Below are positions 1-46,199 of a stretch of DNA of 46,199 nucleotides, one piece after another. The first letter of the stretch is position 1; every line of letters starts with the position of its first letter. The translations under genes and the position numbers were made by a program. This DNA is from Spartobacteria bacterium (GTDB lineage: Bacteria; Verrucomicrobiota; Verrucomicrobiia; Chthoniobacterales; UBA10450). The DNA is taken from contig PLCN01000008.1 of NCBI GenBank assembly GCA_003134785.1, forward strand, positions 1 through 46,199, given 5' to 3'. The notes below the pieces were generated by a model, which did not search any database, was not told the DNA's origin, and saw only the letters and a list, made by a program, of their open reading frames with translations.

Positions 1-2639
1 CTACTCACGGCAGTAGGTGTGCCACTGATTGTTCCTGTGGCGGGATCAAACGATAAGCCGTCCGGGAGCGCGGGAGAGATGGTGAAACTAACCGCAGTCC
101 CTCCGTCGTTGGCCGGCATAATGGTGGAGATAGGCTGGCCTTCGATGTAGGTGAAAGAATTACTCGAGTAGGTGATGCCAGGCGGATCACCCACCACGAT
201 CATGGTGGAGTTACTCTGGATGCCGTTGGTGAAGACGGTGACCAGGGCCGGCCCAAAAGGAAAGCCGATCACGGGAGATGACTGGAAGGCGGTGTCCGAC
301 CAACCTGCGCTCGGACTAACCGAAAGAGTAACGGTCTGGTTGCTATCAAGGCTGCTCAACTGGACGATAGGATAGTTGCTCGACGAATCCGGTGTGCCGC
401 CATCGGAAGCACTGGAGATGCCCTGGAAGCGGAGACCTGTGAGAGAAAGGTTTGCCGCGGGACGAAGCGGAGAAGTAGCTGTGCTAATTTGCGGTTGCCA
501 GGCGGGCAAAAAGCCGAGGCCGACGTTATATACCTCGGCATTGGCCAAAGGGTCGTTCGCCGCGTTCTCACCTCCGGCGACCAGAACGCTCCCGTTAGGC
601 AGGAGTTTCGCCATTAAAGAAGTGCGGGCAGTACTCATGCTGCCGGTTGAGAGCCAAATCCCACCCCCAATCGCCGGGTCATACAGCTCTGCGCTCGAAA
701 GAAGAGCGCCATTATAGCCGCCCGCAACCAGCACCTTCCCATTGGCCAGTAACGTCGCCGCGTAACTGCTGCGCGGATTGTTCATGCTGGTGGTGACGCT
801 CCAAGTTTCACTCGCCGGATCATACAGCTCTGCGCTCGAAAGAAAACCGACGTTGCTACCGAAGCCGCCCGCAACCAGCGCCTTCCCATTGGGCAGCAAC
901 GTCGCCGTATGGAGGTAACGCCCGGCGGACAAGCTGCCCGTCTGGCTCCACTTTCCGCTACCCGGATCGTATAGCTCTGCGCTCGCCAAGGAGCCGTTAT
1001 CGTCGCCGCCCGCCGCGACCAACACCTTCCCGCTTGGAAGTAGTGTCGCCGTCGCCAAGGCGCGCTTAAAGATCAGACTACCGGTCGTGCTCCAAGTCCC
1101 AGTGGCCGGATCATACAGCTCTGCGCTCGGAAGAAAAGCGCCGCTATTATCTTCGCCCCCCGCGACCAACACCCTCCCATTCGGCAGCAACGTCGCCGTA
1201 TGCTGGATACGCGCGGCGGCCAGACTACCGGTCGCGTTCCAGCTCCCACTCGCTGGGTCATACAGCTCCGCGCTAGACACAGAAACACCAAAAGAGTTGT
1301 TACCGCCTGCCACCAGCACCTTCCCATTCGGCAATAGCGTCGCCGTGTGCAAGACGCGAGCGGTCGTCATGTCGCCGGTTGCATTCCAGCTTCCGCTCGC
1401 CGGATCGTAGAGCTCCGCACTCTTTACCGCAACAAAATTGGAGGCGTTACCGCCTGCCACGAGCACCTTCCCATTCGGCAATAATGTCGCGACATAAGCT
1501 ATCCGCGCGGCCGTCATGTTGCCGGTCGCGCTCCAGCTTCCGTTCGCCGGATCATATCGTTCTGCGCTGGCGAGTGGGTTGCCATCATAACCACCGGTGA
1601 CCAGCACCGCTCCGTTTGGCAGGATCGTTGCCGTGTGATCTTCGCGAGCGGTCACCATGCCGCCAGTCGCGCTCCAGTTCGTACCACTTTCGGGGTCATA
1701 AATCTCCGAGGCCGCCAAAAAGGCGCCATTGTAACCACCCGCCACCAGCACCGTTCCGTTTGGCAGCAGGGTCGCCGTATGATCGCTGCGCGCGCGGATC
1801 ATGCTCCCTGTCGCGCCCCACATCCCGCTCGCGGGATCATACAGTTCCGCGCTCGCCAATTCATTAAGTGTGTTATCAGTCCCGCCCGCAATCAGCACCT
1901 TTCCACTGGGGAGCAGCGTCGCTGATTGAGCGTAGCGCGCGGCCGCTAGGCTGCCCGTCGTGCTCCAAGTGCCGCTGGCCGGATTATAAAGCTCCGCGCT
2001 GGCCAGAGTGTTTGCGCCCTTACCTCCCGCGACCAATACCGTTCCGCCCTGCAATAGTGTCGCCGTGTGAGAGTAGCGGGCCGTCGCCAGACTCCCGGTC
2101 GCGCTCCAGGTCCCGCTGGCCGGATCATATAGTTCCGCGGTGGCCAAGGAACCAGCGTTATAACCGCCCACCACCAGCACCTTTCCGTTGGGGAGCAGCG
2201 TGGCCGTGTGGGAATAACGCGCGGTCGCCAGGCTCCCGGTCGCGCTCCAGGTCCCCGTCGCCGGATCATATAGCTCCGCGCTCGCCAGGGAGCCATTGTT
2301 ATAACCGCCCACCACCAGCACCTTTCCGCTGGGGAGCAGCGTGGCCGTGTGAGCGTCGCGGCCAGTTGCCAGATTGCCGGTTGTGCTCCAAGTCCCACCC
2401 GCCGGATCATAAAGCTCCGCGCTCGCCAGGGAGCCACCGTTATAACCACCCGCCACCAACACCTTCCCGTTGGATAACAGCGTCGCCGTCTGATGTGTCC
2501 GGGCCGTGTTCATAACGCCGGCGCGGGAAAAAGTTAGAGGCGTGGCCATGCTGGCAGGCAGCGCCAGCATACAGAAACCAGCACATACGAGCATGGCAAG
2601 CGGCAGCCGGCTGCCACTGATGATGGCAAATTTTTTCAT
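1..2639 (-). CDS. Secreted kelch-repeat protein with Ig-like C-terminal part (3' end outside window)
   Basis: The frame is open from an ATG at 2639 to the left edge, at least 879 codons, so the C-terminus is missing. Residues 1-32 form a signal peptide (MKKFAIISG start, hydrophobic core, ending LPASMA), so the protein is exported. About 14 kelch-type repeats of roughly 48 residues follow, each with a core like HTATLLPNGKVLVAGG and a second half like SAELYDPATGTWS; they should fold as one or two beta-propellers. After about residue 680 the repeats end and an Ig-like region follows, with LPDGLSFDPATGTISGTP near the window edge, typical of putative Ig (He_PIG) domains. Kelch propellers of this kind usually bind proteins or glycans outside the cell; the ligand is unknown. 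Frame continuity was checked by translation through all repeats and no frameshift was found. Confidence 0.88.
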   Translation of the reverse strand, partial: MKKFAIISGSRLPLAMLVCAGFCMLALPASMATPLTFSRAGVMNTARTHQTATLLSNGKVLVAGGYNGGSLASAELYDPAGGTWSTTGNLATGRDAHTATLLPSGKVLVVGGYNNGSLASAELYDPATGTWSATGSLATARYSHTATLLPNGKVLVVGGYNAGSLATAELYDPASGTWSATGSLATARYSHTATLLQGGTVLVAGGKGANTLASAELYNPASGTWSTTGSLAAARYAQSATLLPSGKVLIAGGTDNTLNELASAELYDPASGMWGATGSMIRARSDHTATLLPNGTVLVAGGYNGAFLAASEIYDPESGTNWSATGGMVTAREDHTATILPNGAVLVTGGYDGNPLASAERYDPANGSWSATGNMTAARIAYVATLLPNGKVLVAGGNASNFVAVKSAELYDPASGSWNATGDMTTARVLHTATLLPNGKVLVAGGNNSFGVSVSSAELYDPASGSWNATGSLAAARIQHTATLLPNGRVLVAGGEDNSGAFLPSAELYDPATGTWSTTGSLIFKRALATATLLPSGKVLVAAGGDDNGSLASAELYDPGSGKWSQTGSLSAGRYLHTATLLPNGKALVAGGFGSNVGFLSSAELYDPASETWSVTTSMNNPRSSYAATLLANGKVLVAGGYNGALLSSAELYDPAIGGGIWLSTGSMSTARTSLMAKLLPNGSVLVAGGENAANDPLANAEVYNVGLGFLPAWQPQISTATSPLRPAANLSLTGLRFQGISSASDGGTPDSSSNYPIVQLSSLDSNQTVTLSVSPSAGWSDTAFQSSPVIGFPFGPALVTVFTNGIQSNSTMIVVGDPPGITYSSNSFTYIEGQPISTIMPANDGGTAVSFTISPALPDGLSFDPATGTISGTPTAVS

Positions 2640-2746
2640 GAGTATCCCTTTGCGCGTCGCGAATGACGGTCGCGCTCGCGCTTTCCCCGGCACAAGCTTG
2701 AGGCGATGGACAGCAGCGCCTAACAAAACTTGATGCGGTGTATCTT

Positions 2747-3026
2747 TTACCGCAGGGCGGTATCTGTGTAAAGAATATCCCGGACAGCCGCAGGGAAATG
2801 ACGCGCAGAACGTTCCGCCGCGAGCATCTCGCGCAAGAGATCGAGCATCCGCGCGGGAATTTCGAACGCATCGGTTTCGGACTTTGGCGGAGCGCCGGTG
2901 AGCGCATACCACAGCGTCGCGCCTAACGAGTGGATGTCCGAGCACGCGTCGAGCGAGCGCGACGGGCGCATCGAGATTGATATCGCGCGCTCGATAAGTC
3001 ACACCCATCGCGCCACGTCCGAGCAG
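2747..3026 (-). pseudogene. Remnant of a Ser/Thr protein kinase, internally deleted
   Basis: Reading leftward from 3026, one frame gives RLLGRGAMGVTYRARDINLD, the glycine-rich ATP loop of a bacterial Ser/Thr kinase. Near 2960 it jumps to another frame that gives SDIHSLGATLWYALTGAPP, the kinase subdomain IX region, and then LLREMLAAERSARHFPAAV before a stop at 2747. The catalytic loop (HRD), the DFG motif and most of the C-lobe are absent, and the two pieces are out of frame, so this cannot be a working kinase. The usual spacer between the LTGAPP and LLREML motifs is also shortened. The N-terminal side is cut off by the inverted-repeat element at 3033-3141. It is read here as a gene destroyed by at least one large deletion. 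Confidence 0.72.
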
Positions 3027-3032
3027 ACGTAA

Positions 3033-3141
3033 CTGTAGCGGCGGTCAAGGCCGCCGGGGACGGCTGCGCGCCATGACAACTCGTTCGGCGGTCATCCTCC
3101 TTCGCCAAGCTACGGCGTGAGAGACTAGACCGCCGCTACAG
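3033..3141. repeat. Small inverted-repeat element with 14-bp perfect termini
   Basis: CTGTAGCGGCGGTC at 3033-3046 is the exact reverse complement of GACCGCCGCTACAG at 3128-3141. The 109-bp unit also holds an inner GGCGG/CCGCC hairpin near its left end. It contains no gene and lies between the gcvP stop codon (3144) and the kinase remnant. The form is that of a MITE or REP-like intergenic repeat. Other genome copies would be needed to name the family. Confidence 0.6.
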
Positions 3142-3143
3142 GA

Positions 3144-6053
3144 TTACTCGGCAAACGCTTCCATCGGCGGACAGGAGCACATCAGATTCCGATCGCCGTA
3201 AACGCTGTCGATGCGGGCGACGGCGGGCCAGAATTTGTACTCGCGGGTCCACGAGGCCGGATACGCCGCTTGTTCTCGCGAATACGGCCGGTCCCACTTA
3301 TCTGAGATCACTTGCTGCGCAGTGTGCGGCGCGTTTTTCAAAACGTTGTTTTGCCGATCGGCTTTTCCGGATGCCACCGCCTCGATCTCCGCATGAATCG
3401 AAATCATCGAGTCGCAAAAACGATCCAACTCTGCTTTCGATTCGCTCTCGGTCGGCTCGACCATCATCGTTCCCGCGACCGGCCACGAAACCGTCGGAGC
3501 ATGAAATCCGTAATCCATCAAGCGCTTGGCCACGTCCTCCACTTCCACGCCCGCGCTTTTCCACTGACGCAAATCAAGAATGCATTCATGCGCAACAAGC
3601 CCACGTTTCCCTTTGAAAAGAACCGGAAAATATCGATCGAGCCGCTTCGCGATGTAGTTCGCATTCAGGATCGCGATCTTGGTCGCTTCGGTCAGTCCCT
3701 CGCCGCCCATCATGCGGATGTACATCCACGAGATGGTGAGAATGCTCGCGCTGCCGTAGGGAGCGGCGGTCACGGGACCGACGCCATTTTGGATTTTAGA
3801 TTTTGGATTTTGGATTGAAGATAGGGCCGGTAAGAATTTTGCGAGATGCGCGGCGACGCCGATCGGTCCCACGCCGGGGCCGCCGCCGCCATGTGGAATG
3901 CAAAAGGTCTTGTGCAAATTCAAATGGCAAACATCCGCGCCCATGTCGCCGGGACGGCAAAGTCCGACCTGCGCGTTCATGTTCGCGCCGTCCATGTAGA
4001 CCTGGCCGCCATGCGAGTGCACGATCTCGCAAATCTCGCGGATGGTGGTTTCAAAAACGCCGTGCGTAGACGGGTAGGTGACCATGAGCGCGGCCAGATC
4101 GTCTTTGTGTGTGTCGGCTTTTGCGCGCAGATCCGCCAGATCAATGTCGCCATCTTTCAGGCACGCCACGGAGACAACTTTGAAACCGGCCATGACCGCG
4201 CTTGCGGGGTTCGTGCCGTGCGCGGAAGTCGGGATGAGGCAAACCTTGCGATGCGCTTCGCCGCACGACGCGTGATATTCGCGGATCGCGAGCAGTCCCG
4301 CGTATTCGCCTTGCGAACCGGCATTCGGCTGGAGTGCGACCGCCGCGAAGCCGGTGATTTCGGCGAGCCAATTCTCGAGTTGCTCACACATCTCGCGGTA
4401 ACCGGCGGTTTGCTCGTCGGACGCGAACGGATGCAGCTTGGCGAATTCCGGCCACGAAATTGGAAACATCTCTGCCGTCGCATTCAATTTCATCGTGCAA
4501 GACCCGAGCGGGATCATCGAAGTCGTGAGCGAGAGATCGCGCGATTCTAGCCGGCGCAGATAGCGCAGCATTTCTGTCTCCGTGTGGTGCGTGTTGAAAA
4601 CAGGGTGGGTGAGGAAAGCAGAATTGCGGATTGCGGATTGCGGAAACCGGAAAGTTTCTGCGCTCGATTCGCTTTCAATTTCGGCGCCGAAGATTTGGCA
4701 GATGTTCGCGAGATCGTTTTCGCTTGTTGTTTCATCGAGGGAGATGCCGACCGCATCTTCATCGAGCCGTCGCAGATTTATTCCGGCCTTGGCCGCATCA
4801 GCCATAACGGCGGCCGCATTTGCGACGCGCAGGGTATCGAAAAAATCATTGTGCGTGATCTTGAATCCAGCCGCTCGCAAAGAATTCGCGAGTTGACTCG
4901 TTAGGCGATGAACGCGTTCCGCGATGGCGCGCAGTCCGCGTGGTCCGTGGTAAACCGCGTACATCGAGGCGATCACGGCGAGGAGCACTTGCGCGGTGCA
5001 GATGTTACTGGTGGCCTTGTCGCGGCGAATGTGTTGCTCGCGAGTCTGAAGCGCTAGGCGATATCCCGGTCGCCCGGTGGCATCGTGAGAAACGCCGACG
5101 AGCCGGCCCGCCATGTGGCGCTTGTAAGCGTCGCGCGTCGCGAAGTAGGCGGCATGCGGTCCGCCAAATCCGAGCGGGACGCCAAAACGTTGCGTGCTGC
5201 CCACAGCTACGTCCGCGCCGATTTCGCCGGGTGGTCTCAAGAGAGTGAGCGCGAGAATATCGGCCGCCATCACTAGCAGGGCGCCCGCGTCATGCGCCGC
5301 TTTGGCGAAGGATTCGTAATCGAAAATTGCACCGTCCGTGGCAGGATATTGCACCAGCGCGCCGAAGACCGTGTCGTCGAATTTGAATTGCGAAAAGTCT
5401 CCGACCACAACCTCGATGCCGAGAGGTTTCGCGCGAGTCTGCACGACTTCGATAGTTTGCGGATGGCAATTGTCCGCGACAAAGAAGGCCTTCCGTCCGG
5501 ACACGGCTGCGTGGCAGAGCGTCATCGCTTCGGCGGCGGCGGTGGCTTCATCGAGCAATGAGGCGTTGGCAATGTCGAGCGCCGTCAGGTCGGTGACCAT
5601 CGTCTGGAAATTCAAGAGCGCTTCGAGACGGCCTTGCGCGATCTCCGCCTGATAAGGCGTGTAGGCGGTGTACCAACCGGGATTCTCGAGAATGTTCCGC
5701 TGAATGACGGGAGGCGTAATGGTGTCGGAATAACCGGCGCCGATGAAAGAGCGCGCGACGATGTTTTTCCGCGCGAGCTGATGCAGCTCCGCGAGCGCGT
5801 CCCACTCGGACGCTGCGTCAGGCAAGTTCAACGGCTGATCGAGACGAATGTTTTTTGGAACGGTGGCGTCGATCAACGCGTCGAGATTTTCGAATTCAAT
5901 CTCCTTCAGCATCGCGGCGCGAGCCTGCTGATTCGGGCCGATGTGACGGCGGGCGAAGGAATCGACCCGATCCTTTTCTCGAGCGGGGGACATGCGTTTC
6001 TGGCGTCCTGGTTCAGCAGTTTTCGCGGGCGAGTCCATTTCGGCTGTGGGCAT
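3144..6053 (-). CDS. gcvP: Glycine dehydrogenase (aminomethyl-transferring), P-protein
   Basis: This is the PLP-dependent P-protein of the glycine cleavage system, which decarboxylates glycine and passes the aminomethyl group to lipoyl-GcvH. At 969 aa it matches the single-chain form (about 950-960 aa). The N-terminal half starts with FARRHIGPN, the family hallmark. The C-terminal half has [17 protein letters not shown] with the PLP lysine at about K715. The ATG at 6053 gives a 20-residue extension; an internal Met ([10 protein letters not shown]) may be the real start. Two short stretches, at about residues 468-479 and 743-756, are encoded by simple DNA repeats and sit where the family has variable loops. 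gcvT and gcvH are not nearby, so the rest of the system must lie elsewhere. Confidence 0.96.
3785..3820. repeat. In-frame simple repeat inside gcvP (attttgga type)
   Basis: A run of ATTTTGGA-like units lies inside gcvP and on the coding strand reads as [10 protein letters not shown]. It falls in the loop after the PLP-lysine region, where homologues have unrelated sequence. It stays in frame, so the enzyme is probably not destroyed. Its base composition is far more AT-rich than the gene around it. Confidence 0.6.
4617..4648. repeat. In-frame simple repeat inside gcvP (attgcgg type)
   Basis: Tandem ATTGCGG units lie inside gcvP and read as [10 protein letters not shown] on the coding strand. 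They fall in the linker before the [15 protein letters not shown] motif of the C-terminal half. Like the repeat at 3785 it is in frame and lies in a loop that tolerates length change. Confidence 0.58.
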
Positions 6054-6120
6054 GCGGAATCCTACGGAGTGCGTCTAGCCGTTCAAGCGAAACGGTTGTC
6101 CGGTGGCTGTCGCTGGAGCT

Positions 6121-6270
6121 GGCTCCCCCAAAGCGTGTCATCCCGAGCCGCGCAGACGGCGAGGGACCTCGCACTGACAGGTCGGCATTCACAGGACCAG
6201 TAGCCCCAATTTGCATTTGCGAGGTCCCTCGCCGTCTGCGCGGCTCGGGATGACACGCTTTGGGGGAGCC
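6121..6270. repeat. Long perfect hairpin repeat, 53-bp arms (copy 1)
   Basis: Bases 6121-6173 are the exact reverse complement of 6218-6270, with a 44-base loop. The arms contain CGTGTCATCCCGAGCCGCGC followed by AGACGGCGAGGGACCTC. The same 37-base core recurs in the element at 34336-34499. The unit fills the gap between the methyltransferase stop and the gcvP start and holds no gene. A hairpin this long may stop transcription; a non-autonomous mobile element (MITE) is the likely origin. Confidence 0.8.
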
Positions 6271-6284
6271 ATCTCCTCGAAGGC

Positions 6285-6986
6285 TCACGACGACCGGAAA
6301 CAAATGGTTTCTCCGGGCCACGGATGCATGATTTCAGTGCGCCCAATAACTTTGAATCCGGCGTTTTCAAATACGTGAACCAGCTCATCAATGTTCTTCC
6401 AAAAAAAGCTTTCGAAAAAGCCTGGGTTGATGCCCTGGTCGCGGCCTTGCACTGCTTCGACAATGAATAGCCCATCCGGCTGGAGCACCTTCAAGACTTC
6501 CTTCGCGATGCGGTCGATATCGAAAGCGTGATCTAGCGAATTTGTATAAACCACATCGATCGAGTTTGGCGCGTACTGCAAGTCGTGAAAATCGCCCTGG
6601 ACGACGTATCGATTTCCTTCTCCGGGATTGAGGTCGAGCCCAATCGCGAAGCAGCCCAGATCGAGGAACGCTTTCACTTCAGTGCCGATCCGCGCGCCGA
6701 GACAGAGCACGGTGCGGCCGTGCCAAGCGATATCGAGTGCAGTCAAACGCTCCCGAAGCGCCTTGCGGAATTCGCTGTCGTAATTTCCGAAATCGTGCGT
6801 CTCGAGCTTCGCCTTTTGGTGCTCGAGATATGCTTCGTACGAATGGTAACGGCGCGTCTGGAGCGCATCAGTCTTTGCGTTCCACTCTTGGCCGTATCTG
6901 CGGAACAATGCGCGCTTTCGGAGGGAACGCTTGAGCCTGGTGAGAAACCGGAGCGGATCAAAAACACGTTTGTTTGCGCCGCTCAT
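6285..6986 (-). CDS. Class I SAM-dependent methyltransferase
   Basis: This 233-aa protein has a basic N-terminus, then the Rossmann motif I variant TVLCLGARIGTEVKAFLDLG at about residues 90-110, an acidic ribose-binding position in IGLDLNPGE, and the post-motif region DVVYTNSLDHAFDIDRIAKE followed by LKVLQPDGLFIVE, typical of Methyltransf_11 proteins. It would transfer a methyl group from SAM; the acceptor cannot be told from sequence. The ATG at 6986 is the natural start. It lies 28 bp upstream (to the left) of ilvA's stop on the same strand and could share its transcript. Small-molecule or glycan methylation is likelier than RNA methylation, given similar enzymes in polysaccharide loci. Confidence 0.8.
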   Translation of the reverse strand: MSGANKRVFDPLRFLTRLKRSLRKRALFRRYGQEWNAKTDALQTRRYHSYEAYLEHQKAKLETHDFGNYDSEFRKALRERLTALDIAWHGRTVLCLGARIGTEVKAFLDLGCFAIGLDLNPGEGNRYVVQGDFHDLQYAPNSIDVVYTNSLDHAFDIDRIAKEVLKVLQPDGLFIVEAVQGRDQGINPGFFESFFWKNIDELVHVFENAGFKVIGRTEIMHPWPGETICFRSS

Positions 6987-7014
6987 CAGAAATCCTAACC
7001 GCCCGGGCGTCGCG

Positions 7015-8226
7015 CTATTTCGAATCGTACGTCTCCACGCCGTGCTCTTTCAAGCGGGTGCGCAGTTCAGCCAGATGTTGTTGGTTGCGGGTTTCCACCG
7101 TGCACAAAACATGCACCGCGGAAACATCGGAACCCGCAAAGGCGCGGTCGTGCACGACCTGTTTGATGCTGGCGCCGGTCGAGGCGATTTGCGCGGCGAG
7201 ATCGGCTAAGCCGCCGGGCCGATCGCTGATCATGGCGGTGAAGCGGGAGAGACGTCCATCGGCGACCAGCCCGCGTTCGACTACGCGACTCAAAACATTC
7301 GGATCGATATTTCCTCCGCAGAGAAGAAGGACGACACGCTTGCCGGCCAGCTCGGGAAGCTGCCCTGACAAACAGGCGGCGAGGGGAGTGGCGGCCGCGC
7401 CTTCGACGACGCCTTTCTCCAGCTCGACGATGCGCAAGATCGAAACGGCAATCTGTTCTTCCGTCACGATGACGGTATGATCCACTCGTGACGCGGCGAT
7501 CTCGAAAGCGTTGCTCCCGACTTGCGCGATCGCGAGACCGTCGGCCAGCGTGGGCTGGGTCTCGATGCGGACTGGTTTTCCCGCACTCATCGCGGCGGAG
7601 AAACTCGCGACGTGGTCCGCTTCCACCGCGATGATTTTCACCTCGGGCCGCAAGCTTTTGACCGCGAGCGCGACGCCTGCGAGCAGACCGCCGCCGCCGA
7701 CGGGAACAATGACCGCATCGAGATCGGGCACCTGCTCGACGATCTCGAGACCCATCGTGCCCTGACCCGCGATGATGGCCGGATCATCGTAACCGTCGAT
7801 GTAGGCGAGCCCGCGTTCCTCGCCGATTTCATGCGCGCGCGTTTTCGCCTCCGCGAAATCTTTTCCGTGCAAGACGACCGTGGCGCCGAGCTTCTGGCAA
7901 TTGCCAATCTTGATCAGCGGCGCGTACTTCGGCATCACCACCGTCGCCGGAATGCCGAGCAACTTGCCTTGATAGGCGAGAGCCTGGGCGTGATTACCGG
8001 CGGAAGCAGCTATAACACCGCGCTTTTGTTGCTCAGCCGGCAATTGCGCGAGAGCGTTGCGCGCGCCGCGTTCCTTGAAGCTGCCGGTGCGTTGCAAGTT
8101 GTCGAGCTTGCAGAAAATTTCCATCCCCGTGATTTCGCTCAAGGGAATCGAAGGCTGGCAGGGCGAATAATAGACCGCGCCTTCGATCCGCTGGCGCGCC
8201 TCTTCGATGTCTTTCAACGTGATCAC
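7015..8226 (-). CDS. ilvA: Threonine ammonia-lyase (threonine dehydratase) with ACT domain
   Basis: This PLP enzyme converts threonine to 2-oxobutanoate and ammonia, the first step towards isoleucine. The 403-aa length fits the shorter form with one C-terminal ACT domain. The PLP lysine is K51 in TGSFKERGARNAL; the phosphate-binding glycine loop is VGGGGLLAGVALA near residue 180. Residues from about 330 form an ACT domain (MISDRPGGLADLAAQIASTG), which usually senses amino acids. The start is a GTG at 8226, because a TGA lies in frame just upstream. Serine dehydratase activity is an alternative common in the family. Confidence 0.93.
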   Translation of the reverse strand: MITLKDIEEARQRIEGAVYYSPCQPSIPLSEITGMEIFCKLDNLQRTGSFKERGARNALAQLPAEQQKRGVIAASAGNHAQALAYQGKLLGIPATVVMPKYAPLIKIGNCQKLGATVVLHGKDFAEAKTRAHEIGEERGLAYIDGYDDPAIIAGQGTMGLEIVEQVPDLDAVIVPVGGGGLLAGVALAVKSLRPEVKIIAVEADHVASFSAAMSAGKPVRIETQPTLADGLAIAQVGSNAFEIAASRVDHTVIVTEEQIAVSILRIVELEKGVVEGAAATPLAACLSGQLPELAGKRVVLLLCGGNIDPNVLSRVVERGLVADGRLSRFTAMISDRPGGLADLAAQIASTGASIKQVVHDRAFAGSDVSAVHVLCTVETRNQQHLAELRTRLKEHGVETYDSK

Positions 8227-8279
8227 GCGAGACTTTCATATACCTCGTCGCGATGAGCGGCAATGTTTTCTACATCGGC

Positions 8280-9986
8280 CTAACGACCCGAATCCAGCAC
8301 TTCGCGGATCTTGGTCGCGAGCTGTTGAGAATCGAATGGCTTCGGCAGGAAAAACATCTCGCCATTGCGGCGATCGCCGGGCTGAAGCGATTCCTGAAGA
8401 TAGCCCGAGATGAAAACAACTTTAGTTTTTGGACTGGCTTTCCGCAACCAATCCGCGAAATGCCGGCCGCTCATTTGCGGCATCACCATGTCGGTGAGGA
8501 GAAGATCGATCTTCTTGTCTTTGCGCTTGCCGATGAGCTGTTGCGCGTCGTCGCCGGTCGCGGCTTCGAGCACTTCGTAGCCGAGGCTGCGCAGAACACG
8601 CACGGAGATATGCCGGACACTGATGTCGTCCTCGAGAACGAGAACGCTTTCGGTGCCGGTCGGCATCTTGTTCGCGCCCGGCTTCTTGTAGGGCGGTGGG
8701 GGAGGTGCTTCTACCTTGGGCAGGAAGATTTTCACGGTGGTGCCTTTGCCTAGCTCGCTTTCCACGGAAATGTGGCCGCCGCTTTGCCGCAAGATTCCGT
8801 AGCTCGTTGCGAGCCCGAGTCCGCTGCCAAGACCTTCGTCTTTCGTGGTAAAAAACGGTTCGAACAAATGCTGCTTCACCTCGTCGCTCATGCCGGCGCC
8901 ATTGTCGGTGACACTGATGCAAACGTATTGGCCGGGAGCGATTTCGTCTGAGCCGGCCTCGTGCTCCTCGTCGATGGTGACGGTGGTTGTCTCCAGGGTT
9001 AGACATCCGCCGTCTCGCATGGCGTCACGCGCATTGACCACGAGGTTGAGAATAATTTGCGTCAACTGTCCGGGATCGACTTTCGTGTAGGTGCCGTCCT
9101 TGTCGCGATGGAGCTGACATTGCACCGAGATATCTTCACCCAGGAGCCGGAGCAGGGAGCGGTCGAGATTGGTGATGAGGGAATTCACTTCGAGAACGCA
9201 AGGCGCGAGCGGGTGCTTGCGGCTGAAGGCAAGAAGTTGCGCGGTGAGCACGGAGGCGCGGCCGGCGGCGCTGCGAATTTCGCTGATGTGATTCGCAATA
9301 GCGCCTTTCATCCCAAGCTCCTCGAGAAGCAGATCGCTATAGCCGAGGATCGTCGTCAGAAAATTATTGAAGTCGTGCGCGACGCCGCCCGCCAGCTGGC
9401 CAAACGCTTCCATCTTCTGGGAACGAACGAGCTGATCTTGCAATTGCTTCCGCGCGGTCACGTTCATGAGCGAACCGACAAACCGAACGGCTGCGCCATC
9501 GGCGTCGCGGAGAATGAGCGCGCGTTCGAGCAGATCGACGTACGATCCGTCATGGTGGCGAAAGCGGTACTCTCCCGTCCAACGATCGTCCTCGGCCGCA
9601 AGTGCGTCGCGGATGCTCTCGGCCGCGCGAGCGCGATCCTGCGGATGAATTTGCTTTTGCCAGAAACCGATGTCGCCCGCGGCGACGGAACTTTTATATC
9701 CGAGCAGAGTTTCGAGACCCTGCGGCCAGGAGAGCGCGCCGGTTCTTACATCCCAATCCCGAACAGCATCATTCGTAGCCCGGGCAACGATCGCAAAATG
9801 TTCCGGGCTCTCAACCGTGCCGCTTTCCGAAAGTTCGCGAATTTCATATTTTTGGTGGGATGGTTTCGGGCTTGGTTTTTCGGTTCTGTGATGTTCGTGT
9901 GCGGGCGTCTCGTCTCCCTGAATTTCCGTTGCTAATCGCATCTTCAGGTTGTGTTGGAACCCGGAGGAAAAGGAAGCTAGTTCCAT
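8280..9986 (-). CDS. Hybrid sensor histidine kinase: PAS, HisKA, HATPase and receiver
   Basis: From the ATG at 9986 the protein has 568 aa; a TTG at 10046 and an ATG at 9941 are other possible starts. Numbered from 9986, domains in order are: a PAS/PAC sensor at about 65-180; a HisKA dimerisation domain with phospho-acceptor His204 in GGVAHDFNNFL; a HATPase domain with N box NLVVNARDAM, G1 DNGAGM and G2 GLGSGLGLA; and a C-terminal receiver with phospho-acceptor Asp499 in LLLTDMVMPQMSG. There is no transmembrane segment, so it is a cytoplasmic sensor. No output regulator lies next to it. It is transcribed divergently from the dehydrogenase at 10070, with an 83-bp gap. Confidence 0.92.
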   Translation of the reverse strand: MELASFSSGFQHNLKMRLATEIQGDETPAHEHHRTEKPSPKPSHQKYEIRELSESGTVESPEHFAIVARATNDAVRDWDVRTGALSWPQGLETLLGYKSSVAAGDIGFWQKQIHPQDRARAAESIRDALAAEDDRWTGEYRFRHHDGSYVDLLERALILRDADGAAVRFVGSLMNVTARKQLQDQLVRSQKMEAFGQLAGGVAHDFNNFLTTILGYSDLLLEELGMKGAIANHISEIRSAAGRASVLTAQLLAFSRKHPLAPCVLEVNSLITNLDRSLLRLLGEDISVQCQLHRDKDGTYTKVDPGQLTQIILNLVVNARDAMRDGGCLTLETTTVTIDEEHEAGSDEIAPGQYVCISVTDNGAGMSDEVKQHLFEPFFTTKDEGLGSGLGLATSYGILRQSGGHISVESELGKGTTVKIFLPKVEAPPPPPYKKPGANKMPTGTESVLVLEDDISVRHISVRVLRSLGYEVLEAATGDDAQQLIGKRKDKKIDLLLTDMVMPQMSGRHFADWLRKASPKTKVVFISGYLQESLQPGDRRNGEMFFLPKPFDSQQLATKIREVLDSGR

Positions 9987-10069
9987 GCCTTGCGGATGCG
10001 GCGGTCGGGAATCGAAAGCGCTTGCCTTTGTCGCCGGGGAAAACAATCGTGCGGAAGAATTTGACCATC

Positions 10070-10891
10070 GTGAACACGTCTCCGGATCCGCTCAAACCTC
10101 TCAAGAATCAGAAAGCTCTCGTCACCGGCGCGAATTCGGGGATCGGCGAAGCGTGCGCGCTCGCCCTGGGCGCCGCGGGCGCGGATGTGGCGGTGAACTA
10201 CGTCTCGCGTCCGGAGGAAGCCGAGCGCGTGGTCCAATCCATCAAGCAAAGCGGCAGCAACGCGATCGCAATTCAAGCTGACGTCAGCCGCGAAGATCAA
10301 GTGCAGGCGATGTTTGCCGAAATGTTGAAACAGTTCGGCACCATCGACATCCTGGTGAACAACGCTGGGCTGCAACGCGATTCTCCTTTCCAGGATATGA
10401 CGCTGGAACAATGGAATACCGTCATCGCGATAAATCTCACGGGCCAGTTTCTCTGCGCGCGTGAAGCGGTGCGTGAGTTTCTGCGGCGCGGAGTCGTGCC
10501 CGACGTTTCGACCGCCGCCGGCAAAATTATCTGCATGAGCTCGGTGCACGAAGTCATTCCGTGGGGCGGTCACGTCAATTACGCGGCGTCAAAGGGAGGC
10601 GTGATGCAATTGATGAAAAGCATGGCGCAAGAACTCGCGCCGAAAAAAATTCGCGTGAACAGCATCGCGCCCGGCGCCATCAAAACGCCGATTAATCGCT
10701 CCGCCTGGGATACGCCGGAAGCTGAAGCGGCGCTGCTGAAATTAATTCCCGCGGGCCGTGCGGGAGTGCCGCTGGACATCGCGCGCGTTGCCGTTTGGCT
10801 CGCTTCGGACGCTTCCGATTACGTGACCGGCACGACGCTCTTCGTCGATGGCGGGATGACGTTATACCCTGGGTTCGCTACCGGAGGGTGA
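10070..10891 (+). CDS. Short-chain dehydrogenase/reductase (glucose 1-dehydrogenase-like)
   Basis: A classical SDR of 273 aa that uses NAD(P). It shows the cofactor loop TGANSGIG near residue 23, the NNAG motif in ILVNNAGLQRD, a catalytic serine in CMSSVHE and the YAASKGG active-site Tyr-Lys pair. The C-terminal VTGTTLFVDGGMT matches the glucose/ribitol dehydrogenase and FabG-like group. The frame is open further upstream, but homology starts around KNQKALVTG, so a GTG at 10070 (or TTG at 10061) is preferred. The substrate is uncertain. It converges on the gene ending at 10980, with about 90 bp between; no clear terminator was seen there. Confidence 0.85.
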   Translation: MNTSPDPLKPLKNQKALVTGANSGIGEACALALGAAGADVAVNYVSRPEEAERVVQSIKQSGSNAIAIQADVSREDQVQAMFAEMLKQFGTIDILVNNAGLQRDSPFQDMTLEQWNTVIAINLTGQFLCAREAVREFLRRGVVPDVSTAAGKIICMSSVHEVIPWGGHVNYAASKGGVMQLMKSMAQELAPKKIRVNSIAPGAIKTPINRSAWDTPEAEAALLKLIPAGRAGVPLDIARVAVWLASDASDYVTGTTLFVDGGMTLYPGFATGG

Positions 10892-10979
10892 GGCGGGGAG
10901 GAGAAAACGTTAAAGTGATCAAGCGTTGGAGCGGTGGACATTGCGACAGCCGTCCGTGAAATCATCGAGACGGAAAGAT

Positions 10980-12215
10980 CTACTCGCTGACTATCGGGAC
11001 CAGCGGCGTGTCAAAGGGAGGTTCCGGGAGAGTGACCGCGGTGGAATTGCTGGCATACACCTGAGGAACTTCGTAGGTATTCAGCATCGAAAGCGGCACA
11101 TCGCCGAAGGCACTGATCTCCGCTACTTCAAAGCCGCGCGTCGGGTCCAGCGTGGTTGGTGTCCAGCGCAAGGCCACATAGAGCGCGCCTTGCGGATTGA
11201 AATCGACCGCCGCTTTTCCGTCAGCTTTTGCGTCCGTGACAGACGCGATCGGTTTGGCATCGGCCAAGTCGCCGGGATTCGATCCGAGTTCTTTCAAGAG
11301 ATAAACGTCAAGTTTTCCCGTCTCCATTTTGTAAATCGCGCTCACGCGGTTCAGCCGTTCGCGGTCGGACAACTCCACGATGGCAGTGGGATGGGGATCG
11401 GAAGGCGCAAACTGGAAAGCGGTGATGGGATCGTCGTCAATCATGCGACGCGAAGAGGGCGACGCGCCGGAACTGACGAAGACCACGCGCGCGTGCGCAT
11501 AAATATTGGCGAAGTTGAAATTAAGCATGTCTTCGATGCGACTCACCGGGGTCGTATTCGAAACGCGAATGAGGTGTTTGCGGGCGGAGAAGTGCTTCAG
11601 CGATTCACCGCCGTAAAGACCGAGGGCCGCGATCCGGCCACCCTTTTGCACACGGAAGGAGAGCTTCACATAGCGAGCCTCGACTCCGACCATCGACAGA
11701 TTGAAGAGCCGCTTATGGGAAAACGCCACGTTGCCATTTACTTCCGTCCACTTGGGACTTTCCGGGGCCAGTCGATAATTCGAAACGGCGATTTTCATCT
11801 CGCCTTCCGCCGCGGCGTTTTCGTTCAAGAACGTGAACCGATCGAGGAGCGAGGTTTTCGGGAAAGTGATGATGAAAGTCGTGTTGCCTTCCTGGAGCGG
11901 ACAACTGAGCGTGTCGTCGTCCATGAGCAGGGCGGTGGCGCTGGAATTGTTATCGCCCGCCTTCGGGACTGCGGCCACGCGGCCCTCAGGCGTGATCCAA
12001 TCGATCTTTGCGCCGCAATTCATGCGGGCGAGATTTTTCGCGGCGTTGGTATCGTCTGTGGCGGCCGCTGCGCTACTTGCATCCGGCGCGGTCCGGACCC
12101 CATCGGCAACGGCAAGACACGGCTGAATCAGGCTGGCGGAAAAGATGAGCGCGGCAAAACCTCGGATCATCGCGTGACGGGATTTGAGTGGGCGAAACCA
12201 ATTCATAAATTTCAT
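10980..12215 (-). CDS. Secreted protein, probably beta-sandwich (discoidin-like), function unknown
   Basis: About 411 aa from the ATG at 12215 (a GTG at 12236 is also in frame). A signal peptide with hydrophobic core GFAALIFSASLIQPCLA predicts export. The mature part seems to hold two beta-rich halves, one around residues 80-200 (SATALLMDDDTLSCPL, then SMVGVEARYVKLSFRV) and one around 230-350 (SSRRMIDDDPITAFQFA, then ALYVALRWTPTT). The pattern of a short Asp-rich loop followed by an RYVKL/ALRW strand recalls F5/8C discoidin-like carbohydrate-binding sandwiches, but similarity is weak. It faces the exopolysaccharide operon across a 318-bp divergent gap, so a role at the cell surface is plausible but unproven. 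Confidence 0.6.
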   Translation of the reverse strand: MKFMNWFRPLKSRHAMIRGFAALIFSASLIQPCLAVADGVRTAPDASSAAAATDDTNAAKNLARMNCGAKIDWITPEGRVAAVPKAGDNNSSATALLMDDDTLSCPLQEGNTTFIITFPKTSLLDRFTFLNENAAAEGEMKIAVSNYRLAPESPKWTEVNGNVAFSHKRLFNLSMVGVEARYVKLSFRVQKGGRIAALGLYGGESLKHFSARKHLIRVSNTTPVSRIEDMLNFNFANIYAHARVVFVSSGASPSSRRMIDDDPITAFQFAPSDPHPTAIVELSDRERLNRVSAIYKMETGKLDVYLLKELGSNPGDLADAKPIASVTDAKADGKAAVDFNPQGALYVALRWTPTTLDPTRGFEVAEISAFGDVPLSMLNTYEVPQVYASNSTAVTLPEPPFDTPLVPIVSE

Positions 12216-12533
12216 CCCAAGCTTAGAGCGGGCCACGATGAAAACTTTTTGGGAAGCGCCTCGTCCGTGGCGTTTTATTACCCGATTATCGTAGAACGGT
12301 TTTAATCGGGGGCAGCGTTCGCGTCTGCTCTGAAAAACTCAGGCGATTTTTCTTGCGGTCACCCCCCTCCCTCAAGTAGAAAAATCGGCGTCAACCGCCT
12401 TACAAAACTGAAACAACAAATCTGTGTTCCAAAATCAGCTTCGAGCGCCCGTGCCCAACGTGTTGGGAACGCTCCGTCTCGGTCGCAAAAATTTTGGTAT
12501 CACATCTGCTAACCTTAACCGGACCGACACCAC
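12216..12533 (+). promoter_or_regulatory. Divergent intergenic region upstream of the exopolysaccharide operon
   Basis: This 318-bp gap separates the minus-strand secreted protein from the first operon gene and must hold promoters for both. No gene was seen in it. It is more AT-rich than its surroundings and has a palindrome CCCAACGTGTTGGG at 12454-12467, about 66 bp before the ATG, which could be an operator or a leader hairpin. I could not assign convincing -35/-10 or sigma-54 boxes. Confidence 0.4.
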
Positions 12534-13889
12534 ATGAGCTTGCACGCAACTCCACATTCATTTGCTCTTTCTGCCGGAAAGATCTGCCTGGCCCTTTTGT
12601 GCCTGGCCCCGATCGCACGTGCGCAAGACGCCATTCGTCCCTCGCTCGCCGGAGAATCGGCGGCCGAAGCGCGGCGGCAATCCATCGATAAGATTCCGTA
12701 CAATCTCGAACTCGGCCCGATCAAGTTCCGCTTCAGCGCAACCATGGGCGTCGAGTACAACGACAACATCAATCTCGCGGAAGACGCGAGCGCTTTCCTG
12801 CCCAGTCCCACGGGGCCTGTCCTGGTCACGACCCAAAAGCAGAGCGACTTAATTTTGCGGCCGCAAATTAACGTCAACGCCCTCTGGCCCGTCACGCAGC
12901 TCAATACCTTGAAGCTGGATCTCGGCATCGGTTACGCGTTCTACCTCGATCACTCGAGCTACGATACCAATTCCATCCTGATCAACCCGGGATCCCAGCT
13001 CTCGTTCGACATTTTCGTCGGGGATTTCCGGATCAATTTGCATGATCGTTTTTCACTCGAGCAGGACCCAGTGGCGGAACTGGCGCTCAGCAACGTGGCC
13101 GATTACGGACGCTTCCAGAACACCGCGGGCATTTCCGCGCTTTGGGATTTGAACCAGGCCGTCGCTACTCTGGGCTACGACCATTACAATTTCATCTCCA
13201 CCACTTCGGAGTTCGATTATCTCAATCGCAATGCCGAGATGGTGACCGGTTCGCTTGCGTTCACGCCGAATTCCGTTATGGCCATAGGCATCGAGGGATC
13301 CTTCGTTCACACTTACTACGACCAGAATGTCCTGAACGATTCAGACACATATAGTGGCGGCGGTTTCCTCGAAACGCAGATCACGTCCTATCTGAAACTG
13401 CGCGTCGCCGCCGGTTATCAGGTGATCAATTTCGATAATACCGGGTTGGTGAATGACTCGCACGACCTGAATGATTACTACGCGAACGCGCTGCTGACCC
13501 ACCGGGTGAACTCCGTCTTGAGCCACAGCCTCGCCGTCGGCCACGAAACGCAGCTCGGCATCAACTCAAACTTCATCAAGCTCAATTACATCCGGCACAC
13601 CGCGAACTGGAACATTTTTTATCACACGCTGCTTTCCACGGAGCTCTTCTACGAGGACGCGGACGATTCCGGCGGCTCGTTTGTTCCTCTGAACGGCGTC
13701 CCGTTTGCCTTCAATCCATTCGTCGCGGAGCACATTCACCGTTACGGCGGCGCCTTGACTCTCGGCTATCAACTGACGCAGCACGTCACCCTCGGACTGC
13801 GCTACCAATACACACAGAAAGATTCGGATCAGCCGCTGCGCGATTACCAGCAAAATCGCATCGCGCTTGATGGCACCTATAGCTTCTAA
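12534..13889 (+). CDS. Outer-membrane beta-barrel protein of the exopolysaccharide locus
   Basis: 451 aa with a signal peptide (KICLALLCLAPIARAQ). The rest is made of alternating short strands such as TMGVEYNDNINLAED, LGIGYAFYLDHSSYD and VTLGLRYQYTQKD, and it ends on an aromatic residue (GTYSF), as outer-membrane barrels do. The GVEYNDNI start and length resemble the putative beta-barrel porin family (BBP2_2) often found first in exopolysaccharide loci. It is the first gene of the operon; the OPX gene follows 21 bp later. The likely role is a pore or partner for polysaccharide export through the outer membrane. Confidence 0.78.
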   Translation: MSLHATPHSFALSAGKICLALLCLAPIARAQDAIRPSLAGESAAEARRQSIDKIPYNLELGPIKFRFSATMGVEYNDNINLAEDASAFLPSPTGPVLVTTQKQSDLILRPQINVNALWPVTQLNTLKLDLGIGYAFYLDHSSYDTNSILINPGSQLSFDIFVGDFRINLHDRFSLEQDPVAELALSNVADYGRFQNTAGISALWDLNQAVATLGYDHYNFISTTSEFDYLNRNAEMVTGSLAFTPNSVMAIGIEGSFVHTYYDQNVLNDSDTYSGGGFLETQITSYLKLRVAAGYQVINFDNTGLVNDSHDLNDYYANALLTHRVNSVLSHSLAVGHETQLGINSNFIKLNYIRHTANWNIFYHTLLSTELFYEDADDSGGSFVPLNGVPFAFNPFVAEHIHRYGGALTLGYQLTQHVTLGLRYQYTQKDSDQPLRDYQQNRIALDGTYSF

Positions 13890-13910
13890 GAGGACGACAC
13901 TTGCACTTGT

Positions 13911-14591
13911 ATGAAGACCTGGACGTTAACCTTCCTCCTTGCTGCCTCCATCGCGGGGCCGCTGCCGCTTTCGGCGGAGGACAGCCCCCCGCCCATGCCT
14001 TCGATCCCCAAGGCTATTTCGGTCGAGCCGCCCACCACCAGCACTGTCATGCGGACCAATTCCATGACGGTGCTCGACGACAAGAAGAAGCTCGGGTCTA
14101 ACGATTACGTCAGCTTTCGCGTGGTCGAAGATCGCGACAACGAATCCCAGCATTTGCGCGTCAACGATAGCGGCGAGCTTGAAGTCCCGTACGTCGGTCT
14201 CGTCCAGGCTGCGGGAAAAAGCTGCAAGGAATTGGCCTATGCCATCAAGGCCGCGCTCGAGAGGGAATATTATTATCACGCCACCGTCATTCTCGCTGTC
14301 GATCACATCAGTGAAAAATCGCGCGGAAAAGTTTACGTCTATGGCTCAGTCAAAGCGCAGGGGCCCCAGGAAATTCCGACCGACGAATCTTACACTGTCA
14401 GCAAAGCCGTCATTCGCGCGGGCGGGTTTGGTGATTTCGCCGATAAGAAAAAGATCAAGCTGACTCGCAAGAGCGGCGAAACGACCGTCGTCAATTTGAA
14501 GCGCGTCATCGAGGAAGGACACACCGACGAAGACATTGTGGTGCATCCGGACGATCAGATTTACGTTCCTCAGAAGCTCGTTAACTTCTAA
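13911..14591 (+). CDS. Polysaccharide export protein, OPX/Wza family
   Basis: 226 aa with a signal peptide (LTFLLAASIAGPLPLSA). The polysaccharide-export (Poly_export) domain runs from about residue 60 (NDYVSFRVVEDRDN, then VNDSGELEVPYVGLVQAAGK). An SLBB-like domain follows (VYVYGSVKAQGPQEIPTDES, then AVIRAGGFGDFADKKKIKL) and ends VVHPDDQIYVPQKLVNF. This is the periplasmic part of the outer-membrane export channel. It is shorter than E. coli Wza (about 380 aa) and lacks the C-terminal amphipathic helix that lines the pore, so the barrel protein just upstream may supply the pore. It lies 2 bp before the Wzc-like gene. Confidence 0.85.
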   Translation: MKTWTLTFLLAASIAGPLPLSAEDSPPPMPSIPKAISVEPPTTSTVMRTNSMTVLDDKKKLGSNDYVSFRVVEDRDNESQHLRVNDSGELEVPYVGLVQAAGKSCKELAYAIKAALEREYYYHATVILAVDHISEKSRGKVYVYGSVKAQGPQEIPTDESYTVSKAVIRAGGFGDFADKKKIKLTRKSGETTVVNLKRVIEEGHTDEDIVVHPDDQIYVPQKLVNF

Positions 14592-14593
14592 CC

Positions 14594-16750
14594 ATGCCAG
14601 CCGCGACTACCGATCGTCCCGCCTCCGCTCCCTGGAGCACCAGTTTCATCACGCGGCTTCACCGCTACAAATCTCTCCTCCAGCGCCGCTGGTGGATCCC
14701 CGTCCTGACTATTTGCCTCGGCCTTTTCATCCAGGCCTGGCTCATTTATCAGACGCCGCCTTCCTTCCAGTCGAACAGCAAGATGATGCTGGCCGGCAAA
14801 ATGAACATCAGCCAAAACGCGGTCTACAGCGAAGACAGCGTGAACTTTTACGGCACGCAGATCCAGTTGATGCAGAGCGCGGAAGTGAGGCGCAGCGCGG
14901 AAAAACTGGTCCGCGACACTCATCCGGAAATGCAGCCGGTGCTGGTCGAGATCACCGTCCAGCAGAAACCGCGCACGTCGATTTTCGATCTCCAGGCCAT
15001 CGGGAGCACACCGGATTACACGCAGGCGTATCTGAACGCGACCATGCAGAAATTTCTCGATTTCAAAAAAGGAATGCGTGAAAGCCAGGGCTCGAATGTC
15101 ACGACTGCGATTACGGAGAACCTGATCCAGGTCGAAAAAGATTTGCGCGCGAGCGAAGACGAAATGCTGGAATTCCAGAAGCAGAACAACATCGGCTTCA
15201 TCCAGGAAGAAGGGAATAGCGCGGCGGCTTATCTCGTGCGGTTGAATCAGAATTATGCGGCGCTGAAAACCGAATACGACCTGCTCAGTTTGCTCGATCT
15301 CGATCAGAATCTCGATCGCACCCAGGGCAGGACCGACGCCAACCCGAATGCATCTCCCGGCCCGCAATCCACCGATTCCGGAATGGCTTTCTCGGACGTG
15401 GGGCCGGAGGGCGATTACTTGAAAGCGAAGCAGGCTCTGCAATTGCTGAAGGCCGAACGCGAGACCCTCTCGAAAGATTTGCGGCCCAAGCATCCGAAAA
15501 TCATCAAGCTTGGCGATGAGATCAAGAAGCAGGAAAAGTTGATCGAGTTGTTCCGGCAGGACACCGTGGAAAAACTCGAGACCCGTCGGAAATCCATCGG
15601 CAAACAGATGGAGAATCTGCAGTCGAATATCAAGGAATGGGAGAGCAAGGCGCTAGATTTAAGTCAACGCCTGGCGCAATTCAATCGCATCAAGGGAAAA
15701 GCCGATCGACTGAAAACGCTCTACGATCGCCTGACCAATAATCTCAAGGAAGTGAATGTGTCACAGAGCGTGGACAGCGGCGATCAGATCTCGATTATGG
15801 AGATGGCCGGCCCGCCGATGTCCGTGCGCCCGGGCTTGCTCAAGAGTCTCCTCATCGGTCTCGGTTGCGGCGCGATCGGCGGCATCGGCATCCTTCTCCT
15901 GCTCGATCGGATCGACGATCGCATGGCTTCCTTCGGGGAATTTCAGCATCAGTTTTCTGAGAACGTGCTCGGCCAGATCCCGAAAGAGAAGACGAAGGGA
16001 CGGGTCACGTTGCTCCAAGCCGATGACGCGCGCCATGTCTTCGCGGAGTCGTACCGCAACATTCGCTCTTCAATTTTCTTTATGCCCTACGAAGGACCGC
16101 GGCCGAAAACTCTGCTCATCACCAGCTCGGTTCCAAACGAAGGCAAATCGACCATCTCCTCGAATCTGGCCATCACCCTGGCACTTTCCGGCGCGCGGAC
16201 CTTGCTCATCGACGGTGATCTTCGCCGCGGCGCTCTCCGCGAGGCGTTCGGCATCTCATCGAAGATCGGTTTCGCGGAAGTCTTGAAACAGGAAGTGAAT
16301 TGGCAGGAGGTCGTCGTGCCAACATCCTATCCGAGCCTCTTTCTCTTGCCGCGCGGCGCGACGCTCGGGCAGCCCAGCGAACACCTTTTGCGCGAAAGCA
16401 CTGATCAGCTTTTGAAAGAGATGTACAGTCACTACGATTACATCATCATCGATAGCTCGCCTGTGCTGGCCGCGGACGATTCCACCAGTCTAGCGCCGAA
16501 AATCGACGCAACCCTTTTTGTCGTCCGGCTCTCCTACACTTCCGCGCGTCTCACCCGGAAATCGCTCGAGCTGCTTTACAATCGCCAGGTCAATGTGGCC
16601 GGCGTCATTTTGAACTACGTCGATACGTCGCTGCCGGAATATTATTACTACCAGTATTCGGAGTACTACAATACGCCGGCGCCGGTTGAGGAACATGACG
16701 GGGTGGCTGCATCGCTTCATACTCGGCCGAAACAGATCCAGTCCTCGTAG
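14594..16750 (+). CDS. Wzc-like polysaccharide co-polymerase and tyrosine autokinase
   Basis: 718 aa. A Wzz chain-length domain lies between two membrane helices (about residues 36-55, WWIPVLTICLGLFIQAWLIY, and 415-440), with a long periplasmic coiled coil between them. The cytoplasmic BY-kinase domain has Walker A with K518 (SSVPNEGKSTISSN), Walker A' LLIDGDLRRG and Walker B YDYIIIDSSPV. A tyrosine cluster EYYYYQYSEYYN at about 681-692 is the expected autophosphorylation site. It controls polymer length and couples synthesis to export through the OPX protein encoded just upstream. All signature residues are present, so it should be active. Confidence 0.92.
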   Translation: MPAATTDRPASAPWSTSFITRLHRYKSLLQRRWWIPVLTICLGLFIQAWLIYQTPPSFQSNSKMMLAGKMNISQNAVYSEDSVNFYGTQIQLMQSAEVRRSAEKLVRDTHPEMQPVLVEITVQQKPRTSIFDLQAIGSTPDYTQAYLNATMQKFLDFKKGMRESQGSNVTTAITENLIQVEKDLRASEDEMLEFQKQNNIGFIQEEGNSAAAYLVRLNQNYAALKTEYDLLSLLDLDQNLDRTQGRTDANPNASPGPQSTDSGMAFSDVGPEGDYLKAKQALQLLKAERETLSKDLRPKHPKIIKLGDEIKKQEKLIELFRQDTVEKLETRRKSIGKQMENLQSNIKEWESKALDLSQRLAQFNRIKGKADRLKTLYDRLTNNLKEVNVSQSVDSGDQISIMEMAGPPMSVRPGLLKSLLIGLGCGAIGGIGILLLLDRIDDRMASFGEFQHQFSENVLGQIPKEKTKGRVTLLQADDARHVFAESYRNIRSSIFFMPYEGPRPKTLLITSSVPNEGKSTISSNLAITLALSGARTLLIDGDLRRGALREAFGISSKIGFAEVLKQEVNWQEVVVPTSYPSLFLLPRGATLGQPSEHLLRESTDQLLKEMYSHYDYIIIDSSPVLAADDSTSLAPKIDATLFVVRLSYTSARLTRKSLELLYNRQVNVAGVILNYVDTSLPEYYYYQYSEYYNTPAPVEEHDGVAASLHTRPKQIQSS

Positions 16751-16842
16751 CGCGCGCGTTCCAACTTCCGGGCCGTCATTTCGCGCGGTTGGGAGGCGGC
16801 GTCAAATCGCGCTCAACCCGCAGCGCGCCATGGGATGATCGA

Positions 16843-17694
16843 ATGCCAAACTACGGCTATCACTTAGCCCGGGCCGAAGGGAACGCGGTACGATCGCTTT
16901 ATCGCGCGCTCCTGTCTTCGCTGGCGCGGCGGCCCATTGCGAAGAGCGCGCAAATTGCGCTTGATGTCTTTGCCTACTCGGGTGAAAGCGCGTTGCCCGA
17001 GCAGGTCGCTTCCATTCGCTCGTTCTTGAAATATGTCGGTCGGCCCAATCGATTCACGATCGTTTCCGACGGCACACTGTCGGACCACGGCGGCGACATC
17101 TTGCGGAGCATCGATTCTGTGGTCGCGCTTTCGGATTCCGCCCAATGGCAGCCCAAAGACCTTCCGGCCGGGGTTGATCGTTATCTCACCACTCATCCCA
17201 CCGGCAAACAGCTTGCCTTGATCATGTCGCTCCCGGTCGCGGGACCAACACTGTATGTCGATTCCGACGTCCTCTTTTTTTCGGGGGCAAGAGATCTCAA
17301 TGGTCTCGCGGAAAACGGTGGCGCGCCCGCCTATTATCTCGCGGATTGCCGACTCTCGGCCGATGAACGCCTCCTCCGCGGCGACCCGGAAAAAGATCGG
17401 CCTGTGAACACGGGAGTCCTCCTTCTTTTCGAAAAACTCGATTGGTCGTTAGGCCTTCGGCGCTTTCTCGAGCTCGACGGAGAGCCGACGTTTTTTACCA
17501 ACCAGACGATGACGCATCTCACGATGCACGCGAATGGCGCCTTGCCGTTTGATCCCCGGAAATACGTTCTGCAACTGGACGATCAATTCGTTTATCCGGA
17601 TCGTTACGCGAGCGACCACCTGGCCTTGCGTCATTACGTCAACCCGGTGCGACATAAGTTTTGGACGAACATGGCGCGTCGCGCCGTCCCTTGA
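16843..17694 (+). CDS. Glycosyltransferase with DxD motif, GT-A-like
   Basis: The ATG at 16843 (283 aa) is preferred over a TTG at 16789 because the first part of the longer form looks non-coding. The central GPTLYVDSDVLFFSGA has the metal-binding DxD of a GT-A fold (nucleotide-sugar binding), and HHxD-like aromatic/acidic motifs follow (YYLADCRLS, FFTNQTMTHLTMHANG). It resembles GT8/GT2-like enzymes only loosely, so donor and acceptor are unknown. It follows the Wzc gene by 92 bp, and its stop codon touches the next gene's ATG. Confidence 0.7.
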   Translation: MPNYGYHLARAEGNAVRSLYRALLSSLARRPIAKSAQIALDVFAYSGESALPEQVASIRSFLKYVGRPNRFTIVSDGTLSDHGGDILRSIDSVVALSDSAQWQPKDLPAGVDRYLTTHPTGKQLALIMSLPVAGPTLYVDSDVLFFSGARDLNGLAENGGAPAYYLADCRLSADERLLRGDPEKDRPVNTGVLLLFEKLDWSLGLRRFLELDGEPTFFTNQTMTHLTMHANGALPFDPRKYVLQLDDQFVYPDRYASDHLALRHYVNPVRHKFWTNMARRAVP

Positions 17695-20022
17695 ATGCAG
17701 ATCGACCACAAGCAACTTCGCATTTTGATGGTGATAAACCTCCCGTGGGATCCCCGTCTCGGCGCCACGCGTGTTTTGATGGAACTGGCCGAACAATGGC
17801 GCGCTTCCGGAAACTTCGTCGAAAAATACAGTCTCTCCGATGCCTACCCCGATGTGCGCGCCTCGTCCGCGAAATTTACGATTCGGCAGCTTTTCTTTTC
17901 CTACCGCGCCGCGGCGTTTATCAGAGAAAACAGCGCGAGGTTTGATGTGGTCGACGTCCTCATCGGCGTGCTGCCATTTTCGAAGAAGAAACTCGGCTTT
18001 CGGGGCCTGCTCGTTGCGCGATCGGTTGGCTTATACCAGCTCTACGAACAATTCGATCGCAGCGTCGAGAAGCGCTGGCCTGGCCGCCCGAAGGGAAGAT
18101 TTTTCGGGCGAATTTTCTATGCACTCACCCGGCGGCGATTGCTCCGTTCTTCCGACCGGGCCGTTCTTCATGCTGACCTGATTAATCTTCCAAATGAAGA
18201 GGAAGCCGCTTGTTTGCGCCAGGAGCTTGGACCCGACCTTCCGATTTTGGTGCAGCCGTACGGACTGACCGACGAACGTCGCCATGCTTTGAGTCACGCC
18301 GCGGCGGCCGCCGAAGTCCGGTTGGCGCAAAAGCGAATTTGTTTCATCGGGATGTGGGGCCCGCGAAAAGGCGCGCGCGATTGGTCCGGCATTATTCAAC
18401 AAGTCCGCGCGCGCATTCCTGAAGCCCAATTTCGCTTTCTCGGCACCATGATCGATTCGAAGGCGATCCTCCCCGATCTCCAACTGAAATCGCTCGAAGG
18501 CATCGAATTCATTTCCGACTTTCAACCCGACGATCTTCCCGGATTGATGGCGGATTGTACCGTCGGCGCCTTCCCGAGTTACGCGGAGGGATTCGGGCTC
18601 GCGGTGCTCGAGCAACTCGCCGCGGGACTACCGACGGTCGCTTACGATACCGCCGGGCCACGCGATCTTCTTGCTGCGCCTCTACCCGAGCTCCTCGTTC
18701 CGAAAGGTAATGTCGGCGCCTTCGCGACCGCGATCGGCCACATCTTGCAACTCAGGCCCGGAGACTATGAAAAATTATCCGGACGCAGCCGTGAAGCGGC
18801 CGCAAAGTTTTCCTGGCCGGCGATCGCCGACGCAACCCTGGACTCCTATCGCCACTCGCTCAAAGGCGGAGGAAAAGTTTTATTCGTCCAACCATTCAGC
18901 CTCGGATCGGCCGGAGGCGGCGCCCGCATCCTGCGCGCGTTGCTCGAGGAGGCTCCATTCGCCTGGCAGAGCATTTGCACTTCGCCCGCAAAGCCGAAGG
19001 CGTGGCCGAATGAAATTCATTTGCATAGCCGGCCGGCTTGGGGACGAATCGAACACAGCCGGTTCGCGCCGATCCCGAATGTGACCGTGCCATTCTTCGC
19101 CCCGATTTTTCGCAAGCGCTTGAAAGACCTTTGCCTGCAACATGGCGCGCGTGCGATCCATGCCGTGCCGCACGCCGGGCTCGACTTCGCGCAGGTCCAC
19201 GCGGTCGCGCGTGAACTCGCGCTTCCGTTTCTTATCAGCGTGCATGATGACCTCGCCTACACCGCGATCAACGCGGGCCCGGCGGAAGAGCGCGAAGTCG
19301 CGATGCGCGAGGCGTGGCGGGAAGCTTGCGCGCGTTTCGTCATCTCCGATGCGCTCGGTCGCGAATATTGCCAACGGTACGGCGCGCGAGATTATCACGT
19401 TGTCACCGACGGCCTAAGCGAGCTGACTCCGCCGCGAATTGAGGCTGGTTCAGGCGAATTGCGAATCTACTTCATGGGTTTGTTTCACATGGCATATGAG
19501 CGGAGCCTTCGTGCATTGCTTGATGGTCTCGCGATTTTCGAGCGGGCACACCCAGCGATCACGGTCCGTGTCACCTGCCGCTGCGAACACATTCGGGCGC
19601 AGGTCCTCGATGGCGCGAAAACGGTGACCGTGCTCCCGTTCACGAACGAAGCGCAAGTGAGGGTGGACATGGAAGGTGCCGATCTTCTTTATCTGCCGAT
19701 TCCATTTGGCGAGGCGCATGAAAAATTCGCGCGGTATAGTCTCTCGACCAAGATGGTGACTTATGCGGGCAGCGGTGTTCCGATTTTGTATCATGGCCCG
19801 GCTGGCTCCGCGGCCTTCGATCTGTTGAACCGGAACAACGCCGCGATTTTCCTCACCAGCCTGGCGCCGAAAGAAATCGCGGCCACGCTTTCCGAATTGA
19901 CGGCGCAAGCGCGAGCGGAGGTTGCCGTGAACGCGCTCGCGTTGGCGGAGCGCGAGTTCATGCTCGCCGATCAGTCACGGAAATTTTGGGGCGCGTTTGC
20001 AGATAATCTCACTCCAGCATGA
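17695..20022 (+). CDS. Fused double glycosyltransferase (two GT-B units)
   Basis: 775 aa, about twice the usual GT4 length. Residues 1 to about 385 form a complete GT4 unit with KRICFIGMWGPRKGARDW and the EX7E donor motif in YAEGFGLAVLEQLAAGLP. A second GT-B-like unit runs from about 395 (GKVLFVQPFSLGSAGGGARI) to the end. It has ADLLYLPIPFG and FARYSLSTKMVTYAGSGVP at the matching place but no EX7E pair. Such fusions can add two sugars in a row or pair one active and one inactive unit. The ATG directly follows the previous stop; the 3' end overlaps the next gene by 4 bp (ATGA). Confidence 0.82.
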   Translation: MQIDHKQLRILMVINLPWDPRLGATRVLMELAEQWRASGNFVEKYSLSDAYPDVRASSAKFTIRQLFFSYRAAAFIRENSARFDVVDVLIGVLPFSKKKLGFRGLLVARSVGLYQLYEQFDRSVEKRWPGRPKGRFFGRIFYALTRRRLLRSSDRAVLHADLINLPNEEEAACLRQELGPDLPILVQPYGLTDERRHALSHAAAAAEVRLAQKRICFIGMWGPRKGARDWSGIIQQVRARIPEAQFRFLGTMIDSKAILPDLQLKSLEGIEFISDFQPDDLPGLMADCTVGAFPSYAEGFGLAVLEQLAAGLPTVAYDTAGPRDLLAAPLPELLVPKGNVGAFATAIGHILQLRPGDYEKLSGRSREAAAKFSWPAIADATLDSYRHSLKGGGKVLFVQPFSLGSAGGGARILRALLEEAPFAWQSICTSPAKPKAWPNEIHLHSRPAWGRIEHSRFAPIPNVTVPFFAPIFRKRLKDLCLQHGARAIHAVPHAGLDFAQVHAVARELALPFLISVHDDLAYTAINAGPAEEREVAMREAWREACARFVISDALGREYCQRYGARDYHVVTDGLSELTPPRIEAGSGELRIYFMGLFHMAYERSLRALLDGLAIFERAHPAITVRVTCRCEHIRAQVLDGAKTVTVLPFTNEAQVRVDMEGADLLYLPIPFGEAHEKFARYSLSTKMVTYAGSGVPILYHGPAGSAAFDLLNRNNAAIFLTSLAPKEIAATLSELTAQARAEVAVNALALAEREFMLADQSRKFWGAFADNLTPA

Positions 20023-21107
20023 GCGCATCTCCCGCCGTCATCATCACCACGCGCCTGCCGCCATTAATTTGCGGCATTGGCGCGTATAGCTGGCTCGCCC
20101 ACCAATATCGGCCTAACGAGTCGTCGCCGGTTGATTTCCTGGTCGTGGAAGGCGCCGCCGAATCGCGCGCTCTGCTGGGCTGGGAAGCGATCGCCGAGTT
20201 CAGCGGCGACCCGGACAAGCTTTTGCAAGTACTCCATCGAGCTGGTGCGACGAATGTTCTCCTGCATTACGCCGGTCGCGCCTATCAGCGTTTCGGCTGT
20301 CCGATCTGGATGCCGATTGTGCTTCGCAAATGGAAAACAAAATTCCCGGACGGCCATCTCACGATCTTCTTCCACGAAGTGCCCGGCGAATTGCCGAGAC
20401 TGTCACGACATTTCTTGTTGGGGAAAATCAACTCGCGAATCATCCGGCAGCTCACCGCTGTGGCTGACGTGCTCGTTACTAACACGGAAAATCACGCGAT
20501 GATTCTGCGCAAGCTATCGAGGCGCGCTGACGTTCATTGCCTTCCGGTAGGTTCGAACATTCCTGTAGCCGCTTCGCTGCGCGAAGCGCGAGCGGAAACG
20601 GAATTTGTCATCTTCGGTTTGCCCTTCGGCCGCTGGCAAACTCTACAAGCGTTCGAGCCGGAAATTAGGAATTGGCGCCAGAACGGCCTCCTCACGAAGC
20701 TGCATTTGATCGGACCCGAAGACGAAAAGCTCGCAGCCGAAGCGAACCCGTTGATCGGGAGTTTGTCCGACATCGTGGTTCGTCACGGAATGCTTCCGGA
20801 ATCCGAAGTGTCCCATTTGTTGGCTCGCGCGCAGTTCGCGCTCACGAATGTCACGCCGGCGACATGGAGCAAATCGGGCGCTTTCATGGCCTGCGCCGCG
20901 CACGGTTGCGCGGTCGTGATCAAGGAAAGAGCGAACGAGATTCCGCTTTGGTATGCGGTCGGAGCAAAAGAAGTAGGCCACATCTCCGTCGCCGATATCG
21001 CTGGCAGAACGGCGTCGCTGCAAAGGTGGTATGAAGAAAATTCGAGCTGGCCCGTGATTGCGCGCCGTCTGGCGGCCCTCGCTCAAGCGCAAGAAACTTC
21101 GCCGTGA
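20019..21107 (+). CDS. GT-B-like glycosyltransferase, paralogue A of a tandem pair
   Basis: 362 aa. The start LPPLICGIGAYSWLAHQY is a donor/acceptor loop of GT-B enzymes, and VLVTNTENHAMILRKL followed by HCLPVGSNIPV is the hinge region. The C-terminal donor half lacks the usual EX7E; in its place is WSKSGAFMACAAHGCAVVIK. The next gene is a clear paralogue with the same layout. The pair is likely to add sugars to the growing repeat unit on the cytoplasmic side. It overlaps both neighbours by 4 bp, so translation is probably coupled. Confidence 0.68.
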   Translation: MSASPAVIITTRLPPLICGIGAYSWLAHQYRPNESSPVDFLVVEGAAESRALLGWEAIAEFSGDPDKLLQVLHRAGATNVLLHYAGRAYQRFGCPIWMPIVLRKWKTKFPDGHLTIFFHEVPGELPRLSRHFLLGKINSRIIRQLTAVADVLVTNTENHAMILRKLSRRADVHCLPVGSNIPVAASLREARAETEFVIFGLPFGRWQTLQAFEPEIRNWRQNGLLTKLHLIGPEDEKLAAEANPLIGSLSDIVVRHGMLPESEVSHLLARAQFALTNVTPATWSKSGAFMACAAHGCAVVIKERANEIPLWYAVGAKEVGHISVADIAGRTASLQRWYEENSSWPVIARRLAALAQAQETSP

Positions 21108-22174
21108 CCGACGGGACCGTAATCATTTCGCCGGAATTGAGCGGTGGGGTCGGCGACTACACGCGACGGTTACTGGAGAATCTGCCTCGCATCGCGGATC
21201 TGCGCCTGATCGTTCCGAAGATCGGAAACCGTCCTCCGAACTCTTTCGAGCAATATCCGGTGGAAGAAACTGATGGCACCGCCCGAGACCTTCGAGAAAA
21301 ATTGCCGGCTTGCGGCGGGAAGGTGTTGGTGCAATACAGCGCCTACGGTTTCGATCGCTTCGGTTATCCCCGCTGGTTGATCAAGGCGCTGCTCGATTGG
21401 AAAAAGGAATCACGAGGCCCGCTCGCGATCATGTTTCACGAGATCTGGACTTTCTGGCCGGTCTGGAACAAGAACTACTTTCTGCAGCGACTTCATCGCC
21501 GCAGTCTCCGCAAATTGTTGCGAGTGGCGGATGCGGTTTTCACCAGCACATCGAGCCAGGCGGAGCACCTCAACGCTCTTTCTCCCAAATCCGCGATCGA
21601 GGTGCTGCCAGTGGGCTCGAACATTCGTCGCATCCAGGCAGACGATGGAGCGAGAGAGCCCGGCCTTGCAGTTCTCTTTGGTTTGCAGCATTCACGAATT
21701 CGCACTCTCCAAAGAATGCGGACGGAATTGAAATCGCTCGGCGCTGCGGGGAAGATCCGGAAAATTGTGACCGCGGGCTCGGGCGGATCGCGGGAGGGGG
21801 ACGAAGAGGAACTCGCGCTCTTGCTGGAATTCGAGTTAATCGACAGCTTCGATCAACGAGGACCGTTGCCGGAGGAGAAGATTTCCGGATTGCTCTCGTC
21901 GTGCGAGTTCGCGATTTCAGCCCAGGACGAATTGAGCATCACGAAATCCGGCACTTTCATGGCCGCTGCCGCCCACGGCTCAAATATTCTCTCGTGTTAT
22001 GCGGACGCATCGAAACCGGAGCCTCTTTCTCTGTCGACCTCGCCTAACGAGTTGATGGATGGCGTCAGCGCCAGTGAATTGCTCTCGCGGGGGGAACGGC
22101 TCCGACATTGGCAGGAGCGAACATCGGCGTGGCCGCGCATCGCAGATCAAGTCGCGCAAGCGTTGAAATTGTGA
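21104..22174 (+). CDS. GT-B-like glycosyltransferase, paralogue B of a tandem pair
   Basis: 356 aa from a GTG at 21104 that overlaps the previous TGA (GTGA). It shows LSGGVGDYTRRLLENL at the start, LAIMFHEIWTFWPVWNKNYF in the middle and IEVLPVGSNIRRIQ at the hinge, each aligning with the gene before it. The donor-site region is ITKSGTFMAAAAHGSNILS, again without EX7E. This suggests a local gene duplication followed by divergence. Donor and acceptor are unknown. Confidence 0.68.
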   Translation: MTDGTVIISPELSGGVGDYTRRLLENLPRIADLRLIVPKIGNRPPNSFEQYPVEETDGTARDLREKLPACGGKVLVQYSAYGFDRFGYPRWLIKALLDWKKESRGPLAIMFHEIWTFWPVWNKNYFLQRLHRRSLRKLLRVADAVFTSTSSQAEHLNALSPKSAIEVLPVGSNIRRIQADDGAREPGLAVLFGLQHSRIRTLQRMRTELKSLGAAGKIRKIVTAGSGGSREGDEEELALLLEFELIDSFDQRGPLPEEKISGLLSSCEFAISAQDELSITKSGTFMAAAAHGSNILSCYADASKPEPLSLSTSPNELMDGVSASELLSRGERLRHWQERTSAWPRIADQVAQALKL

Positions 22175-23238
22175 AGGCAATCAAGCTACTTCTCGTTAGT
22201 CCGTGTCAAGGCGCCTACGGCGGAATCGAAGCTTTCGTGCTCGCAGTCGCGGCCGCGGCTCGCCAAGAACCGGATTTCGAAGTGCGAGTCTGTTTCAAGA
22301 AAACAAAACACTTTTCCAAGCAACCGAGTCTCAAGGCGATGTTGCGGAACGAGCCGGAGGTTGAATTCTGCGAGCGCGCCGATAAAGACCTGGCCGCCGC
22401 GATCCGCTGGGCGGACATCGTCCATCTCCAGAACGCGTCGCCCGATGTGGTCGCTCTCGCGAAACTATTTCGCAAACGCCTGGTGCTTACGATTCACAAT
22501 TACATGGCGCGCGAACTAAGCGCGCATCGATTGCTCTGGCGCCTGAGCGCGAAGTTTGCGGACGCGCGCTGGTACAACTCGCAATTTGTTTGGGACACTT
22601 GGGAGGGGGACCGAAAGCGGTCAGGCAGCCGGAAAGTCGCGACCACTTCGAAATTGCCCGAGGGTTGGGCGCCACCGGAGAGACGCATCGGCTTCGCATT
22701 TATCGGGCGCTGGATCGCGAACAAGGGAATCGACACCCTGCTCGACGCTTACGCGCAAGCGCAGATCGATCACGCGCAATGGCCGCTCGTGCTCATGGGC
22801 GACGGTCCGTTGCGCAGCCTGATCGAATACGCCATTCAAAAGCGCGGGGTGACGGGAATCCGCGTCCTCGGTTTCGTGGATGAAGAAACGAAAGCGCAAC
22901 AGATGATGAACGCGCGCTGGGTCGTCGTCCCGCCGAACACGAGAGAAGATTTCGGGCTGACCGCAGTCGAGGCGCGTCATCTCGGCGTGCCGTGCATCAT
23001 CACTCGCGACGGCGGATTGCCCGAGGCCGGTGGGCGGCAGGCGCTCATTTGCGAGCCGGCTGATGTCGCGGGTCTGGCGAAGTTGCTCGAGCAAGCGGGA
23101 CAGATGAGCGAGGCGGAATACTCGGAGCGCGCGGAACGAACGCGGGCGGAACTCGCCACCGAACTCGAGCCGATGGAATTTTACGCGATCTCTTACCGCC
23201 GAATCTTGCGCGGCGAGCCGGTGGAAGAAGCCCGATGA
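22171..23238 (+). CDS. Glycosyltransferase family 4
   Basis: 355 aa from a GTG at 22171, again a GTGA overlap with the previous stop; the frame is open further upstream but the overlap and homology favour this start. N-terminal KLLLVSPCQGAYGGIEAFV is the acceptor-side loop. The C-terminal half has FAFIGRWIANKGIDTLL, LMGDGPLRSLIE and the EX7E pair E259/E267 in EDFGLTAVEARHLGVP, followed by IITRDGGLPEAGG. A retaining GT4 enzyme is well supported; the sugar is not. Confidence 0.85.
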   Translation: MKAIKLLLVSPCQGAYGGIEAFVLAVAAAARQEPDFEVRVCFKKTKHFSKQPSLKAMLRNEPEVEFCERADKDLAAAIRWADIVHLQNASPDVVALAKLFRKRLVLTIHNYMARELSAHRLLWRLSAKFADARWYNSQFVWDTWEGDRKRSGSRKVATTSKLPEGWAPPERRIGFAFIGRWIANKGIDTLLDAYAQAQIDHAQWPLVLMGDGPLRSLIEYAIQKRGVTGIRVLGFVDEETKAQQMMNARWVVVPPNTREDFGLTAVEARHLGVPCIITRDGGLPEAGGRQALICEPADVAGLAKLLEQAGQMSEAEYSERAERTRAELATELEPMEFYAISYRRILRGEPVEEAR

Positions 23239-24479
23239 TTCTGCTCGCGCATCCGTTCGGAAACGCCAACGTGCGCGCGGTCCTGAGCGCGCTCGACGAA
23301 GCTGGGTTGCTGGCGAAATTCGTCACTTCGCTCGGTTGGTCGAATGCTTCGCCGCTGGTCAACGCGCTGCCGGTGAATCTCCGTGGGCAACTGGCGCGCC
23401 GCGGTTATGAACTGCCGCATTACAAAATCAAGGTTCAGCCGGCGCGCGAGATCGTGCGGCTTCTCGCTGGAAAGCTGCGGCAACGCTGGTTGACCCGGCA
23501 CGAGCTTGGACAAGCCAGCATAGATCGCGTCTGGCGTGAGCTGGACAGATTCGCCGCGGGCGCGCTCCGCGAATCTTATCAAGACCAAAAAATCCTCGGC
23601 GTTTACGGCTATGAAGATTGCGCCGAACGATTATTTGAAACGGCGCGCGAGTTGGGAATCCGGCGCATCTACGACCTGCCGATCGCGTATTGGGAAACGG
23701 CGCGTCGTCTTCTCCAGGAAGAGGCGCAACGTTATCCGGAATGGGAACCGACACTGGGCGGCACCCGCGATTCCGAAGAAAAACTCGCGCGCAAAACGCA
23801 TGAGTTGGATTTGGCCGAGCTGGTCATTTGTCCGAGCGCCTTCGTTCTCGATTCGCTGCCGGAAACCGCGCGAGCTTCAAAGCCGTGCGTGGTCGCACCA
23901 TTCGGTTCGCCTTCTCTCGAGGAGTTTGAACCCGCGGAACGCAAGACCGGCGCCGGGTCTTTGCGCGTGCTTTTTGCCGGCGCTCTTACGCAACGAAAAG
24001 GTCTGGCCGATCTTTTTGCGGCGATGAAACTGGTCGCATCGAAAGAGGTCGAGCTGGTCATGATGGGATCGCTCTTGCGCCCGCTCGCCTGGTATCGCGA
24101 ACAATTCCCCCATTTCGTTTACGAGCCGCCGCGCCCGCATCGCGATGTGCTCCGTCTTATGCGCACCTGCGACGTGCTTGTTTTGCCGTCGATCGTGGAA
24201 GGTCGTGCGCTGGTGCAGCAGGAAGCGATGGCCTGCGGCCTTCCCTTGATTGTCACGAAAAATGCCGGCGGCGACGACTTGATCGTGGAAGGCGAGACCG
24301 GCTTTCTTGTTCCGATTCGCTCGCCGGAGGCAATTGCCGAGAAAATAAACTGGTTCGCAACCAACCGTGCGAGCCTCTCTGGCATGGCGATTGCAGCCCA
24401 GAGACGGGCGAGCGAGCTTACCTGGCGTGGCTATGGAGAAACGATCGTCTCGACAATCCGTAACCTAATGAAGCAATGA
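23235..24479 (+). CDS. Glycosyltransferase family 4
   Basis: 414 aa, ATGA overlap with the previous gene. It begins MILLAHPFGNANVRAVLSAL, has VLFAGALTQRKGLADLFAAM at the start of the donor domain, and the EX7E motif in VEGRALVQQEAMACGLP with VTKNAGGDDLIVEGETGFLV after it. The N-terminal loop differs from canonical GT4 proteins (no GG pair), as in enzymes that act on large acceptors. It ends 46 bp before the FkbM gene. Confidence 0.83.
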   Translation: MILLAHPFGNANVRAVLSALDEAGLLAKFVTSLGWSNASPLVNALPVNLRGQLARRGYELPHYKIKVQPAREIVRLLAGKLRQRWLTRHELGQASIDRVWRELDRFAAGALRESYQDQKILGVYGYEDCAERLFETARELGIRRIYDLPIAYWETARRLLQEEAQRYPEWEPTLGGTRDSEEKLARKTHELDLAELVICPSAFVLDSLPETARASKPCVVAPFGSPSLEEFEPAERKTGAGSLRVLFAGALTQRKGLADLFAAMKLVASKEVELVMMGSLLRPLAWYREQFPHFVYEPPRPHRDVLRLMRTCDVLVLPSIVEGRALVQQEAMACGLPLIVTKNAGGDDLIVEGETGFLVPIRSPEAIAEKINWFATNRASLSGMAIAAQRRASELTWRGYGETIVSTIRNLMKQ

Positions 24480-24525
24480 TCGAAACATTCCAAACCACGC
24501 AACCAAGCCTGGGCATGATCATGGC

Positions 24526-25383
24526 ATGAGACGATTCCTGAAAAAGCATCTCAACCGCTACTTGCCCGACCGGGTGCGGCAGTCATTTAAGCGGCGTTTT
24601 GCGGCGAAGTTTGGAGGCGCGATAAAGGCAAATCTGGTTTTCAAGGAAACAGATTCCGTTCTTCGCTGCACGGTCGACGATCTTTGGTCGTTCCACGCGC
24701 CGCTCGCCTGCAAGGATGATCTGGTCCATTTCACGACTACGCCCGAAGGCCGCGCGGAGTTTTACAGCATAGCCCAGGCGGCAAAAAGCGGCGGCGCGCT
24801 TTTCGACATCGGCGCTCACTCCGGCCTGATCTCGGCGCTGTTTTGCGCGGCGAATTCCGAGAACCGCGCGTTCGCCTTTGAGCCCTCGCCGATCCTGTGC
24901 GAAAGACTTTCCGCTATTCGCGCGCTCAACCAATTCAGCGACCGGATGACGATCGAGCAGATTGGAATTGGTGAAGCGAGCGGCACGACCGAAATGCTCC
25001 TGGATCCCGGGAGCGGCTACGTCCAGACGCAGCGCTTCGACCAGACGATGTGGTCAACGCCGGAAGTTGTTCAGATGAAAATCGAAAGCATCCCAGACGC
25101 GGCCTCGAGATTGAACGTCATCCCGCAGTTCATCAAGCTGGACATCGAGAGCTACGAATATGAAGCGATCAAAGGCTCTCTTGAATTCCTAACGCGCCAC
25201 AAGCCCGTCCTTTTCCTCGAGCTGCACCTCAATTATCTGGACCAGCGGCAGATCTCTGCCAGCACCGTCGTGCAAATGGTTGAAGAGTGCGGCTACCGAT
25301 TTTATGCCTCGTCGGGATCGCAATTGAAGGCATCGGAGCTTTATGATTCGCCGCTCCCGAATGTTCACGTTATCGCGCGATGA
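24526..25383 (+). CDS. FkbM-family methyltransferase
   Basis: 285 aa. The SAM motif is ALFDIGAHSGLISALFCAA, with the acidic ribose-binding residue in AFAFEPSPILCERL. The FkbM block QFIKLDIESYEYEAIKGSLE and the closing KPVLFLELHLNYLDQR are clear. FkbM enzymes O-methylate small molecules or sugars and are common in surface-polysaccharide loci, so a methylated sugar in this polymer is likely. Its stop overlaps the next start by 4 bp. Confidence 0.87.
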   Translation: MRRFLKKHLNRYLPDRVRQSFKRRFAAKFGGAIKANLVFKETDSVLRCTVDDLWSFHAPLACKDDLVHFTTTPEGRAEFYSIAQAAKSGGALFDIGAHSGLISALFCAANSENRAFAFEPSPILCERLSAIRALNQFSDRMTIEQIGIGEASGTTEMLLDPGSGYVQTQRFDQTMWSTPEVVQMKIESIPDAASRLNVIPQFIKLDIESYEYEAIKGSLEFLTRHKPVLFLELHLNYLDQRQISASTVVQMVEECGYRFYASSGSQLKASELYDSPLPNVHVIAR

Positions 25384-26822
25384 TTCCAGTCGAGAGCCGT
25401 GAAGAGAAAACGCTCCGCCAGATCCGTCGGCTGATCTGGCTCTATTTTTGGCTCCTTTTAATCGAGGGAGCCCTGCGCAAGTGGGTGGCGCCGGCGCTTT
25501 CAAATCCGCTCCTCATCGTACGCGATCCCGTCGTGTTGCTCATCTATGTTCTTGCAATCAAGGCTCGCGTTTTTCCGCGCAACGGCTGGGTCCAGGCGAT
25601 CGGTGTTATCGGACTTTTGTCGTTCCTGGTCAGCTTCGTTCCGCTCTGGCCCTATATCCCGCCGAGTCGCATTCTCCTCGTAAGCGGTTTCGGATTCCGG
25701 TCGAACTTTCTGCACTTGCCGCTGATTTTCATAATGCCGCAGGTCTTGCGCCCGCAAGACGTGAAACGCATCGGGTGGTGGGCGCTGGTCCTGGTCGTGC
25801 CCATGGCGCTGCTCATGGTGGCGCAATTTCGCGCCGCGCCGGACGCCTTTCTGAACCGGACCGCCAGCGGCGAAGGGGAAATGATGACGGCGGCCTTGGG
25901 AAAAGTCCGCACAGCCGCGACGTTCTCATTTGTCACCGGAGTGGTCGCGTATTTCTCTTTGGCGGTGGCGTTCCTGGTTTGGGGCGCACTGAAACGCGGC
26001 GTCTACCAGATCTGGGTCCTGTTTGCCGCAGGCGCCGCTCTCTTGATTGGGACTTCCGTCTCCGGCAGCCGCTCGGTGGTAGGGGCCTGTGCCCTGGTGG
26101 TGGTGTCGCTGATTCCTATTTTGTTTTTGCGCCCCAGCGCGATCAACCGCTTCGGGCAAACATTGCTCGTGACCGTCGTTCTTGGCTTCGTCGTTATTCA
26201 GACGCCGGTTTTCAAGGAAGGCCTCAGCGTCCTCTCGACGCGGTTTTCTGATGTGGCGGAGGCGGAGGACCGATCGATCACAGCGGGATTGACCGAGCGG
26301 ATTTTCGATACGTTTTCCGAAGGCTTTTTCGTCCTCCGCAAGGCCCCCTTCCTCGGTTACGGCCTGGGCATCGGCACCAATGCTGGCGCGAAGTTTCTCA
26401 CCGGCGAGACTACCTTTCTTCTTTCGGAAGGCGAGTGGGCCCGCACCATTCTGGAGAGCGGACCGGTCCTTGGCCTCTCCTTTATCATCTGGCGCTGCAG
26501 TGTTGTCGTGTGGATTGGATTGCTTTGCCTGAGGTCGGTTAAGCGCGACAATGTCCTGCCTCTTTTGATTTTCAGCTCCGCGTTTTCACCGATGCTGACC
26601 GGCCAGTTTGGCCAGCCGACGATCCTGGGCTTTACTGTTTTCGCCACTGGGCTCGCTTTGGCGGCGCGAAATAGCGATGACGAAAGCGTTGTTCCCATCT
26701 CCACTTCCGGCCGAAGCACCGGAGCAGGCGAGCGAATTGTCGGACGCCGCTCCGCTTATGCCGATCGGATGCATGGGCCTGCGGCTCCACGCGACCAACG
26801 CAATGGTTCTATTGATCGGTAA
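25380..26822 (+). CDS. O-antigen ligase/polymerase-like multi-pass membrane protein
   Basis: 480 aa, with about 10-12 hydrophobic helices from residue 15 to 435. The central cytoplasm-to-periplasm region shows SGSRSVVGACALVVVSLIP, the Wzy_C-like SRxxxG signature, and a large loop with PFLGYGLGIGTNAGAKF and EWARTILESG. It would join repeat units (Wzy) or attach the glycan to a lipid or protein (WaaL-like). The last 45 residues are hydrophilic and their DNA overlaps the start region of the next gene by 20 bp. A second protein of this class is encoded at 36062. Confidence 0.78.
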   Translation: MIPVESREEKTLRQIRRLIWLYFWLLLIEGALRKWVAPALSNPLLIVRDPVVLLIYVLAIKARVFPRNGWVQAIGVIGLLSFLVSFVPLWPYIPPSRILLVSGFGFRSNFLHLPLIFIMPQVLRPQDVKRIGWWALVLVVPMALLMVAQFRAAPDAFLNRTASGEGEMMTAALGKVRTAATFSFVTGVVAYFSLAVAFLVWGALKRGVYQIWVLFAAGAALLIGTSVSGSRSVVGACALVVVSLIPILFLRPSAINRFGQTLLVTVVLGFVVIQTPVFKEGLSVLSTRFSDVAEAEDRSITAGLTERIFDTFSEGFFVLRKAPFLGYGLGIGTNAGAKFLTGETTFLLSEGEWARTILESGPVLGLSFIIWRCSVVVWIGLLCLRSVKRDNVLPLLIFSSAFSPMLTGQFGQPTILGFTVFATGLALAARNSDDESVVPISTSGRSTGAGERIVGRRSAYADRMHGPAAPRDQRNGSIDR

Positions 26823-27924
26823 TTACCCCCCCGATCATCAGCAAAGCATGCATCGCTTTGCCCTGGTGATGCTGGACGGTCTCGCGCTCGCGGGTGTGCC
26901 AGCGGAACTGATCCAGCCGCAGGCATTTTTCGGGCGCTTCCGGTTCGGGGGCCGTTTCATCGCCAAATGGCTGGCTTACCTCGACAAGTTCGTTCTTTTT
27001 CCGCGGCAGCTGAGGAGCAAACTGAAAGCCGCGACGCTGATCCACATCTGCGATCATTCAAACGCGATGTATGCGCGGGGACGTCGAGAAGTCCCAGTCG
27101 TGGTGACTTGCCACGATCTGCTCGCGGTGCGGGGTGCGCTTGGCGAAGAAACCGATTGTCCGGCGAGTTCCACTGGCAAACTGCTTCAGCGTTGGATCGT
27201 CGCCGGATTGCGAAGTGCCAGCGTGGTCGCGTGTGTTTCGCGCGCCACGCTTTCGGATGCGAAGCGCCTAATTCATCCGGAAAACGGTGGACCGCGGCTG
27301 GAGCTGTTGTCGCTCGGGCTCAGTCATCCGTATCGAAAGCTGCCCCTGAGCGAAGCCCGAGCGCGGCTGGTGGAAGTTTCAATTCTACCCCCGCACGCAT
27401 CTTTCGTTCTGCACGTCGGTTCGAATTTGCGCCGGAAAAATCGCGAAGGTGTGCTGCGCATCTTCGCACGCTGCCGGAAGGAATGGAATGGCTTCGTGGT
27501 ATTCGTCGGAGAACCGCTGTCGGACGCGCTGCGTTCGTTAGGCCAGCAATTGGGCGTCGCGGATCGAGTCGTCGAAATTCCGAACGCGTCGAACGATTTG
27601 CTCGAAGCCCTCTACAATTCCGCCACGGCGCTCCTTTTTCCCTCGACCTTCGAAGGATTCGGCTGGCCCATCGCCGAAGCGCAGGCCTGCGGTTGCCCGG
27701 TCATCTGCACCGACCGCGAACCGATGACGGAAGTCGCCGGGGGCGCGGCTCTGCTGCGCAAAGTCGAGGACGAAGCGGGGTTTGCCGCTGACCTTCTGCG
27801 CCTGGCGAATCCAGCCGAGCACGAGCGTTGGAGCGCGAAGGCGCTCGAGAACGCGAAGCGATTTTCCACCTCGCGCATGATCGCGGACTATTGCGAGCTC
27901 TATCGCTCGCTCGCCCCGGTATGA
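26803..27924 (+). CDS. Glycosyltransferase family 4
   Basis: 373 aa from the ATG at 26803 (MVLLIGNYPPDHQQSMHRF); an ATG at 26773 in the same frame is possible, and the longer open frame back to 26608 overlaps the ligase and looks spurious. Donor-domain motifs are FVLHVGSNLRRKNREGVLRI and the EX7E pair in FEGFGWPIAEAQACGCPVIC. It overlaps the upstream gene by 20 bp and the downstream one by 4. Confidence 0.85.
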   Translation: MVLLIGNYPPDHQQSMHRFALVMLDGLALAGVPAELIQPQAFFGRFRFGGRFIAKWLAYLDKFVLFPRQLRSKLKAATLIHICDHSNAMYARGRREVPVVVTCHDLLAVRGALGEETDCPASSTGKLLQRWIVAGLRSASVVACVSRATLSDAKRLIHPENGGPRLELLSLGLSHPYRKLPLSEARARLVEVSILPPHASFVLHVGSNLRRKNREGVLRIFARCRKEWNGFVVFVGEPLSDALRSLGQQLGVADRVVEIPNASNDLLEALYNSATALLFPSTFEGFGWPIAEAQACGCPVICTDREPMTEVAGGAALLRKVEDEAGFAADLLRLANPAEHERWSAKALENAKRFSTSRMIADYCELYRSLAPV

Positions 27925-28589
27925 TGAAACAGATCCTGATGTTTTTTTCCCTGCTGCTTCCGTGGGGGATGCGCCGCTCGCTTCTGGAAAAACAATTCGG
28001 CTATTCGATTCACCCCAGCAGCCACATCGGCTTGTGCTGGATTTTCCCACGCCACTTGATCATGGAGGAAAATTCCCGGATCGGACATTTCACTCTCTGC
28101 AAGAACATCGACCTGCTTCATCTCGGCGCCCACGCGGTCATTGGGCAGTTGAATTGGATCACCGGTTTTCCAAGCGGCGCTCACCGGCATTTCGTTCATC
28201 AAACAGATCGCCGGCCGGAACTCATCGTCGAAAAACATGCGGGAATCAGCAGCCGGCATTTGATCGATTGCACCGCGCGTATTCGTATCGGCGCCTTCGC
28301 CACCATCGGCGGCTTTCGCTCGCAACTGATCACGCACAGCATCGATCTCCCCACCAATCGTCAGTCCGCGGAACCGATCGACATTGGCGAATACTGTTTC
28401 ACCGGAACGAACTCCGTGATGCTCGGCGGCAGCAGTTTGCCGCATCATTCCGTCCTCGGCGCCCAATCCCTCCTGAACAAGAAATGGGACGCGCCCTATC
28501 ACCTTTACGGAGGCGTGCCGGCGAAGCCGTTGAAGGAACTGTCGCGGGACATGGAATATTTCCGCCGCACCGAGGGATTCGTGTGGTAG
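27921..28589 (+). CDS. Hexapeptide-repeat acyltransferase (WbbJ/LbetaH type)
   Basis: 222 aa from ATGATG at 27921. After a short hydrophobic start (MMKQILMFFSLLLPWG) the chain has left-handed beta-helix repeats: GYSIHPSSHIGLCWIFP, RIRIGAFATIGGFRSQL and IDIGEYCFTGTNSVMLGGSS, then LYGGVPAKPLKEL at the end, the usual close of sugar O-acetyltransferases. The middle RHLIDCTARI region holds a histidine near the expected active site. It would acetylate a sugar of the repeat unit. Confidence 0.82.
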   Translation: MMKQILMFFSLLLPWGMRRSLLEKQFGYSIHPSSHIGLCWIFPRHLIMEENSRIGHFTLCKNIDLLHLGAHAVIGQLNWITGFPSGAHRHFVHQTDRRPELIVEKHAGISSRHLIDCTARIRIGAFATIGGFRSQLITHSIDLPTNRQSAEPIDIGEYCFTGTNSVMLGGSSLPHHSVLGAQSLLNKKWDAPYHLYGGVPAKPLKELSRDMEYFRRTEGFVW

Positions 28590-28623
28590 CCGGCCGTTCA
28601 TCGCGCTCGCGCTAAAAAACAAG

Positions 28624-30444
28624 ATGTGCGGGATTGCGGTTCACTTCAGCTCAGCCGGTCGCGCGAAGCCGCTGGATCTTCAACTGATCCGGCATCGCGG
28701 TCCCGACTCCTCCGGCGAATGGACTTCGCCGGATGGCCAATGCTGGTTAGGCAGCACGCGGCTGGCCATCGTGGATCTTTCACCCACGGGCGCGCAGCCA
28801 ATGACCGATCCGGCCACCGGCAACGTGCTCGTGGCCAACGGCGAAATCTACAATCACCGGTCGGTGCGCGCGCAATTAGGACGGGACGTGAATTGGAAAG
28901 GCACGAGCGATACCGAAACGCTTTTGCAAGGCTATGCGCGCTGGGGCCACGGCGTGCTCGACCAGCTCAAGGGAATGTTTGCCTTCGCGATCTATGACGC
29001 CGCTCGGGAGGAATTATTTCTTGCGCGTGATCGCCTGGGGATAAAGCCGCTATATTACACGGTGGATGCGGCCGGTCTCCGTGCGGCGTCGGAAGTGCGA
29101 GTGCTCGTCGCTGGCGGATCGAGCGGAATCACCGCGCAATCCATTTCCGGCTATTTGCAATGGGGCGCCTGCCCCGAGCGAAATCTTCTTTATCCCGGCC
29201 TGCGTGTCTTGCCGGCCGGACACGCCATGACGGTCGGGTCGAAGGGAGAACTAAAAATGTGGAAATATTGGCCCTCACGCCCGGCGTTTGTTTCTTCGAC
29301 CGATGGCGTCGTGCGCCGCGTACGCGATCTGATCGACCAAGCGGTCGACGAACATCTACTTTCCGACGTCCCGGTCGCCAGTTTTCTCAGCGGCGGAATT
29401 GACTCCTCCATCGTGACGGCGATCGCGGCGCAGAAGTTGGAAAAAAAACTGCAAACATTCTCGGTCGGTTTCGACCTCGCGGAGTTCGACGAGACAGCGA
29501 TCGCGCAAGAAATAGCAGATCGTTACCGGACCAACCATCATCGCATCCAGCTCTCGGAAGAAGAGGTCATTCATTCGGTGACCGAAGCGGTCGAGAAACT
29601 CGATCTGCCGTCAGTCGATGCGATCAACACCTACATTGTGTCGCGCGCGGTCGCCGCGCATGGAGTGAAGGTCGCCTTGTCGGGTCTCGGCGGCGACGAG
29701 TTGTTCGGCGGATATCCCAGTTTCCGCGATGTTCCCCGGCTCAAATTAATCGCGCGGTTGCCGCGCCCGCTGCGAAAACTGCTCGGCATTGCCGCAAAAC
29801 TCAGCGACCGGCTGGCGGATCTTCCCGCAACTACGGACGCAGGCGAACTGGCCCGATGGCGCCGGCGGTTTTTCACCGAAGAGATGATCGTCCGCGCCAG
29901 ACTGCCAAATGCCTCGGCTCCCTTTGAATGCCCCATTGATTTGCCGGACGATTACGCCCGCATCAGTTGGGCGGAGCTGACCGGTTACATGCGCCGCATG
30001 CTCTTGCGGGATGCCGATCAGATGAGCATGGCCGTTTCCTTGGAGCTGCGCGTTCCGTTCCTCGATCACGAACTCGTCGAGTACGTCCTTGGCCTTCCCG
30101 CTGCGGCGAAGCAACAATATCCCCGGCCGAAAGGATTGCTCGTCGAAGCGTGCCGCGATCTGCTCCCGTCATCCGTCTATCGTCGTCCGAAAGCAGGCTT
30201 CGTCCTGCCCATGAAAGTTTGGATGCTCGGACCGCTCGCTTCCTTTGTCGAAGAAGGACTTCGTGAAACAGTTTCCCGCCAATTGCTCCCCCAGGACTTC
30301 GTGAATGAAATCAGCAGCGCATTCCGACGCGATCGCCTGCATTGGACACGGGTCTGGAGCATCGTTGTTCTCGGCCACTTCGCGAAGCGTTCGCAACTGG
30401 TTCGCTCTCCGAATGAAAATACTCCGATCCATTCACACGGTTAA
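28624..30444 (+). CDS. asnB: Asparagine synthetase (glutamine-hydrolysing)-like amidotransferase
   Basis: 606 aa. The N-terminal glutaminase begins MCGIAVHFS with nucleophile Cys2 intact, and RHRGPDSSGEW follows. The C-terminal synthetase has the ATP-pyrophosphatase loop SFLSGGIDSSIVTAIAAQK at about residues 250-268 and GLGGDELFGGYP. AsnB makes asparagine, but copies inside exopolysaccharide operons are often thought to amidate a sugar acid or act in glycan modification; the product here is not known. 34 bp separate it from the acyltransferase gene. Confidence 0.9.
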   Translation: MCGIAVHFSSAGRAKPLDLQLIRHRGPDSSGEWTSPDGQCWLGSTRLAIVDLSPTGAQPMTDPATGNVLVANGEIYNHRSVRAQLGRDVNWKGTSDTETLLQGYARWGHGVLDQLKGMFAFAIYDAAREELFLARDRLGIKPLYYTVDAAGLRAASEVRVLVAGGSSGITAQSISGYLQWGACPERNLLYPGLRVLPAGHAMTVGSKGELKMWKYWPSRPAFVSSTDGVVRRVRDLIDQAVDEHLLSDVPVASFLSGGIDSSIVTAIAAQKLEKKLQTFSVGFDLAEFDETAIAQEIADRYRTNHHRIQLSEEEVIHSVTEAVEKLDLPSVDAINTYIVSRAVAAHGVKVALSGLGGDELFGGYPSFRDVPRLKLIARLPRPLRKLLGIAAKLSDRLADLPATTDAGELARWRRRFFTEEMIVRARLPNASAPFECPIDLPDDYARISWAELTGYMRRMLLRDADQMSMAVSLELRVPFLDHELVEYVLGLPAAAKQQYPRPKGLLVEACRDLLPSSVYRRPKAGFVLPMKVWMLGPLASFVEEGLRETVSRQLLPQDFVNEISSAFRRDRLHWTRVWSIVVLGHFAKRSQLVRSPNENTPIHSHG

Positions 30445-31585
30445 CCCGGCGCTCGGCGGACCGATCGAATCGGTCATGCAATCGTCTTCGGTGCTCGCGA
30501 GCCGCGGGCACGACGTGGAAATCATTTCATTGGATGCGCCTAACGACCAGTGGGTTCGCGCCTGTCCCATCAAGGTGCATGCGCTCGGTCCCGGCCGGGG
30601 GAGCTATGGATACGCGCCGCATTTCCCGCGTTGGATCAGAGAGCGGCATGCGATTTATGACGCCGTGATTGTTCAGGGCATCTGGCAATACAACAGCTTC
30701 GGGGTCTGGCGCGCATTGCGCGGAACCGCCACGCCGTACTTCGTTTTTCCTCACGGAATGCTCGACCCCTGGTTCAAGCGAACGTATCCGGCGAAGCACC
30801 TGAAGAAATTGCTCTACTGGCCCTGGGCTGAGTATCGGGTGCTGCGCGATGCCGCCTCTGTCCTTTTCACTTCGGACCAGGAGCGGCGTCTGGCGCGTGA
30901 ATCGTTCTCTCTCTATCGGTGTAACGAAGTGGTCGTCAATTACGGAACGGCCGCGCCGGAGATCGATCTTGCGAACGCCCGCGAGGATTTTTTCGACACC
31001 TTTCCTCAATTGCGTGGGAAACGTTTGCTCCTGTTCCTCGGTCGTCTGCACGAAAAGAAAGGCTGCGAGCTTTTGCTAAAGGCGTTCGCGGCGATTCGAA
31101 ACTCTGCGGACGGCGATTCTCTGCACCTCGTCGTGGCTGGTCCGTGCGCTGATAAAAAATACCTCGAGCATTTGAAAAGCGTGGCGGCCGAAAACTCTGC
31201 GGTCACTTTCACCGGCATGCTCGCTGGTAGCAGCAAATGGGGCGCATTGAGTGCGGCGGACGCGTTCATCCTGCCTTCCCATCAGGAAAATTTTGGCATC
31301 GCGGTAGTCGAGGCGCTTGCGTGCGGAACTCCCGTTCTAATCTCGAAGGAAGTAAACATTTGGCGCGAAATTGATGCGGACCAGGCAGGCTATGCGGAAG
31401 ATGACGACCTTGCCGGGACTACGCGGCTGATCGAACGCTGGCTTGCCACCCCGCCTGAACTTCGTGCGGCAATGAGACAGAACGCGCGAAAATGTTTCGC
31501 CCGTCACTTCGAAATCAACCGCGCCACGGACTCTCTTCTCCAGGCGTTAGGTCATCGGACTCAAATCGCCGCTCCTCATCCGTGA
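30413..31585 (+). CDS. Glycosyltransferase family 4
   Basis: 390 aa from the ATG at 30413 (MKILRSIHTVNPALGGPIES), which overlaps the asparagine-synthetase stop by 32 bp. N-terminal GGPIESVMQSSSVLASRGHD, donor domain LLLFLGRLHEKKGCELLLKA and the EX7E pair in QENFGIAVVEALACGTPVL are canonical for retaining GT4 enzymes. FVFPHGMLDPWFKRTYPAKH is typical of the group that acts on exopolysaccharide repeat units. Confidence 0.88.
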   Translation: MKILRSIHTVNPALGGPIESVMQSSSVLASRGHDVEIISLDAPNDQWVRACPIKVHALGPGRGSYGYAPHFPRWIRERHAIYDAVIVQGIWQYNSFGVWRALRGTATPYFVFPHGMLDPWFKRTYPAKHLKKLLYWPWAEYRVLRDAASVLFTSDQERRLARESFSLYRCNEVVVNYGTAAPEIDLANAREDFFDTFPQLRGKRLLLFLGRLHEKKGCELLLKAFAAIRNSADGDSLHLVVAGPCADKKYLEHLKSVAAENSAVTFTGMLAGSSKWGALSAADAFILPSHQENFGIAVVEALACGTPVLISKEVNIWREIDADQAGYAEDDDLAGTTRLIERWLATPPELRAAMRQNARKCFARHFEINRATDSLLQALGHRTQIAAPHP

Positions 31586-31652
31586 AAATCTGTGTTCATC
31601 TGTGGCTCCTCATCTGCTTTTGATGATTACTCTTTAGTCACCGATCTTCGCC

Positions 31653-32225
31653 ATGGAGGAAAAGAAACCTGTAAAGCCCGATCAGAAGTCCGCCAACGAA
31701 TCGCCCTGGCCGTTCGAGGATCGATTGCTTCGTTTGCTGTGGGAGTTTTCCTGGTTTGTTTTCTGTGAGTGGACTCCGAAGCCGCTGAATCCGTGGCGCC
31801 TCTTCTGGCTTCGTTTGTTCGGTGCGAGAATTGATGGCACTCCTTTCGTGCATCAGCGCGCGCGGATCGCGATTCCATCGAATTTGACTCTGCACGACCG
31901 CGCCTGTCTGGGAGATCGCGCCAACGCCTACTCGTTAGGCCAGATCGAAATCGGGACCCGCGCGACCGTGGCGCAGGAGGCTTACCTGAGCACCGGCACT
32001 CATGATTTTGCGCGGACTGAGATTCCACTGGTCACCGCGAAGATCACCATCGGCGAGGACGCCTTTCTCGGCGCCCGGGTCTTCGTCATGCCGGGCGTAA
32101 CGATCGGCGCTCGTAGCGTCATCGGCGCCTGTTCCGTTGTGACAAAAGACGTTCCGCCGGATGTGACGGCGGCCGGTAATCCGTGTCGCGTTCTGGGGCC
32201 GAGGACGCCGGCTGTTTCAGGATGA
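31653..32225 (+). CDS. wcaF: WcaF-like colanic-acid-type acetyltransferase
   Basis: 190 aa. An N-terminal segment with [20 protein letters not shown] leads to left-handed beta-helix repeats [20 protein letters not shown] and [35 protein letters not shown] holds the active-site histidine, and the chain closes with [13 protein letters not shown]. Layout and length match WcaF, which acetylates a sugar of the repeat unit. The 67-bp gap before it contains a short simple sequence (ATCTGTGTTCATCTGTGG) and no gene. Confidence 0.87.
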
Positions 32226-32241
32226 ATTTCGCGAAAATAGC

Positions 32242-33111
32242 ATGAGCGAGACACCCAAAGTGCCGATCTCGGTCATCGTGCCGATCAAAAACGAAGCCGC
32301 GAACCTGCGAAGGTGTCTCGATTCCGTGAAGTGGGCGGACGAGATCTTCGTGGTCGATTCTCAGAGCACGGACGGCTCGATCGAGATCGCGCAGGAATAT
32401 GGTGCCCAGGTTGTGCAATTCCAGTTTAACGGAAGGTGGCCAAAGAAAAAAAACTGGGCGCTCGAAAATCTCCCGTTTCGCTACGAATGGATCTTTATCC
32501 TCGACGCTGATGAGGTCTTGCCGCCAGAAGCGCGGGAGGAATTTGCTCGCGCGATCGCGGACGCAGGCGAGATCGCCGGCTATTGGATCAACCGGCATTT
32601 CATGTTCATGGGCCGCTGGCTCCGGCACTCGTACTATCCGAACTGGAACCTCCGCCTGTTTCGCCACTCGTTAGGCCGCTATGAAAAGTTGACCGACGCG
32701 AGTACCCACAGCGGAGACAATGAGGTGCACGAACATGTGATCGTCCAGGGGCCAACCGGCCGGCTCCGTTGTGAGATGGATCACTACGCCTTTCCGTCGG
32801 TGGAAGTCTTCGTTGAAAAGCACAATCGCTATTCCAACTGGGAAGCGCGCGTCTCGGCCGATCGCCGGCTTTTCGGCAGCGCCGCCCACATCCGGGGCGG
32901 GGCGGTGGAAAGGCGGCGGAAATTGAAGCTGCTTTCGCAACATCTGCCTTTCCGCCCGCTCCTTCGCTTCCTCTACATTTATGTCTGGCAGAAAGGCTTT
33001 CTCGACGGGCGCGAAGGTTATTATTTTGCGCGGATGCACGCCGTGTACGAGTTCCTTTCCGTCGCGAAAACCTACGAGCTGACCAAGACAAAGCCGGCGG
33101 CTGACGAGTAG
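32242..33111 (+). CDS. Glycosyltransferase family 2, WaaE/KdtX type
   Basis: 289 aa. ISVIVPIKNEAANLRRCLDS is the start of the GT-A fold, VDSQSTDGSIEIAQEYGAQV the nucleotide loop, and FILDADEVLPPEA the DxD. The WPKKKNWALENLPFRYEWIF block and EHVIVQGPTGRLRCEMDHY near the end fit the LPS-core GT2 group. 16 bp separate it from wcaF. Confidence 0.88.
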   Translation: MSETPKVPISVIVPIKNEAANLRRCLDSVKWADEIFVVDSQSTDGSIEIAQEYGAQVVQFQFNGRWPKKKNWALENLPFRYEWIFILDADEVLPPEAREEFARAIADAGEIAGYWINRHFMFMGRWLRHSYYPNWNLRLFRHSLGRYEKLTDASTHSGDNEVHEHVIVQGPTGRLRCEMDHYAFPSVEVFVEKHNRYSNWEARVSADRRLFGSAAHIRGGAVERRRKLKLLSQHLPFRPLLRFLYIYVWQKGFLDGREGYYFARMHAVYEFLSVAKTYELTKTKPAADE

Positions 33112-33116
33112 ACGCG

Positions 33117-34334
33117 ATGCGCGCCATTGTCTGGGGAATCAACTACGCACCGGAGTTTACCGGTATCGCGCCGCACAGTGTCGCGCTCTGCGAGTTCCTG
33201 CACGCGCGCGGTGACGACGTGTCGATGGTCACGAGTTTTCCCTATTATCCTTCGTGGGAAAAGCGGGCTGAGGATCGCGGACATCTTTATCGCATCGACC
33301 AAATCAACGGAGTGCCGGTGCACCGTTGCTGGCATTTTGTTCCGAAGCGAGTCTCCGCCCTGAAGCGCATTTTTCATGAAGCGAGTTTTGTCTTCACCTC
33401 CACCTGCCGCGCACTCTCTTTGCCGCCGGCCGACGTTTATGTCCTGATTTCGCCACCTCTGTTGCTTGGCGTCGCGGGATGGGTCGTCGGGGAAATCAAA
33501 GACGCGCCGTTTGTTTTTCATGTCCAGGACATGCAGCCCGACGCCGCCGTCGGTCTCGGCATGCTGAAAGCGGGCTGGTTTACGAAAGCTTTGTATCGGC
33601 TCGAATCCTTCGCTTACCGGCATGCGGCCCGGGTCTCCGGTATTACGCAAGGCATGCTCAAAAGTTTTCGCGGCAAGGGAGTTTCCGAATCGAAGCTCGT
33701 CTATTTCCCAAACGCGATTGCATTAAACGACACCGCGCCCGCTCCAGTCTGCGGTAAATTTCGCGGCCTTCATGGTATCGGGCCGGGAGAGTTTCTCGCT
33801 GTCTACGCGGGGAATCTCGGCGTGAAGCAAGGCTTGGATGTGCTGCTGGAAACCGCGCCGCTTTTGCGCGACCCGCGGATTCGGATTTTGATCTGCGGTG
33901 ACGGCGCGCAGCGCGAGGCGCTCGTTAATCGCGTGCGCGAGCTGAAACTTCCGAATGTCAGCATGCTTCCGCTGCAGGCGGGCCCGGACTACCGCGCCTT
34001 GCTCGTCGATGCGGACATTTGCTTCATCACGCAACAAGTCGGAGCGGGAAATTCTTTTTTTCCGAGTAAACTTCTTGGTTTGCTCGCGGACTCGAGGCCC
34101 GTGGTTACGGTGGCCGCGCCGGAGTGCGAATTGGCGCTTTCGTTAGCCGAAGGAAAGTTCGGCGTAAATGTTCCACCCGGTCGCGCGCGGGAGCTGGCCG
34201 ACCTTCTCGATTCCCTCGCGAACGATCCGGAACGTCTCGCGGAGTTTGGCGCCGCTGGCCGCCGCTATGTGGAGCAATTCGAGAAGAGCCGCGTCCTCCA
34301 AAGTTTCGCGGAAGAATTGGAGTCGTTAGGGTAG
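33117..34334 (+). CDS. wcaI: WcaI-family glycosyltransferase
   Basis: 405 aa. It begins MRAIVWGINYAPEFTGIAPH, a WcaI hallmark, with VTSFPYYPSWEKRAEDRGHL and VHRCWHFVPKRVSALKRIFHE after it. The middle VFHVQDMQPDAAVGLGML and donor-side AGNSFFPSKLLGLLADSRPV are also WcaI-like (no EX7E, as usual for this group). In colanic acid synthesis WcaI is a fucosyl- or glucosyltransferase; the sugar here is open. It is the last gene of the operon and is followed by a long hairpin repeat. Confidence 0.9.
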   Translation: MRAIVWGINYAPEFTGIAPHSVALCEFLHARGDDVSMVTSFPYYPSWEKRAEDRGHLYRIDQINGVPVHRCWHFVPKRVSALKRIFHEASFVFTSTCRALSLPPADVYVLISPPLLLGVAGWVVGEIKDAPFVFHVQDMQPDAAVGLGMLKAGWFTKALYRLESFAYRHAARVSGITQGMLKSFRGKGVSESKLVYFPNAIALNDTAPAPVCGKFRGLHGIGPGEFLAVYAGNLGVKQGLDVLLETAPLLRDPRIRILICGDGAQREALVNRVRELKLPNVSMLPLQAGPDYRALLVDADICFITQQVGAGNSFFPSKLLGLLADSRPVVTVAAPECELALSLAEGKFGVNVPPGRARELADLLDSLANDPERLAEFGAAGRRYVEQFEKSRVLQSFAEELESLG

Positions 34335-34335
34335 G

Positions 34336-34499
34336 GACGTGTCATCCCGAGCCGCGCAGACGGCGAGGGACCTCACAAGCGCTTTTACGCTTCCGCGTTA
34401 CTTCGCACGGTTACGTCAAGCTGCGCGTCATTTCGATTGAGTACCGCAATCTCCGGTTGTGAGGTCCCTCGCCGTCTGCGCGGCTCGGGATGACACGTC
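34336..34499. repeat. Long perfect hairpin repeat, 42-bp arms (copy 2)
   Basis: Bases 34336-34377 are the exact reverse complement of 34458-34499, with an 80-base loop. The arms share a 37-base core with the element at 6121-6270 (GTCATCCCGAGCCGCGCAGA onward), but the loop sequence is different. It lies between two convergent genes, wcaI and the wcaJ-like gene, and ends 6 bp before the latter's stop codon. It may act as a two-way terminator. Confidence 0.8.
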
Positions 34500-34504
34500 A
34501 TACC

Positions 34505-35911
34505 TCAGTAGGCCGTCCGCGGCGGAACTATCAGATGCACGAAGGTGCGCAGGATGATTCCGCATTCGAGAGAGAGATTCCAGTTCTCGAGATATTCAAT
34601 GTCGCACGCCACGCGGTTTTCGATGTCGGCGCTGTTTCGGGCCTCGCCGCGGAATCCTCGCACCTGCGCCAGGCCGGTGATCCCCGGCTTTACGAAAGCG
34701 CGGACGTGATAGTTCGCCATCAGTTGGGAGAATTGTTTGTTGTGTTCGATGAGGTGCGGCCGCGGGCCGACGATGCTCATGTCGCCTCGGAGCACATTCC
34801 AAAATTGCGGGACCTCGTCGATGCTTAGCTTGCGAAACCATTTTCCCAGCGGATAGACGCGCTCATCGCCGGCCTGCGCCTGCCGTCCCTCTTCTGCGTG
34901 ATCGGGACGCATGGTGCGGAACTTGTAAATTTTGAACTGCCGATTTTGCATGCCCGCACGCGTTTGCACATGAAAGAGAGGGCCAGGTGATTGAAGACGC
35001 TGCGCCAGCCAAACGATGGCGGTGAGGACCGGGAAAATGAACAAGATCACGGGTAATGAAATCGTGACGTCGATCGCGCGCTTGAAGCAGCGGTTGAGCG
35101 GATTTTCCAAGGGCTCTTCCCGTAACCCGATGAAGCGAAAGCCATCGTCTTCGAAATGCGTCACCGGATGCCGCAGCTTTTCTTCGAGATCGCTGACGAT
35201 GAGCAACCGGACGCCGAGATGATCGCAGACGCTGATGATTTGCCGGTTGATCTCGGTGAAGAGCGGGAACTCGAGCATGATGATTTGCGTGATCCCGCGT
35301 TCGACGATGATCTTTTCCAGCTCATCGGAATTACCCAGGACCGGGATTCCGTCGGCCGTCTTTTCGATTTGCTCATCGCAAACCAGGCCGACCGTGCGCA
35401 ACCCGATATCGGCTTTGCGGCGCAGCCACCCGCGCAGTTGCGCAGCTTTCTCGGTCGAACCTACCAGGAGCGTTTTTTCCTCACGCGCGCCGGTAAAGAT
35501 TCGGCGAGCCAGAAACGAAGGAAGATAATGATGCGAAAAAAGCAGGGCCACGTAGAGCCACGGAACAAAGTTGAAAAAGAAGATTCGGGAGATGAACGCG
35601 TCCTTGGTCGCGATCAGGTAAAGGACGAGCGTGCCGATGCTGGCGAAGACCTGCCGCATGCTCAGCCGATGCTGGCGCAGCAATTCGTTCTGGAGGAAAT
35701 AATTCTTCGAACCGTCGCGAACGAGCGACTCGACTGTCATGCCCAGGACGAGCAACCCGCAGTAAATGCTATACCGACGCCAGGTCAGTTCCGCCCCCGG
35801 AGAATAAAAGGTGACCATGACCCAGACGCCGAACCAGAAGAGGACCGCGACGAGCACGATCTGGCAAAGCAGGAAAACGCGATACAATCCCTGCGTGCGT
35901 TGCGTAACCAT
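34505..35911 (-). CDS. wcaJ: Undecaprenyl-phosphate sugar phosphotransferase, WcaJ type
   Basis: 468 aa. Several N-terminal membrane helices (LYRVFLLCQIVLVAVLFWFG and others to about residue 130), a Rossmann-like CoA-binding domain (EKTLLVGSTEKAAQLRGWL), one more helix (AIDVTISLPVILFIFPVLTA), and the catalytic bacterial sugar-transferase domain with SPGPLFHVQTRAGMQNRQF, YKFRTM and LSIDEVPQFWNVLRGDMSIV. It moves the first sugar-1-phosphate onto undecaprenyl phosphate and so begins the repeat unit. It is on the opposite strand to the operon, so the initiating step is under separate control. Confidence 0.93.
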   Translation of the reverse strand: MVTQRTQGLYRVFLLCQIVLVAVLFWFGVWVMVTFYSPGAELTWRRYSIYCGLLVLGMTVESLVRDGSKNYFLQNELLRQHRLSMRQVFASIGTLVLYLIATKDAFISRIFFFNFVPWLYVALLFSHHYLPSFLARRIFTGAREEKTLLVGSTEKAAQLRGWLRRKADIGLRTVGLVCDEQIEKTADGIPVLGNSDELEKIIVERGITQIIMLEFPLFTEINRQIISVCDHLGVRLLIVSDLEEKLRHPVTHFEDDGFRFIGLREEPLENPLNRCFKRAIDVTISLPVILFIFPVLTAIVWLAQRLQSPGPLFHVQTRAGMQNRQFKIYKFRTMRPDHAEEGRQAQAGDERVYPLGKWFRKLSIDEVPQFWNVLRGDMSIVGPRPHLIEHNKQFSQLMANYHVRAFVKPGITGLAQVRGFRGEARNSADIENRVACDIEYLENWNLSLECGIILRTFVHLIVPPRTAY

Positions 35912-36061
35912 GATTATTGCCTGAAGCCGAGGATGAGAGTACGCAATGGCCGCCCGCGTTCAACCCATGGTAAAACAGGCGCGTCCATATGACATTGGGA
36001 GCGCAAGCAGCGCCTCTTTATCTGGAAAGCTACTCCCATACCAAGACCCCGCCTCCGGCTG

Positions 36062-38434
36062 ATGCAAGAAAAGCAATCTAGAACGCGCTCTGGTTTCACC
36101 GTCAGTCCCGGCCGGTGGTGGAGGAATCTCGCCATTCCCACGCTCCCGGTCCTCGCTTGTTTCCTCGGCGGTGCGACGGAAAAATGGAGCGAAGGAATCA
36201 TCGTTGCTCTGCTCGGTCTCATCCTGCTGGTCGATCCGCCGCGATTCTCGCTCGGGCGAGTTTTGAATTTGATTATGCTTGCGCTGGCAATGTGCGCGGC
36301 TACCGCTTTTTTGCCCGCGCGCTGGTTCTTCCAACCCGCCTGGCGTCTCGTCTTGCTGAACGATTTCGGCATCAACTTGCCGGACACGCTTTCGCCCCAG
36401 CCGTGGATCAGTCTCGGATGCTTTGTCAGTCTAGTCGCGGGATTGAGCTGGCTTTATTATGTCAGCGCACTCGATCTTGATTTGCGCGAAGTCCGCCAAC
36501 AAATGCGCTTTTTTGCGGCCGGCATCGTCCTGCTCGCGGCGCTTTGCATCACGCTTTATTTCGCGCATACCGCGCTTTCCTTCTGGCACAACCAGCGTGG
36601 ATTCGGCCCGTTCCCGAATCGCAATCAGACCGCTAATCTCTTCGGTCTCACGGCGATCGTGATCCTGGCCTGCGGCCAGGAGGATCTCCGGCAGGGCCGG
36701 AAACGCTGGATCGTTTGGTTAATCGCGCTCGCTCTCATCGTCTGGGCCATCGTCCTCGATTTCTCGCGCGCGGGCATTCTCATTCTCGTCGCCGGAAGCG
36801 CCTTCTGGCTCGGCGCTTTCGTCTTGCGCAAAGGTTCCGCGGCGCGCATCGCGCTCGGCCTTTCCCTGCTGCTTATTTTGGCGACAGTGCTGCTGGTTTT
36901 CGGCGGGCAAACCTTCGAGCGCTTTCACCTTCGTTCCGGTGAGACGGGCGACATGACCCCAGATCTTCGCTGGGCCATCTTCCGCGACGCGCTCCAACTC
37001 ATTCGCGCTTCACCTTGGTGCGGCATCGGCCTGGGAAATTTCGACGGCATCTTCGCCATGTATCGCGATGCATCGCTCACCGGCGCGCGCACGATCCATC
37101 CGGAGAGCGACTGGTTTTGGCTCTGCGTCGAAGTGGGCTGGCCGTCCATCCTTTTAGCGATCGCGGGCATCGCGATCCTCATCCGGCGCGTTTTTCCGTT
37201 GCAGGAGGGGACCAATCAGCGCTTCCGGCTCGCCGCCTTGATTGCCGCGGTCCTCTTCCTTCTCCATGGAGGGGTCGATGTTTCCGCGCATCGGATCGGG
37301 ACCGTTTTCGCCGGCATATTTCTCTTGGGAATGGCGTTGCGACGGCCGACGGAATTGCGACCCAGTGCGTTAGCGCCGGTCGCGTTTCGGTTGATCGGAG
37401 TCCTGCTTCTGACGGCCGGCATCACTTGGATAATCGCCACCCGTTACGAAATGCTTCTGCCGGGCGGGATCGGCGCGGAGATTGAAATGCGCCAGGCGTC
37501 GAGCGCGAATCGCGGTCGAAATTTCGACGAAACGATCCAACGCACGACGCGCGCCCTCGATTGGACGCCACTCAAATGGCAGCTCTACTTTTCGCGCGCA
37601 CTCGGAAAACTCGGAGCGAAACATCCGCCTTCCGACGCGCTCGATGATTTTCGCCGCGCGCGTTTTTTGGAACCGAACGCTTACGAAGTTCCCTATGAAG
37701 AAGGCAGCGCCTGGCTCACATCGCAACCGGCCCTCGCGATCACGGCGTGGCGGGAAGCGTTGCGGCGCGTGGGCGAGCAGAGGCTCGAAATGTACGGCCA
37801 TATGCTTTCGCTCGCCGCGCAATACAGTCCCCCAGTTTACCGTGGTCTGGAAGAAATCGGCCTGCTGCATCACGACCTGGCGCTGATCTATCTCGCGCGC
37901 GCGACCGGCGAAGGATTCATGAGCGCGTTGCATCGTTTTCTCGAACACGATCTGGATCTGCAAACCTTCACCAGTGAAGAGAAAGTGAAGTTCTTTTCGC
38001 TCTGGGCCGATCGCGGCGATCTCGATGAGCTGGCGCGCGAGATTGAGGCGCATCCCGATTGGATGAGTCACGCTTGGGGTGCGGTGGCGAAGTATCACGC
38101 CGCTCGAAATGATTTTCGCCGCGCGATGCAGGTGGTCCGGCGTTTCGGAGAAAAGCCGCCCTTGCCGGAAGCCGCCTCCGGCTCTTCGATCGACCAGCTC
38201 CGGCAAGCGTTTCACGCCGCCCCGGATAATTACGGAATCGGCTATCAACTCTATTATGAGCAGATGCGCGCGGGAAAAATCGATGAAGCGCTCGTGACGG
38301 TGAGGCACTTTACCGAGATGACGAATTCACCGCGTTACTTCCATTTCCTCGAAGCGGAAGCGTGGGCCGCAAAAGAAAACTGGGAGCGCGCCTGGAAAGT
38401 GTGGGAGAAATTTCAAGCGGCTGGGAAGCAATGA
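36062..38434 (+). CDS. O-antigen ligase/polymerase with C-terminal helical (TPR-like) region
   Basis: 790 aa. About 12 membrane helices to residue 460 include the Wzy_C-type marks LDFSRAGILILVAGSAFWLG, SPWCGIGLGNFDGIFAMY and HPESDWFWLCVEVGWPS; the HPESDW segment is the periplasmic loop typical of ligases. From about residue 470 a soluble alpha-helical region follows (IQRTTRALDWTPLKWQLYFS, EVPYEEGSAWLTSQPALAIT, EAEAWAAKENWERAWKVW) that reads as TPR-like repeats. Membrane ligases with TPR tails occur in glycan and protein O-glycosylation systems. The 150-bp divergent gap to wcaJ holds no clear promoter motif. Confidence 0.82.
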   Translation: MQEKQSRTRSGFTVSPGRWWRNLAIPTLPVLACFLGGATEKWSEGIIVALLGLILLVDPPRFSLGRVLNLIMLALAMCAATAFLPARWFFQPAWRLVLLNDFGINLPDTLSPQPWISLGCFVSLVAGLSWLYYVSALDLDLREVRQQMRFFAAGIVLLAALCITLYFAHTALSFWHNQRGFGPFPNRNQTANLFGLTAIVILACGQEDLRQGRKRWIVWLIALALIVWAIVLDFSRAGILILVAGSAFWLGAFVLRKGSAARIALGLSLLLILATVLLVFGGQTFERFHLRSGETGDMTPDLRWAIFRDALQLIRASPWCGIGLGNFDGIFAMYRDASLTGARTIHPESDWFWLCVEVGWPSILLAIAGIAILIRRVFPLQEGTNQRFRLAALIAAVLFLLHGGVDVSAHRIGTVFAGIFLLGMALRRPTELRPSALAPVAFRLIGVLLLTAGITWIIATRYEMLLPGGIGAEIEMRQASSANRGRNFDETIQRTTRALDWTPLKWQLYFSRALGKLGAKHPPSDALDDFRRARFLEPNAYEVPYEEGSAWLTSQPALAITAWREALRRVGEQRLEMYGHMLSLAAQYSPPVYRGLEEIGLLHHDLALIYLARATGEGFMSALHRFLEHDLDLQTFTSEEKVKFFSLWADRGDLDELAREIEAHPDWMSHAWGAVAKYHAARNDFRRAMQVVRRFGEKPPLPEAASGSSIDQLRQAFHAAPDNYGIGYQLYYEQMRAGKIDEALVTVRHFTEMTNSPRYFHFLEAEAWAAKENWERAWKVWEKFQAAGKQ

Positions 38435-38455
38435 ACGTCGGCGTCCTTCCGCTCT

Positions 38456-39781
38456 TCAGCGCTTCCGAAAATTCCGCAACGGAAGAAGAAACGAGTCGGA
38501 CCAGACGTTTGGCGCGATCACATCGCGAATGACGTCTTTCCCGGTGGCGGCAAAATAACTGTAGCGCGCGGCTTCCAGCGGCAGCGGAAGCCAGAACGCC
38601 GGAAGGTTGCCATTGATGCAGAACACCGGGGTTACGATGAGGAGCAGCAGTATCAACCACAGTTGCTTGGCGGCGCGGATTGGGTTCTTGGGTATCCAAA
38701 GAACGGCGGCCAACAAAATGGCGGGAAAGAGGAAGCCAACGCTCCTGGCCACATCCATCACCGTGGCAACGGATAGAAGTGCCGCCGCCAATGCGCCTGT
38801 GAAGAGAATCTTGAACGTCCGGGAGATACCGGGAATGGGGGTTAGCACAAAGGCAATCACGACCAACCAAAGCCAGCGGAAAGACATGAAGACATTGAGG
38901 AAAAAAACCAGCCACCCGGTCGTGCGCGAGTAGGTCCCAAAGGGCTTGACGCCCAGAATGACGTCCTCCCAGATCAATCGGTACACTTTTGGCAACGAGA
39001 TGCCAGGCCCCCACCATCCGTGGGTTAGGCCTTGCCGAATCAACGCGACGGCGCCGATGGCAACGAGCAATGCGACAATCCGCGGCCAGGATGACCGGAC
39101 GAGGTCTCGTATCCCCGCACCTCGAGCATGCCAAAGCACGATAAAAGGCGCCGCGATAAGAAAGCGTTCGTCATTCAAGGTTCCTATCAAGGCCAACAGC
39201 GCAAGCGGCCAGGACCGCGGAATCAGAAGCGCCAGCGCCAACGTCAGCTGCGTGACCGCGTCGAAGTATCCGGTGCCGTAATAGCTCCAAAAAGTAAAGA
39301 ACGAGAGGCCTAACGACAGGGTGAGGGGCCACGCGAAGCGAATTCCGTCCTTCCCCATTTTGCGCACGATGGCCAGAAAACTGACGGCCAAAGCGAGAAG
39401 GAGGGTGATCCATTGAAACACGATGACCAGCAGCCAGGGCGCGTTGGTGGCCGTCCACTTGGAAAGAAGAGGAACGACGATCCGATACGCCAGAATGTCT
39501 TCCTCCAGATCGCGCGCGAAGAGGTTGTGGCTAAGCTTAAGAGTGTCGGATATCCGAGTGCTAAAGAACGGATGATACAGGATGGTGCCGGGGAACGAGA
39601 CAAATGCGGCCAGGAGGAGCGCGAGGAAAGCGACGAGCAGGGAAGTCAGGAACATCCCCCTCCGCGACGACAATTGCTCAATCCACCGTGTGGATGACCC
39701 GCCTACTCGCTCGACGAACGCACGGAATCGGATGATGGCCCTGCCAACGCGACCGCGATCGACGTGGGTGACGGCGCGCAT
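38456..39781 (-). CDS. Multi-pass membrane protein, function unknown
   Basis: 441 aa with about 10-12 hydrophobic helices (GMFLTSLLVAFLALLLAAFV, LLVIVFQWITLLLALAVSFL and so on), a loop with HNLFARDLEEDILAYRIVVP, and FWSYYGTGYFDAVTQLTL. A short LNDERF motif sits on a loop after helix 6. It does not look like Wzx, Wzy or a transporter known to me; the pattern (AYRIVVPLL, NDER) recalls uncharacterised membrane proteins near glycan loci. It converges on the ligase ending at 38434 with a 21-bp gap, too short for a strong terminator. Confidence 0.6.
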   Translation of the reverse strand: MRAVTHVDRGRVGRAIIRFRAFVERVGGSSTRWIEQLSSRRGMFLTSLLVAFLALLLAAFVSFPGTILYHPFFSTRISDTLKLSHNLFARDLEEDILAYRIVVPLLSKWTATNAPWLLVIVFQWITLLLALAVSFLAIVRKMGKDGIRFAWPLTLSLGLSFFTFWSYYGTGYFDAVTQLTLALALLIPRSWPLALLALIGTLNDERFLIAAPFIVLWHARGAGIRDLVRSSWPRIVALLVAIGAVALIRQGLTHGWWGPGISLPKVYRLIWEDVILGVKPFGTYSRTTGWLVFFLNVFMSFRWLWLVVIAFVLTPIPGISRTFKILFTGALAAALLSVATVMDVARSVGFLFPAILLAAVLWIPKNPIRAAKQLWLILLLLIVTPVFCINGNLPAFWLPLPLEAARYSYFAATGKDVIRDVIAPNVWSDSFLLPLRNFRKR

Positions 39782-40033
39782 CGATTTAGCGGGACACCTG
39801 AGGACATTCTGACTGTAGTTCTATCAGCATTGGTAGATTCTGCTCCAAGCGCGCGAGATTGCGATCCCGAGCAGGGAAGGGTGAAAAGATTCAATCGTCA
39901 CTATGACACTGCAAAGCAGGGTCCGCGCCTCGAACCTCGCGCTATTTTTCGGCTAGCGCTGTCTAAGCCGCAGCGAGTCGAGCCGGGGCGAAATACCTCT
40001 CGACAAACGTCGGTATTCCTGAGTACTAACGAA
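39782..40033. other. Intergenic stretch, no gene seen
   Basis: I see no gene here. The open frame on the plus strand (39764-40084) has no homology features and overlaps the start of the membrane protein. It should contain the promoters of the membrane protein (minus strand) and of the first collagen-like gene. Confidence 0.4.
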
Positions 40034-40332
40034 GCCGATTACGTCACCCGACGTTTCAACGCATCTTCGGCCGGGCTGAAGTGAGCCCGTGAGGCTGGAC
40101 CTTCGCTGGGACACCGCTTAACGCGATCTCCAGATCCAACTGGAGCCCCGAGTCAGCTGGAAGGATGGAGTTGAGAGTATTTGGTTGAGTGTTGAGAGAT
40201 TCAGAAAGGCAAAAAGGACGCCTGCCTTCTCTCAACCACCAACTCTCAACTCTCAACTCGCAACTTCCAGCCTGGTTCCTGGTTTCTGCATCGAGCTGGA
40301 TTGCAGTGAATTCAAAAACCAGCGCCAAGAAT
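40034..40332 (+). promoter_or_regulatory. Leader of collagen-like gene 1, copied almost intact before gene 2
   Basis: Two conserved blocks are shared with the region before gene 2: GCCGATTACGTCACCCGACG at 40034 (ACGTC/GACGT hairpin) and, from 40113, ACCGCTTAACGCGATCTCCA with a CTCCAG/CTGGAG hairpin. Between them is a stretch that is unrelated in the two copies but in each includes its own hairpin (here CGGGCT/AGCCCG at 40072-40089). The 3' part has a run of CTCTCAAC units that pair with upstream GTTGAGAG units. No promoter boxes were assigned. Confidence 0.5.
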
Positions 40333-42909
40333 ATGAAACCTCATCTCAAAACCATACTGCTCGTTGCCGGCCTGTTGTCCTTTTCGCCTTTCGCTTTCGC
40401 AAAGGCGCCGGCAGTCGATAGGGCAGTAGCCTCGCATGATTCCACGATCGACGCTGGGACGACAGCAACAAGTTTGGCCAATATTTCAACACGCATTTCT
40501 GTTGGGACGGGAGACAGTATCGGAATAGCTGGATTCATCATCCGAAGCGATTCGGGAGCACCGGCTGGGGCGACCAAACGCGTCATCATTCTCGGGCGTG
40601 GTCCTTCGCTTCAAGTCAACGGCACACCAGTGTCCGGGCGTTTGATGGATCCCACCCTCGAGCTGCATGATATCAACGGCACGCTCATCACATCCAATGA
40701 CAACTGGATGGACGCATCCAATGCCAATGATGTCTTGACGACTGGCCTGGCGCCGAGCGATCCACGGGAAGCGGCCATTCTCATTACTCTGGCATCCGAC
40801 GCCAATTACACCGCCATTATTGCCGGGAAAAACAGCAGCACCGGTATCGGAATAGTGGAGATGTACGATTTGGACCCGCCTAGTAGCATCACGGGCGCCA
40901 CGGGACCTACCGGCCCGACCGGTCCAACCGGCGCTACTGGACCGACGGGAACCAATGGAACAAACGGCGTCAATGGCTCGACTGGCCCGACGGGTCCCAC
41001 TGGCACTGCAGGAACGAATGGAACAAACGGCGCCACCGGAGCTACCGGTCCTACTGGCACTGCAGGCACAAACGGAACGAATGGAACCAATGGTGCGACT
41101 GGCCCGACCGGATCTCAAGGTGTGCAAGGAAACACGGGCGCGACCGGCGCCACTGGCACTGCAGGAACGAATGGAACAAATGGCGCCACCGGAGCTACCG
41201 GACCCAGTGGCACTGCAGGAACTAACGGAACAAACGGAACGAATGGAACCAATGGTGCAACTGGCCCGACCGGCGCCACGGGAACCGATAACGAAGACCT
41301 GGGCAACGGCAACACGGCTTCGGGTAATGGGGCTCTCATCAGCCTCACAACCGGCAACCAAAACACGGCCATGGGTTTTAATGCGCTTGCCAGCAACACA
41401 AGCGGCAACGACAACACGGCCACTGGTTATCAAGCACTCGCGGACAACACAACCGGCTTCAACAACACGGCCACTGGTCGTGAAGCGCTCGTGAACAACA
41501 CAACCGGCTCCCAAAACACGGCCAACGGTTTTAATGCACTCTTTAACAACACAACCGGCAACAGCAACACGGCCACTGGTGAAAATGCGCTCGTGGACAA
41601 CACAACCGGCGGCAGCAACACGGCCAATGGTTTTCAAGCGCTCCTTAGCAACACAACCGGCGGCAACAACACGGCCAATGGTACTGAAGCGCTCTCTAAC
41701 AACACAACCGGCAACAACAACACGGCTAATGGTTATGAAGCGCTCTTTGGCAACACAACCGCAGGTCAGAACGTGGCTATTGGGAATAACGCTTTGTTTA
41801 CACAATCATTCAGCAATGGGGGTGTTGCATGGAGCAGCAACAATGTGGCTGTAGGCTATCAGGCGCTTAATTCCAACCAGCCAACCTCCACCATCACCGG
41901 CATTGACAATACGGCTCTTGGAACCGAAGCGCTCCAAAACAACACAACCGGCACCGAAAACACGGCCACTGGCCTTCAAGCGCTCCAAAGCAACACAACC
42001 GCAGGTCAGAACGTGGCTATTGGGAATAACGCTTTGTCGACCCAATCTTTCAGCAATGGCGGCGTTGCATGGAGCAGCAACAATGTGGCGGTGGGACATC
42101 TGGCGCTTAATTCCAACCAGCCAACCTCCACCATCACCGGCATTGACAATACGGCTCTTGGAACCGATGCGCTCCAAAAAAACACAACCGGCAACGACAA
42201 CACGGCCACTGGTGTTAATGCACTGGTTCACAACACAACCGGCGACGACAACACCGCCAATGGTTATGAAACGCTCATTAACAGCACAACCGGCAGCAAC
42301 AACATCGCATTGGGCTTCGACGCCGGCTTCAATCTCATTACGGGCAGCAATAACATCGACATCGGCAACCAAGGTGCTAACCCCGATGATAGTACCATCC
42401 GCATCGGCGGGACGCAGACAGCTACCTTCATCGCCGGCATCGCGAATGCAACGGTCACAGGCTCGGCAGTCGTTATCACTTCGACAGGTCAGCTTGGCGT
42501 CCTAACCTCGTCCGCGCGCTTCAAGGATGCGATCGAGCCAATGGGTAACTCAAGCGAAGCGCTCCTTTCGCTGCGGCCTGTTACCTTCCACTACAAAAAG
42601 AGCATCGACCCGAACAGCATCCCGCAGTTCGGCCTGGTCGCTGAGGAAGTGGAAAAAGTGAACCCCGATCTGGTGGCTCGCGATGCCGAAGGAAAAGTCT
42701 TCACCGTCCGCTACGAGGCAGTAAACGCCATGTTGCTGAATGAATTCCTCAAGGAGCACAAGAAGGTCGAGGACTTGGAAGCGACCGTTGCGCAGCAGCA
42801 AAAGGATTTCACTGCGCGTCTCAACGAGCTGGGCGCGAAAATTCAGAACGTGAGCGACAAGGTGGAATTGAGTAAGCCTGCGCCGCAAGTGGTCGGCAAC
42901 AATCAATAG
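40333..42909 (+). CDS. Collagen-like fibre protein 1 with beta-roll and S74 intramolecular chaperone
   Basis: 858 aa from the ATG at 40333; the open frame extends to 40189 but that part is simple repeat DNA. A signal peptide ([17 protein letters not shown]) is followed by an N-terminal domain shared with the next two genes ([20 protein letters not shown], then [20 protein letters not shown], then [11 protein letters not shown]). A Gly-X-Y collagen-like stalk of about 130 residues, rich in GPT, GAT and GTN triplets, follows at about 188-318. Next come about 18 repeats of 17 residues ([17 protein letters not shown]), which look like the YadA-type left-handed beta-roll. The C-terminus is a peptidase S74 chaperone ([14 protein letters not shown]726, R729, K731), expected to trimerise the fibre and then cut itself off. 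Confidence 0.85.
41752..42231 (+). repeat. 240-bp tandem duplication inside collagen-like gene 1
   Basis: Block 41752-41991 is repeated at 41992-42231 with only scattered differences. Each block encodes [15 protein letters not shown], then [17 protein letters not shown] and [11 protein letters not shown]. The 240-bp period (80 aa) keeps the frame. It lengthens the beta-roll by about five units and can change copy number by slippage or unequal recombination. Confidence 0.8.
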
Positions 42910-43222
42910 CTGCCAATCGCAAAATTAAGCTCGACATTTCGTTAGGCGACGGTTTAAAAGCAACGCCGATTACGTCACCCGACGTTTCAACCCCGAAAGC
43001 GTTCGGGGCTGAGATACCGCTTAACGCGATCTCCAGATCCAACTGGAGCCCCGAGTCAGGCTGGAAGGATGGAGTTGAGAGTATTTGGTTGAGTGTTGAG
43101 AGATTCAGAAAGGCAAAAAGGACGCCTGCCTTCTCTCAACCACCAACTCTCAACTTCCAGCCTGGTTCATGGTTTCTGCATCGAGCTGGATTGCAGTGAA
43201 TTCAAAAACCAGCGCCAAGAAT
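42910..43222 (+). promoter_or_regulatory. Leader of collagen-like gene 2, copy of the gene 1 leader
   Basis: The gap between genes 1 and 2 holds no gene. From 42965 to 42991 it repeats the first block of the gene 1 leader, and from 43016 to the ATG it repeats the second block almost base for base, with a 13-base shorter CTCTCAAC run. The middle is different: a CCCCGAA/TTCGGGG hairpin with AGCG loop at 42991-43008. This hairpin could also help end transcription of gene 1, although no T-run follows it. Confidence 0.5.
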
Positions 43223-44866
43223 ATGAAACCTCATCTCAAAACCATACTGCTCGTTGCCGGCCTGTTGTCCTTTTCGCCTTTCGCTTTCGCAAAGGCGCCG
43301 GCAGTCGATAAGGCGGTAGCCGCGCTTGATGCCACGAGCGGCGACGCCGGATCTACGTCGACGAGGTTGGCTAATATTTCGGCCCGCATTGCTGTGGGGA
43401 CGGGAGACAATGTCGGAATAGGTGGATTCATCATCCGAAGCGATTCGGGAGCAGGGGCTGGGGCGACCAAACGCGTCATCATCCTCGGGCTTGGTCCTTC
43501 GCTTCAAGTCAACGGCACACCGGTGTCCGGGCGCTTGATGGATCCCACCCTCGAGCTGCGTGACATCAATGGCACGCTCATCAGCTCCAATGACAACTGG
43601 ATGGACGCAGCCAACGCCAGTGATATTCAGGCCACTGGGCTGGCGCCGGGCGATCCACGGGAAGCGGCCATTCTCATCACTCTGGCATCGAACGCGAATT
43701 ACAGCGCCATTATTGCCGGGAAAAATAACACCACGGGTATCGGATTAGTGGAGATGTACGATTTGGACCCGCCCAGCAGCACCACGGGCGCCACGGGACC
43801 TACCGGACCGACTGGAGCTACTGGAGCTACTGGAGCAACTGGTGCTACTGGATCGCCGGGAACAAATGGCACCAACGGAACCAATGGTGCGACTGGCCCG
43901 ACCGGATCTCAAGGTGTGCAAGGAAACACGGGCGCGACCGGCGCCACTGGCACTGCGGGAACTAACGGAACAAACGGTAGCAATGGTACCAATGGAGCGA
44001 CTGGTGCGACTGGCCCCACGGGTTCTGTGGCCGCTAGCCCGCCCGGCATGGTGCTCATTCCCGCTGGTGCGTTCACGATGGGGGACAGTCTGGATGGCGA
44101 GAGCGATGCCATACCCACGGTTAGCGTGACGGTGTCAGCGTTTTACATGGACGTGAACCTGGTGAGCTTGAGTCAATGGCAGTCGGCTTATTATTGGGCG
44201 ACGAGCAACGGGTATGACTTTGTGAATGCCGGTGCGGGGAAGTTGGTGAATAATCCGGTGCAGACGGTGGATTGGTATAACGTGGTGAAGTGGTGCAATG
44301 CTCGGTCGGAGCAAGCAGGAAAAACTCCGGTGTATTACACGGATGCGGGGTTGACGGCGGTGTACAGAAGCGGGGAAGTGCCGGTTTTTGTGAATTGGGC
44401 GGCTGTAGGCTACCGGTTACCGACGGAAGCGGAGTGGGAGAAGGCGGCGCGGGGAGGTTTGAGCGGGCAACGGTTTCCTTGGGGCAACACCATCACGGAA
44501 AATCTGGCCAACTACTACGGGAACACCGCCTTGAGCTACGATTTGGGACCGAACGGCTATAACGCCATTGGGAGTATCGGGGGAACCTCACCTGCCACGA
44601 GTCCGGTGGGATCCTTTGCGACGAACGGGTATGGGCTTTACGACATGGCTGGGAATGTTTTCGAGTGGTGTTATGATTGGTATGGGACGCCGTATGCTGG
44701 AGGCAGCGACCCACATGGGCCGGCTACGGGCTCGATCCGCGTGGTCCGCGGCGGCTATTGGGGCAGCTACGCCAGCCTCGCGCGTTGCGCCGATCGGAAC
44801 GGCAGCGACCCGGGCGTCGCCAGCGGCGATGTTGGTTTCCGGGTTGTCCTGGCCCCAGGTCCGTGA
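43223..44866 (+). CDS. Collagen-like fibre protein 2 with FGE/C-type-lectin-fold head
   Basis: 547 aa from the ATG at 43223. The signal peptide and N-terminal domain match gene 1 closely. A shorter Gly-X-Y stalk (about residues 188-268) leads to an FGE-sulfatase-type domain from about 272 to the end: [54 protein letters not shown] and [20 protein letters not shown], closing [11 protein letters not shown]. In formylglycine-generating enzymes two cysteines five residues apart bind copper; here the second (C522) is kept but the first is Ala517, so enzyme activity is unlikely and a binding role is preferred. The last 45 codons have a sharply different third-base pattern from the rest. Confidence 0.85.
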
Positions 44867-45043
44867 GCTGGCCGGAGCAGGCGAGGCGGAGCGAGGGACG
44901 AGCGCAGCCTGACTGCGCAGAGGCGGCGTAGCGTGTCATTGAATCAAACTCGGCGTGCATGAAAAAGTACGGTGAATTAGTGCTCAACGTCTATCGGAAG
45001 AACTGAAATACACCGGCCAAACGCCTGCGACGACAACATCGAG
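44867..45043 (+). other. Post-VR region with short hairpin downstream of the FGE head
   Basis: No gene was seen. 35 bases after the stop codon lies GCGCAG-CCTGA-CTGCGC (44902-44918), a 6-bp stem with a 5-base loop. In known diversity-generating retroelements a short hairpin just after the variable region helps retrohoming. Here the match is only in position and form. Confidence 0.35.
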
Positions 45044-45078
45044 AGCGCCCCGTGCACAACGGGGCGCTTCTCATTTTA
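45044..45078 (+). terminator. Rho-independent terminator after collagen-like gene 2
   Basis: AGCGCCCCGT at 45044-45053 pairs perfectly with ACGGGGCGCT at 45059-45068 (loop GCACA), followed by TCTCATTTT. The stem is strong and the T-rich tail is moderate. It lies about 180 bp after the gene 2 stop and before the unrelated leader of gene 3. Confidence 0.7.
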
Positions 45079-45145
45079 CCCCGGAAGGAAACGGCTCTCG
45101 CGGGAAACGCCCTCTCCTTAGGGAAACGAAAATCCTTGATCGAAC

Positions 45146-45286
45146 GTGCCTCGGCCTGACCTCGATCGTTTGGACGCAGAACCTGAATGGCCCGCGCCCC
45201 TCGTTATCCTGCTCCTGACGCTTGGCTTGATCCTCGTCCTGACCGAAGGCTCAGCCCTCGCGCCCTTCATCTACAGTTTGTTTTGA
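45146..45286 (+). CDS. Possible small membrane protein (46 aa)
   Basis: A GTG-started frame encodes a charged N-terminus (PRPDLDRLDAEPEWPAP) and one hydrophobic helix (LVILLLTLGLILVLTEGSAL), ending FIYSLF. It has no homologue that I recognise and no strong ribosome-binding site. It may be a real small membrane protein or a chance frame in the leader of gene 3. Confidence 0.3.
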   Translation: MPRPDLDRLDAEPEWPAPLVILLLTLGLILVLTEGSALAPFIYSLF

Positions 45287-45308
45287 TGTAGCGCCGCTCG
45301 CTGTCGAG

Positions 45309-45498
45309 AGATCTATCATTATTAGATTGACGAATGGCGGAGCTTTGTTCAAAACTCCGCCGCCATCACATAGATCTGGACCCGGCATGAAGAAGCTCTT
45401 CCCGGTAGCTTCTTACCCTCTTTCAGACCTGCAGTCGCAGGGGTAACCACCGGGACGGAAGAAAGTTCATCTAAAAGTTGGGCCTCTGAAGATCTATG
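45309..45498 (+). promoter_or_regulatory. Structured leader of collagen-like gene 3 with possible start-codon sequestration
   Basis: ATAGATCT at 45370-45377 can pair with AGATCTAT at 45309-45316, enclosing a GGCGGAG/CTCCGCC hairpin (45336-45342 with 45355-45361). The same segment plus C45369 can instead pair over 9 bp with AGATCTATG at 45490-45498, which contains the gene's ATG. Downstream three nested stems stack: CCCGGT 45401/ACCGGG 45449, TTACC 45413/GGTAA 45442, CCTGC 45428/GCAGG 45437. AAGAAGCT 45390/AGCTTCTT 45407 is a rival hairpin. A 19-codon frame (45387-45446, MKKLFPVASY start) could be a leader peptide. GAAAGTTCATC occurs twice, at 45461 and across the ATG at 45498. It does not match a riboswitch class I know. 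Confidence 0.5.
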
Positions 45499-46199
45499 AA
45501 AGTTCATCATTTCAAAACTATTCTACTCATTAGCGCTCTGTCGTCCTTTTCGCATTTCGCTTTCGCAAAGGCGCCGGCAGTCGATAAGGCGGTAGCCGCG
45601 CCTGATGCCACGATCGGCGACACCGCAGCGACAGCAACAACGTTGGCCAATATCTCAACCAGACTCGCTGTGGGGACGGGAGACAGTATCGGAATAGCTG
45701 GATTCATCATCCGAGGCGATTCGGCAGCAGGGGCTGGGGCGACCAAACGCGTCATCATCCTCGGGCGTGGTCCTTCGCTTCAAGTCAACGGCACACCGGT
45801 GTCCGGGCGCTTGATGGATCCCACCCTTGAGCTGCATGACATCAACGGCACGCTCATCAGCTCCAATGACAACTGGATGGACGCGTCCAATGCCAATGAT
45901 ATTCAGGCCACTGGCCTGGCGCCGAGCGATCCACGGGAAGCGGCCATTCTTATCACTCTGGCATCCAACGCCAATTACAGCGCCATCATTGCCGGGAAAA
46001 ATAACACCACGGGTATCGGAATAGTGGAGATGTATGATCTGGACCCGCCCAGCAGCAACACGGGCGCCACGGGACCTACTGGCCCAACCGGCCCTACCGG
46101 TCCAACCGGAGCTACGGGGTTAGCGGGAACAAATGGAACTAACGGCGTCAATGGCTCGACCGGCCCGACGGGTCCCACTGGCACTGCAGGAACGAATGG
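45496..46199 (+). CDS. Collagen-like fibre protein 3 (3' end outside window)
   Basis: At least 234 codons from the ATG at 45496. The signal peptide differs slightly from genes 1 and 2 ([17 protein letters not shown]), but the N-terminal domain is close to theirs ([56 protein letters not shown]). The Gly-X-Y stalk begins at about residue 188 ([15 protein letters not shown]) and runs to the window edge. The head type is unknown. Its leader is unrelated to those of genes 1 and 2. Confidence 0.85.

What the first reader, a model, noticed from the sequence alone, without database searches (positions are those of the whole stretch)
43223..44866. A bacterial collectin-like architecture: collagen stalk with an FGE/C-type-lectin-fold head
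Seen: signal peptide, shared N-terminal domain, Gly-X-Y stalk and a C-terminal FGE-sulfatase-type domain in one chain, with one of the two copper-binding cysteines of true FGE replaced (Ala517; C522 kept). Known: FGE domains share topology with C-type-lectin folds, and DGR variable proteins such as Mtd and TvpA use that fold to bind ligands. Inferred: the protein is a trimeric stalk with a binding tip, convergent with animal collectins, not an enzyme.
Basis: partly seen in the sequence, partly recalled or inferred. Interest (0 to 1): 0.72.

Follow-up and report, generated by a model that had tools for sequence, protein, structure and literature searches.

The report
Collagen stalk with a hypervariable tip
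A soil bacterium carries a gene for a secreted collagen-like rod whose tip is a binding domain of the kind that bacteria diversify with an error-making reverse transcriptase; a sister species has nearly the same tip with a different binding face, yet the diversifying machinery was found in neither assembled genome.

Summary
The architecture is real: leader, beta-sandwich domain, 27 Gly-X-Y triplets, FGE-type C-type-lectin head. The FGE cysteine pair is missing: Ala517/Cys522, and 0 of 39 aligned heads has both. (1) Same-genus genome G001 has the head and 3' flank at 93% DNA identity, but the last 32 codons differ at 21 of 33 columns that are A in a relative's template repeat and at 2 of 63 others (Fisher 8e-11); in seven comparisons of an ordinary FGE gene that stretch diverges less than the rest. 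(2) Relatives L095 and L082 lie beside a DGR reverse transcriptase and a template that differs from their variable region only at A: 15/33 and 21/32, non-A 0. (3) The top fold match is the DGR protein TvpA (Z 27.1, tied with CarF 26.2). No DGR-type reverse transcriptase or template was found in G000 or G001, while positive controls rang: an orphan or remotely served target. Different heads sit on the same stalk in three genomes. Ligand, trimer and present activity are untested.

The parts
43223..44866 (+). Whole gene: collagen-stalk protein with DGR-type variable head (547 aa)
43223..43291 (+). Leader reading as a signal peptide (residues 1-23)
   Evidence: by eye; no predictor run
43355..43780 (+). 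N-domain (residues 45-186), beta sandwich; shared with neighbouring genes and many proteins of the genome
43787..44029 (+). Gly-X-Y stalk, 27 triplets (residues 189-269)
44039..44848 (+). FGE-type C-type-lectin head (PF03781, residues 273-542)
44747..44842 (+). Variable region (residues 509-540): 15 AAC/AAT columns of the L095 template, third base C or T in 15 of 15
44867..44968 (+). Non-coding 3' flank shared with G001 (5 differences in 102 nt); shared with G002 onwards to 46145; also left behind at G001:C15. Place where cis-acting DGR sites would be expected (recalled), none identified
40333..42909 (+). Sister gene: same leader, N-domain and stalk (44 triplets), then a repeat-rich head and an S74 chaperone domain
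45496..46199 (+). Second sister gene, cut by the contig end within its stalk

Best explanation
A secreted surface display protein. The N-terminal beta-sandwich domain holds it at the cell surface (inferred). A Gly-X-Y rod, about 23 nm long if it forms a collagen triple helix (inferred; rise per residue recalled), carries a head that is a DGR-type variable protein of the TvpA/FGE fold. About 15 codons of the head that are AAC/AAT in relatives' templates have been rewritten, giving each lineage another binding face (signature shown; adenine-directed mutagenic retrohoming inferred). Heads have been exchanged between stalk genes (shown by comparison). The retroelement itself is not in the assembled genome: lost after diversification, or acting from an unbinned element. 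Likely job: binding variable partners such as other cells, glycans or phages (inferred).
For: Window against G001: 21/33 A-columns against 2/63 others differ, with L095's template as key; rest of head 35/747 nt; 3' flank 5/102. Third base C/T at 15/15 AAY columns against 116/241 in the rest of the head. Relatives with template and RT, all differences at A: L095 15/33 and 0/63; L082 21/32 and 0, one template base skipped. bAvd in L095, E=2.7e-21. Window VR against the foreign L095 template: 22/33 A, 8/63 non-A. Seven comparisons of another FGE gene show no hotspot. Fold: TvpA first. Stalk. Head replaced between 90.5% and 91.7% identical flanks in G002.
Against: No cognate template and no DGR-type RT found in G000 or G001. 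By sequence alone, solved FGE enzymes score above TvpA (E 1.5e-32 against 1.9e-24), and by fold CarF is tied with TvpA. The G001 VR is two codons longer and one AAY column reads TGG there, not explained by change at A of an AAC/AAT codon alone. Only one sister pair was compared, and I had seen that alignment before choosing L095's template as the key. The control genes are far more diverged overall than the test pair. Trimer, surface location and binding are untested.
Confidence: 0.88

Rival explanations
1. Frozen orphan (sub-case of the best explanation): the DGR that diversified the head is gone, or the head arrived already diversified, so the present face is fixed.
For: No DGR-type RT in 8 of 8 genus genomes; the three that carry such heads are 97, 93 and 98% complete. 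L075 keeps a target and a truncated Avd, no RT detected. T. denticola isolates with targets but no RT or TR are in print (PMC4891356 passages). Head in 2 of 83 family genomes, so probably gained sideways.
Against: The VRs of G000 and G001 differ strongly while flanks are about 95% identical, so diversification or VR exchange happened after those copies parted.
Confidence: 0.5
2. Active DGR in trans (sub-case): RT and template sit on a plasmid, phage or unassembled stretch and still rewrite the VR.
For: Remote targets are known (PMC7517822 passages); assembled bins may lack mobile elements; VRs differ between sisters.
Against: Not found in either genome by RT, by template pattern or by DNA similarity; no near relative of the head in the phage or plasmid collections.
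Confidence: 0.38
3. Hypervariability without a DGR: ordinary positive selection or recombination at the binding face.
For: Machinery absent; heads do recombine as cassettes.
Against: Changes keep the third base (1 of 15 AAY columns changes it) and avoid non-A columns (2/63); relatives have the template.
Confidence: 0.08
4. A working formylglycine-generating enzyme on a stalk.
For: PF03781 over the whole head; best sequence matches in the PDB are FGE enzymes.
Against: Residue pair aligned with the FGE cysteines is Ala517/Cys522; 0 of 39 aligned heads has both cysteines; the stretch holding them is the variable one.
Confidence: 0.02

Closest known systems
TvpA, Treponema denticola DGR variable protein (PDB 2y3c)
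   Same: FGE-type C-type-lectin fold with C-terminal variable region; top fold match
   Different: No collagen stalk in the matched chain; TvpA belongs to a DGR, whereas none was found here
L095 DGR of a Verrucomicrobia subdivision 3 MAG (CAIXBQ010000125.1)
   Same: Homologous secreted head; the template fits the window VR with 22/33 A and 8/63 non-A differences
   Different: Short N-terminal part, no Gly-X-Y run beyond one triplet; complete DGR beside it
Remote or leftover DGR targets (cyanobacteria PMC7517822; T. denticola PMC4891356; passages only)
   Same: Target gene away from, or without, RT and template
   Different: Those were tied to templates of their own or kin genomes; no collagen stalk is mentioned in the passages seen
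Bacterial collagen-like proteins such as BclA, Scl, Lcl (NCBIfam stalk matches; otherwise recalled)
   Same: Gly-X-Y rod with a globular C-terminal head
   Different: Their heads are not known to me as DGR targets
Animal collectins (recalled)
   Same: Collagen stalk plus C-type-lectin-fold tip
   Different: Analogy of layout; head here descends from the FGE/DGR family and its diversity looks templated

Membership tests
DGR variable (target) protein, TvpA/FGE type | C-type-lectin fold of the FGE/TvpA kind | tested here: met
   Foldseek E 3.6e-21 to 2y3c, VIA Z 27.1 over 237 residues; model pLDDT 80, pTM 0.85
DGR variable (target) protein, TvpA/FGE type | Variable region at the extreme C-terminus with an array of AAY-derived codons | tested here: met
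   44747-44842; 15/15 third bases C or T; hotspot against G001
DGR variable (target) protein, TvpA/FGE type | Differences from a template confined to template adenines | tested here: inconclusive
   Only foreign templates available: 22/33 A and 8/63 non-A; sister comparison 21/33 and 2/63
DGR (complete retroelement) | DGR-type reverse transcriptase in the genome | tested here: not met
   none in G000-G007 except a 663-aa RT of G000 at E=2.5e-6; controls G083, G084, G086 found. Assembly 97% complete
DGR (complete retroelement) | Template repeat | tested here: not met
   only the VR itself in G000 and in G001; templates found in G083 and G084
Formylglycine-generating enzyme | Copper-binding cysteine pair | tested here: not met
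   Ala517/Cys522; both Cys in 0 of 39 aligned heads
Bacterial collagen-like protein | Uninterrupted Gly-X-Y repeats | tested here: met
   27 triplets, PF01391 E=9.5e-14
Bacterial collagen-like protein | Triple helix (trimer) | not testable with these tools
   No multimer prediction or experiment
Collectin (analogy) | Calcium-dependent carbohydrate recognition by the tip | not testable with these tools
   No ligand data; not filed as a member

The most novel reading that the evidence does not exclude
A modular display system of soil Verrucomicrobiota: a tandem family of collagen stalks with interchangeable heads, one head being rewritten by a DGR that acts in trans, so that the cell holds a multivalent receptor with templated variability: the layout of a collectin with the variability of an adaptive receptor.
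Probability: 0.35. Interest if true: 0.85.

Novelty: new variant of a known kind. Interest (0 to 1): 0.72.

Why it matters
If true, bacteria mount retroelement-diversified binding tips on collagen rods, a scaffold that would hold them away from the cell and, if it trimerises, make them multivalent. It also offers a clean case of DGR-type targets in sister genomes without a visible DGR, which makes testable whether such orphans are frozen receptors or are served by elements that metagenome binning misses.

Tried and rejected
FGE enzyme: rejected. A DGR in the window or own genome: sought, not found. The own-genome RT (C24) lies beside an HsdS-like gene and reads as a defence RT (by eye; recalled). 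The RTs of G001 (C38) and G002 (C25) were judged non-DGR because L095's RT does not match them and by recalled motifs; they were not scanned singly. Of the family, 26 of 83 genomes were given; weak matches in G024 (E=1.7e-9), G033 and G039 were not looked at. A VR-core pattern in viral contigs gave 14 stretches; none holds a template for the window VR. Collagen-DGR fusions in viral loci: a template scan of 69 (L135-L203) plus 19 pattern-hit loci (L234-L252) rang on collagen repeats themselves and on one other pair (L203), not followed up. Strict template scan of 61 loci (L074-L134): L095, and two pairs in L121 not followed up; it missed L082 and L113. Pattern scan of 387 phylum genomes: 6 with a match, own included; one (G153) reads as a template-like AAC array, not followed up. 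N-domain against viral structures: weak matches only. One search's pattern found nothing and tested little; one search's was misframed (the VR itself scored 2 mismatches) and was replaced; the window row used an off-frame VR, redone. In one search, 7 of the 10 other-genome FGE matches that were of that kind were compared; L041, L044 and L045 were left out.

Print: searches (DGR with collagen, Verrucomicrobia, sulfatase, orphan and the like) showed no collagen-stalked DGR target in the held library. The word collagen is only in reference lists in PMC7517822, PMC7159879 and PMC8195603 and absent from PMC8144416 and PMC4372165. Two searches on collagen-like proteins: listings only. PMC8144416: passages and section 8; PMC7517822, PMC4891356, PMC7159879, PMC8195603, PMC4372165: passages; all other papers: listings. 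Most subscription papers and all supplements are unseen.

Full report
Observation. The ORF is as described: a hydrophobic leader, an N-domain shared with both neighbours, 27 Gly-X-Y triplets (PF01391 E=9.5e-14) and an FGE-type domain (PF03781 E=1.5e-49). The window is the whole 46,199-bp contig C5 of a 4.39 Mb, 25-contig assembly, 97% complete. Residue 517 is Ala and 522 Cys. In 39 aligned heads, 32 have Ala at 517, 23 have Cys at 522, and none has Cys at both. That these columns match the copper cysteines of FGE is from recalled FGE motifs and the PDB alignment.

The head varies in one place. G001, of the same genus (its contig agrees in length and position with PLCM01000011.1, Spartobacteria bacterium palsa_1414), has the head at 90% amino-acid identity; DNA identity is 93% over 982 bp, running past the stop codon. 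The last 32 codons (44747-44842) differ at 23/96 nt and 13/32 residues, the rest of the head at 35/747 nt and 16/249 residues, the next 102 nt at 5. In seven comparisons of another FGE-domain gene of G000 with its relatives in G001, G002, G003, G005 and G007 the same stretch is less diverged than the rest every time; those genes are much more diverged overall, so this control speaks to the place of the change, not its amount.

The change has the adenine pattern of a DGR. Fifty loci in named genome contigs encode relatives of the head, the nearer ones in other Verrucomicrobiota MAGs. L095 holds a full DGR: secreted target, bAvd (PF22296, E=2.7e-21), RT (RVT_1, E=1.1e-15) and a template reading NNN at the variable sites; target and template differ at 15 of 33 adenines and 0 of 63 other bases. 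L082 has an RT (41% identical) and a template; with one template base skipped, 21 of 32 adenines differ and nothing else; its target is frame-shifted. L113 has a weaker pair, 11/24 and 5/72, and no RT was found on its short contig. With L095's template as the key, window and G001 differ at 21/33 adenine columns and 2/63 others (Fisher 8e-11). The key comes from another genome, but I had already seen the two VRs aligned. At the 15 AAC/AAT columns the window has C or T third 15 times (116/241 in the rest of the head) and G001 14 of 15.

Fold. AlphaFold on the 39-row alignment gave a best model of pLDDT 80.2 (the other four 67-73), pTM 0.85, weak around residues 165-188. Foldseek ranks TvpA (2y3c) first, E 3.6e-21; VIA gives Z 27.1, rmsd 2.8 over 237 residues, CarF 26.2 (a tie), FGE enzymes up to 23.6, the DGR protein Mtd 12.2. 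By sequence alone FGE enzymes score above TvpA.

The machinery is missing. L095's RT found strong matches only in its own genome G083, in G084 (L082) and G086 (L110); in G000-G007 the one match is a 663-aa RT of G000 at E=2.5e-6 (30 genomes searched, 7 with a match). RVT_1 gave one place each in 3 of 8 genus genomes. The template pattern found only the VR in G000 and in G001 (entered twice, as G001 and G085), while the templates of G083 and G084 were found. So the gene is a target without a visible DGR. Remote targets in cyanobacteria (PMC7517822) and T. denticola isolates with targets but no RT or template (PMC4891356) are precedents. L075, 75% identical in the head, keeps a truncated Avd and no detected RT. 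Among the 50 loci RT-like sequence was found in 4 and Avd-like in 4; many contigs are short.

Heads are exchanged on a common stalk. Among 101 ORFs that match the head in the loci then held from L032 on, the N-domain or ten or more triplets occurred only in rows from G000, G001 and G002. In 30 of the 49 other loci read upstream of the head, the longest Gly-X-Y run was 12 residues; 4 of the 30 run off their contig. The head is in 2 of 83 family genomes at E<=1e-30, which suggests sideways gain. In G002 a gene with 90.5% DNA identity over 443 bp of N-domain and stalk start, and 91.7% over 1,286 bp from the stop codon onward, has a head of only about 40% protein identity, whose end is also rich in NNC codons but fits no template held. 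In G001:C15 the stalk carries another head, without a Pfam match (C1q/BclA-like by eye, recalled), and a 104-bp leftover of the FGE head's 3' end lies downstream. In the window, 40333-42909 has the same stalk with a repeat region and an S74 chaperone.

How it most likely works. Shown: stalk, head family, adenine-patterned hypervariability, head exchange, no DGR in the assemblies. Inferred: secretion, surface attachment by the N-domain, triple helix, multivalent binding, changing partners. I put 0.88 on a DGR-type head on a collagen stalk, split into frozen orphan (0.5) and active DGR in trans (0.38). Unexplained: the two-codon length difference of the VRs and the TGG codon in G001.

Against the known. 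The head is a homologue of DGR variable proteins and works like one; the locus is not filed as a DGR, since RT and template were tested and not found. Published surveys describe DGR targets as modular, with varied N-terminal parts fused to a C-terminal lectin fold (PMC8144416 section 8), and FGE-type domains as DGR targets in cyanobacterial conflict systems (PMC7159879 passages). No collagen-stalked target turned up in the searches listed. Hence: new variant of a known kind.

Noticed in passing
43355-43780 and own-genome loci L005-L031: The N-domain is an uncatalogued beta sandwich (weak fold matches to pre-peptidase C-terminal, collagen-binding and GOLD domains, best Z 9.4) behind most of 206 matches in one genome; it often occurs as a doublet, and 19 of 45 copies read end at, or one residue from, the stop codon. 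It may be a surface-sorting module.
   Followed up: partly
L082 6736-6830: The DGR target in this MAG has a one-base-shorter variable region than its template, so its reading frame shifts, although every other difference is at template adenines.
   Followed up: partly
L075 4153-4408: A truncated Avd, 92% identical over 72 residues to that of L095, sits just after a 75%-identical target gene with no RT detected: a decayed DGR.
   Followed up: partly
G000:C24:51943-52419 (L032): A 663-aa reverse transcriptase beside an HsdS-like gene in the own genome, probably a defence RT (by eye).
   Followed up: no
window 666-2504: Tandem repeats of 141-147 bp inside the minus-strand ORF 3-3008.
   Followed up: no
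window 40104-40332 and 42994-43222: The two complete stalk genes also share about 230 bp of nearly identical upstream DNA, so they look like a tandem duplication.
   Followed up: no
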